Shown here: positions 1-42,371 of the stretch, one piece after another
Layout of the letters: each line of letters opens with the position of its first letter
Numbering within the stretch: the stretch's first letter is position 1
Assembly (NCBI GenBank): GCA_013002175.1
Contig: JABDKP010000167.1
Coordinates: 1-42,371, forward strand
From: Ilumatobacter sp.
Lineage (GTDB): Bacteria; Actinomycetota; Acidimicrobiia; Acidimicrobiales; Ilumatobacteraceae
Reading direction: 5' to 3'
DNA: 42,371 nt
Notes under the pieces: generated by a model
Told to the model about the DNA's origin: nothing
The model's database searches: none
The model's input: the letters and a program-made list of their open reading frames with translations, nothing else
Program-made: the position numbers and the translations under genes

Positions 1-125
1 GAGCAGAACGACCGCAACTCGTGCACCGACGCCAGCGCCGACTTCAACAAGGCAACCGGCGCAGCAGCATCAGCACGAGTGGCCACCACCCGCTCGACCC
101 GCTCGACCACCACCGCCAGTTCCAT
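1..125 (-). CDS. N-terminus of an unidentified protein, cut by the window edge
   Basis: On the minus strand an ATG at 125 opens a frame that runs uninterrupted off the left edge (41 codons, begins MELAVVVERVERVV). Third codon positions are mostly G/C and the peptide is a regular amphipathic helix pattern. A TANNNT hexamer (TACTGT) lies 7 nt upstream of the ATG, as at many other genes here, which supports this start. The helix style recalls the N-terminal DUF222 part of the multicopy actinobacterial HNH endonuclease proteins, but 41 residues are too few to assign a family. The plus strand is also open here, so the call rests on promoter position and composition. Confidence 0.45.
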   Translation of the reverse strand, partial: MELAVVVERVERVVATRADAAAPVALLKSALASVHELRSFC

Positions 126-132
126 ACCGACG

Positions 133-138
133 ACAGTA
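133..138 (-). promoter_or_regulatory. -10 hexamer TACTGT, leaderless start
   Basis: TACTGT on the minus strand ends 7 nt before the ATG at 125, placing the predicted transcription start at or next to the start codon. Confidence 0.4.
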
Positions 139-201
139 CGCAAGGGGTGTCACAGCAACGTGATGATCGATCGACGTGAGTGCGTGACAGTCTGTCGGTT
201 G

Positions 202-441
202 ATGACACTGCACGGGTTCACCTCGGCCGTGGGGCGCGGTGCGGTGATTGCCGTCATGCTCGCGGCGTGCGTGAGTGGCCGGCAGGATGTCGAATCCACC
301 GAGGGCGTCGTCACGGTGAGCGCTGCACCCGACGGCACCGCCCCGAGCACGACGCCTCCGACCGCCGAGAGCGCGCCGACCCAGGCGGATGTCGACCGGC
401 GGCGTGGCACCGAGTTCGAACCCGACGACCTGTGTGCCTGA
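202..441 (+). CDS. small predicted lipoprotein
   Basis: A 79-residue protein with a short N-terminal stretch, a hydrophobic segment and a lipobox (LAAC, residues 21-24) followed by a Ser/Thr/Pro/Ala-rich tail and an acidic C-terminus. This is the layout of a lipoprotein exported by Sec and lipidated at the Cys, with an unstructured surface tail. No catalytic domain is visible. An upstream in-frame ATG at 163 (or GTG at 160) would add 13-14 residues before the signal peptide; I chose 202 because it gives a conventional signal-peptide length. No strong Shine-Dalgarno sequence decides the matter. The body is unusually short, so a remnant of a longer lipoprotein is possible. It is convergent with the ABC permease gene. 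Confidence 0.5.
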   Translation: MTLHGFTSAVGRGAVIAVMLAACVSGRQDVESTEGVVTVSAAPDGTAPSTTPPTAESAPTQADVDRRRGTEFEPDDLCA

Positions 442-452
442 GTCGCACGCGC

Positions 453-500
453 GGCTCGGCCGACCCCGCCGCCCGGTTGGGTGACGGAGTCGGCCGGGCC
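453..500. terminator. possible bidirectional hairpin between convergent genes
   Basis: Positions 453-464 and 489-500 can pair over 12 positions with one G-T mismatch-type pair, across a 24-nt loop, in the gap between the lipoprotein stop and the permease stop. There is no T-tract on either side, so terminator function is a guess from position. Confidence 0.3.
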
Positions 501-515
501 GACTGGATCGTGGGT

Positions 516-1232
516 TCAGACGTCGCGGCGGGCGAACAGCGTCGCTCCCGTCACGGTGACCGCGCCGAGCCATGCGGCGAGCGTGACGAAGGCGGTCGAG
601 ACGGCCAGCGTGCCCGGCATCGCCTGCTCGCTCGCGATCCACGTGGTGATTCCGTTCAGCGCCGAACCGATCGTGTAGTCGCCGACGTGCGGGATCGCAC
701 CCAGCATCGGCTCGATGACGAGGATCAGGGCCACGGTGCCGACCTTGGCGAACGAGTCGCTGCGGGTGATCGCCGACAGCCCGTAGGCGAACGTCGCGGC
801 GACGAGCGCCGTCAGGCCGTCGCCCAGCAGTTCCCAGCCCTGCCACGGAACGGTGACGTCGTTCATCGAGCCGACGACGCGGGCCGCAACCCAGCCGACG
901 GTGGCGCCGGTCACCAGCACGGCCGCCAAACCCGCTGCGCCGACGCCACCTTTCGTGGCCAGCGCTCGCAGCCGGCGGGGCTCGCTGGTGAGCATCCGCT
1001 TCACCGTGCCCTGCCGGTACTCGGTGCCCAGCAGCCAGCCGCCGAACTCGATTGCCAGCAACACGCTGATGATGCCGAACGTGGCGCGGAACGCCTCGGT
1101 GTAGGTCGAGGAATCGGTTGGCGTGTACCAGATCAGCACGGCCGACGGGACGAGGACCCCGACGAGCAGCACGGTGGCGTACCCGATCGGGTGGAGCTGC
1201 GTGCGCAGCTTGTAGATCTCTGCATTGATCAT
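516..1232 (-). CDS. ABC-2 type transporter permease
   Basis: A 238-residue integral membrane protein with about six hydrophobic segments (roughly residues 17-35, 52-68, 97-117, 137-153, 163-180 and 208-228), the usual size for a single-domain ABC-2 permease. The motif LGTEYRQGTVKRML after the second helix is typical of this family (the E-x-R-x-G-T elbow region). Its ATG overlaps the stop of the upstream ATPase gene by 4 nt (ATGA), so the two are translationally coupled and presumably form one exporter. An AGGAG lies just upstream of the ATG. The cargo is unknown. The divergent histidine kinase/regulator pair suggests a drug or envelope-active peptide response. Confidence 0.9.
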   Translation of the reverse strand: MINAEIYKLRTQLHPIGYATVLLVGVLVPSAVLIWYTPTDSSTYTEAFRATFGIISVLLAIEFGGWLLGTEYRQGTVKRMLTSEPRRLRALATKGGVGAAGLAAVLVTGATVGWVAARVVGSMNDVTVPWQGWELLGDGLTALVAATFAYGLSAITRSDSFAKVGTVALILVIEPMLGAIPHVGDYTIGSALNGITTWIASEQAMPGTLAVSTAFVTLAAWLGAVTVTGATLFARRDV

Positions 1233-2182
1233 TGTCGTGCTCCTGTCATTTCGAGGAAGGCGGATTCGAGGGTGACCGTCTCCGGGACGAGTTCGATTGC
1301 GTAGACGCCCGCGTCGGCGAGCGAGCGGTTGACGTCGCGGCCGGACCAGCCGTCGGGGAGAACGACGACGAGCGAGTCCCCGGCCGACGCCGTGACGGTC
1401 AGCGACTGGCTGCTCAGCAGATCGATCGCCGGGCCGACATCTGCCGGATCGAGGTGGACGGTGACGTTGCGACCGCGGTGGCCGTTGAGGATCTCCGCCG
1501 TCGTGCCGGAGGCGACGAGCCGTCCCCGGTCGAGCACGACGACGCGATCGGCGGCCTGCTGCATCTCGGCCAGCTGGTGCGACGACACGAGAACGGTCGT
1601 CCCGGTGTCGGCCAGGCGACGGAGCAGCGTGCGGATCTCGACGATGCCGGCGGGGTCGAGCCCGTTGGCCGGCTCGTCGAGGATGACGAGGTCCGGCCGG
1701 CCGATCATCGCGATGGCGATGCCGAGGCGCTGCTTCATCCCGAGCGAGTAGGTCTTCGCCCGGTCGCCGCCGCGCTCGGTCAGGTCGACCAGCTCGAGCA
1801 GTTCGTCGATCCGCTCGCGGTCGGCTGAGACGCCGAGCGCCCGCGCCTGGAGCTCGAGGTTGCGTCGTGCTGACATCCCCTCGTAGAGCGCCGGCGCCTC
1901 GATCAGTGCGCCGACGCGTTGCACGGCGTGTGCGAACTCGGGCGAGTCGTGGTCGACGCCGAGCACGGTTGCCCGACCTTCCGTCGGCCGCACGAGCCCG
2001 AGCAGCATCTTCATCGCGGTGGTCTTGCCGGCCCCGTTCGGTCCCAGCAGTCCGGTCACCTGTCCGGCCGGCACGTCGAACGACAGTGCATCGACAGCGG
2101 CCGCGGTGCCGTATCGCTTCGTGAGCCCCTCGACCACGACCACGGGGCGGGTCGCAATGGGGTTGGTGGTGGTTGTTGTCAT
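1229..2182 (-). CDS. ABC transporter ATP-binding protein
   Basis: A 317-residue ATPase of the CcmA/DrrA-like exporter class. Visible motifs: Walker A GPNGAGKT (residues 47-54), signature LGMKQ (147-151; family usual LSxGxxxR), Walker B LVILDEP (165-171, catalytic Glu170) and the switch His202. About 100 residues after the ATPase core form a C-terminal extension typical of ABC-2 exporters. The open frame extends 93 codons further upstream, but that part would run into the divergent kinase gene and lacks protein-like composition. I chose the ATG at 2182 (MTTTTTNPIATRP), with GGGAGG about 14 nt upstream. It overlaps and is coupled to the permease gene. Confidence 0.92.
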   Translation of the reverse strand: MTTTTTNPIATRPVVVVEGLTKRYGTAAAVDALSFDVPAGQVTGLLGPNGAGKTTAMKMLLGLVRPTEGRATVLGVDHDSPEFAHAVQRVGALIEAPALYEGMSARRNLELQARALGVSADRERIDELLELVDLTERGGDRAKTYSLGMKQRLGIAIAMIGRPDLVILDEPANGLDPAGIVEIRTLLRRLADTGTTVLVSSHQLAEMQQAADRVVVLDRGRLVASGTTAEILNGHRGRNVTVHLDPADVGPAIDLLSSQSLTVTASAGDSLVVVLPDGWSGRDVNRSLADAGVYAIELVPETVTLESAFLEMTGARQ

Positions 2183-2302
2183 GGGTCCATCGTGAGCCTC
2201 CCGGTGGGGCCGATACATCCGGCGGATGGGCGATTCGCGGGTGGCCGATCGGGTGAGACCCGGTTCGTACTTTCGGCCGATCTGCGGCGGTCGGAAGTTT
2301 CG

Positions 2303-2308
2303 TACGCT
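2303..2308 (+). promoter_or_regulatory. -10 hexamer TACGCT of the kinase/regulator operon
   Basis: TACGCT ends 6 nt before the GTG at 2315, predicting a leaderless transcript. No convincing -35 element was seen. Confidence 0.5.
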
Positions 2309-2314
2309 GGTGAC

Positions 2315-3466
2315 GTGCGCGAATTCCTCCGCTCCGTCCTCACGGCACCGCGCGTGCCTGCGCCGCCGCCGCGCACCAGGTGGGACTGGGCCCTGGTCGC
2401 CGCACTCGCCGCGCTGTCGCTGCTCGAAGGGGTGCTGAACGACGACATGGTGTGGCGTCAACTGGCGGTCGCGCTCGGCGTCGTGATGCCGTTCGCGACG
2501 TTGGCTCGGCGGTCACACCCGTTGGCGATGATCGCACTCGTGTTCGCGGTGATGGGTCCGATCAACGTCACCAGCGTGCTCCTCGTCGACGTGCCGGTCG
2601 GGATGGCGAACATCGCACTCACTGTCCTGATCCTCATCTACGCGGCGTTCCGCTGGGGTTCCGGCCGCGGTGCCATCACCGCGCTCGTCATCGTGCTGGC
2701 GACGCTCGCGGTCATCGACGCGCTCGACCCGGCCGTCGATCTCGCCCAGTCGGTGACCGGTGCGTTCCCCTGGCTGATCGCCGCTGCGGTCGGCACGACC
2801 ATGCGGGCGCGCGCCGACGCACGAGCGAGCGCAATCGATCAAGCCCGCGTCCGCGAGCGCGAGCAGCTCGCACGTGAGCTCCACGACTCCGTCGCACACC
2901 ACGTGTCGGCGATCGCGATCCAGGCGCAGGCGGGCCTCGCGGTCGCGGCGTCACAACCGGAGGCCGCGGCGGACGCACTGCAGGTGATCGAGGCCGCGGC
3001 GTCGCGCACGCTCACCGAGATGCGGATGATGGTCACCGCGTTGCGTGCCGACGAGGCGGCGGACTCGACGCCGGCGCGTTGCCTGGCGGACGTAGCGCGC
3101 TTGGCAGACACGACACCGGGAGCGCAGGCGGTCGACGTCGAGCTGACCGGCGACCTCGACGATCTCAGCCCGTCGATCGAGGCGAGCCTGTATCGCATCG
3201 CCCAGGAGTCGATCACCAACGCCCGCCGCCACGCCCGCCACGCGACCCGCGTCTCGGTGCGCATCCGCGGTGACGACGATGCCGTCCGGCTGACCGTGAC
3301 CGACGACGGCGATCCCGTCACCCGCGAGTTCGCGCCGACGGGATTCGGGCTGGTCGGGATGGGCGAACGGGCGACGCTGCTCGGCGGCGACCTGCGCGTC
3401 GGCCCGGGCCCCGATCGCGGCTGGGTCGTCGATGCGGTGCTGCCACGCGGGCGGAGTGCACCGTGA
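2315..3466 (+). CDS. sensor histidine kinase, NarL/DesK-type (HisKA_3)
   Basis: A 383-residue sensor kinase. The N-terminal half has about six hydrophobic segments between residues 24 and 160 and little extracytoplasmic loop, as in intramembrane-sensing kinases. The dimerisation/phosphoacceptor helix follows with REQLARELHDSVAHH (phosphoacceptor His190), then a HATPase domain with the N box (RIAQESITNARRHA), G1 (DDGDP) and G2 (GFGLVGMGER). The GTG at 2315 was chosen because it sits 6 nt after TACGCT; upstream in-frame sequence overlaps the divergent ATPase gene. Its stop overlaps the start of the response regulator gene by 4 nt (GTGA). It is divergent from the ABC exporter operon, its probable regulatory target. 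Confidence 0.92.
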   Translation: MREFLRSVLTAPRVPAPPPRTRWDWALVAALAALSLLEGVLNDDMVWRQLAVALGVVMPFATLARRSHPLAMIALVFAVMGPINVTSVLLVDVPVGMANIALTVLILIYAAFRWGSGRGAITALVIVLATLAVIDALDPAVDLAQSVTGAFPWLIAAAVGTTMRARADARASAIDQARVREREQLARELHDSVAHHVSAIAIQAQAGLAVAASQPEAAADALQVIEAAASRTLTEMRMMVTALRADEAADSTPARCLADVARLADTTPGAQAVDVELTGDLDDLSPSIEASLYRIAQESITNARRHARHATRVSVRIRGDDDAVRLTVTDDGDPVTREFAPTGFGLVGMGERATLLGGDLRVGPGPDRGWVVDAVLPRGRSAP

Positions 3467-4116
3467 TCCGCGTCGTGATCGCCGACGATCAGGATCTGGT
3501 GCGCACCGGCCTGCGGACGATCCTGAACGCGCAGCCGGACATCGAGGTCGTCGGCGAGGCGGCCAACGGCCGCGATGCGGTCGCACTGGCCCGTGAGCTC
3601 CGCCCGGATGTCTGTCTCTTCGACATCCGGATGCCCGAGATGGACGGCATCGAGGCGACCCGCGAACTGGCCGGGCCACACGTGTCCGAGCCGATGGCGA
3701 TCGTGGTGATCACGACCTTCGACCTCGACGAGTACGTGCACGCCGCGCTGAAGGCCGGCGCCCGCGGGTTCCTCCTCAAGGATGCGGGGCCCGACCTGTT
3801 GGCGCAGGCAGTACACGCCGCGGCGAGCGGGGAGGCGCTGATCGCACCGAGCATCACCGCCCGGCTGCTCGCAACGTTCACCGATCGAAGCCCCGCGGAC
3901 CAACCGGCGCAGCCGGTCGAACCGCTGACCGCGCGCGAGGAGGAGGTGCTGGCGACGGTCGCACAGGGCCGGACGAACGCGGAGATCGCCGACGAACTGT
4001 TCATCAGCCTCAGCACCGTCAAGACCCACCTCGCCAGCCTGATGACCAAGCTGGGCGCCCGCAACCGCGTCGAGATCGCGATGTGGGCGTACGAGACCGG
4101 CCGCGTCGCACGCTGA
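3463..4116 (+). CDS. response regulator, NarL/FixJ family
   Basis: A 217-residue two-domain regulator. The receiver domain (about 1-120) has the acidic pair D8/D9, phosphoacceptor Asp54 in CLFDIRMPEMDG, a Thr in VVITTFD and the conserved Lys in FLLKDAGP. The C-terminal LuxR-type helix-turn-helix (about 152-210) contains LTAREEEVLATVAQGRTN and the recognition helix LSTVKTHLASLMTKLG. It starts with GTG inside the kinase stop (4-nt overlap), so kinase and regulator are made together. It likely controls the divergent ABC exporter genes; no operator was identified. Confidence 0.95.
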   Translation: MIRVVIADDQDLVRTGLRTILNAQPDIEVVGEAANGRDAVALARELRPDVCLFDIRMPEMDGIEATRELAGPHVSEPMAIVVITTFDLDEYVHAALKAGARGFLLKDAGPDLLAQAVHAAASGEALIAPSITARLLATFTDRSPADQPAQPVEPLTAREEEVLATVAQGRTNAEIADELFISLSTVKTHLASLMTKLGARNRVEIAMWAYETGRVAR

Positions 4117-4161
4117 CTCGACCGACGGCGTGGCGGTGCCGCGGAACGACAGGCGGGCACC

Positions 4162-4167
4162 TACGAT
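4162..4167 (+). promoter_or_regulatory. -10 hexamer TACGAT, leaderless start
   Basis: TACGAT ends 7 nt before the GTG at 4175. Confidence 0.45.
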
Positions 4168-4174
4168 CGGTCGC

Positions 4175-4354
4175 GTGGCATCGAACGGCCGATCATTCGC
4201 AGCGTCGGTCGTCGGGTGGCTGATCTTCGCGATCGTCGTGGTCGTCTTCTTCGGCGGGCTGCTCAGCTTCATCGCCTTCCTCGTGCGCGCGGCCCTGTTC
4301 ATCGTTCTGATCGGCGTGCTGCTGACGTTGTACTTCCGCCTGCGCGACGGCTGA
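4175..4354 (+). CDS. small two-helix membrane protein
   Basis: A 59-residue protein with two hydrophobic segments (about residues 10-30 and 33-54) separated by a short turn, ending in a charged RLRDG tail. Nothing identifies a family. The GTG start is supported by the -10 hexamer 7 nt upstream and by composition; the open frame reaches further back to an ATG at 4130, but that would lie before the predicted promoter. It may be a small inner-membrane accessory protein. It has its own promoter and so is not obviously part of the two-component operon. Confidence 0.6.
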   Translation: MASNGRSFAASVVGWLIFAIVVVVFFGGLLSFIAFLVRAALFIVLIGVLLTLYFRLRDG

Positions 4355-4363
4355 GGCCGCTCG

Positions 4364-4369
4364 TAGCAT
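4364..4369 (+). promoter_or_regulatory. -10 hexamer TAGCAT, leaderless start
   Basis: TAGCAT ends 7 nt before the ATG at 4377. The alternative ATG at 4368 lies inside this hexamer, which argues against using it. Confidence 0.45.
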
Positions 4370-4376
4370 GCCGACG

Positions 4377-4823
4377 ATGGACGATCTGCCCGTCGAGGAG
4401 TTCGACCCCTCTGCTGCCACCCGGTACATGCCGAACCCCGACTTCGTGAAGACCGCAGTGCTCGTCGACGTCGCCGAGCCCGGTGCGGTCACGGTGCTGC
4501 GGACGAGCTTCGGCGAGCAGCGAATGCGCGGCCCGTTCTACGCGGTTGCCGATGGTGCCGGCAGCTACGGCGCCGCCCAGGAGAACTTCGAAGGGACCCA
4601 TCGGCGAGACGGCCCGAACACGTGGGTGAAGCAGGATCCGGTGCTGGCATATCGGTCGGCGAAGCGCTGCATGGTGGAGACCCACATCGGCGACCACCGC
4701 GAGAGCTGCGTCGTCGCCGAGCCCGGCGACTGGGTCGTCAAGCAGCGCGACGGGGAGCTGATGGTGGTCGGTCCGGACGCGTTCGCCGAGCGTTACGTAC
4801 CCGCCGACGAGGGTGCCCGCTAG
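4377..4823 (+). CDS. PGDYG-type domain protein of unknown function
   Basis: A 148-residue soluble protein. Its C-terminal part contains EPGDWVVKQRDGELMVVGPD followed by FAERY, matching the pattern of the small PGDYG domain (PGDY-x-V, a charged turn, then P-x-x-F-x-x-x-Y). The N-terminal half (residues 20-100) has no motif I recognise. The start was set by the leaderless promoter. The gene is convergent with the giant hydrolase/CHAT gene, and the palindromic CTAG at 4820-4823 supplies the stop codons of both genes on opposite strands. Biochemical function is not established from sequence. Confidence 0.7.
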   Translation: MDDLPVEEFDPSAATRYMPNPDFVKTAVLVDVAEPGAVTVLRTSFGEQRMRGPFYAVADGAGSYGAAQENFEGTHRRDGPNTWVKQDPVLAYRSAKRCMVETHIGDHRESCVVAEPGDWVVKQRDGELMVVGPDAFAERYVPADEGAR

Positions 4824-7800
4824 CCGGACGGAAGGCCTCGTCGCAGCTCTCTGATCACTCCGAGGCCTGGCGCCTTGTCGGCGGGCAACGAACCGAAGAT
4901 CGCGATGAGCTCGTCGAGGTAGGTCCGTACCGAGTCACGCAACATGATCGTCGAGCTGATCTCGAAGGCACGCACGTAGGCATCGATCGCCCGCCGGACG
5001 TACTCCTCACTGCCGTCCCCGTCATCGAGCAACGCCATCGTCAGCAGCGTGTCACCGAGCTGTGACCGATCCCAGAAGCCGGACGCCGACGCCGAACGCT
5101 TCGTCGCGATTTCCAGCAGGTCATGGCCGATCGACAGGTGCTCGCCCCGGTCCCGCTCGGAGTCCGAGCCCCCGTATTCCAGCTGCAGCCACACGTTGGT
5201 GCTGTAGGGGTCGAGCGCGCCCTCCGGGGCGCCGAGTGCCGCGTCGGACGCTTCTTCGTACATCCGCTTGGCCCGGTCGAGCGCCTCCTTGGCCGTCTTC
5301 GGCAGCGACGATTCCAGTGTGGTGGTCGGCTCATCGTGAGCGGCCAGCACAACAGCCAGCTTCCGATACACCGACCCCAGCAGCGACAGCCGTTCCGGTG
5401 TCTCGCCGACCGCGGCGATCACCGCCTCGAGCTTCTTCGTCGCCGTCTCGAACGCGACGAGGTCTGCCGCACCGCCGGCACGGGCGGCGTCGCGCACCAG
5501 CATGTTGGCGTACTGCTCGATCGCGCGCAGTTCACCCCGGCCGTCCTTGGAGAGGAAGCATCGCTCGTACGCGTCCGCCGCCTTCTTGAAGTTGCCGACG
5601 GAGCGGTAGGCGTCGCCGATCGCCAGCGTGACATGCGCGCTGTCGAGGCGGTCGCCGCACTCCTCGACGAGCTCCTCGAGCTCCTCGCCGAGTTTCAGGA
5701 TGTAGTTGTCGTCGGCCTGGTAGGCACTGCTGCTGAGGATCTGCAGGTTCTGGATCAGCTGGTTGTCGCTGACGATCGTCGGCCTGCCCTGCCCCGGTCG
5801 TGCGCCGGTCACGAGCTGGAAGTCGGGATCGCCGTAACACTGGTATGCACCCCAGGTGTTCGACGTCACGCCAGTGACGTCGAAAGCCGCCGCCCGCGCC
5901 TTGCGCACGGCATCGCCGAAGGACTCGGCCGCGAGGAGGCATCGGTAGAGCTTGTCCGAGAACGCAGCTGCTGCCTGGTCGTCGACCTCCCAGCCGGCGA
6001 CGACGACCGCCTTCACGCCGTTCTGCAAGAGCTGTGTCGCGACCGTCGCGGCCACCTTGTGAGGCTGGCGCAGGTGCTGCGGGTTCATCCAGGATTCGAG
6101 CTTCCTGTCGGCATCGGCTGCTTCGATCCGCCCGAGATGACAGCAGTTGAGGAACACGAGGTCCGGCTGCACCGTCATCTGGCGGAAGTCGAGCGCCGTC
6201 AGCCGGTGGTGCGCTCCGGCGCCGGTGACGACGCCGCTGCGCTTCGGTTCGTCGGGCTCGTAGATGCCGTGAGCGGCGACATGGACGACGCGATACGCCG
6301 CATCGTGCAGCATGTTGTCGATGTCGACCCACTGATTGCCCGGCTCGTCGTCGGCTTTCGAGATGTGCTCGGCGACGGTCCAGCCCTCGCTCTTCAGCAG
6401 CTCGGCGACCTCGCCCGCCTCGCGGCGCGCACCGGGCAGCCGGGGATACGCGGTCGGTGGGTCGCCCACCACGAGTGCCTGGAGACCGGTTGGGCGGACC
6501 CCGCCCTGTCGGGTGACCGTGAGGCTCTGGAGTTGCCGGAGGAAGCCCGCCCGCAGGGCGAGCGCGCCGCGTGCATCACCGCCGGAGTCGCGCGCGGCGA
6601 GCAGTTCCCAGGGGAGCTGCCCCAGCTGTTCGTCGACGATCAGATGGATGTTCTCGGAGCGTCCGAGTTCGAGCTTGACGCGGTGGGGGAGGAGCAGCTC
6701 GTACAGCGTCTGCCCGATGTTCCCCTGGGCCGAGTTGTCGATCGCGGCGCTGACGTAGTCACCGATCTTGTCGAGGTCGACGTCGTGCTCGATCCGGTCG
6801 GCCTGGGCCTGGCGGGCGAGCACCGAGACGCTGATCTCGCTGATCGGCGACGGATCGTCCTCGTCCGGCTCGATCAGGCTTGCCTGCATCCGAATCCACG
6901 GGCGGCCCGAGGCATTGTGGGTCGGCGCGCCGGGACGGCCTCCTTCGCGGCTCTCGACCGACTCGTGGATCACCAGGTCGATCTCGTCGAGCAGGCCGTG
7001 GTCGATCTCGTCGTGAATCGAGCAGAGCACGCTCGCTGCGTCGTCGGCCTGTTGCTCGTACAACTCGATGAACTCGAGGTCGAACACGTCGGGGCGGTCG
7101 TCGCCGAGCTGACGCATCGCCCCCATGATCCCTTCGACGATCGCGACCATCGAGGTCTCGATGCTGAGCCCGAACCGGCCCGGTGTTCCGATCAGCACCG
7201 ACGACAGGCCGAACGTTTCGGATCGCGCGACGCCGGCTTCGATCCGCATCCGGGCGAGCCGCAACACCCCATCGGCGATCCCCTCGGTCAGGATCGACTC
7301 GGTCAGCAGACCGAACTCACCCAGTCCGACGACCAGCGCGCCGCCGGGGCAGTGCCCGTCGGGTGCGCGGACGACAACGGCCCGACCGGCATCGTCGGCA
7401 GTCAGCCCGAGTCGGTACCTGGCGTCCAGGACTCCGCCCAGCTTCCAGTCGAGAAAGCCCTCGGCTCCTTCGGCCGGCATCCGGGCGTAGTGACCGACTG
7501 CGACGGGGTACGGCGTCTGTTCGAGGCTGGTGTGGACCACCCTGACGCTGATCCGGGGGCGGCTCGCGGCCCCCGACTCCCCGCCGACCAGCATCGACAG
7601 CGCATCGTCGATGACGCGGCCGTCCTCGGTCGTCGGCGGCCGCACCGCGCCGCCCCGTGTCCCGGTCGTCGGCGAGAGCGGTTGCCGGTCGAACTCGTCG
7701 ATCGGCACGAGCTTCGGGAGCTCACCGCCGACGCCGCGGCGTGCCGGGGCCTTGTCGAGGAACGTGTCGGTCGTCTCCGCCCGCCCGAACTTGACGAGAT

Positions 7801-10800
7801 CGTCGATCGTGTCGAGCACCGTGGGGTTCGAGATCAGCTCGCCGTGGGTCGAGTCGACGAAGAACATGGGCATGTCGTCGAGCTGGCCGAGGGCGTGCGC
7901 CACGCGGCCGTCGCCCATCGCGAACTTGCCGATTCGCAGGTCCCACGTCTCGGCGCCGTTCTCCTTCGCCTCGAACTTGGCGCGGAACGGCGTGTCCTTG
8001 CCGTACCCGGCGACGTAGCAGAACCGCAGCGCATCGATGCCGTCTGCCCCGAGCTTGACGTGCGTGTCCCGGGCCAGGTTCAGCAGCTTCTCGTCGATGT
8101 GGTCGGCACCCCACTTGCCGGTGCTGTACAGATCGTTCCAGTCGTCGTCCTCGACACCCTCCGCGTACGGCAGCATCTGGTACACGCCCGGAAAGCCACC
8201 GACGATCCGTGCGACGTCGCGCTGATTGTGCTTGCGATCGATCGCCGCCAGGCCGCGCACGGCGAGCTCGCTGCCGAGCAACGTCATCGGGATCGAATAC
8301 GACCCGCGGTTGGGTGTGCCGAGCATCACCAAGCGGCCACTGGCGGCGCCGTCGACGTCGCCGAGTTCGTCCCAGCGCCCGCGATGGCCGGCGACGAACG
8401 CCCGCACGACGAGGCCGCCCATCGAGTGGGCGACGAAGTTCACGCCGCGGTTGGGATGGTCCGCCCGCAGCTTCGCGACCAACTCGTCGAGGCGCGCGGC
8501 CGATCGGAAGATGTCGTCGCGCCAGTCGTAGGGGAAGAGATGGACGTCCCAGTGCCGCGCGAGTCGGGTGATCAGCGGGACGTAGGTGCGGTTGAGGCCG
8601 AGTGGTGTGACGTCGCCGCCGGCGTCGAACGCCAACTCGGCCAGACCGCCGCGGGTCAGGCGCAGCGCGTCGACCCAGATCGTGCGACCGTTCACCGCGA
8701 GGTGCGAACCCATGATGCCCGGCAGCACGATCACCGCATCGCGCTGGCCGTTCGGAGCGAGCGCCGTGTCGGCCACACCGCCGGTGAGTGCGCCGATCTT
8801 CTTGCGGATCGTGTCGGGGAGCGACTTGACCCCGTCGATGATCGCCTCGACCGACGTCGACTCGGCGACCTTGGCGATCTCGGCCTCGGGGTCGGTCTCG
8901 GACTCGGGGATCTCGGGTGTCGTCCGGGCGTCCTCGTCGGCGGACAACCACGTGAGCAACTGACGGGTGGCGCGCGGGTCGGTCCAGAACGTGCTGTGGT
9001 TGACGCCTCGGGCTGCGTCGAGCACGAGGCGCTGGCCCGGGCGTACCTGGAAGTTGCCGGTGCGCACGTACGGGCTGGCGGTCGGCACGATGCGGTCGTT
9101 GCGCTGTTGGCCGAAGTACATGTCGAGGCCGTCGTCGATCTTGGACTGCAGGAAGCCGGCGGTCGCGGCGGGCTCGTACTCGGCGGCGATCGATCGAAGC
9201 ACGATCTCGGGCGACGTCGTGGCCTTGTTCAGCTCGCTGAGATAGTCCCCGTCCGGCTGCATCGCCACGAGCCCTTCGAGCCCGGGCAGCGCGCCCTTGA
9301 ACACGATGTCGGCGAGCATCTCGAGCACGAGTGCGAACCCATCGGTGCCGGGGAAATTGCCGACGAAGTTCGTGACCGCGTCCAGCAGGCCGGACGGCCG
9401 GTTCGGATCCGCCATCGGCGTCCCGCCGTTCGGTGAGGCGACGAAGACGATCGACCGGATGTCGATGTTCGACCCTGCGGTCAGGCGGGCCAGTTCACGC
9501 GCGACGAGTCCGCCGCGGGAGTGGGCGAGGATGTCGAGGTGCAGGTCGTGGCCTTCGAGCCGACCGAGCAGTTCCTCGGCATTGTCCCGCGGATTCGGGG
9601 TGAGCGTCGGATGGTCGTACGCGATGATCCGGTCGTCGTACGCCGCACTGAGGCGACGCACGGTCGCCTCGGGGAACCCGAAGGACCCGTGGATCGATCC
9701 CATGAAGCCGTGGACGACGAGCAGCGTTCGATCCTCACCGTCGAAGTGGGTGAGGTCGGGGACCTCGACGAGCTGCGTGCGGTAGTTCGACGGCGTCCAC
9801 GTCCGCAGGCCGGCCGGACTCTTGCGCTGCTCGTATGCGCCGACGGCGGCCTTCGTCGCCGCGCCGGCAGCCTTGCGGAGCCCCTTGATCGCGATCACCC
9901 GCAGCTTGCGGCGGACCAGATTCGTGATGCGTCCACGACTTCCCGGGGGCGCGAGTGTGGCTGCGAGCGCGACCTCGTCCGCGTCGCCGTCCGGGATGAA
10001 CCAGCCGTACTGACCGTTCTCCTCGACCAAGACGACACGCGCCTCGTCGGCGTCCGAGCGCCCCAGCTCGACGACGAGCTCGCCAGGCTCGTCCCCACCG
10101 CCATCGGCACCCCGGCCGCCGCTGCGCCGCTGCTCGACCTCGTGCACGGTTGCTTCCGCGACGACCTCGAAGCGGACGGGTTCCTGCTCGGCGGGCTGGT
10201 GGTGCGCCAACCTGGCGGACAGGTCGTCGATCGCGCCGCCCCGCGACGTTCCGCCCCCACCCCATTCCAGCTTGACGTTGAGGTTCTCCTCCCGGATGTC
10301 GACGCCGTTCGAGCCACGGCCGCGTGACCCGCGCCGCGGCGTCGACGACTGCTTCGACGACGACGACTTCTTCGCTGACGACTTCTTCGCTGACGACTTC
10401 TTCGTCGACTTCTTCGCTGACGACGGCGCGTCACCGTCGGTGGCCGTTCCGAACCGCAGCTCGACCGGCAACTCGTCGGCGGACGGTGGCGTCACACCGA
10501 TCGAACCGGCGCGCTGGGTGATGATGTCGGTGTCGTCCGTGAAATGGATCGGGACCGACGGGAAGTGGCTTCGGATCTTCTGCAGGGCGTCGGCGTCGGG
10601 GTGCTTGAACTTCGACCCGTCGGTGCAGATCAGGATGTTCGCCGGCCTGATCAGATCCAAGAGGTCGTCGGTCATGTTCTGGCGGCTGCCGTGATGTGAC
10701 AGCTTGAACAGGTCGACATCCAGCTTGTCGACCCCCCGATCGTCCAGGAGCCGCTTGATCGTGTCTTCGAGTACCCGTGCGTACGCGTCGCCGGTCAGCA

Positions 10801-11473
10801 ACAGGCTGGCGCCATCGACCTCGAGCAGGAACGCGATGCTCGAGCCGTTGGCCGCGCTGCCGTCCTTGCCGAACACGCCGGCGGCCCGCGTCCCGTCGTC
10901 GTCGGCGTCGTCGTCGAACGCGTCGAAGAGGTCCTTCAACGGGTCGCCGCGGGTCGGCTTCGGCCACTTCTTCAGCAGCCGCTCGAGCCGGTCGCGTGAC
11001 GGTGACAGCAGCGTGCACCGGGCCCCGCCGGGCATGCCGGGGAGCTCGAAGACGCCCGCCTCGGGCACGACGATGGCCTTGCCGTCGACGACCGGGTTGC
11101 GCTTCTGCGGCGGGATGAGCTCGTCGAGCGCGTCGCCCTGTCGAGGCCCGCGCGATCCTCCCTCGGTGTTGACCAACTCGTCGATCTGGTCGCGCCCGTT
11201 GAACCAGATGTTCTCGGTTCGCAGCCGATCCTGCTCGATCGCCTCGATCACGCCCTGGATGTGATCGAGGTCGATGTGCGTGACGACGACGATGTCGAAC
11301 TCGGTCGGCTGGTCGTCCGTCTCCGCGAGGTACCGACCGAGCCCCTCGTCGAAGCCGCTCTTGAGCCCGCCGTCGATCAGGATCCGGTGCGGACGGTCGC
11401 CATTGTCGCCGTACTCGACGACGAGGCAGTCACCGCACTTCGCAGGAAGCGCACGGAGGGTGACCGCACTCAC
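4820..11473 (-). CDS. giant fusion: MBL fold, two alpha/beta-hydrolases, M17-N-like, CHAT protease, TPR
   Basis: A 2217-residue uninterrupted frame. Domains in order: (1) metallo-beta-lactamase fold, ComEC-like, residues 1-330, with HxDxDH (His66, Asp68, Asp70, His71), LTGD and SHHGS (His260-261); (2) Lys/Ser/Arg-rich linker, about 350-390; (3) unassigned 390-570; (4) alpha/beta-hydrolase, about 575-840, oxyanion HGFMGS, nucleophile AHSRGG (Ser652), Asp793, His826; (5) second hydrolase, LCAT/PGAP1-like, about 905-1225, PGIMGS, AHSMGG (Ser1017), His1210; (6) about 1305-1480, resembling the macro-like N-terminal domain of M17 aminopeptidases (GALVVGLGE) without the peptidase half; (7) CHAT domain, about 1588-1890, VDEQLGQLPWELL, AAHG (His1735) and NCCHLG (Cys1778); (8) TPR-like helices from about 1945. 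The GTG at 11473 overlaps the patatin stop by 4 nt (GTGA); further upstream frame overlaps that gene and was rejected. No signal peptide, so cytosolic. Function unproven; defence or lysis is inferred. Confidence 0.88.
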   Translation of the reverse strand: MSAVTLRALPAKCGDCLVVEYGDNGDRPHRILIDGGLKSGFDEGLGRYLAETDDQPTEFDIVVVTHIDLDHIQGVIEAIEQDRLRTENIWFNGRDQIDELVNTEGGSRGPRQGDALDELIPPQKRNPVVDGKAIVVPEAGVFELPGMPGGARCTLLSPSRDRLERLLKKWPKPTRGDPLKDLFDAFDDDADDDGTRAAGVFGKDGSAANGSSIAFLLEVDGASLLLTGDAYARVLEDTIKRLLDDRGVDKLDVDLFKLSHHGSRQNMTDDLLDLIRPANILICTDGSKFKHPDADALQKIRSHFPSVPIHFTDDTDIITQRAGSIGVTPPSADELPVELRFGTATDGDAPSSAKKSTKKSSAKKSSAKKSSSSKQSSTPRRGSRGRGSNGVDIREENLNVKLEWGGGGTSRGGAIDDLSARLAHHQPAEQEPVRFEVVAEATVHEVEQRRSGGRGADGGGDEPGELVVELGRSDADEARVVLVEENGQYGWFIPDGDADEVALAATLAPPGSRGRITNLVRRKLRVIAIKGLRKAAGAATKAAVGAYEQRKSPAGLRTWTPSNYRTQLVEVPDLTHFDGEDRTLLVVHGFMGSIHGSFGFPEATVRRLSAAYDDRIIAYDHPTLTPNPRDNAEELLGRLEGHDLHLDILAHSRGGLVARELARLTAGSNIDIRSIVFVASPNGGTPMADPNRPSGLLDAVTNFVGNFPGTDGFALVLEMLADIVFKGALPGLEGLVAMQPDGDYLSELNKATTSPEIVLRSIAAEYEPAATAGFLQSKIDDGLDMYFGQQRNDRIVPTASPYVRTGNFQVRPGQRLVLDAARGVNHSTFWTDPRATRQLLTWLSADEDARTTPEIPESETDPEAEIAKVAESTSVEAIIDGVKSLPDTIRKKIGALTGGVADTALAPNGQRDAVIVLPGIMGSHLAVNGRTIWVDALRLTRGGLAELAFDAGGDVTPLGLNRTYVPLITRLARHWDVHLFPYDWRDDIFRSAARLDELVAKLRADHPNRGVNFVAHSMGGLVVRAFVAGHRGRWDELGDVDGAASGRLVMLGTPNRGSYSIPMTLLGSELAVRGLAAIDRKHNQRDVARIVGGFPGVYQMLPYAEGVEDDDWNDLYSTGKWGADHIDEKLLNLARDTHVKLGADGIDALRFCYVAGYGKDTPFRAKFEAKENGAETWDLRIGKFAMGDGRVAHALGQLDDMPMFFVDSTHGELISNPTVLDTIDDLVKFGRAETTDTFLDKAPARRGVGGELPKLVPIDEFDRQPLSPTTGTRGGAVRPPTTEDGRVIDDALSMLVGGESGAASRPRISVRVVHTSLEQTPYPVAVGHYARMPAEGAEGFLDWKLGGVLDARYRLGLTADDAGRAVVVRAPDGHCPGGALVVGLGEFGLLTESILTEGIADGVLRLARMRIEAGVARSETFGLSSVLIGTPGRFGLSIETSMVAIVEGIMGAMRQLGDDRPDVFDLEFIELYEQQADDAASVLCSIHDEIDHGLLDEIDLVIHESVESREGGRPGAPTHNASGRPWIRMQASLIEPDEDDPSPISEISVSVLARQAQADRIEHDVDLDKIGDYVSAAIDNSAQGNIGQTLYELLLPHRVKLELGRSENIHLIVDEQLGQLPWELLAARDSGGDARGALALRAGFLRQLQSLTVTRQGGVRPTGLQALVVGDPPTAYPRLPGARREAGEVAELLKSEGWTVAEHISKADDEPGNQWVDIDNMLHDAAYRVVHVAAHGIYEPDEPKRSGVVTGAGAHHRLTALDFRQMTVQPDLVFLNCCHLGRIEAADADRKLESWMNPQHLRQPHKVAATVATQLLQNGVKAVVVAGWEVDDQAAAAFSDKLYRCLLAAESFGDAVRKARAAAFDVTGVTSNTWGAYQCYGDPDFQLVTGARPGQGRPTIVSDNQLIQNLQILSSSAYQADDNYILKLGEELEELVEECGDRLDSAHVTLAIGDAYRSVGNFKKAADAYERCFLSKDGRGELRAIEQYANMLVRDAARAGGAADLVAFETATKKLEAVIAAVGETPERLSLLGSVYRKLAVVLAAHDEPTTTLESSLPKTAKEALDRAKRMYEEASDAALGAPEGALDPYSTNVWLQLEYGGSDSERDRGEHLSIGHDLLEIATKRSASASGFWDRSQLGDTLLTMALLDDGDGSEEYVRRAIDAYVRAFEISSTIMLRDSVRTYLDELIAIFGSLPADKAPGLGVIRELRRGLPSG
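10362..10424 (-). repeat. in-frame 15-bp tandem repeats encoding a KKSSA linker
   Basis: Two exact 15-bp units (10362-10376 and 10377-10391), a third with two changes (10392-10406) and a partial fourth encode the repeated Ser-Ala-Lys-Lys-Ser linker behind the MBL domain of the giant protein. Gain or loss of a unit keeps the frame. Confidence 0.75.
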
Positions 11474-12963
11474 GCCCCACCCCCGCCGGTCTCGCCGCGC
11501 GCCAATCGGGTGAAGCGGGCGCGGTCGACCGAGCGGGTCATGTCCCCGTGTCCGAAGATCACGTGCATGTTCGCCATCGCCAGCATGTAGCCGTGCTCCA
11601 GCAACGAGGCGCACACCGCGGTGCCGAGCGGCTTCAGCGTCGTCGCCACGGCGGACGACGCATCGGCGATCTTCTTCCACTCCGCAGCCGACAGGCCATA
11701 GCCGTCGAGGAAGCCGCGGGCCTCGTCCGCCCAGCGGTTCTTGTCGCCAGGGGTCCATCCGGGCTTGGCGGTGAAGATGTCGACCAACCGATACGGGCTG
11801 TCCTTGATCTGGACGAAGACGCCGTCGAGGTCGTTGTCGTCGTCGATGAACGAACGGCCGAGGGCTTGGCGGCGATGTGAGGTCGACACGTCGTACTGCA
11901 CGTCCTTGGAGCGGATCAGTGAGTCCAGCTCGAATCGCAACCCGCCGCTGGGCATCGGCCGCAGACTGTTCCAGTCGGACGACGCGTTGACCACGACGAG
12001 TTGGCGCGCCCCGTTGGCCTGGGCGTCGCCGAGCCCCCGCCACCGCCCGGCGCGGTTTCCGAACCCGTACTCCCAGCTGTCGGCCATGTTGTCGTACACG
12101 CCGCCGTCGACGATCACGATCCGGTCGACGGTGACGTCGCCGTGCGGCGGGTGGTCGTCAGGGGTGAGCGTGCCCGGCGTCAGGCTGAGCGCGTCGAGGC
12201 CGACCACCCGGGCCCGGAACGCGCCCGGCACGCACGCCGATGCCTGGACCGCCGTCGACAACGGCACCGATGCGGGCCGGGTCGTGCCGCCGAACTCCCA
12301 GCCGTAGACCATCCGGTTGCTGAAGTAGAACGTGGTCCCGCCCTGCATGTCGGTGGTGCAGATCACGTGGTGCACGCTGAGATCGCGGTCCCGTTGGTCG
12401 GCGAGGCTGGTCCGGGCATCGCCGAGCAGTTCCTTGTCGATCGCCCGCTCGGTGGCTGCGGAACGCCGCGAGAACAACCACAACGTCACCGCTCCGAACG
12501 TCAGGAACAACGCGAACCCGACCCCCACGACGACCGGCGCCTCGAGAATGCCGGCGACCACCGCGACGAGCAGCGCGATCGCGGCGAGGGCGATGCTCGC
12601 GAGCAGCGCCCGCAGGTACCACTTCGTCGCGGGTGCGCCGCCCTGGAGGATGCCGCGCTCTGCGATCGACTTCACCGTTCGGGCGATGTGCGCCTCGATC
12701 TCGGCGGCGGGTGCCGTGCCGAAGTCCGGGCCGATCATCACTGCGCCGTTCGCGATCGAACCTCCGGACACCGAACCGATCGAGGTCGTCCGTTCACGGA
12801 GACCGGCGTCGGCAACCGCGAGCAGCGCGCCCAGGCCGAAGACCGTGGCCCGATGACCACCGCCGGACAACGTGATCCCGACATCGCGCGTGCCCGGACC
12901 GGGACCCGGGTCGTTCGCGGGCGCGGCGTCGGCACCGGGTGCCGGATCGTCGGATGTGCTCAT
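11470..12963 (-). CDS. patatin-like phospholipase with two inserted membrane helices
   Basis: A 497-residue patatin-family serine lipase. The oxyanion loop GGGHRA (residues 34-39), the nucleophile elbow SVSGGS (Ser66) and the catalytic DGG (Asp286, in IVIVDGGVYDN) give the Ser-Asp dyad of phospholipase A. Between Ser66 and Asp286 sit two strongly hydrophobic segments (about 118-140 and 143-164), an unusual insertion that would tether the enzyme to the membrane. The C-terminal 200 residues are unassigned. The ATG at 12963 has AGGAAG about 10 nt upstream; 50 extra upstream codons overlap the previous gene and were rejected. It lies 52 nt after the peptidase gene and overlaps the giant gene by 4 nt, so the three form one operon. 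Confidence 0.88.
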   Translation of the reverse strand: MSTSDDPAPGADAAPANDPGPGPGTRDVGITLSGGGHRATVFGLGALLAVADAGLRERTTSIGSVSGGSIANGAVMIGPDFGTAPAAEIEAHIARTVKSIAERGILQGGAPATKWYLRALLASIALAAIALLVAVVAGILEAPVVVGVGFALFLTFGAVTLWLFSRRSAATERAIDKELLGDARTSLADQRDRDLSVHHVICTTDMQGGTTFYFSNRMVYGWEFGGTTRPASVPLSTAVQASACVPGAFRARVVGLDALSLTPGTLTPDDHPPHGDVTVDRIVIVDGGVYDNMADSWEYGFGNRAGRWRGLGDAQANGARQLVVVNASSDWNSLRPMPSGGLRFELDSLIRSKDVQYDVSTSHRRQALGRSFIDDDNDLDGVFVQIKDSPYRLVDIFTAKPGWTPGDKNRWADEARGFLDGYGLSAAEWKKIADASSAVATTLKPLGTAVCASLLEHGYMLAMANMHVIFGHGDMTRSVDRARFTRLARGETGGGGA

Positions 12964-13015
12964 CTGCGTCTGCTTCCTGTCGCTTTCGATGTGTTGGGCG
13001 CCACGGCGATCGTGG

Positions 13016-14137
13016 CTACTCGATCGGCATGCCGTCGAACACCGACAGAACGTCCATGTCGTCCGGATCGAACTCGTCGTCCGCGTCTGCAACGGCACCG
13101 TGCATCGCTGCACCGCGGGTGCCGGGCGCCGCCGTGACTGCGATGTGCTTCTTCTCGCCCATCAGCGCCGTCCATGTCTTCGGTCCGACTTCCCCGTCGG
13201 TGCCGAGGCCGGCTGCCGCCTGGAATTGGGTGACGACGGTCTGCGTCGCGGGGCCGTAGGTGCCGTCCCGGTTGCCGCCGGTGTCGTTCAGGAGCCCGCG
13301 ATTGATCAGCGTCACCTGGAGCACACGGGCGTGCGCGCCCTTGTCGCCGGGCACCACGATCTGCAGGAGGGCGCTCCATGACTGCGGGCCGACGATGCCG
13401 TCCACATCCAGCCCGTTGTCGCTCTGGAACGATTCGACGGTCGGTCGGAGCTCCGCAGCGTACGTGCCGGTCCGGCTCGACGCAGCGTCTTCCAGACGGC
13501 CGCGGGCGATCAATGCCTCGATCAGCACTTCTGCGCCGGCGCCGCTGTCGCCCGGCTTGACGCGGTACGCCGGCGTCAACGACGTCGGCGCGCTCGCGCC
13601 GGCCGCGCTCGACGAATCGGCGGACCCACCGTCACCACTGCTGCTGCTCCCACCGCCACCGCCACCGCTCCATGGCGGACGACCCCACGCCGGGTTGTTC
13701 TCGTACGACCGTCGACTGCGTTCCAGCTCGACCGGCTGGACGTGCCAGGGCTCGCTGTTGACGTTCTCGAACGTCTGGAGGTCGAACCGGGCACAGTTGT
13801 CGCGGACGAAACCCATGTCACCGGTGAGATCGGCGGCGAGTCCGATCTCGTGCATCGAACGGCCGGGTGGCGCCGCGGCGGCCACGTTCGGCAGCCGGCT
13901 CCATCGTTTCCCGTCGTAGGAGTACTTCCCGTTCGGGTCGGGCACGTGGCGGCTGAGGAACAGCTGCAATTGCTGTGTCTCGGGCCGCAGGCCCTGCCCC
14001 AGCCCGACCTTGCCGCCGGATGCCTCGATCAGCCCGCGTACCCGCTCCTGCATCGTCGGATGCATGCCTTTGAACGTGTTCCACGACGTGATCTTCGCAA
14101 GTGACGCCCGGCCCGCATAGGTCGGATAATCAGTCAT
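13016..14137 (-). CDS. M15 peptidase with two peptidoglycan-binding repeats, no signal peptide
   Basis: A 373-residue protein. The N-terminal domain (1-140) has the full zinc D-Ala-D-Ala peptidase signature SxHxxGxAxD (Ser94, His96, Gly99, Ala101, Asp103) and the ExxH pair (Glu129, His132 in EPWH), as in VanY-type and phage endolysin M15 enzymes. A Gly/Ser-rich linker (about 145-185) leads to two PG_binding_1-like repeats (about 195-260 and 265-330), each with the pattern LIxRGxL...GTYxxxxxxxVxxFQ...G.vGPxxWxALL. The acidic C-terminal tail is unassigned. The N-terminus (MTDYPTYAGRASLAK) is not a Sec or Tat signal, odd for a wall enzyme. GGAGG lies 8 nt before the ATG. It is the first gene of the operon with the patatin and giant CHAT genes; the 245 nt upstream carry its promoter, but I could not place one convincingly. 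Confidence 0.88.
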   Translation of the reverse strand: MTDYPTYAGRASLAKITSWNTFKGMHPTMQERVRGLIEASGGKVGLGQGLRPETQQLQLFLSRHVPDPNGKYSYDGKRWSRLPNVAAAAPPGRSMHEIGLAADLTGDMGFVRDNCARFDLQTFENVNSEPWHVQPVELERSRRSYENNPAWGRPPWSGGGGGGSSSSGDGGSADSSSAAGASAPTSLTPAYRVKPGDSGAGAEVLIEALIARGRLEDAASSRTGTYAAELRPTVESFQSDNGLDVDGIVGPQSWSALLQIVVPGDKGAHARVLQVTLINRGLLNDTGGNRDGTYGPATQTVVTQFQAAAGLGTDGEVGPKTWTALMGEKKHIAVTAAPGTRGAAMHGAVADADDEFDPDDMDVLSVFDGMPIE

Positions 14138-14382
14138 GCCAACCCCTCCACTCTTCTGTCCCCCAACGACGAGTATTCCACTCGCCGTCAACGGGCGCCA
14201 GAGCGATCGGTCACACGCGGACGAGCCCCGGTCGCGCCGCGAACCTGTCCGCACGGTGGGTGAACACCATGGCGACACCGGAGACCGTCGTCCGGCATCG
14301 CCGAAAACGACCGTCGCACGACTTCGGATCTTTGCCGAGAAACGAATCGAACGCTTTGACCCGCGCGCCGAGCACCCGCTGG

Positions 14383-15639
14383 TCAGTCGACGAGTGCTTG
14401 GTACACCAACTGCTGGAGCTGGGGACGGATCGGATAGGTGCTCGACGGGAGCAGCTGGGTCAGGAATACGACGACGATCTCCTCGAGCGGATCGATCCAG
14501 AACGCCGTGCTTGCGGCGCCACCCCACGCGAACGAGCCCGGCGATCCGATCACCTTGTTCGCCGCGTTGTCGAGCGCCACCGAGAAGCCGAGGCCGAAGC
14601 CGACTCCGTCGAACTCGGTCTCGGCGAAGAGCGGGCGGCCGAACTGCTCGAGGTCGGCGTCGCCGGGGAGGTGATTGCGCGTCATGTAGTCGACGGTGCG
14701 GCTGCCGAGGATGCGTCGACCATCGAGCTCGCCACCGTTCAGCAGCATGTGGCAGAACCGGAGGTAGTCGGCGGCGGTGCCGCAGAGGCCGCCGCCCCCG
14801 CCGAGCATCGTCGGCCGTTCGTCCAGCGGCGCGGCCGGCATCACCGCCGCCTGCCTGCTCGGGCCGGCGTCGCCGCCTGCCGATTCGGTCGGCTTCGGGT
14901 AGTAGAGCTGGGCGAATCGGTCGCGACGCTCGTCGGCGACCCAGAACTCGGTGTCGGACATCTCGAGCGGATCCAGAATCCGCTCCCGGAAGAACACATC
15001 GAGCGGCTGACCCGAGATCACTTCGACCAGCCGGCCGAGCACGTCGGTCGACACGCCGTAATTCCATTCGGTGCCCGGCTGGAAGGCGAGCGGGAGCGCG
15101 GCCCATGCGTCGCAGCACGCCGCGAGATCCATCCCGCCGGGGATGCCCCATTCGAATCCTGCTTGGCGATACAGCGCGTCAGTGACGTGCGTGTTGTGGA
15201 AGCCGTAGGTCAGCCCCGAGGTGTGGGTCAGCAGGTGCCAGACGCGCATCGGCTCGGTCGCGGGCTCGGTGGTCGGGTTGACGACCGGACCCGAGCGGTA
15301 CACCCGCGCGTCCCCGAACGCCGGGAGGAACTTGCTGACGAGATCCTTGAGCTGGAACTTGCCCTCCTCGTACAGCATCATCGCCGCGACCGAAGTGATC
15401 GGCTTCGTCATCGAGTACAGCCGCACGATCGTGTCCGCCTCCCAGGGCAAGCCGTCTTCCATGTTGCGGGCGCCGTAGGTCGATGCGTGGACGACCTTGC
15501 CGCGTCGCGACACGGCGACCTGGAATCCGGGCAGCCGACCGTCGTCCACGTACTGGGCGAAGTGGGCGTCGATCCGGGTGATCCGCGCCGGGTCGAAACC
15601 CTCGTCGGCCGGGTCGGACAGGTTGTCGAGCACAGTCAT
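14383..15639 (-). CDS. class C beta-lactamase-like serine hydrolase
   Basis: A 418-residue member of the beta-lactamase/transpeptidase-like family (Pfam Beta-lactamase, esterase EstB-like). The SxxK motif is YSMTKP (Ser76, Lys79). The Tyr motif is in WNYGVSTD (about 180-187), with Gly where class C enzymes have Ser/Ala-Asn. The third motif is a Gly-rich WGGAAS near the C-terminus rather than KTG. This combination is common in esterases and peptidases of the family, so hydrolysis of esters or peptides is more likely than resistance. No signal peptide is visible. The ATG at 15639 was chosen over an upstream frame start at 15759; AGGAT lies about 12 nt before it. It is transcribed divergently from the alpha-2-macroglobulin gene. 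Confidence 0.85.
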   Translation of the reverse strand: MTVLDNLSDPADEGFDPARITRIDAHFAQYVDDGRLPGFQVAVSRRGKVVHASTYGARNMEDGLPWEADTIVRLYSMTKPITSVAAMMLYEEGKFQLKDLVSKFLPAFGDARVYRSGPVVNPTTEPATEPMRVWHLLTHTSGLTYGFHNTHVTDALYRQAGFEWGIPGGMDLAACCDAWAALPLAFQPGTEWNYGVSTDVLGRLVEVISGQPLDVFFRERILDPLEMSDTEFWVADERRDRFAQLYYPKPTESAGGDAGPSRQAAVMPAAPLDERPTMLGGGGGLCGTAADYLRFCHMLLNGGELDGRRILGSRTVDYMTRNHLPGDADLEQFGRPLFAETEFDGVGFGLGFSVALDNAANKVIGSPGSFAWGGAASTAFWIDPLEEIVVVFLTQLLPSSTYPIRPQLQQLVYQALVD

Positions 15640-15813
15640 CCGGTGATCCTGGCACTCGTTCCGCACGCTCGATGAACCGGACCGTACGCCGTGTTCACGA
15701 TCGCAGGCGATCGGGAACCGAATGCCCTCCGGCATCGTCCAAATCGCAGAAGGGAACACGTACGGTTGATCCCAGGCACGCCGTTGACGACGTGCGAACC
15801 CCCGGAGGAAACG

Positions 15814-18800
15814 ATGAACGGCTCACGGTCGAGGCGGTTGGTGGCCTTGTGTGCAGCGCTCGCGATGGTCGCGACCGCATGCTGGGGAGGCGGCGGGTCC
15901 GACGACGCCGGCCCGACGACGGTCGCCGATTCGGTTCCGGGCGGAGGCACCGCACCGACCAACATCCCCACGGTCGACACGCCCGGCCTCGTCAGCGGCG
16001 CCGTCGACAGCGGCGTCGCGCATCTCGGCCTGCGCCTCAGCGAGGGAGTGGCCACGGAACGAGCGGTGGAACCGGTGCGCGTCGTCGACGGGGTACCGCT
16101 GACCGACGCCGAGATCACCACCGTACTGGACCGTCTCCCCGAATGGGACGTGCCGCCGACCGACGTCAAGGAGTTCAACCGCCCGCCCGAATCGCTGGGA
16201 CCCCCGCTGGTCGGTGACACCGTCGACGCTCCGTTCCCACCGGCGCCGGATGCGCCGTCGGTGCCGAACGCCACCGCGGACGGACCGCTCGAGGTGCTGC
16301 GGATCCAGCCGGACGGCGAGATCGACGTCGCGCCGTTCCTGTCGGTGACGTTCAACGAGCCGATGGTCCCGCTGGCCACACTCGAACAACTCGACGTCGC
16401 CGACGTGCCGGCGGTCATCACACCGTCGCTCGATGATCTCGGCGTCGACGGTCGGTGGCGGTGGATCGGGACACGGACGCTGCGGTTCGAGGTGATCCCG
16501 GGCGACATCGACCGGTTACCCGCCGCGACGGAGTACACGATCGAGATCCCCGAGGGAACCACGTCGGCGAACGGTGCGGTGCTCGCCGAGGGCTTCACCT
16601 GGACGTTCGCCACGCCGCCGCCCGAGGTGCTCGGCGTCGCGGGGCTCGGCGACTCGATGGACCTCGACCCGGTGTTCGTCGCGACGTTCGACCAGCGCGT
16701 CGAACCCACGGCGATCCTCGATGTCATCCGATTCGAGGCGGGCGACGTCGACGGTGTCCGGCTCGCGACCGATGCGGAAGTCGAGGCCGATCCGGTGGCG
16801 CAGCGGGCCCTCGACCACGCGCTGCCCGAGCGCGCCGTGGCCTTCGTGCCCACGTCCACGCTGGCGCCGGACACCAACGTGACGATCGACATCGGGCCCG
16901 GCGTCCCGTCGCTGGAAGGGCCGCGCACCAACCCTGCCGAGGACACCTTCGACGGTGAGACCTACGGGCCGCTGAAGCTCGATCGCGAACAGTGCGGCGG
17001 TGGCAACCTCGTGCCGTATCAGCCGTTCAACATCCGGTTCTCCAACGAACTGGACGCCGATGCCTTCCGCGCCGAGTACGTGCGGATCGAGCCGGCGTTG
17101 CCCGGGTTCCGCGTCGAGGTCGTCGGTCGCAGCCTGGAGCTGCAGGGGGCAACCGCCGGCAACACCGACTACACGGTCACGCTGTCCGGCGACATCCAGG
17201 ACACGTTCGGCCAGACGCTCGGACAGGAGATCGCCGTCCGCTGCCGGGTCGGACCGGCCGAACCATTCCTGATCGGGCCGAGCCAGCGGTTCGTCACGAC
17301 CGACCCGTTCGTCGAGGCGCCCGGCCTGACGTACACGACGGTCAACCACGACGATCTCCGCGTCACCGCGTGGCAGGTCAGCCCCGAGCAGTACGGCGAG
17401 TACGTCCGCCACCTCGAGCAGTACTACTCCGACACTCGCCCGCCGGATCCCGACTGGCCCGTCGTGCTGGACACCGAGGTCGCGATCGACGCCGACCCGG
17501 ACGTCGTCGTCGAGACGGTCGTCGATCTCACGGCGGCGTTCGAGGCATCGAACGGCCCGATCGTCGTCCGTACCGAGGTGATCCCCGCTCCCGGCCCGCG
17601 CGACGACGACTTCTGGCGCAACCAGCCGGTCCTCACGTGGGTCCAACAGACGACGCTCGGCGTCGACGCCTTCGTGGGCGAGGACGAGTTGCTGATCTGG
17701 ACGACCGACCTCCTGACGGGGGATCCGGTCGGCGACGTCGACGTCCGGCTGCTCGGGGCGAACCGGACGGTCACGACCGACGCCGACGGCCTCGCCCGCA
17801 CGGAGCTGTCGTCGTCCGCGATCACCGGGCTCGTCGCAACGGTCGGTGACCGCTCTGCGATGCTCGCGACGCCGTTCTCGGACGGGTGGAAGCAGCGCAC
17901 GCGCAACAAGGAGAGCCGCTGGTACGTCACCGACGATCGGGGCGTGTACCGACCAGGCGAGACGATGCGGATCGCCGGCTTCGTCCGCGAACTGGACGCT
18001 GACGCGCAGCTCGTGTTGTTCGGCGGCGACGCCGGCGTCGACTACACGGTCCACGATCCGCAGGGCAACGAGATCGCCACGGGGTCGTCTCGGGTCAACG
18101 CGCTCGGCGGGTTCAATGCCTCGATCGACATCCCCGAGGAGGCCAACACCGGGTTCGCGTCGGTCGACTTCCGCCTGACCGGCGTGCCCTCGGTCAACGG
18201 CAACCGCGCGTTCCACCAGTTCCAGATCCAGGACTTCCGCACGCCCGAGTTCGAGGTCACCGCCCGCACGGAAACGCCGGCGCCCCACTACGTCGTCGAG
18301 CCGGCCACGGTCGCCGTCGACGCCGCATACTTCGCCGGTGGGCCGCTCCCCGATGCCGAGGTGAACTGGCTGGTGTCGACCACGGACACGACGTACCGGC
18401 CACCGAACTGGGACGAGTACAACTTCGGCATCTGGATCCCGTGGTGGTACGACTTCGGCGGGTTCGACGGCGGGTTCTTCGGTGGCGATGTCGCCGACGA
18501 GGCCGACTTCGTTTCCGAGGAGCCGTGCTTCGACTGCGGACCGTTCGACAATCCCCGGTTCGAGGAGTTCACCGGGCGCACCGATGCGAACGGCAGCCAC
18601 TACCTCCGGATCGACTTCACCGACACGCCGCCGCCGACCGACGACGAGGGGCAGCCGGAGACGGTCGACCAGCCGACCAACGTGGTCGCCGAGGCGACCG
18701 TGTTCGACGTCAACCGGCAGGCGTTCGCCGGTCGCACGACGTTGCTCGTGCACCCGGCGCAGTACTACGTGGGTCTGCGCAGCGACCGCTCGTTCGTCGT

Positions 18801-21800
18801 GAAGGGCGAGCCGCTCCTGATCGACACGACCGTCGTCGACGTCGACGGCAACGTCGTGGCCGGCCGTACGGTCACCGTGACGGTCGGCCGGGTGGAGAGT
18901 TCGTATTCGAGCGGCCGCTACGTCGAGGAGCTGGTCGACGCCGAGACGTGCACGATCACCTCGACCGACGCCGTCGGCAACGGCTCGCCCGACCCGGCGA
19001 TGCGGTGCGAATTCACCCCCGAGATCGGCGGGCAGTACCAGGTGACCGCACTCGTCAAGGACGACGACGGCCGGCAGAACCGTGCCGTCCTCACGCAGTG
19101 GGTGAGTGGGTCGACCGCCCGCCCGACGCGCGATGTCGACCAGGAGCAGGTCACGATCGTTCCCGACCGCGAGACGTACGCCCCGGGCGAGTCGGCCGAG
19201 CTGCTGGTGCAGGCACCGTTCGCCCCGGCGTCGGGCATCGTCACCGTGGTCCGGGCCGGCATCGAGTCGACCGAGGTCTTCGATGCTCCGGACGGCAGCG
19301 CCGTGCTGACGATCCCGATCGCCGACGACGACGTCCCGAACCTGCGTGTGCGCGTCGACATGGTGGGGGCCTCGCCGCGGGCCGCCGACGACGGCACCCC
19401 GCTCCCGGACGCGCCGCTCCGGCCGGCCTTCGCGGTGGCCGAGATCGACCTCTCGATTCCCCCGGCCGCGCGGACGCTCGACGTCGTCCCGACGCCGGCC
19501 GCCCCGACCACGGAACCGGGAGCCGCGACGACCGTCACGGTGGCGGTCGCCGACGCCGACGGTGGGCCTGTCGCCGGGGCCGGTGTCGTGCTGATCGCCG
19601 TCGACGAAGCGGTGCTGTCGCTGACGGGCTACGAGCTGCTCGACCCGTTGGGCATCTTCTACCAGGACGTGTGGACCAACCTGTCAGCCGAGCTGATCCG
19701 CTCGAGCATCGTCCTCGCCGACCCCGAGCTCCTCGATCCCGACGTGTCGACCACCGACGTCGCGGTCGCAGACGGCGGCGGGGTCGACGATGCATTCGCC
19801 GATGAAGCCTCTGCCGAAGCGGCGCCGACGGCGTCGCAACGGTCGTCGGCCGGCGGGACCGACAGCGCGATCGATGTGCGCGCCGACTTCGACGCGCTCG
19901 CCGTGTTCGCGCCGGACGAGACGACCGGCGCCGACGGCACGGTCACCGTTGCCATCGATCTGCCGGACAACCTCACCCGCTACCGGCTGATGGCTGTTGC
20001 GGTCGACGGCGCCGACCGGTTCGGCTCCGGCGAGTCGACGCTCACCGCCCGCCTGCCGGTGATGGTCCGCCCCTCGGCGCCGCGCTTCCTCAACTTCGGC
20101 GACACGTTCGAACTGCCGGTCGTCGTGCAGAACCAGACGGACGCGGCGGTGGACGTCGACGTCGTCGTGCAGGCTGCGAACCTCGTGCTGACTGCCGACC
20201 AGGGCAAGCGGGTGACCGTGCCGGCCAACGACCGCGTCGAGGTGCGCTTCGCGGCCGCTGCGCAGGACGTCGGCACGGCGCGCATCCGCGTGGCCGGGGT
20301 TTCCGGCGCGCATGCCGATGCCGCCGCAGTGGAGCTACCGGTGTACACGCCGGCCACCGCCGAAGCGTTCGCCACCTACGGCGTGATCGACGACGCCGGC
20401 CCGATCGCCCAACCGCTGCTCGCGCCAGATGGTGTGTTCCCGCAGTTCGGGGGACTCGAGATCAGTACGTCGTCGACCGCGCTGCAGGCGCTCACCGACG
20501 CCGTCCTCTACCTGCACGACTACCGGTACGACTCCGCCGACGGCTACGCCTCACGGCTGATGGCAGTCGCCGCGCTGCGCGACGTGCTCGACGCGTTCGA
20601 TGCCGACGGCCTGCCGGGCGCAAGCGAGCTGAACGCCCGCGTCGCAGAGGACATCGACCGGTTGCAGGCACTGCAGAACGGCGACGGCGGGTTCCCGTAC
20701 TGGCAGCGCGGTCGCGAGTCGATCCCGTGGGTGTCGGTGCACGCGACGCACGCACTCGTGCTCGCCAAGGACGCCGGCTACCGCGTCGACGGCAACGTGC
20801 TGGCGTTCGCGCTCGACCACCTCCGCAACATCGAGGAATTCATCCCGGCGGACTACTCGCAGAAGACGAAGGACGCGATCAACGCCTACGCGCTGTACGT
20901 CCGGGACCTTGCCGGCGAACGCGATCCGGCGAAGGCCGAGGCGCTGTATGCGCGGGGCGCGGAGAGCACGCTCGAGCTCGATTCGATCGCCCAACTCTGG
21001 CCGTCGATCGACGACACGTCGATGCGCTCGAAGATCGCAACCACCATCGACAACGCCGCGGTCGAGACCGCCGGCGCGGCGACGTTCGCCACGAGCTACG
21101 GCGAGGACGCCTATCTGATCGCTCACTCCGACCGTCGGACCGACGGCATCGTGCTCGGCGCGCTCGTCAGTGAGGCGCCGACGAGCGACGTGATCCCCAA
21201 GGTCGTCGCCGGGCTGCTCGGCAACCAGGTCCGCGGCCGCTGGAACAACGTGCAGGAGAACTCGTTCATCCTGCTGGCGCTGAACGACTACTTCGACACG
21301 TTCGAGTCGGTCGACCCCGACTTCGTCGCCCGGGCCTGGCTCGGCGAGACGTACGCCGTCGAGGCCGAGTTCCGCGGTCGGTCGACGGAGACGTCCCTGA
21401 CGACGGTCCCGATGGCCGATCTGATCCAGGCGACGGCACCGGCCGATGGCGGCGGCGTCGACGGCGAGCCGGTCGCCGACGGCACCGACCTGATCGTCGC
21501 GAAAGACGGCCCCGGGCGGTTGTACTACCGGCTGGGATTGCGGTACGCGCCCGACGACCTGCAGCTCGACCCGCGCGACGAAGGGTTCGTCGTCGAGCGG
21601 ATCTACGAAGCGGTCGACGATCCCGGTGACGTCACCCGCCTCGCCGACGGGTCGTGGCAGATCGCGGCGGGGGCGAGCGTGCGGGTGCGGCTGACGATGG
21701 TGGCCGACGCACGGCGGACACACGTCGCGCTGATCGATCCGCTGCCGGCCGGCCTCGAGGCGGTCAACCCGGCCTTCGCCACGTCGACGACGTTCGCGCC

Positions 21801-22047
21801 GGAGGACGGCGCTGACGCGGCCCGCTCCGGTTGGTGGTGGTGGACCTGGTATCAGCACCAGAACCTGCGCGACGACCGGGCCGAGGCCTACACCAGCTAC
21901 CTGCCCGGCGGCACGTACGAGTACACGTACATCGCGCGGGCGACAACGCCTGGCACGTTCGTCGTGCCGCCGACGCGGGCCGAGGAGATCTACGCACCCG
22001 AGGTGTTCGGCCGGTCCGCCTCCGACACCGTCATCGTCGCCACCTGA
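15814..22047 (+). CDS. bacterial alpha-2-macroglobulin family lipoprotein, thioester motif lost
   Basis: A 2077-residue protein beginning with a lipoprotein signal (RRLVALCAALAMVATAC, lipidated Cys23) and an acidic Ser/Gly linker, so it should be anchored outside the membrane. Family hallmarks: the MG-domain array with GVYRPGETMRIAG (about residue 710), the A2M entry PDNLTRYRLMAVAVDG (about 1385), the alpha-helical TED region (about 1550-1850) and the terminal PGTFVVPPTRAEEIYAPEVFGR. Where thioester members carry CxEQ, this protein reads RYDSADGYASRLM (about 1571-1583): the reactive Cys-Gln pair is absent. An aromatic, Gly-rich insertion lies around residues 865-900. These proteins trap proteases; thioester-less ones would act only by entrapment. 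No pbpC (PBP1C) partner is adjacent. GGAGGAAACG directly precedes the ATG. Confidence 0.9.
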   Translation: MNGSRSRRLVALCAALAMVATACWGGGGSDDAGPTTVADSVPGGGTAPTNIPTVDTPGLVSGAVDSGVAHLGLRLSEGVATERAVEPVRVVDGVPLTDAEITTVLDRLPEWDVPPTDVKEFNRPPESLGPPLVGDTVDAPFPPAPDAPSVPNATADGPLEVLRIQPDGEIDVAPFLSVTFNEPMVPLATLEQLDVADVPAVITPSLDDLGVDGRWRWIGTRTLRFEVIPGDIDRLPAATEYTIEIPEGTTSANGAVLAEGFTWTFATPPPEVLGVAGLGDSMDLDPVFVATFDQRVEPTAILDVIRFEAGDVDGVRLATDAEVEADPVAQRALDHALPERAVAFVPTSTLAPDTNVTIDIGPGVPSLEGPRTNPAEDTFDGETYGPLKLDREQCGGGNLVPYQPFNIRFSNELDADAFRAEYVRIEPALPGFRVEVVGRSLELQGATAGNTDYTVTLSGDIQDTFGQTLGQEIAVRCRVGPAEPFLIGPSQRFVTTDPFVEAPGLTYTTVNHDDLRVTAWQVSPEQYGEYVRHLEQYYSDTRPPDPDWPVVLDTEVAIDADPDVVVETVVDLTAAFEASNGPIVVRTEVIPAPGPRDDDFWRNQPVLTWVQQTTLGVDAFVGEDELLIWTTDLLTGDPVGDVDVRLLGANRTVTTDADGLARTELSSSAITGLVATVGDRSAMLATPFSDGWKQRTRNKESRWYVTDDRGVYRPGETMRIAGFVRELDADAQLVLFGGDAGVDYTVHDPQGNEIATGSSRVNALGGFNASIDIPEEANTGFASVDFRLTGVPSVNGNRAFHQFQIQDFRTPEFEVTARTETPAPHYVVEPATVAVDAAYFAGGPLPDAEVNWLVSTTDTTYRPPNWDEYNFGIWIPWWYDFGGFDGGFFGGDVADEADFVSEEPCFDCGPFDNPRFEEFTGRTDANGSHYLRIDFTDTPPPTDDEGQPETVDQPTNVVAEATVFDVNRQAFAGRTTLLVHPAQYYVGLRSDRSFVVKGEPLLIDTTVVDVDGNVVAGRTVTVTVGRVESSYSSGRYVEELVDAETCTITSTDAVGNGSPDPAMRCEFTPEIGGQYQVTALVKDDDGRQNRAVLTQWVSGSTARPTRDVDQEQVTIVPDRETYAPGESAELLVQAPFAPASGIVTVVRAGIESTEVFDAPDGSAVLTIPIADDDVPNLRVRVDMVGASPRAADDGTPLPDAPLRPAFAVAEIDLSIPPAARTLDVVPTPAAPTTEPGAATTVTVAVADADGGPVAGAGVVLIAVDEAVLSLTGYELLDPLGIFYQDVWTNLSAELIRSSIVLADPELLDPDVSTTDVAVADGGGVDDAFADEASAEAAPTASQRSSAGGTDSAIDVRADFDALAVFAPDETTGADGTVTVAIDLPDNLTRYRLMAVAVDGADRFGSGESTLTARLPVMVRPSAPRFLNFGDTFELPVVVQNQTDAAVDVDVVVQAANLVLTADQGKRVTVPANDRVEVRFAAAAQDVGTARIRVAGVSGAHADAAAVELPVYTPATAEAFATYGVIDDAGPIAQPLLAPDGVFPQFGGLEISTSSTALQALTDAVLYLHDYRYDSADGYASRLMAVAALRDVLDAFDADGLPGASELNARVAEDIDRLQALQNGDGGFPYWQRGRESIPWVSVHATHALVLAKDAGYRVDGNVLAFALDHLRNIEEFIPADYSQKTKDAINAYALYVRDLAGERDPAKAEALYARGAESTLELDSIAQLWPSIDDTSMRSKIATTIDNAAVETAGAATFATSYGEDAYLIAHSDRRTDGIVLGALVSEAPTSDVIPKVVAGLLGNQVRGRWNNVQENSFILLALNDYFDTFESVDPDFVARAWLGETYAVEAEFRGRSTETSLTTVPMADLIQATAPADGGGVDGEPVADGTDLIVAKDGPGRLYYRLGLRYAPDDLQLDPRDEGFVVERIYEAVDDPGDVTRLADGSWQIAAGASVRVRLTMVADARRTHVALIDPLPAGLEAVNPAFATSTTFAPEDGADAARSGWWWWTWYQHQNLRDDRAEAYTSYLPGGTYEYTYIARATTPGTFVVPPTRAEEIYAPEVFGRSASDTVIVAT

Positions 22048-22055
22048 CCCGATTT

Positions 22056-22198
22056 TGGTTGCACACTGCAACCAGGTGTCTGACACCTGCCTGACCCCAT
22101 GTGGCTGCACAGCTGCAACCAGGAGCTTGACAGACCGGCATGTGGTTGCACACTGCAACCAGGTGTCTGACACCTGCCTGACACCTGCCTGACCCCGG
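22056..22198. repeat. palindromic repeat cluster between convergent genes
   Basis: A 40-bp unit occurs exactly twice (22056-22095 and 22143-22182) with a degraded copy between. Each unit is two hairpins: TGGTTGCA-CAC-TGCAACCA and CAGGTGTC-T-GACACCTG. The segment 22160-22198 is an exact inverted copy of 40723-40761. The cluster starts 9 nt after the macroglobulin stop and ends just after the stop of the convergent DUF3054 gene, so it may act as a bidirectional 3'-end structure. No T-tract. Confidence 0.85.
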
Positions 22199-22206
22199 GC
22201 GGGGGG

Positions 22207-22569
22207 TCAGGTGGTGCGGGCGTCGACCACGGTCAACGCCGCTCGCCAGCCGACGAGGAGGACGCCGAGGAACACGGTGGCGACGACGACGAACGCGGTC
22301 GCCGTGCCGTCGTCGAAGAGCACTCGGCGCAACAGCATCCCCAGCACGACCGTGGTCGCCCACACCCGAGCGCCGGTGATCACGCCGGTCGGCTGATGCC
22401 AGACCCGCCACACGGCCCAGGCGACGGCGAGGGCGAGCAGGAATGGAGCGGCCGTCGAGATGAGCCCGGACACCGCCTCGTCCTCGTCGTGGTTGCGCCG
22501 ACCGATCGCGACGAACGCGACGACGATCGCCGTGTCGAGGCCGGCCGCCAGCGGGGTGCGTCGATGCAT
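22207..22569 (-). CDS. DUF3054 family membrane protein
   Basis: A 120-residue protein with about four hydrophobic segments. It matches the DUF3054 pattern: an N-terminal helix followed by AIGRRNHDE, a central PFLLALAVAW, then W-x-x-T-V-V-L-G-M-L-L-R-R, and a final helix ending GWRAAL. DUF3054 proteins are conserved in actinobacteria and haloarchaea, with no established function. The ATG at 22569 is the only sensible start; no clear Shine-Dalgarno sequence was seen. It is flanked on both sides by palindromic repeats. Confidence 0.85.
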   Translation of the reverse strand: MHRRTPLAAGLDTAIVVAFVAIGRRNHDEDEAVSGLISTAAPFLLALAVAWAVWRVWHQPTGVITGARVWATTVVLGMLLRRVLFDDGTATAFVVVATVFLGVLLVGWRAALTVVDARTT

Positions 22570-22586
22570 ACCGCCAGTGTGCCGTT

Positions 22587-22611
22587 ACATCTGGTGCCTG
22601 GCACCAGATGT
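22587..22611. repeat. perfect 12-bp-arm palindrome, GTGCCTGGCAC core
   Basis: Arms 22587-22598 and 22600-22611 are perfect inverted repeats around a single T. It lies 6 nt after the stop of the minus-strand flavin reductase gene. It shares the core GTGYCTGRCAC with the repeats at 22056, 34273 and 40723. Confidence 0.8.
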
Positions 22612-22616
22612 CACGG

Positions 22617-23144
22617 TCAGCCCTCGGAGTCGAAGCCGCCGATCTGGCCTTTGAAGAACACGAGCGGTTGCGGCGGTCGGCCATCGTGGTCGGCGTCGGC
22701 GTCGAGCGCGCCGACGCGGCCGAGGACGAAGTAGTGATCGCCCATCGTGTGCACCGACTCCACGGTGCAGTCGATCCACGCAACGGCACGGTTGATGATC
22801 GGCGAACCCGACGGGGCCGGGTGCCACTCGACGCCGTCGAAGCGGGTGTCCTCGGTGCCGCTCTTCGCGAACTTCCAGCACAGATCGCTCTGCTGATCGC
22901 TGAGGATGTTGACGCAGAAGCTGCCGGCGCCGGCCATCGCCTCCCACGTCGCCGAGTCGAGCTGGGGGAGGAACCCGACGAGTGGCGGGTCGAGCGAGAC
23001 GGACGTGAACGAGCCGATCGTGAAGCCGACCGGCTTGCCGTCGGACATGCCGGACACGATCGTCACCCCGGTCGGGAAGTGGCCGAGCACGGTGCGGAAG
23101 TGGCCGGCGTCGAAACCGGGGGAGTCGTCGGTGCGGTCGCTCAT
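22617..23144 (-). CDS. flavin reductase domain protein (FMN-binding split barrel)
   Basis: A 175-residue protein of the flavin reductase-like family, which uses NAD(P)H to reduce FMN/FAD for a partner oxygenase or binds FMN itself. Typical pieces: FRTVLGHFPTGVTIVSG at the N-terminus, GFTIGSFTSVSLDPPLVGF (substrate/FMN binding strand-turn), FCVNIL, and the GDHYFVLGRV strand near the C-terminus. Length is normal. The ATG at 23144 is set by TACAGT 8 nt upstream. No oxygenase partner is adjacent, so its physiological partner is unknown. It is divergent from the formyl-THF cyclo-ligase gene, with only 56 nt between start codons. Confidence 0.88.
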   Translation of the reverse strand: MSDRTDDSPGFDAGHFRTVLGHFPTGVTIVSGMSDGKPVGFTIGSFTSVSLDPPLVGFLPQLDSATWEAMAGAGSFCVNILSDQQSDLCWKFAKSGTEDTRFDGVEWHPAPSGSPIINRAVAWIDCTVESVHTMGDHYFVLGRVGALDADADHDGRPPQPLVFFKGQIGGFDSEG

Positions 23145-23152
23145 CGGTGGCG

Positions 23153-23158
23153 ACTGTA
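23153..23158 (-). promoter_or_regulatory. -10 hexamer TACAGT, leaderless start
   Basis: TACAGT on the minus strand ends 8 nt before the flavin reductase ATG at 23144. Confidence 0.45.
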
Positions 23159-23186
23159 GGCCGCAGGGCACCGTGCCGGGCACTTG

Positions 23187-23192
23187 TACGAT
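23187..23192 (+). promoter_or_regulatory. -10 hexamer TACGAT, leaderless start
   Basis: TACGAT ends 8 nt before the ATG at 23201. Confidence 0.5.
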
Positions 23193-23200
23193 TTCGGGCG

Positions 23201-23647
23201 ATGGAGGCCGACAAGCAGACGTTGCGATCCGAGATGCGACGCCTCCGCACGGCGCTGCCCGATCGGGCGGAACGATCCGTGCGGATCTGGGACCGGGTGT
23301 GCGCGCTGCCTGCCGTGATCGAAGCGTCGACCGTGCTCGTCTTCGACGACATCGCCGGCGAGCCGCACACGGCCGGGTTCGTCGAATGGTGTCGCGCCCA
23401 GGGCAAGGTCGTCGCCCCGCCCGAGGCCGAGGTCGACCCGACGTGGCCCGACGTGGTCATCGTGCCGGGCCTCGCGTTCGCTCCCAGCGGGGCTCGCATC
23501 GGACAGGGTGGCGGCTGGTTCGACCGATTCCTCGCGCAGACCCGCATCGACTGCACGTCGATCGGCGTCTGCTTCCGGCCGCAGTTGGTCGACACCGTGC
23601 CGACCGAGGCTCACGACATCGCGGTCGACGTCGTCGTGACCGACTGA
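23201..23647 (+). CDS. 5-formyltetrahydrofolate cyclo-ligase
   Basis: A 148-residue enzyme that uses ATP to turn 5-formyl-THF into 5,10-methenyl-THF, returning stored folate to the one-carbon pool. The N-terminal KQTLRSEMRRLR carries the ATP-binding Lys/Arg pattern, and the hallmark GQGGGWFDRFL (family GxGGGYYDR) is present near residue 105, with VPGLAF before it. It is shorter than the usual 180-200 residues: the middle section (substrate loop) is reduced. The ATG at 23201 is supported by the -10 hexamer; an upstream in-frame ATG at 23147 would overlap the divergent promoter. It fits with folD further along the window. Confidence 0.88.
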   Translation: MEADKQTLRSEMRRLRTALPDRAERSVRIWDRVCALPAVIEASTVLVFDDIAGEPHTAGFVEWCRAQGKVVAPPEAEVDPTWPDVVIVPGLAFAPSGARIGQGGGWFDRFLAQTRIDCTSIGVCFRPQLVDTVPTEAHDIAVDVVVTD

Positions 23648-23662
23648 CGCCCGCGGGCCGCG

Positions 23663-23905
23663 TCAGGCGGCGGTGGTGGCCGTCGCCTTCTGCGCCTCGT
23701 CGCAGCGTGCGGTCAGCTCCTCGTGGAGGCGGCAGATGCGGTCGCTCGCGGTGGTCGTGCACATCGACGGGACCACGGCATGGACGACCGCCGCGCCGGC
23801 CGCTGCAGCCAGGCAGCCGGCGAACCGGGCGGCGATCCGGAAGTGCTCGCCGTAGGTCTCGCCGACCGAGGCCGGATGGTCGGTCAGTTGACGGGGCAGG
23901 CGCAT
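23663..23905 (-). CDS. DUF6356-like small protein
   Basis: An 80-residue protein with the pattern LTDHPASVGETYGEHFRIA followed by a hydrophobic segment (AARFAGCLAAAAGAAVVHAVVP) and a charged helical tail. The HP-x-S-x-GE-x-Y-x-EH block is typical of the DUF6356 family (often labelled capsule biosynthesis in databases), whose function is not established. The ATG at 23905 is fixed by TACGCT 6 nt upstream; 36 additional upstream codons cross the divergent promoter region and were rejected. Confidence 0.75.
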   Translation of the reverse strand: MRLPRQLTDHPASVGETYGEHFRIAARFAGCLAAAAGAAVVHAVVPSMCTTTASDRICRLHEELTARCDEAQKATATTAA

Positions 23906-24018
23906 GCCCCCAGCGTAGGGATCCCGCAGGAGGTGTGTCTTGCATACCTCGCGCAAAAATCCGCGATGAGTGCACGATTCGTGTGCTTCTGTACCAACTT
24001 GTGCAAGAATCATCGATT
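23906..24018. promoter_or_regulatory. divergent promoter region of the DUF6356 and Lrp-like genes
   Basis: This 113-nt gap is clearly more A/T-rich than its surroundings. It holds TACGCT (minus, 23912-23917) for the DUF6356 gene. It also has two similar stretches, TTGCATACCTCGCGCAAAAA (from 23939) and TTGTGCAAGAAT (from 23999), and the small palindrome CACGA-T-TCGTG (23973-23983). Lrp/AsnC regulators commonly bind their own A/T-rich promoters, so autoregulation here is plausible but not shown. Confidence 0.4.
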
Positions 24019-24483
24019 GTGGATGAAGTCGATCAAGAAATTGTGCGTTTGCTGCAGGACGACGGCGGCCTCAGCGCACGTGAGCTGGGTGACACCATCG
24101 GCCTGACCGCAACCCCCGTCTGGCGCCGGGTCCGGGCGCTCGAGGATGCCGGGGTGATCACGAAGCGTGTCGCGCTCGTCGACCCGCGCGCCGTCAACCT
24201 CGACGTCACCGCGCTCGTCAACATCCGCACGAACAATCACGGCCCGGCCTGGATCGCCGACTTCCAGCGGGCGATCGGTTCGTTCCCCGAGATCATCGAG
24301 GCCTACCGCACCAGCGGCGACATCGACTACACGCTGAAGGTCATGGTGCCGAGCATCACGGCGTACGACGTGTTCTACAAACGGCTGATCGCGGCGGTCG
24401 AACTGTACGACGTCCGCACGATCTTCGTGATGGAGGAGATGAAGCGGACGACCGCGCTCCCGCTCGACCACGCGCTCGACTGA
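24019..24483 (+). CDS. Lrp/AsnC family transcriptional regulator
   Basis: A 154-residue regulator. The N-terminal winged helix-turn-helix (DEVDQEIVRLLQDDGGLSARELGDTIGLTATPVWRRVRALEDAGVI, residues 2-46) has the classic Lrp layout, and the C-terminal RAM (ligand-binding) domain contains the NNHGPAWIADFQRAIGSFPEI and YRTSGDIDYTLKV blocks. These proteins form dimers to octamers and sense amino acids. I chose the GTG at 24019 because it gives the standard M-D-E-V-D N-terminus; GTG at 24001 is an alternative six codons upstream. The target is not evident; its own promoter is a candidate. Confidence 0.9.
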   Translation: MDEVDQEIVRLLQDDGGLSARELGDTIGLTATPVWRRVRALEDAGVITKRVALVDPRAVNLDVTALVNIRTNNHGPAWIADFQRAIGSFPEIIEAYRTSGDIDYTLKVMVPSITAYDVFYKRLIAAVELYDVRTIFVMEEMKRTTALPLDHALD

Positions 24484-24598
24484 CGATCGTCGATGGTCGC
24501 GACGCGGCCGACCCTGCCCGGGCTTCGACCGCGCGTCGTCTCCTATGGTGGCGGTGCCCGGGGGGTCCGTCCTCGGCACAGCCATCGATGGAGGGATC

Positions 24599-25633
24599 AT
24601 GGGAAAGACGACAACGACCGTGTGCGCGGTCGCGCTCGGCGCCGCAGCGCTGTTCGGAGGTGCCGTCGTCGCGCAGACCGCGAACGAGGACACCCGAAAC
24701 CTGCCGACCGAGTCCGGCGACCCGACTGACGGAACTCTGCAGGACGAACCGGACGGGAAGTCGGTCACGCAACGGACATTCGACCCGAACGCCAAGGTGT
24801 ACACCGTCCCGGCTGCGGCATTCACTCCCGACGGCCTCAACCCGGATTCGCACTTCTACCCATTCGAGACCGGGTACATCAGGGGGAGGGCGAGCACCTA
24901 CGGGTGCATGGTTGCGCCCGTCCATTTGCCGGACGGGGTGAAGATCCAGCGCGTGGAGGGGTCGTTGTACGACAACGATGCCACGTCCTCGATCGGCGTC
25001 GTCCTGCAGCGCAGTTCCGATGCCGGCACCGTCGACTTGTTGGCTCGGGTCAGGACAACCGGGACCTCGAACGCGGTGCAGGTCGACACCGACACGACGG
25101 TCGACCACGACGTGATCGACAACGCCAACTACTCGTACCACCTGTACGGGTGTGTCTCGTCCAGCAGCATTCGGCTCTACTCGCTGAGGATCTTCTATCA
25201 GGAGGTCCTGGTCGTCGATCCGCATTCGCCGGTGCTGGTGCCGGTGACGCCGTTCCGTGTGTACGACTCGCGCTTCGTCGACGGATCGCTCGGCGAGGGC
25301 GAGAACCGGCTGGTGTCCGTTCACCGCAGCATCGACCTCGAAACCGGCGTGGTGATCGACAACAATGCGATCCCCGTGGGTGCGACGGCGATCATGTTCA
25401 ACCTGGCGGTCACGAACACGATCGGTGGCGGCTTCCTGGCGGCGACGCCGGGCGATGCAACCGAGTTCTCCACCGCCTCGATCAACTGGTCGGCGAGCGG
25501 GCAGACATTCAACAACGGCACCTTCGTGCAGCTCGACAACAGTCGTCGGATCCGGGCGTTCGTCGGTGGCACGCCGAACGCGGAGACCGACTTCATCATC
25601 GACGTCACGGGCTACGTGCTGCCCGGGGAGTGA
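24599..25633 (+). CDS. secreted protein with a C-terminal surface-type beta domain
   Basis: A 344-residue exported protein. It has a Sec signal peptide (MGKTTTTVCAVALGAAALFGGAVVAQTA, residues 1-28, with AxA-type cleavage near VAQTA). Residues 75-215 form a beta-rich domain with two Cys residues (YGCMVAP and LYGCVSS). The C-terminal domain (about 220-344) contains TPFRVYDSR, AIPVGATAIMFNLAVTNT and TDFIIDVTGYV. I know that pattern from many secreted actinobacterial proteins, where it recurs as a presumed surface or carbohydrate-binding module; no enzyme motif is present. GGAGGG directly upstream of the ATG at 24599 fixes the start; the frame extends 18 codons further without a ribosome binding site. 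Confidence 0.7.
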   Translation: MGKTTTTVCAVALGAAALFGGAVVAQTANEDTRNLPTESGDPTDGTLQDEPDGKSVTQRTFDPNAKVYTVPAAAFTPDGLNPDSHFYPFETGYIRGRASTYGCMVAPVHLPDGVKIQRVEGSLYDNDATSSIGVVLQRSSDAGTVDLLARVRTTGTSNAVQVDTDTTVDHDVIDNANYSYHLYGCVSSSSIRLYSLRIFYQEVLVVDPHSPVLVPVTPFRVYDSRFVDGSLGEGENRLVSVHRSIDLETGVVIDNNAIPVGATAIMFNLAVTNTIGGGFLAATPGDATEFSTASINWSASGQTFNNGTFVQLDNSRRIRAFVGGTPNAETDFIIDVTGYVLPGE

Positions 25634-25646
25634 GACCCTCAGCGAC

Positions 25647-26522
25647 TCACGCGACCGCACGCTCGAGTCGTCCGGCAAGGTCGTCGGCGGCCGGGTCGCG
25701 CACCGCGCCCGCTCGGCGGGCGAGCACCAGCCGTCGTTCGAGCAGCTGTTCGCCGAGGGTGAGCGGCGCCGGGTCGCGGCCGTCGCCGCCCTGGCTTCGC
25801 GGCAGCACCGTCCAGCCGAGGCCGAGCAGCACCATCTCGCGGAGGACGTCGGGCTGGTGAGACTCGGCGGCGACGTCGACCGGCGCCCCGAGCTCGGCGA
25901 GGCGGTCGACGACGAGCTGCCGGCTGTGCGACCCGGCCGGAAACAGTACCCACGGCCCCCACGACGTCGGCGCCCCGATCGCGGTGCCCGGCGGGCCGAA
26001 CACGACCATCGGTTCGCTCAGCAGCAGTTCGGTCTCGACGCCGGCGACCGGAGCCGGCGGCTCGACGCAGACGGCGAGGTCGAGCCGGCCGGCGCGGAGG
26101 TCGTCGATCAGCGTCCGCGACGGCGCGACCGACAGCGTCAGCTCCACCTCCTCGCGTTCGGCGCGGAACGAGCGCAGGACGTCAGGGAAGTGCACGACGG
26201 CGGCCACGTCGATCATCCCCAACCGGACGCGTCCGCTCTGCGCCGTTCGCAAGCGATCGGACCAGGCCGTCAGGTCCCGGGTGAGCGCGACGACCTGGCG
26301 AGCGTGATCGAGCACCGGCTGTGCCGTGCCGCGCAGCACCCGCCGCCGACCGGCCGGCTCGAACAGCTCGATCCCCACTCGCCGCTCCAGCTCGGCGAGC
26401 CCCTGCGACAGCGCGGACGGGCTGACGCCGACGGTCGACGCAGCGGCCGCCCACGTCGGGTGCTCGGCGACGGCGACGAGGTATTCGAGCTGGCGGATCG
26501 AGATGTCGGGAAGTGCGGTCAC
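25647..26522 (-). CDS. LysR family transcriptional regulator
   Basis: A 291-residue regulator. Helix-turn-helix in residues 9-66 (IRQLEYLVAVAEHPTWAAAASTVGVSPSALSQGLAELERRVGIELFE), then the periplasmic-binding-like co-inducer domain from about 95, with VRLGMIDVAAVVHFPDVL and LRAGRLDLAVCVEPP. Start is GTG at 26522, 6 nt after TATAGT. It is divergent from ino1 with 69 nt between start codons, and tandem GATCAGA motifs lie in that gap. The simplest reading is that it regulates ino1 and itself. The ligand is unknown. Confidence 0.92.
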   Translation of the reverse strand: MTALPDISIRQLEYLVAVAEHPTWAAAASTVGVSPSALSQGLAELERRVGIELFEPAGRRRVLRGTAQPVLDHARQVVALTRDLTAWSDRLRTAQSGRVRLGMIDVAAVVHFPDVLRSFRAEREEVELTLSVAPSRTLIDDLRAGRLDLAVCVEPPAPVAGVETELLLSEPMVVFGPPGTAIGAPTSWGPWVLFPAGSHSRQLVVDRLAELGAPVDVAAESHQPDVLREMVLLGLGWTVLPRSQGGDGRDPAPLTLGEQLLERRLVLARRAGAVRDPAADDLAGRLERAVA

Positions 26523-26528
26523 CGGTGC

Positions 26529-26534
26529 ACTATA
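26529..26534 (-). promoter_or_regulatory. -10 hexamer TATAGT, leaderless start
   Basis: TATAGT on the minus strand ends 6 nt before the LysR GTG start at 26522. Confidence 0.55.
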
Positions 26535-26566
26535 GATCAGATTTGCTTCACAATGATCAGAGTTTG
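26535..26566. promoter_or_regulatory. 20-bp-spaced direct repeats, candidate LysR operator
   Basis: GATCAGATTTG (26535-26545) and GATCAGAGTTTG (26555-26566) are near-identical direct repeats exactly 20 bp apart, two helical turns, in the A/T-richer divergent promoter of the LysR and ino1 genes. They sit between the two -10 hexamers, where a dual regulator would act. Confidence 0.5.
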
Positions 26567-26577
26567 TGCGTGATTGC

Positions 26578-26583
26578 TAATCT
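26578..26583 (+). promoter_or_regulatory. -10 hexamer TAATCT of ino1
   Basis: TAATCT ends 8 nt before the ATG at 26592, predicting a leaderless or near-leaderless ino1 mRNA. Confidence 0.5.
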
Positions 26584-26591
26584 GTATCGCC

Positions 26592-27893
<1,302 letters not shown>

Positions 27894-27923
27894 TCGCCCG
27901 ATCCCTGCGTTCCGTGAGCTCCT

Positions 27924-27941
27924 CGTTGCCCTGAGGCAACG
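27924..27941 (+). terminator. hairpin after ino1
   Basis: CGTTGCC-CTGA-GGCAACG is a perfect 7-bp stem with a tight loop 31 nt after the ino1 stop. There is no T-tract, so it may be an intrinsic-like pause or 3'-end stabiliser. A second small hairpin (CTCAG-AGAAC-CTGAG) lies about 55 nt further on. The remainder of the gap to folD shows only the folD promoter. Confidence 0.4.
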
Positions 27942-28034
27942 TCGTCGCCACGCGCCTTGGGCTCGAACGATCACCCCGCCTCAGAGAACCTGAGACGAAT
28001 CGACACTGCTGCCGGACCGTTCGGCACCGTCCGG

Positions 28035-28040
28035 TAGCGT
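28035..28040 (+). promoter_or_regulatory. -10 hexamer TAGCGT, leaderless start
   Basis: TAGCGT ends 8 nt before the folD ATG at 28049. Confidence 0.45.
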
Positions 28041-28048
28041 GCCGCCGC

Positions 28049-28912
28049 ATGGGTGCGATCGTGATGGACGGGAATTCGTTGCGCGACGAGATCGTCGCCG
28101 GCTTGGCGCAGCGGATCGAGGCGGCCGGATCGCCCGAGATCTGCCTCGCCACCGTGCTCGTCGGTGACGATGGCCCGAGCGGGCGATATGTCCGCAGCAA
28201 GCAGAAGAAGGCCGGCGAAGCGGGCATGGCCTCGCGACACGTCGGGCTCGCGCAGACCTCGACGCAGGCCGAGGTGGAAGACGCAGTCCGCGAGCTCGTT
28301 GCCGACGACTCGGTGCACGGCATCCTGGTCCAGCTGCCGCTGCCCGACGGACTCGACCCGGAACCGGTGCTCGACCTGATCCCGCCGGAGAAGGACGTCG
28401 ACGGCCTGACCGAGCGGTCGATGGGCCGCCTGCTGCGCGGCCGCCCCGGGCTCGTCGGGTGCACCCCGCTCGGCGTGATGCGGCTGCTGGAGAAGTACGA
28501 CGTGCCGATCTCCGGCAAGCGGGCGGTCGTCGTCGGCCGCTCGACGCTCGTCGGCCTGCCGCTGTCGCTGCTGCTCAACCGCAAGGGCGTCGACGCGACC
28601 GTGACGATGGCGCACTCCCGCACGCCCGACATGGCCGGCGTCGTGCGCGAAGCCGACATCGTCGTCGGCGCGGCCGGTCAGGCCAGGATGATCACCGCGG
28701 ACATGGTCAAGCCAGGCGCGGCTGTGATCGACGTCGGCGTGTCGCGCACCGAGGCCGGCATCGTCGGTGATGTCGACTTCGACCCCGTCAGCGACGTCGC
28801 CGGCTGGATCACGCCGATGCCCGGCGGCACCGGCCCGATGACGATCGCCTGCCTGCTCGAGAACACCCTGACGGCCGCGCAGCTGCAGGGGGCGTTCCCG
28901 AGCGACGCCTGA
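28049..28912 (+). CDS. folD: methylenetetrahydrofolate dehydrogenase/cyclohydrolase
   Basis: A 287-residue bifunctional enzyme that oxidises 5,10-methylene-THF to methenyl-THF with NADP and hydrolyses it to 10-formyl-THF. Seen: the folate site YVRSKQKKAGEAG with the catalytic Lys, GILVQLPLPDGLD (Gln), PEKDVDGLT, the dinucleotide-binding GRSTLVGLPLSLLL, and the C-terminal signature TPMPGGTGPMTIACLLENT. Length is normal. ATG at 28049 fits the promoter; an internal ATG six codons later is possible. It works with the formyl-THF cyclo-ligase encoded at 23201. Confidence 0.96.
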   Translation: MGAIVMDGNSLRDEIVAGLAQRIEAAGSPEICLATVLVGDDGPSGRYVRSKQKKAGEAGMASRHVGLAQTSTQAEVEDAVRELVADDSVHGILVQLPLPDGLDPEPVLDLIPPEKDVDGLTERSMGRLLRGRPGLVGCTPLGVMRLLEKYDVPISGKRAVVVGRSTLVGLPLSLLLNRKGVDATVTMAHSRTPDMAGVVREADIVVGAAGQARMITADMVKPGAAVIDVGVSRTEAGIVGDVDFDPVSDVAGWITPMPGGTGPMTIACLLENTLTAAQLQGAFPSDA

Positions 28913-28993
28913 ACGTCGCACCCGCGGCCGACCGCCGCAGCTGTCAGGGGTAATGTGCGGAGGGCGCGGCGGAGCACTGGGCGCGGACTCGAC

Positions 28994-30583
28994 ATGGCGA
29001 CGACACTGACCGAACCAACCGACCGTTCCCGCAGGGCCGTCGGGCGACGCCGCATCCCCGTCGTCCCGCCGAGCATCCGCGACCCGCGCCTGCACGTCTC
29101 CGCGGTGATCCTCACCACCCACCTGCTCGGTCAGCTGTGGTTGAACTTCCACATCTCGGTCGTGCAGATCGTGCTCACCCTCGCGACGTGCGCGCTGCTC
29201 GATCTCGCCGTCGTGTTCCTCCGCAGCGGGGCGATCGTGTGGCCGGGCAGCGGGCTGCTCACCGGCGGCGGGATCTCGCTGGTGCTGCGCGTCCCGGGGA
29301 CCGACAACGGCGACTACTGGAGCTTCCACGGCTGGTACTGGTTCGTCGGCGTCGGCGCGTTCGGGATGGCGACGAAATACCTGATCCGTTACCGCGGCAG
29401 CCACGTCTTCAATCCGTCGAACGTCGCGCTCGTCGCCGCGTTCGTCGTGTTCGGCAGCGAGCGGATCGAACCGCTCGACCTGTGGTGGGCGCCGTTCGGC
29501 TGGGAGATGCTGCTGGCCTATCTCGTGATCCTCGTCGGCGGCTTCACGATCGGGCGCCGGCTCGACCTGACGCCGATGGCACTCGCGTTCTGGGCCACCC
29601 TCGCAGTCGGGATGGGTCTGCTCGTCGCGTCCGGTCACAGCATCACCGCGCGCTGGTCGTTCACACCGATCGAGGGGATGCACTTCTGGTGGATCGTGGT
29701 GACGTCACCCGAAGTGTTGATCTTCCTGTTCTTCATGATCACCGATCCCCGCACGGTCCCGCAGGGCAAGGTGGCGCGGATCGCGTTCGCGGTGGCGGTC
29801 GGCGTCCTCTGCACCCTGCTGATCGCACCGCAGACGACCGAGTTCGGCGCGAAGGTCGCACTGCTCGGCGGTCTCGTCATCGTGTGCGTGGCCCGTCCGT
29901 GGTTCGACGCTGTCTTTCCGGCGCGGAACACCGACGCGGACGACGTCGCCGCCTACACGCGCCGGGTGCTCGCCCCCGACGGCACGAGACGAGTCGCGTC
30001 GCGGGGAGCGCTCGCGGTCGGCGTGGTTGCGGCATGGGCAGTTGCCGTCGCGGTCGCGGGCCTGCCCGCCCGATCGACGGCCGCCACCGACCGGACGGTG
30101 AACCCTGTCGAGTTCGTCGCCGTCGACGTCGCCGCCCTGCCGGAGATCACGGTCGACCGCAAGGTCCGCGATTTCGCACGCGGCCTCGAGACACCGGAAG
30201 GGGCCCGCGAGCTGGCCGAGACGCTCGCGGACAACCTCGCCGTCGAGGGCGAGGCGATCCTCACCGGCAACGTCGAACTGCTCGCCGGCGTCGACCACGG
30301 CGACCGACTCGAGGAGTACGAGCAGGTCGTCGCCGACGCGAGCACGTCGATCACGCGCACCGTGTCGACCTACGAGTTCGATTCGCTGCACCTCACCGTC
30401 GTGTTCCCGCAGGGAGCGCAGAGCGGTGCGAACGCCGGCTTCGTGGCCACGGGCGCCGTCACCCAGCTCACCTACGGGCCGCAGGGCACGATCATCGGCG
30501 AGGTGACCGAGCCGCTGGCGACCACGTTCACCATGCGCCCCGTCAACGGCGGGCGCTGGCTGACGACCGACACCATCGACTGA
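28994..30583 (+). CDS. NqrB/RnfD-like multipass membrane protein with soluble C-terminal domain
   Basis: A 529-residue protein. Residues 45-340 contain about nine hydrophobic segments. The segment YRGSHVFNPSNVALVAAFVVFG resembles the conserved Asn-Pro-Ser loop of NqrB/RnfD membrane subunits of Na+-translocating oxidoreductases and of the related UnbU-type proteins. After a last helix (about 338-358), a C-terminal domain of about 170 residues is predicted outside the membrane. It is rich in charged and beta-forming sequence and unassigned. No other rnf/nqr genes are nearby, so a role in electron transfer is only a family-level guess. The ATG at 28994 is preferred; a GTG at 28955 lies inside a possible -10 (TAATGT, 28951-28956). 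Confidence 0.65.
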   Translation: MATTLTEPTDRSRRAVGRRRIPVVPPSIRDPRLHVSAVILTTHLLGQLWLNFHISVVQIVLTLATCALLDLAVVFLRSGAIVWPGSGLLTGGGISLVLRVPGTDNGDYWSFHGWYWFVGVGAFGMATKYLIRYRGSHVFNPSNVALVAAFVVFGSERIEPLDLWWAPFGWEMLLAYLVILVGGFTIGRRLDLTPMALAFWATLAVGMGLLVASGHSITARWSFTPIEGMHFWWIVVTSPEVLIFLFFMITDPRTVPQGKVARIAFAVAVGVLCTLLIAPQTTEFGAKVALLGGLVIVCVARPWFDAVFPARNTDADDVAAYTRRVLAPDGTRRVASRGALAVGVVAAWAVAVAVAGLPARSTAATDRTVNPVEFVAVDVAALPEITVDRKVRDFARGLETPEGARELAETLADNLAVEGEAILTGNVELLAGVDHGDRLEEYEQVVADASTSITRTVSTYEFDSLHLTVVFPQGAQSGANAGFVATGAVTQLTYGPQGTIIGEVTEPLATTFTMRPVNGGRWLTTDTID

Positions 30584-30592
30584 TTTCGAACC

Positions 30593-30627
30593 GGGGTCAG
30601 GCAGGGGTCAGACACCTGCCTGACCCC
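30593..30627. repeat. 13-bp-arm palindrome of the GTCAGGCAGG family
   Basis: Arms 30593-30605 and 30615-30627 are perfect inverted repeats with a 9-nt loop (GGTCAGACA). It begins 9 nt after the stop of the NqrB-like gene. It shares GGGGTCAGGCAGG and TCAGACACCTG with the copies at 22160 and 40723. Confidence 0.8.
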
Positions 30628-30691
30628 TGCGGCGGCGGTGGGGGCGTGCGGGTCGCTCAAGAAGTTGCGATCGGACGCCGATGCTGACAGT

Positions 30692-30763
30692 ATGAACGCC
30701 GTGAGTTCTGCATCCCGCGCCCGCACGTCGCGCCCGCTCGACGTCGTCGTACTCATCCGCTAG
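30692..30763 (+). CDS. ilv leader peptide with a Val-Val-Val-Leu-Ile run
   Basis: A 23-residue reading frame ending in DVVVLIR then TAG: residues 18-22 are three Val, one Leu and one Ile in a row, exactly the amino acids whose synthesis the downstream ilvBNC genes serve. It stops 27 nt before a rho-independent terminator and lies 105 nt upstream of ilvB. This is the architecture of ribosome-mediated attenuation: stalling at these codons when branched-chain aminoacyl-tRNA is scarce would allow read-through. A possible -10 (GATGCT, 30680-30685) would make the leader mRNA start at its ATG. Confidence 0.82.
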   Translation: MNAVSSASRARTSRPLDVVVLIR

Positions 30764-30788
30764 CACGCCGGACTCGTTCCGCGCGTGC
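30763..30788 (+). promoter_or_regulatory. hairpin just after the leader peptide stop
   Basis: GCACGC-CGGA (30763-30772) pairs with TCCG-C-GCGTGC (30778-30788) around a short loop, with one bulged base. It begins in the leader stop codon, where a terminating ribosome would disrupt it. It could be the pause or alternative hairpin of the attenuator. I could not resolve the exact antiterminator pairing. Confidence 0.5.
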
Positions 30789-30790
30789 CT

Positions 30791-30823
30791 CGACCTCCCC
30801 AACCGGGAGGTCGTTTGCTTTTT
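30791..30823 (+). terminator. ilvBNC attenuator, rho-independent terminator
   Basis: CGACCTCCC (30791-30799) and GGGAGGTCG (30805-30813) form a perfect 9-bp stem with loop CAACC, followed by TTTGCTTTTT. This is one of only two T-tract terminators seen in the window, and it sits before, not after, a gene set, which supports a regulatory role. Confidence 0.88.
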
Positions 30824-30868
30824 CCGCCCACTTCCCCGACCGACCCCCACAGACAAGGCACCAGACCA

Positions 30869-32647
30869 ATGGCTGAGACCCGACCCGACCGCATCACCGG
30901 CGCCCAGGCGCTGATCCGTGCGCTCGAGCACGAGCACGTCGAGCTGATGTTCGGCTACCCGGGCGGCTGCATCCTGCCGGCCTACGACCCGCTGCTCGAC
31001 AGCGAGATCCGCCACGTTCTCGTGCGTCACGAGCAGGGCGCCGGTCATGCGGCGGAGGGCTACGCCCACGTGACCGGCAAGCCGGGCGTCGCGATGGTCA
31101 CGTCGGGTCCGGCGGCGACCAACCTCGTCACGCCGCTGATGGACGCGTACATGGACTCGATCCCGATGGTCGCGATCACCGGGCAGGTGCCGACCGCGGC
31201 GATCGGCAGCGATGCATTCCAGGAGTGCGACACCGTCGGGATCACGCGGTCGTGCACGAAGCACAACGAGCTGGTGATGTCGCCCGCCGACATCCCGATG
31301 GCGATCCGTCAGGCCTTCCACATCGCCACGACCGGCCGCCCCGGTCCCACGCTCGTCGACATCCCGAAGGACTGCCTGATCGCCGAGATGGACTGGTACT
31401 GGCCGACCGATCAGGAGGTGCTCGATTCGCTGCCGGGCTACCGCCCCAACATCAAGGGCCACCCGCGGATGATCAAGGAGGCGGCGAAGCTGATCCTCGC
31501 CTCCGAGCGGCCCGTCGTCTATGCCGGCGGCGGCATCCTCAAGGCGCGCGCCGCCGAAGCGCTGCGCGACCTCGTCGAGTTGATCGACGCGCCGGTCGTG
31601 ACGACGCTGATGGCGCGGGGCGCGTTTCCGGACGACCATCCGAACTGTCTCGGCATGCCGGGCATGCACGGCAACGCCACGGCGGTCACCTCGATGCAGA
31701 AGAGCGATCTCCTGATCGCGCTCGGCGCCCGCTTCGACGACCGGATCACCGGCAAGGTCGACGCGTTCGCCCCGACGGCCAAGGTGATCCACGTCGACAT
31801 CGACCCGGCGGAACAGGGCAAGGTCCGCAAGCCGGACGTCCCGATCGTCGGTGATGCCGACTACGTGATCCGCGAGATCATCCGGGAGATCAGGGCCCGT
31901 CAGGCCGAGGGTGCGACGCAGGCCGACACGTCGGCCTGGAAGAGCACGATCTCCGGGTGGCGCGAGCAGTTCCCGCTGACCTACGAGATGTCCGAACCGG
32001 GCGCGGCACTGAAGCCGCAGTACTGCATCCAGCAGCTCCACGCCCACGCGCCGGAGGGCACCATCGTCGCGTCCGGCGTCGGCCAGCACCAGATGTATGC
32101 GTCGCAGTTCTGGCGGTTCAACGAGCCGTACACCTGGGTGAATTCGGGCGGGCTCGGCACGATGGGCTTCGCGATCCCGGCGGCGATCGGCGCCAAGGCG
32201 GCACGTCCCGACCGCACCGTGTGGGCCGTCGACGGCGACGGCTGCTTCCAGATGACGGCGCAGGAACTGGTGACGGCCACGCTGGAGAAGCTGCCGATCA
32301 AGGTCGCCTTGCTGAACAACAGCTACCTCGGCATGGTCCGCCAGTGGCAGGAGATGTTCTACGACGAGCGTTACTCCGAAGTGTTCCTCGACAGCTCGAA
32401 CACCCCGGACTTCGTGATGTGGGCCGAGTCGATGGGGTGCGCCGGCTTCCGGGTCGAGTCGCCCGAGGAGGTCGCCCCCACGATCGAGAAGGCGAACGCG
32501 ATCAACGACCGGCCGGTCGTGATCGAGTTCCGGACCGACGCCGCCGAGGGTGTGTTCCCGATGGTGCCGGCCGGAGCGAGCAACGACGACCTGATCCTGC
32601 ACCCCAGCCAGCAGGACCGCGCCGCCGCGCTGCAGGAGGAACGCTGA
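30869..32647 (+). CDS. ilvB: acetolactate synthase, catalytic subunit
   Basis: A 592-residue ThDP enzyme making acetolactate or acetohydroxybutyrate, the first common step of valine, leucine and isoleucine synthesis. Catalytic Glu55 is in [15 protein letters not shown]. The FAD/regulatory middle domain is present, and the ThDP-Mg motif runs from [13 protein letters not shown] (about 452) to [14 protein letters not shown] (about 482). The ATG at 30869 gives the standard N-terminus ([26 protein letters not shown]); the open frame reaches back to 30785 but that would lie within the attenuator. Only a weak AAGG precedes it. The ilvN gene follows after 1 nt. Confidence 0.97.
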
Positions 32648-32648
32648 C

Positions 32649-34266
<1,618 letters not shown>

Positions 34267-34272
34267 CCCAAC

Positions 34273-34301
34273 GTCGAAGTTGTGCCTGGCACAACTTCGA
34301 C
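34273..34301. repeat. perfect 14-bp-arm palindrome between convergent genes
   Basis: Arms 34273-34286 and 34288-34301 are perfect inverted repeats around one T, with the shared core GTGCCTGGCAC. It lies 6 nt after the ilvC stop and, from the other side, 5 nt after the MFS stop, filling the whole intergenic gap. Likely a bidirectional 3'-end element, without T-tracts. Confidence 0.85.
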
Positions 34302-34306
34302 ACCGC

Positions 34307-35521
34307 TCAGGCGGAAATCGTGTCTGCCCGCGGCGCGGGCAGCCAGCGCGTGACCAGCACGCCGGTCCCGATCAACGCGGCGACGCCGATGACGAGGCCG
34401 GGGCTCGGATCGTCGCCGGTCGCCAGCCATCCGATCGTGCCGAATGCGGCGGCTGCGATCAGCCCGCCGTTGAAACTCCGGACGCTGGTGACCGTGGCCC
34501 GCGTCCGACTCGGGATCGCGGCCTGAAACCGCGCGTCGCTGACGACCCAGGTCGCCTCCAACGCGCCGTACCCGGCACCGACCAGCAGCAGCGTCCACAC
34601 CGGCTGCGTCACGACGGCGACCAACATCCCGAACGACCCGACGGCGAGCAGCGTCCCGAGCTGGGGACCGCGCAGATCGGGGCGGCGGGCCGCGACTTCA
34701 CCGCCGATCAGCAGGCCCGCCCACACGGCGAGCACGACGATCGCGACCACCGTGTTCGAGGCGCCGCGCAACCGGGCCATCACCGGGACGTACTCGTCGA
34801 CGATGAACAGCCCCTCGATGAGGGCACCCATGACGACGAGCCGGGCGACGTCGCGCCGCCGTCGCGCGGTGCTGACACCGGCGCGCAGTGTCCGCCACCA
34901 CTCGGCGACCGGACCTCGCTCACCTGCGTCGGATCCGGCCGCGGCGTCCGTGTCGGCGACCCATCGCACATCGGGCAGCACGAGCACGAGCAGGATCGAG
35001 CCGCCGTGGATCGCCACGTTGATCCATCCGATCACCTCGATCGACGTCCCGATCCGCGCCAAGCCCGCTGCCAGTGCGGCTCCCCCTGCGAGGCCGAGAT
35101 GGCTCCACTGGCCGACCCGGGCCATCACCCGCCCGTAGGCCTCTGCCTGACCGATGGCGTCGAGCTGGTCGTGGATCATCGCCTCCCAGGCGCCACTCGC
35201 CAGGGCGTCGTGAATCGCCCACAGCAGCGCCCCGGCGAGCAGCCCACCGAATGTCGGCCACACGAGCCACGCTGCGATGCCGACCGCCCGGATCCCGAAG
35301 GCAGCCGCCAGCAGGACGCGCCGGTCGATGCGGTCGGCGAGCGCGCCGCTCGGGATCTCGAGGGCGATCGCCAGGCCGGCCCACATCACGAAGACGACCG
35401 AGAGCTGGGCGGTGGTCACTCCGTTGTCGATGAACCAGAGCGTGAACAACGCATACAGCGGGCCGAATTCGTCGACGAACGCGAGCGCGTGCAGCCGTAC
35501 TCGAAGCGTCTCCAGGCCCAC
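34307..35521 (-). CDS. MFS transporter
   Basis: A 404-residue membrane protein with 12 predicted helices in two halves separated by a charged, Glu/Arg-rich loop (about 190-215). The A-like motif after helix 2 is GALADRIDRRVLLAAAFGIRAVG (family GxLaDrxGrr). This is a general drug/metabolite exporter layout; the substrate cannot be read from sequence. Start is GTG at 35521, 6 nt after TAGTTT, which overlaps the TTGACA of the divergent gene. It ends 5 nt before a shared palindrome with ilvC. Confidence 0.88.
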   Translation of the reverse strand: MGLETLRVRLHALAFVDEFGPLYALFTLWFIDNGVTTAQLSVVFVMWAGLAIALEIPSGALADRIDRRVLLAAAFGIRAVGIAAWLVWPTFGGLLAGALLWAIHDALASGAWEAMIHDQLDAIGQAEAYGRVMARVGQWSHLGLAGGAALAAGLARIGTSIEVIGWINVAIHGGSILLVLVLPDVRWVADTDAAAGSDAGERGPVAEWWRTLRAGVSTARRRRDVARLVVMGALIEGLFIVDEYVPVMARLRGASNTVVAIVVLAVWAGLLIGGEVAARRPDLRGPQLGTLLAVGSFGMLVAVVTQPVWTLLLVGAGYGALEATWVVSDARFQAAIPSRTRATVTSVRSFNGGLIAAAAFGTIGWLATGDDPSPGLVIGVAALIGTGVLVTRWLPAPRADTISA

Positions 35522-35522
35522 G

Positions 35523-35533
35523 TTGACAAACTA
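35523..35533. promoter_or_regulatory. overlapping divergent promoter elements
   Basis: On the plus strand TTGACA (35523-35528) is a consensus -35 for the MscS-like/sigma operon; its -10 is not clear. On the minus strand TAGTTT (35528-35533) is the -10 of the MFS gene, 6 nt before its GTG. The two share base 35528, so binding at one should exclude the other. Confidence 0.45.
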
Positions 35534-35595
35534 TGTGGTCCTTCAGCTTGGGATTTCGGCGCGACTTTCGCGACCCTGCATGCGTCGAAAACGCA

Positions 35596-35613
35596 GGGAC
35601 CTTTCTCGGTCCC
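35596..35613 (+). promoter_or_regulatory. hairpin in the 5' leader of the MscS-like/sigma operon
   Basis: GGGACC-TTTCTC-GGTCCC is a perfect 6-bp stem 23 nt upstream of the ATG at 35637 and just before its AGGGAG ribosome binding site. A second stem (TGCG...CGCA, 35580-35596) lies immediately 5'. They may affect translation or RNA stability. Confidence 0.45.
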
Positions 35614-35636
35614 ATCATCAAGGGAGAAAATCACAC

Positions 35637-36344
35637 ATGTTGGCCATCGAATGGAGCAAGGGCATCGAGGACGCCTGGAACGACGTCGCGACGTTCATTC
35701 CCAAACTCGCCGCGGCGCTCGCCGTGTTCATCATCGGCTGGATCGTCGCAAAGATCATCCGCAAGGTGATCGTGCGCGTTCTCAACAAGATCAAGCTCGA
35801 CAGCTACGTCGACAAGGCGGGCATCGGGGCGCCGCTCGAGCGCGCCGGCTACCCGAACTCGGTCGACCTGATCGGCAAGATCATCTACTTCGCCCTGATG
35901 CTGCTGGTGCTCCAGCTCGCTGTCGGCGTGTTCGGTGATTCGGACATCTCGGCCGCGATCGACGACATGGTCGCGTTCATCCCGAAGCTGATCGTCGCGA
36001 TCATCATCATCATCATCACCGGCGTGATCGCCAATGCGGTACGCGAGTTGATGACGCCGGCGGTCGCCCACCTCTCTGCCGGAAATCTGCTCAAACGCGG
36101 CGCATTCGTTGCGATCTGGCTGATCGGTACGTTCGCCGCGCTGGATCAGTTGCAGGTGGCCAAGGACGTCGTCGACACGCTGTTCCAGACGATCGTCTAC
36201 AGCCTCGGCTTCATCATCGTGATCAAGTTCGGTGTCGGTGGCATCTGGGCCGCACGCGACCGGTTCTGGCCGGCGGTGTACGACCAGATCGCAGCAGACA
36301 CGGGGGGTGACGCCGGCAGCACGCCGGCGGCCACCGACGTCTGA
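35637..36344 (+). CDS. MscS-related conserved-TM-helix membrane protein
   Basis: A 235-residue protein with about five hydrophobic segments. It contains two conserved-TM-helix repeats: FIPKLAAALAVFIIGWIVAKIIRKVIVRVL (20-49) and FIPKLIVAIIIIIITGVIANAVRELM (about 115-140). These repeats occur in CmpX/MscS-related proteins, but the C-terminal MscS beta domain is absent, so it may be a membrane scaffold or sensor rather than a channel. AGGGAG lies 10 nt before the ATG. It is the first gene of an operon with an ECF sigma factor (11-nt gap), its anti-sigma factor and a second MscS-like gene. Confidence 0.78.
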   Translation: MLAIEWSKGIEDAWNDVATFIPKLAAALAVFIIGWIVAKIIRKVIVRVLNKIKLDSYVDKAGIGAPLERAGYPNSVDLIGKIIYFALMLLVLQLAVGVFGDSDISAAIDDMVAFIPKLIVAIIIIIITGVIANAVRELMTPAVAHLSAGNLLKRGAFVAIWLIGTFAALDQLQVAKDVVDTLFQTIVYSLGFIIVIKFGVGGIWAARDRFWPAVYDQIAADTGGDAGSTPAATDV

Positions 36345-36355
36345 CCTGGTGGGCG

Positions 36356-36976
36356 ATGACGGCCACGCTGCAACATGAAAGACTCGCAGCGTGGCCGCTC
36401 GCCGCTCCGGATCAGGAGCCGGCGGCCACCACCAACAGCACCGTGACGGAAACGATCGACGCAACCGAGCAGGCGACGCAGCCACCGTTCGCCGCGATCG
36501 TCGACGAGCACGGAGGTTCGGTTTTTCGGCTGGCGAAATCGGTGGTGCGTGACGATGCACTCGCCGATGACGTCGCGCAGGAGACGTTCATCAAGGTGTG
36601 GAAGAACCTCGACAGCTTCCGGGGTGACGGCTCGCTGCGAGGGTGGATCCTGCGGATCGCCCACAACGAGGCGGTGTCGACGCTGCGCCGGATCCGCGAC
36701 AGTGCGACCGACCCGCAGAAGCTGCCCGAGCGGGTCGACGCGATCGGCACGACGCGGATCGTCGAAGGACGGATCGCCGAGTCCGAGCTGATCGACGCGC
36801 TCGACCAACTCGACGAGCTGTCCCGTGCGATCGTCGTGCTCCGCGAGGTCGAGGGGCTGTCCTACGACGACATCGCAACCACGCTCGACGTCCCGATTCC
36901 GACGGTCAAGACCCGTCTGCTCCGCGCCCGCCGTGAGCTCTCCCGGCAGCTCGAGGGATGGAGGGCGACGCCATGA
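36356..36976 (+). CDS. ECF-type RNA polymerase sigma factor
   Basis: A 206-residue sigma-70 family factor with regions 2 and 4 only. Region 2 (about 46-112): FAAIVDEHGGSVFRLAKSVVRDDALADDVAQETFIKVWKNL then GWILRIAHNEAVSTLRR. Region 4 (about 143-200): ALDQLDELSRAIVVLREVEGLSYDDIATTLDVPIPTVKTRLLRARREL. An N-terminal extension of about 45 residues rich in Ala/Thr/Glu precedes region 2. Its stop overlaps the start of the anti-sigma gene (ATGA). It probably directs its own operon, although the usual ECF promoter was not recognised upstream of 35637. Confidence 0.93.
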   Translation: MTATLQHERLAAWPLAAPDQEPAATTNSTVTETIDATEQATQPPFAAIVDEHGGSVFRLAKSVVRDDALADDVAQETFIKVWKNLDSFRGDGSLRGWILRIAHNEAVSTLRRIRDSATDPQKLPERVDAIGTTRIVEGRIAESELIDALDQLDELSRAIVVLREVEGLSYDDIATTLDVPIPTVKTRLLRARRELSRQLEGWRATP

Positions 36977-37374
36977 CGTTGCAGCTCACCCATCCGAGCC
37001 GGTCGAAGCTGCGCGCCTGGCTGGCGGCACGGATGCCGTCGCCGAAGGTGACGACGCACGTGGAGACATGTGAGCGCTGTGCATCGCGCCTCCTCGAGCT
37101 GGCGGACAAGGAGACCAACGGCGCCGACAAGGCGACCGAGGAGGCCCGGCTCGCGCAGATCGTCAAGACGACCTGGGCTCCACCGGCAGATCTGACCGAA
37201 CGCGTCATTCGCAGCATCGACGAACGGGAGCGCAACGAACGCGACCTCAACGTCGTGCTCGGCCTGTTCGGCGTGGCGACGGAGACCGCGTCGCTGATGC
37301 TGCCGCCCGACTCACGCGGACCGGCGCACACGTCCAACGACAACGACGACCTCGACGGAAGGATGAACACATGA
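36973..37374 (+). CDS. ZAS-type anti-sigma factor
   Basis: A 133-residue protein with the zinc-binding anti-sigma motif H-x3-C-x2-C (His29, Cys33, Cys36 in HVETCERC) in its N-terminal helical domain, the part that wraps around ECF sigma factors. The C-terminal half has a weakly hydrophobic stretch (LNVVLGLFGVATETASLML, about 93-111) that is too polar for a confident membrane helix, so it looks cytosolic, perhaps redox- or partner-controlled. It overlaps the sigma gene by 4 nt at its start and the second MscS-like gene by 4 nt at its end, so expression is tightly coupled. Confidence 0.85.
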   Translation: MTLQLTHPSRSKLRAWLAARMPSPKVTTHVETCERCASRLLELADKETNGADKATEEARLAQIVKTTWAPPADLTERVIRSIDERERNERDLNVVLGLFGVATETASLMLPPDSRGPAHTSNDNDDLDGRMNT

Positions 37375-38120
37375 ACGAATGGATTGCGGCGGCGATCGCC
37401 GTGGGAGCCGGCCTGGTGCTCGGCTCGATCGTGTCGAAGATCGTCGGCAGCCAGTTGGCGAAGAGCCCGGTGGAACCGCTGCGCGAGTCGGCCAGTGCCC
37501 TCGCAGGACTGGTGTTCTCGGGCTTCATCATCATCGGCCTCCTCGTCGCGCTGGGGTTCATCAGCCCCGACGATCTCGACCGGCTCCCGAGCGACCTGAT
37601 CGCGTTCATGCCGAAAGCGATCTCGGCTGCGATCGTGGCGATCGGTGGCAACATCGTCGCGACGTTCGCCCAGAACGCAGTGGGCAAGGCGGTCGCCCGA
37701 TCGGGCGCTGCTGCTCGCTTCGCCCCGACGATCGTCCGGATGGCGATCCTCGCCGCGGCGATGATCCTCGCCGCCGCGCAGCTCGGCGTCGACACGACCG
37801 TCATCAACATCGCCGTCGCAGCATTGCTGTTCGGGATCGCCGGCAGCGTCGCCTTGCTGACGGGACTCGGCGGTCGGCACGTCGCCGGCGAGGTGGCCGC
37901 GGGCCGGGTGTGGCGCCGTTCGTTGGAGCCCGGCGACCGGATCAAAGCCGCCGGCGTGGCCGGTGTCGACATCGACGGGGTCGTGATCGACGTCCATCCG
38001 ACTGCGATCGAGGTCGGTGGAACAGAAAGTACATTTTTTGTGCCGAACACGAAGTTGATGGATTCCGTGGTCGAACGGATCAGGCCGCAGCCCGTAGACG
38101 GCCCTGAGCTGGGACGTTGA
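37371..38120 (+). CDS. small MscS-like mechanosensitive channel protein
   Basis: A 249-residue membrane protein with about five hydrophobic segments, including a conserved-TM-helix repeat (FMPKAISAAIVAIGGNIVATF). A pore-like helix (LLFGIAGSVALLTGLGGRHVAGEV) follows, then the MscS beta domain: WRRSLEPGDRIKAAGVAG, GVVIDVHPTAIEV and STFFVPNTKLMDSVVERI. This matches the MscS core without the large C-terminal vestibule, so it may form a small channel or a signalling pore. The start codon overlaps the anti-sigma stop (ATGA), making it the fourth member of the sigma operon. Confidence 0.8.
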   Translation: MNEWIAAAIAVGAGLVLGSIVSKIVGSQLAKSPVEPLRESASALAGLVFSGFIIIGLLVALGFISPDDLDRLPSDLIAFMPKAISAAIVAIGGNIVATFAQNAVGKAVARSGAAARFAPTIVRMAILAAAMILAAAQLGVDTTVINIAVAALLFGIAGSVALLTGLGGRHVAGEVAAGRVWRRSLEPGDRIKAAGVAGVDIDGVVIDVHPTAIEVGGTESTFFVPNTKLMDSVVERIRPQPVDGPELGR

Positions 38121-38351
38121 GGAATCGCCAAATTTCCTGCAACTTCTGGCGACGTTCGGACGTCCTCTCGGTGTCGCACGAACCGACAAAAGCGGCGCGA
38201 AACTGTTCATCGCGAATTACCCTGGAGGCCACGAACACGACACGTTCGAAAGATCGCCACTTCGATCTCTCCGTCACCATCCCTCCCGTGTGATCGAGAT
38301 CGGAGTGAACGACAGCAGGAGCGCTCTTCGGGGCGCTCCTGCAGTCGTTTT
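38121..38351 (+). ncRNA. candidate small RNA or long 3' leader ending in a terminator
   Basis: No protein frame fits this A/T-richer stretch. It contains TCGCCA...TGGCGA (38125-38130 with 38147-38152) and a long hairpin pairing 38258-38269 with 38296-38307 over 12 positions (one G-U). An inner TCAC/GTGA stem there closes a C-rich loop (CATCCCTCCCGT). A strong terminator hairpin follows. A C-rich-loop hairpin next to a terminator recalls actinobacterial 6C RNA, but the match was not tested. It could also be the 3' end of the MscS-like/sigma operon mRNA. Confidence 0.4.
38315..38351 (+). terminator. strong rho-independent terminator
   Basis: GCAGGAGCGC (38315-38324) and GCGCTCCTGC (38333-38342) form a perfect 10-bp stem with an 8-nt loop, followed by AGTCGTTTT. 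It is the second T-tract terminator in the window, 195 nt past the last sigma-operon gene. The 113 nt from here to metY hold its promoter and nothing else I recognise. Confidence 0.8.
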
Positions 38352-38449
38352 CGGCATCGGTGCCGGTTTGGCGCCCATCTGCGACCCTCGCGCGGTGCGC
38401 GGATCGGGCGTTTCGTGAAACCCGAGTTGTCTGGTCGGAATTAGCCGGT

Positions 38450-38455
38450 TAGGTT
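38450..38455 (+). promoter_or_regulatory. -10 hexamer TAGGTT of metY
   Basis: TAGGTT ends 9 nt before the ATG at 38465, predicting a 5' leader of only a few nucleotides; this leaves no room for a riboswitch in the metY mRNA. Confidence 0.45.
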
Positions 38456-38464
38456 CAGCCTGCT

Positions 38465-39772
38465 ATGAGCGACAACTGGGGATTCGAGACCAAGCAGATC
38501 CACGTGGGCGGAGCGCCCGACGAGGCGACCGGGGCCCGGGCGGTGCCGATCTATCAGACGACGTCCTACGAGTTCCGCGATGCGGATCATGCCGCGAATC
38601 TGTTCGGGCTCGCCGAGGTCGGCAACATCTACACGCGCATCATGAATCCGACCCAGGCGGCGCTCGAGGCCCGCATCAACGCGCTCGAAGGCGGATGCAC
38701 CACCGCGATCGGCCTGCCGGGAGCGCTGGCCGTCAGCTCCGGCCAGTCCGCGTCGACGCTGGCGCTGCTCACGTTGTGCGAGTCCGGCGACCACGTCGTG
38801 GCCTCGCCGTCGCTGTACGGCGGCACCTACAACCTCCTCCACTACACGATGCCGAAGCTGGGCATCGAGGTCACGTTCGTCGACGACCCGGACGACCTCG
38901 ACCAGTGGGCTGCGCAGATCCGCGACAACACGAAGTGCTTCTTCGGCGAGGTGTTGGCGAACCCGCGCAACAACGTCTTCGACATCGAGGGCGTCGCCGG
39001 CGTCGCGCACGACAACGGCATCCCGCTGATGGTCGACAATACGGTGCCGACGCCGTACCTCATCCGGCCGATCGAGTGGGGCGCCGACATCGTCGTGCAC
39101 AGCCTCACCAAGTTCTGCGGCGGGCACGGCACGTCGATCGGCGGAGCGATCGTCGACGGCGGCACCTTCGACTACGCCGCGTCGGGCCGGTTCCCGAACT
39201 TCACCGAGCCGGACCCGAGCTATCACGGTCTCGCGTACTTCCCGGCACTCGGGCACGGCGCGTTCATCCTCAAGGCACGGGTCCAGATGCTTCGCGATCT
39301 CGGCATGGCGATCTCGCCGTTCAACGCGTTCCTCGTGCTGCAGGGCTTGGAGACGCTCAGCCTGCGGATGGAGCGGCACTTCGCCAACGCACAGCGTGTC
39401 GCGGAGTACCTCGACGGTCACGACCGGGTGCTCTCGGTGTCGTTCGCCGGGTTGCCGAGCAGCGCGTGGTACGAGCGGGCGCAGCGATACGGCGGTGGAC
39501 GGGGAGCAGGGTCGATCATCGCGTTCGAACTCGAAGGCGGTGTCGACGCCGGCAAGAAGTTCGTCGAGGCGTGCGAGTTGCACAGCCACGTCGCCAACAT
39601 CGGCGACGTCCGCAGCCTCGTCATCCATCCGGCGAGCACCACCCACAGTCAGCTGACGCCCGACGAGCAGGTGGCGACCGGCGTCACGGCAGGACAGGTG
39701 CGCCTCAGCGTCGGTCTCGAGACGATCGAGGACATCATCGCCGACCTCGACGGCGCGTTCGCCGCGCCCTGA
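38465..39772 (+). CDS. metY: O-acetylhomoserine sulfhydrylase
   Basis: A 435-residue PLP enzyme of the Cys/Met metabolism family that makes homocysteine from O-acetylhomoserine and sulfide. PLP Lys216 is in [16 protein letters not shown]. Other blocks: [40 protein letters not shown], the long middle [14 protein letters not shown] and [17 protein letters not shown] that distinguish O-acetylhomoserine sulfhydrylases from shorter cystathionine synthases, and [10 protein letters not shown]. Length is that of MetY. It is monocistronic, with its own leaderless-type promoter. Confidence 0.94.
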
Positions 39773-39784
39773 GGCGGACCGGCG

Positions 39785-40669
39785 TCAGGTGTCGCCGGAG
39801 TCGTCTCGGCCGTCGCCGCGTTGTTCGTCGAGGAACTGCTCGAACTGGTGACCGAGGTCGTCGGCGGTCGGGATCGATGCCTCGGCCCGGCGGTCGAACT
39901 CGGCTTCGAGCATGCGGACGTACATCCGGAGCTGGTCGTCGTTGCTGACCAGTTCGTCGTGGACCTCGCGCCAGCTGGAGATCTGGGACGTCAGGTCGAG
40001 CGACGTCGGTACGTCCAGCACGTGGCTGAGGTGGCGGACCAGCGCGGCAACGGCCATCGGGTGCTCGGCATTCATCAGGTAGTGCGGGATGCCGACCCGC
40101 AGCGAGATCGTCGGGATGCCGCGCGATTCCAGCACGGCGTTGAGGACGCCGGCGACCCCGGTGACGCCCTGGTACGACGGTGCCGCGAGGCCGAGCCGTG
40201 TCGCCAGGTCGGGCGTGGAGGTGCTGCCGGTGACCGGCGGCGTGCGGGTGTGGGGGAGTGCTTCGGCTGCGGAGCCGACGGTGACGACGGCCTCGCAGCC
40301 GAGCGCGGCGGCGACGGTGATGACCGCGTCGACATAGGTCGTCCAGTTGAGGTGCGGTTCGACCCCGATCAGCCCGACGACGTCACGGTCGTCGGCATTG
40401 CGTTGGAGCACGAAGTCGTTCGCCGGCCAGACGATCTCGCGGATCTCATCGTCGATCGTGACGTGGGGGCGTTGCTGGGTGAAGTCGTAGAACGGGTCGG
40501 GGTCGATCGTGCCGACGACGACCGCATGCTCGGCCGCGACGAACGCGCTGACCGCCTGCGTCGCCGCGCCCGCGACGTCGAACCAGCCCTCCAGGCCGAC
40601 GAGCAGCACCGGCCGGTCGAGCGCGCCCATCTCGCCCATCCCGAAACTCAGCACGTCCGTGGCCTGCAT
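39785..40669 (-). CDS. PAC2 family protein
   Basis: A 294-residue protein of the PAC2 (proteasome assembly chaperone 2-like) ATP-grasp-associated family. Characteristic parts: PVLLVGLEGWFDVAGAATQAV near the N-terminus, DPFYDFTQQRPHV, a hydrophobic core strand AVVTVGSAAEALPHTR, and GVTGVAGVLNAVLESRGIPTISLRVGIPHYL. Actinobacterial PAC2 proteins are widespread; a part in protein quality control is suspected but unproven. ATG at 40669 is supported by TAGGTT 6 nt upstream, although internal Met10 or Met13 are possible. Confidence 0.88.
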   Translation of the reverse strand: MQATDVLSFGMGEMGALDRPVLLVGLEGWFDVAGAATQAVSAFVAAEHAVVVGTIDPDPFYDFTQQRPHVTIDDEIREIVWPANDFVLQRNADDRDVVGLIGVEPHLNWTTYVDAVITVAAALGCEAVVTVGSAAEALPHTRTPPVTGSTSTPDLATRLGLAAPSYQGVTGVAGVLNAVLESRGIPTISLRVGIPHYLMNAEHPMAVAALVRHLSHVLDVPTSLDLTSQISSWREVHDELVSNDDQLRMYVRMLEAEFDRRAEASIPTADDLGHQFEQFLDEQRGDGRDDSGDT

Positions 40670-40675
40670 GGCGAA

Positions 40676-40681
40676 AACCTA
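40676..40681 (-). promoter_or_regulatory. -10 hexamer TAGGTT, leaderless start
   Basis: TAGGTT on the minus strand ends 6 nt before the PAC2 ATG at 40669. Confidence 0.55.
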
Positions 40682-40722
40682 CAAGCCACCGACACGCGAT
40701 GCCCGAGCGCCGACGCCGCGGT

Positions 40723-40761
40723 CCGGGGTCAGGCAGGTGTCAGGCAGGTGTCAGACACCTG
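40723..40761. repeat. 39-bp palindromic repeat, exact inverted copy of 22160-22198
   Basis: Two direct GGCAGGTGTCA units followed by the palindrome CAGGTGTC-A-GACACCTG (40745-40761). The whole 39 bp is identical to the complement of 22160-22198. It lies 15 nt after the stop of the minus-strand serC gene and upstream of the PAC2 promoter. Confidence 0.85.
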
Positions 40762-40776
40762 TTGTCGTGGGGGGTG

Positions 40777-41919
40777 TCAGAAGTTGGCGAGGTGGGAGAC
40801 GACGTGGTCGATGCAGTGGGTGAGCGCCTCGATGTCGGCGGGCTCGATCGACGGGAACATGCCGATCCGGAGCTGGTTGCGCCCGAGTTTGCGATACGCA
40901 TCGGTGTCGACGATGCCGTTCGCCCGCAACGCCGCGCAGATCGCGTCGGCGTCGATCGTGGCGTCGATGTCGATCGTGCCGACGACGTTCGACCGCTGCT
41001 CCGGATCGGCGACAAACGGCGTCGCCCAGTCGCGGTTGCCTGCCCACCCGTACAGCGTCGCCGCGCTGGCTGCGCTGCGACCGGCGGCGAACGACAGGCC
41101 GCCGTTGCCGAGCATCCAGTCGAGTTGCGCGTCGAGCATCACCAACGTGGCGATCGCCGGCGTGTTGTAGGTCTGGTTCAGCCGCGCGTTGTCGAGCGCG
41201 ATCTTGAGGTCGAGCGACGCCGGGCGCCAGCGGTCGGATGCGCCGATCGTCTCGATCCGCTCGACGGCAGCCGGCGAGCAGGCCGCGATCCACAGCCCGC
41301 CGTCGGAGGCGAAGCACTTCTGGGGGGCGAAGTAGTAGACGTCCACCTCGGTGTGATCCCACGTCAGCCCGCCGGCAGCAGAGGTGGCGTCGACCACGAC
41401 CAACGCCTCGCTCGCAGTGGTCCCGGACGGGCGGCGGAGGTGCATCGCAACGCCGGTCGACGTCTCGTTGTGCGTCAACGCATACACATCGACGCCGTCG
41501 TCGGCGACCGCGTCGGGATGGCTTCCGGGCGCAGACTCGACCGTGGTCGGCGACGCGAGGTGCGGGGCGGCAGCACTCGCCTGAGCGAACTTCGAGGAGA
41601 ACTCGCCGAACACGAGGTGCTGGCTGCGCCGGTCGATGAGGCCGAACGTGGCGACGTCCCAGAACACGGTCGACCCGCCGTTGCCCAGCACGACCTCCCA
41701 GTCGGCCGGTAACCCGAACAGGTCGGTCAGTTTCGAGCGGACCGCGCCGACGAGCTGCTTCACCGGTGGTTTGCGGTGCGACGTGCCCAACACGTCGTCG
41801 CGGGCGGCGACGATCGCGTCCACCTGAGCGTGGCGGACCTTCGAGGGCCCACACCCGAAGCGGCCGTCGGCGGGCAGCAGGCTGTCGGGGATGACGAGAT
41901 CGGCAGGGTCGGCTGGCAC
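40777..41919 (-). CDS. serC: phosphoserine aminotransferase
   Basis: A 380-residue PLP enzyme of the serine (and possibly pyridoxal) pathway, converting 3-phosphohydroxypyruvate and glutamate to phosphoserine. PLP Lys201 is in [16 protein letters not shown]. Other blocks are [12 protein letters not shown] at the N-terminus, [34 protein letters not shown] and [10 protein letters not shown], which match the actinobacterial SerC subtype. I chose GTG at 41919 because it gives the usual N-terminal length and has a -10-like CATCCT 6 nt upstream; ATG at 41961 is an alternative. Confidence 0.94.
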
Positions 41920-42035
41920 GCGACAAGGATGGCCCGCATTCGCCGGAATCGACGCGGACATTTCGTCCGCCGGACCCACCGTTCGACAGTGTGCGGGGGA
42001 TCGAACCGCCGCTGGGGCGCCACTCGGGCGGCCAC

Positions 42036-42041
42036 TAGGCT
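42036..42041 (+). promoter_or_regulatory. -10 hexamer TAGGCT, leaderless start
   Basis: TAGGCT ends 7 nt before the GTG at 42049. Confidence 0.5.
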
Positions 42042-42048
42042 CCCGCAC

Positions 42049-42371
42049 GTGACCCGCACCGTGACCAGAACGTCAGCCCGCCTCGCCGCGATCGCCCCGT
42101 CGGCGACCCTCGCCGTCGACAGCAAGGCGAAGGCGATGAAGGCGGCCGGTGAGCCGGTCATCGGATTCGGCGCCGGGGAGCCCGATTTCCCGACGCCGCC
42201 GCACATCGTCGAGGCGGCCGTGGCGGCATGCACCGATCCGAAGAACCACAAGTACTCGCCGGCCGGCGGCCTGCCAGAGCTGCGCGAGGCCATCGCCGCC
42301 AAGACCCTGCGCGACAGCGGCTTGTCGTACGAGGCGAACCAGGTGCTGGTCACCAATGGCGGCAAGCACGC
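42049..42371 (+). CDS. aspartate aminotransferase, N-terminal part (cut by window edge)
   Basis: From GTG at 42049 the plus-strand frame is open to the end (107 codons). It begins [20 protein letters not shown] and continues with [45 protein letters not shown] and [10 protein letters not shown]: the N-terminal arm, substrate loop and early PLP-domain strand of class I aminotransferases (AspC type, family LAVxAKAxxLxAxGxDVIxLxxGEPDFxTP). The PLP Lys lies beyond the window. It is divergent from serC. Confidence 0.92.

Follow-up and report, generated by a model that had tools for sequence, protein, structure and literature searches.

The window analyzed here, a stretch of 42,371 nucleotides of contig JABDKP010000167.1 from Ilumatobacter sp., encodes on its minus strand a single 2217-residue protein that joins an MBL fold, two alpha/beta-hydrolases, a macro-like domain, a CHAT protease and TPR-S repeats. 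Our favored explanation, which seems to us about evenly poised between right and wrong, is an all-in-one immune (abortive-infection) protein, where a signal would turn on the CHAT protease, the fused MBL pro-nuclease would be ungated, and the lipases would strike the membrane. The domain order, the catalytic residues in place, the core family, the gene neighbors and two low-confidence loops in the MBL are visible in sequence or in structure models. More tentatively, and with less confidence, we see in it one chain that unites a sensor, an initiator protease, a gated pro-nuclease and a pair of phospholipases into a complete death machine; it would be the first case known to us of an MBL pro-nuclease fused to its own activating caspase-type protease, and an outlier of a bacteria-wide lipase-CHAT family driven by NAD-derived signals.

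A single open frame encodes the giant protein

The gene runs from a GTG at 11473 to a stop codon at 4820 without internal stops, and the plus strand over the same interval is interrupted by stop codons. Its frame stays open further 5', to 12043; the start at 11473 overlaps the stop codon of the preceding patatin gene by 4 nt, and an ATG occupies the aligned position in an ortholog from another Ilumatobacteraceae genome (L030). Frame length alone is weak evidence, because a 1437-codon frame at ~69% GC lies antisense to the giant gene. The gene is backed instead by Pfam matches to DUF7379 (2.1e-47), CHAT (8.1e-33) and TPR-S (3.3e-11), by a PADLOC match to LmuA (4.7e-61) and by full-length homologs. 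Despite the long antisense frame, the domain matches and 79 homologous loci rule out a chance frame, and the identical continuous frame in L030 and in a second relative, L029, rules out a fusion artifact. The unbroken frame described in an earlier sequence-only reading was confirmed, on the minus strand, and every catalytic residue named there was found: H66xDxD70H71 and S259HHGS in the MBL, S652/D793/H826 and S1017/H1210 in the hydrolases, and H1735/C1778 in the CHAT domain. Domain matches, homologs and the alignment give the layout of the whole gene (4820..11473) as MBL, beta-rich region, hydrolase 1, hydrolase 2, macro-like domain, CHAT and TPR-S; all features of the protein described below are likewise on the minus strand.

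An N-terminal MBL with two candidate gating loops

Residues 1-330 (10484..11473) have an MBL fold of the ComEC/LmuA/Avs1a/CanC type, in which H66, D68, D70, H71, D229 and H261 are, as we assume from the fold family, the metal ligands. The predicted fold matches the MBL of ComEC, in line with the original domain call, and PADLOC aligns this module to LmuA over almost its full length and to Avs1a in part. Between the HxDxDH motif and the D204/N209 regions it has ~60 profile positions more than ComEC. Putative gating loop 1 (residues ~98-112; 11138..11182) has a mean pLDDT of 55 at 101-110 and falls in an insertion region common to caspase- and protease-linked MBLs; putative gating loop 2 (residues ~173-205; 10859..10957) has mean pLDDT values of 40-57 at 171-210 and <50 at 188-205, in a model whose underlying alignment put N-terminal residues from rows lacking the MBL into the columns of the MBL. 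Homology and low pLDDT at both positions where pro-nucleases carry their gates make this MBL a candidate for loop gating. It is followed by a low-complexity Ser/Lys-rich linker (residues ~346-400; 10274..10438; pLDDT about 30 at 351-380) and by a beta-rich region without a fold assignment (residues ~400-560; 9794..10276) that is partly common to the homologs.

According to Tuck et al. 2025, MBL pro-nucleases with two disordered insertions are cut by trypsin-like or caspase partners, and in trypsin-linked pairs the nuclease is always its own gene (PMC12799240); in that source, therefore, we found no precedent for activation in cis. We inspected the surroundings of ten MBL relatives on plasmids, 8 of which adjoin a caspase, serine-protease or ABC-three-component gene. 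Caspase genes adjoin five: operons of a caspase, a hypothetical protein and the MBL occur in Sinorhizobium, Bradyrhizobium, Rhizobium and Streptomyces (MBL identity to the window about 32-35%), contexts that agree with those in Tuck et al. (PMC12799240), and the Bosea MBL is flanked by two caspases with TIR genes close by. The Runella relative precedes a serine-protease gene and those of Providencia and Enterococcus precede ABC-three-component genes (2/10), a label that for L132 was assigned from gene order, the record annotation being hypothetical. Only hypothetical proteins surround the Enterobacter relative, and one E. coli record is unannotated. The MBL comparisons were made without L116 and L121-L123.

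Fusion of the MBL to the giant protein is restricted to 3 of the 84 aligned sequences, namely the window and its two Ilumatobacteraceae relatives, L029 and L030. Among 150 Ilumatobacteraceae genomes, 3 match over residues 1-600, of which the two besides the window's own are probably the L029 and L030 genomes, and 3 more match over the MBL only; the scanned neighbors of these MBL-only matches (L128-L130) gave no telling match. The three fusion genomes, at ~75% identity, keep the residues of the MBL motifs as well as the two loop regions. That MBL-less giants have a separate MBL gene beside them was considered and rejected, with one partial match in 1049 neighbor ORFs (L074, position -3). A phage origin was also rejected, the single phage record matched being matched over the MBL alone; a search of viral sequences that used just the three fusion MBLs as queries gave 36 pattern matches and no relatives.

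Two hydrolases, a macro-like domain, a CHAT protease and TPR-S

Alpha/beta-hydrolase 1 (DUF7379; residues 575-855; 8909..9751) carries the triad S652/D793/H826, and alpha/beta-hydrolase 2 (residues 905-1235; 7769..8761), which resembles lysosomal PLA2, LCAT and Tle4, carries S1017, H1210 and probably D1188 as the acid. The models place S652 and S1017 each between a strand and a helix (DSSP), as in a nucleophile elbow, and the fold matches are to phospholipases. S652 is present in all 80 sequences with a letter at that position (4 gaps), and D793 and H826 in 82/82 each (2 gaps each). In hydrolase 2, S1017 is present in 79/84, with C, A or G in L035, L075, L077, L086 and L106, and D1188 and H1210 are each present in 83/84; this module has the fold and the conserved Ser, Asp and His of the LCAT/lysosomal PLA2-like class. 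The earlier identification of two alpha/beta-hydrolases is upheld by model folds that match real hydrolases and by these conserved residues.

The macro-like or leucyl-aminopeptidase N-terminal-like domain (residues ~1302-1502; 6968..7570), whose limits were set from the secondary structure of the model, matches 7y1s, 2dx6, 1yd9 and 5m3i in Foldseek. These leucyl aminopeptidases and macro domains, together with a match to the cytosol aminopeptidase profile (E 1.2e-4), agree with the prior "M17-N-like" label; a whole aminopeptidase is rejected, the matches covering only the N-terminal, macro-like half. G1383 and G1385 are found in 84/84 sequences, and binding of ADP-ribose is putative, suggested by the fold match. 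The CHAT (caspase-superfamily) protease that follows (residues 1523-1889; 5807..6907) resembles separase and Craspase. In the model, each of the residues H1735 and C1778 sits at the end of a strand of its own (DSSP), and each is conserved in 84/84, so that the proposed His/Cys dyad stands on profile, fold and conservation alike.

The C-terminal sensor repeats (residues 1903-2217; 4820..5767), previously seen only as TPR-like helices, match Pfam TPR-S over 1962-2078 with 44.1 bits against a cut-off of 27.6, and helices continue to 2102. TPR-S is reported to sense NAD-derived signals (Burroughs and Aravind 2020). Fusion of a TIR domain to the C-terminus of 2 of the 84 homologs (L044 and L050) suggests, at the level of sequence, that TPR-S in this family may sense such a signal. 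Across the protein, predicted structures match the folds of real hydrolases and caspase-superfamily proteases; the structural result that would have counted against the proposed modules did not turn up in these models. The structure alignments, filtered at 85% identity and >=1500 aa, comprised 69 of the 79 loci, with row L091 in a wrong frame.

MBL-less giants form a widespread family

A contig scan returned 559 stretches, 496 of them encoding a relative; the best 80, representing 79 distinct loci, were kept from the 496 and aligned with the window and 4 plasmid copies (n=84). Giants without the MBL make up a family of about 1800 aa that carries 12 phylum labels in the examined set. On plasmids, 61 records match some part of the protein and, among the 40 listed, long matches occur in Paracoccus, Ensifer and Azotobacter. 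In a tree built by a quick method, with L091 mis-framed and phylum labels taken from submitters' titles, phyla interleave in parts of the tree (one Gallionellaceae row pairs with a Nitrospirota row at support 100, for instance), and the window groups with two Ilumatobacteraceae MAGs beside an MBL-less Acidobacteriota homolog, L031. Modules are also lost: a Rhizobium protein consists of hydrolase 2, the macro-like domain and CHAT, and another relative of the macro-like domain, CHAT and TPR-S. The sequence-only reading knew of no system with this exact order. The MBL-less core order turns out to belong to a widespread family and is not unique. In the 79 loci and 4 plasmid copies the orthologs are not ordinary separate housekeeping enzymes.

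Gene neighborhoods of the window and its relatives

In the window, a putative operon on the minus strand begins with a VanY/M15-like peptidase with peptidoglycan-binding repeats (13016..14137; PG_binding_1 3.8e-23; VanY 5.2e-4, below the cut-off), continues with a patatin-like phospholipase (11470..12963; Pfam Patatin 6.3e-10) and ends with the giant gene; both upstream start codons were chosen by hand. By eye, the peptidase has no signal peptide and the patatin has a hydrophobic insert. The patatin is conserved in L029 (78%) and L030 (77%). L030 keeps the operon order, with the peptidase at 59%, and L029 has the patatin upstream, where its contig ends. No TIR or caspase gene is present in the operon; elsewhere in the host genome (89% complete) there is one TIR match, on contig C5 outside the window, and no C14 match. 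With PADLOC, none of ten additional window ORFs had a match at 1e-5, and the scanned window genes include no second recognized defense system; the one exception is an ABC-transporter gene with generic ATPase matches (mad3 1.3e-29). Other genes near the giant encode an alpha-2-macroglobulin, an ABC transporter and regulators.

Neighbor genes of the relatives come from a simple longest-frame caller; for the upstream and downstream sets scanned with Pfam, the neighbor was the closest ORF that was complete, on the same strand and no more than 450 nt away. Among 47 upstream neighbors (window included), Pfam identified 10 caspases (C14), 2 clostripains and 2 patatins (window and L030). Of the 75 loci that have an upstream neighbor, 10 carry a caspase gene immediately before the giant gene and in the same orientation (position -1, gaps of 15-82 nt); a single caspase was found at any other position, at +2 (near versus far, p 1.5e-5). 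In the downstream set, 45 of 48 ORFs were scanned, leaving out L072, L093 and L100, and matched TIR_2 (7), PG_binding_1 (3), M15_3 (2), nSTAND1 (1) and SLATT (1); PADLOC at 1e-10 gave six models with one member each, including ThsB (2.2e-48). Within the 10 kb flanks, 28 TIR genes occur in 17/84 loci and 13 extra TPR-S genes in 12/84, neither being significantly nearer than far neighbors in the same flanks (Fisher p = 0.3 each), so their link may be to defense islands at large. At least one of the three types (caspase, TIR or TPR-S) is present in 27/84 loci, and none in 57/84. The short homolog with macro-like, CHAT and TPR-S parts sits between TIR-annotated genes, one of which is a TIR-nSTAND1-WD40; the Azotobacter plasmid copy has type I restriction genes nearby, and the neighbors of the Paracoccus plasmid copies are mainly metabolic. 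The proposal of a single-polypeptide conflict machine gains from the caspase, TIR, TPR-S, STAND and restriction neighbors of some relatives and from the two TIR fusions, and loses from the lack of a second recognized defense system among the scanned window genes.

A proposed mechanism and its rivals

For the favored immune protein, we infer the ligand, assembly, cleavage and killing as follows. An NAD-derived signal of the kind made by TIR enzymes would be bound by TPR-S, by the macro-like part or by both, and binding would lead to assembly of the protein and activation of the CHAT protease. CHAT would then cut both MBL gating loops, and perhaps the linker, whereupon the MBL would become a DNase; CHAT may also free the lipases. 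The earlier idea that CHAT cleavage releases modules is here refined to a predicted cutting of the two loops. Damage to DNA and membrane, to which the patatin and the peptidoglycan peptidase of the operon would contribute, would kill or arrest the infected cell, and in MBL-less relatives CHAT would act on a neighboring caspase or another pro-enzyme. Signals of this type have precedents: in type IV Thoeris a caspase-like protease is switched on by N7-cADPR, and in type II the macro-domain effectors respond to His-ADPR as their activator (PMC12847820), and PMC8195603 attributes ADP-ribose-containing NAD-derived signals from TIR domains to Burroughs and Aravind 2020.

A possible but rather unlikely alternative keeps the immune machine and makes the lipases its executioners, with the MBL a late lineage-specific addition that CHAT does not ungate and with CHAT aimed at other targets, such as a partner caspase. 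The 81 of 84 homologs that keep lipases and CHAT without an MBL (apart from truncated contigs), the caspases next door in 10 loci and the long linker that sets the MBL apart all speak for it, but the retention of the MBL motifs and both loop regions across the three fusion genomes, and the caspase, serine-protease or ABC-three-component neighbors of 8 of the ten standalone MBL relatives inspected, do not. It is improbable, in our estimate, that the protein is a non-immune enzyme of stress- or development-linked autolysis or of envelope remodeling. Such a role would suit the lack of a second recognized defense system among the scanned window genes, the alpha-2-macroglobulin, ABC transporter and regulator genes nearby and the ordinary metabolic neighbors of many relatives, including the Paracoccus plasmid copies; it fits poorly with a patchy, cross-phylum-interleaved distribution with plasmid copies, and with the TIR, caspase, STAND or restriction neighbors of some relatives. 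About equally improbable is a third reading, in which the MBL would cleave phosphodiesters in the head groups of lipids or teichoic acids and the protein, with the patatin and M15-like peptidase of its operon, would dismantle the envelope rather than DNA.

Relation to known systems and significance

Our literature search found no paper on this architecture, which is weak evidence of absence given its thin coverage of subscription papers. One likeness is to Canu (KaeCanABC), which pairs a caspase-superfamily protease with an MBL pro-nuclease bearing two disordered loops (PMC12799240). There, canA, canB and canC are separate genes and the protease is a C14 caspase with an Ig-like fold, whereas the window has one polypeptide with a CHAT protease and adds two lipases, a macro-like domain and TPR-S. 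Regions corresponding to the two MBL insertions are present, with low pLDDT in the model; the protein falls outside the Canu definition because its MBL and protease are not separate genes and no C14 match turned up in the host genome (89% complete). The MBL links the protein to the pro-nucleases of Avs1, Lamassu and Hachiman (HamM) through its alignments to LmuA and Avs1a, but no trypsin-like domain and no STAND, SMC or helicase part was found in the window protein. Compared with the TPR-CHAT protein of type III-E Craspase (Csx29) and with SAVED-CHAT, its TPR-S is C-terminal and hydrolases are fused to it.

MoxR-vWA VMAP systems likewise pair a caspase-superfamily domain with an alpha/beta-hydrolase, whose gene in the ternary systems always adjoins the caspase domain (PMC7159879); there the components are encoded separately and include MoxR and vWA, whereas the window protein is fused, with no MoxR or vWA seen. 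Type IV and II Thoeris (PMC12847820) resemble the family in that some giant relatives have a TIR adjacent or fused; the window operon contains no TIR alongside its protease, and signal binding by the window protein is putative. The Pfam TPR-S match is a likeness to TPR-S conflict systems. The giant protein would thus combine known conflict-system parts in a new way and would work like a Canu pair joined to a CHAT effector.

With pro-nuclease and protease in one molecule, the gating idea is directly testable. The wider family of ~1800 aa, in which neither the triad of the lipase nor the dyad of the protease varies across the 84 sequences and 12 phylum labels, some with caspase or TIR neighbors, would, if our reading is true, establish protease-controlled phospholipases as a new class among the effectors of bacterial cell death, and the protein of the window would have its parallel in the DNA fragmentation and membrane loss that caspases trigger outside bacteria.

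In the alignment of 84 giant sequences, the nucleophile serine of hydrolase 2 is absent from 5 homologues (L035, L075, L077, L086, and L106), all of which retain the CHAT dyad. Two Geobacteraceae homologues, L044 and L050, carry a TIR domain fused behind the TPR-S part, in the C-terminal ~350 residues; a single chain there joins the sensor (TPR-S) and its likely signal maker (TIR).

Five standalone relatives of the window MBL are encoded on plasmids, where the gene order is caspase-hypothetical-MBL in L108, L109, L110, and L112 and caspase-MBL-caspase in L134. These operons look like plasmid-borne Canu systems, and the middle protein of the first 4 had no match in a Pfam scan.

Elsewhere in the Ilumatobacter genome itself, a second CHAT protein of 419 amino acids (L002, contig C32) weakly matches sigma-70 region 4 in its C-terminal part (E 0.0099), and a separate TPR-S protein (L004, contig C57) has an additional Pfam match to the MAP3K TRAFs-binding domain.

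Within the window, a bacterial alpha-2-macroglobulin of ~2100 amino acids is encoded upstream of the operon and divergent from it (15691-22047, plus strand). Convergent with the giant gene, and overlapping its end by 4 nt, is a 151-amino acid frame (4368-4823, plus strand) that has a counterpart at 73% identity in the Ilumatobacteraceae relative L029 and only a sub-threshold match in a Pfam scan. A peptidoglycan-binding gene at 13016-14137 lies near the giant gene. Among the 45 downstream neighbours of giants (set A4, Pfam), 3 are peptidoglycan-binding genes, as in L081, and 2 are M15 genes; the peptidoglycan-binding neighbours recur as if cell-wall cutting belonged to the output of the giants.
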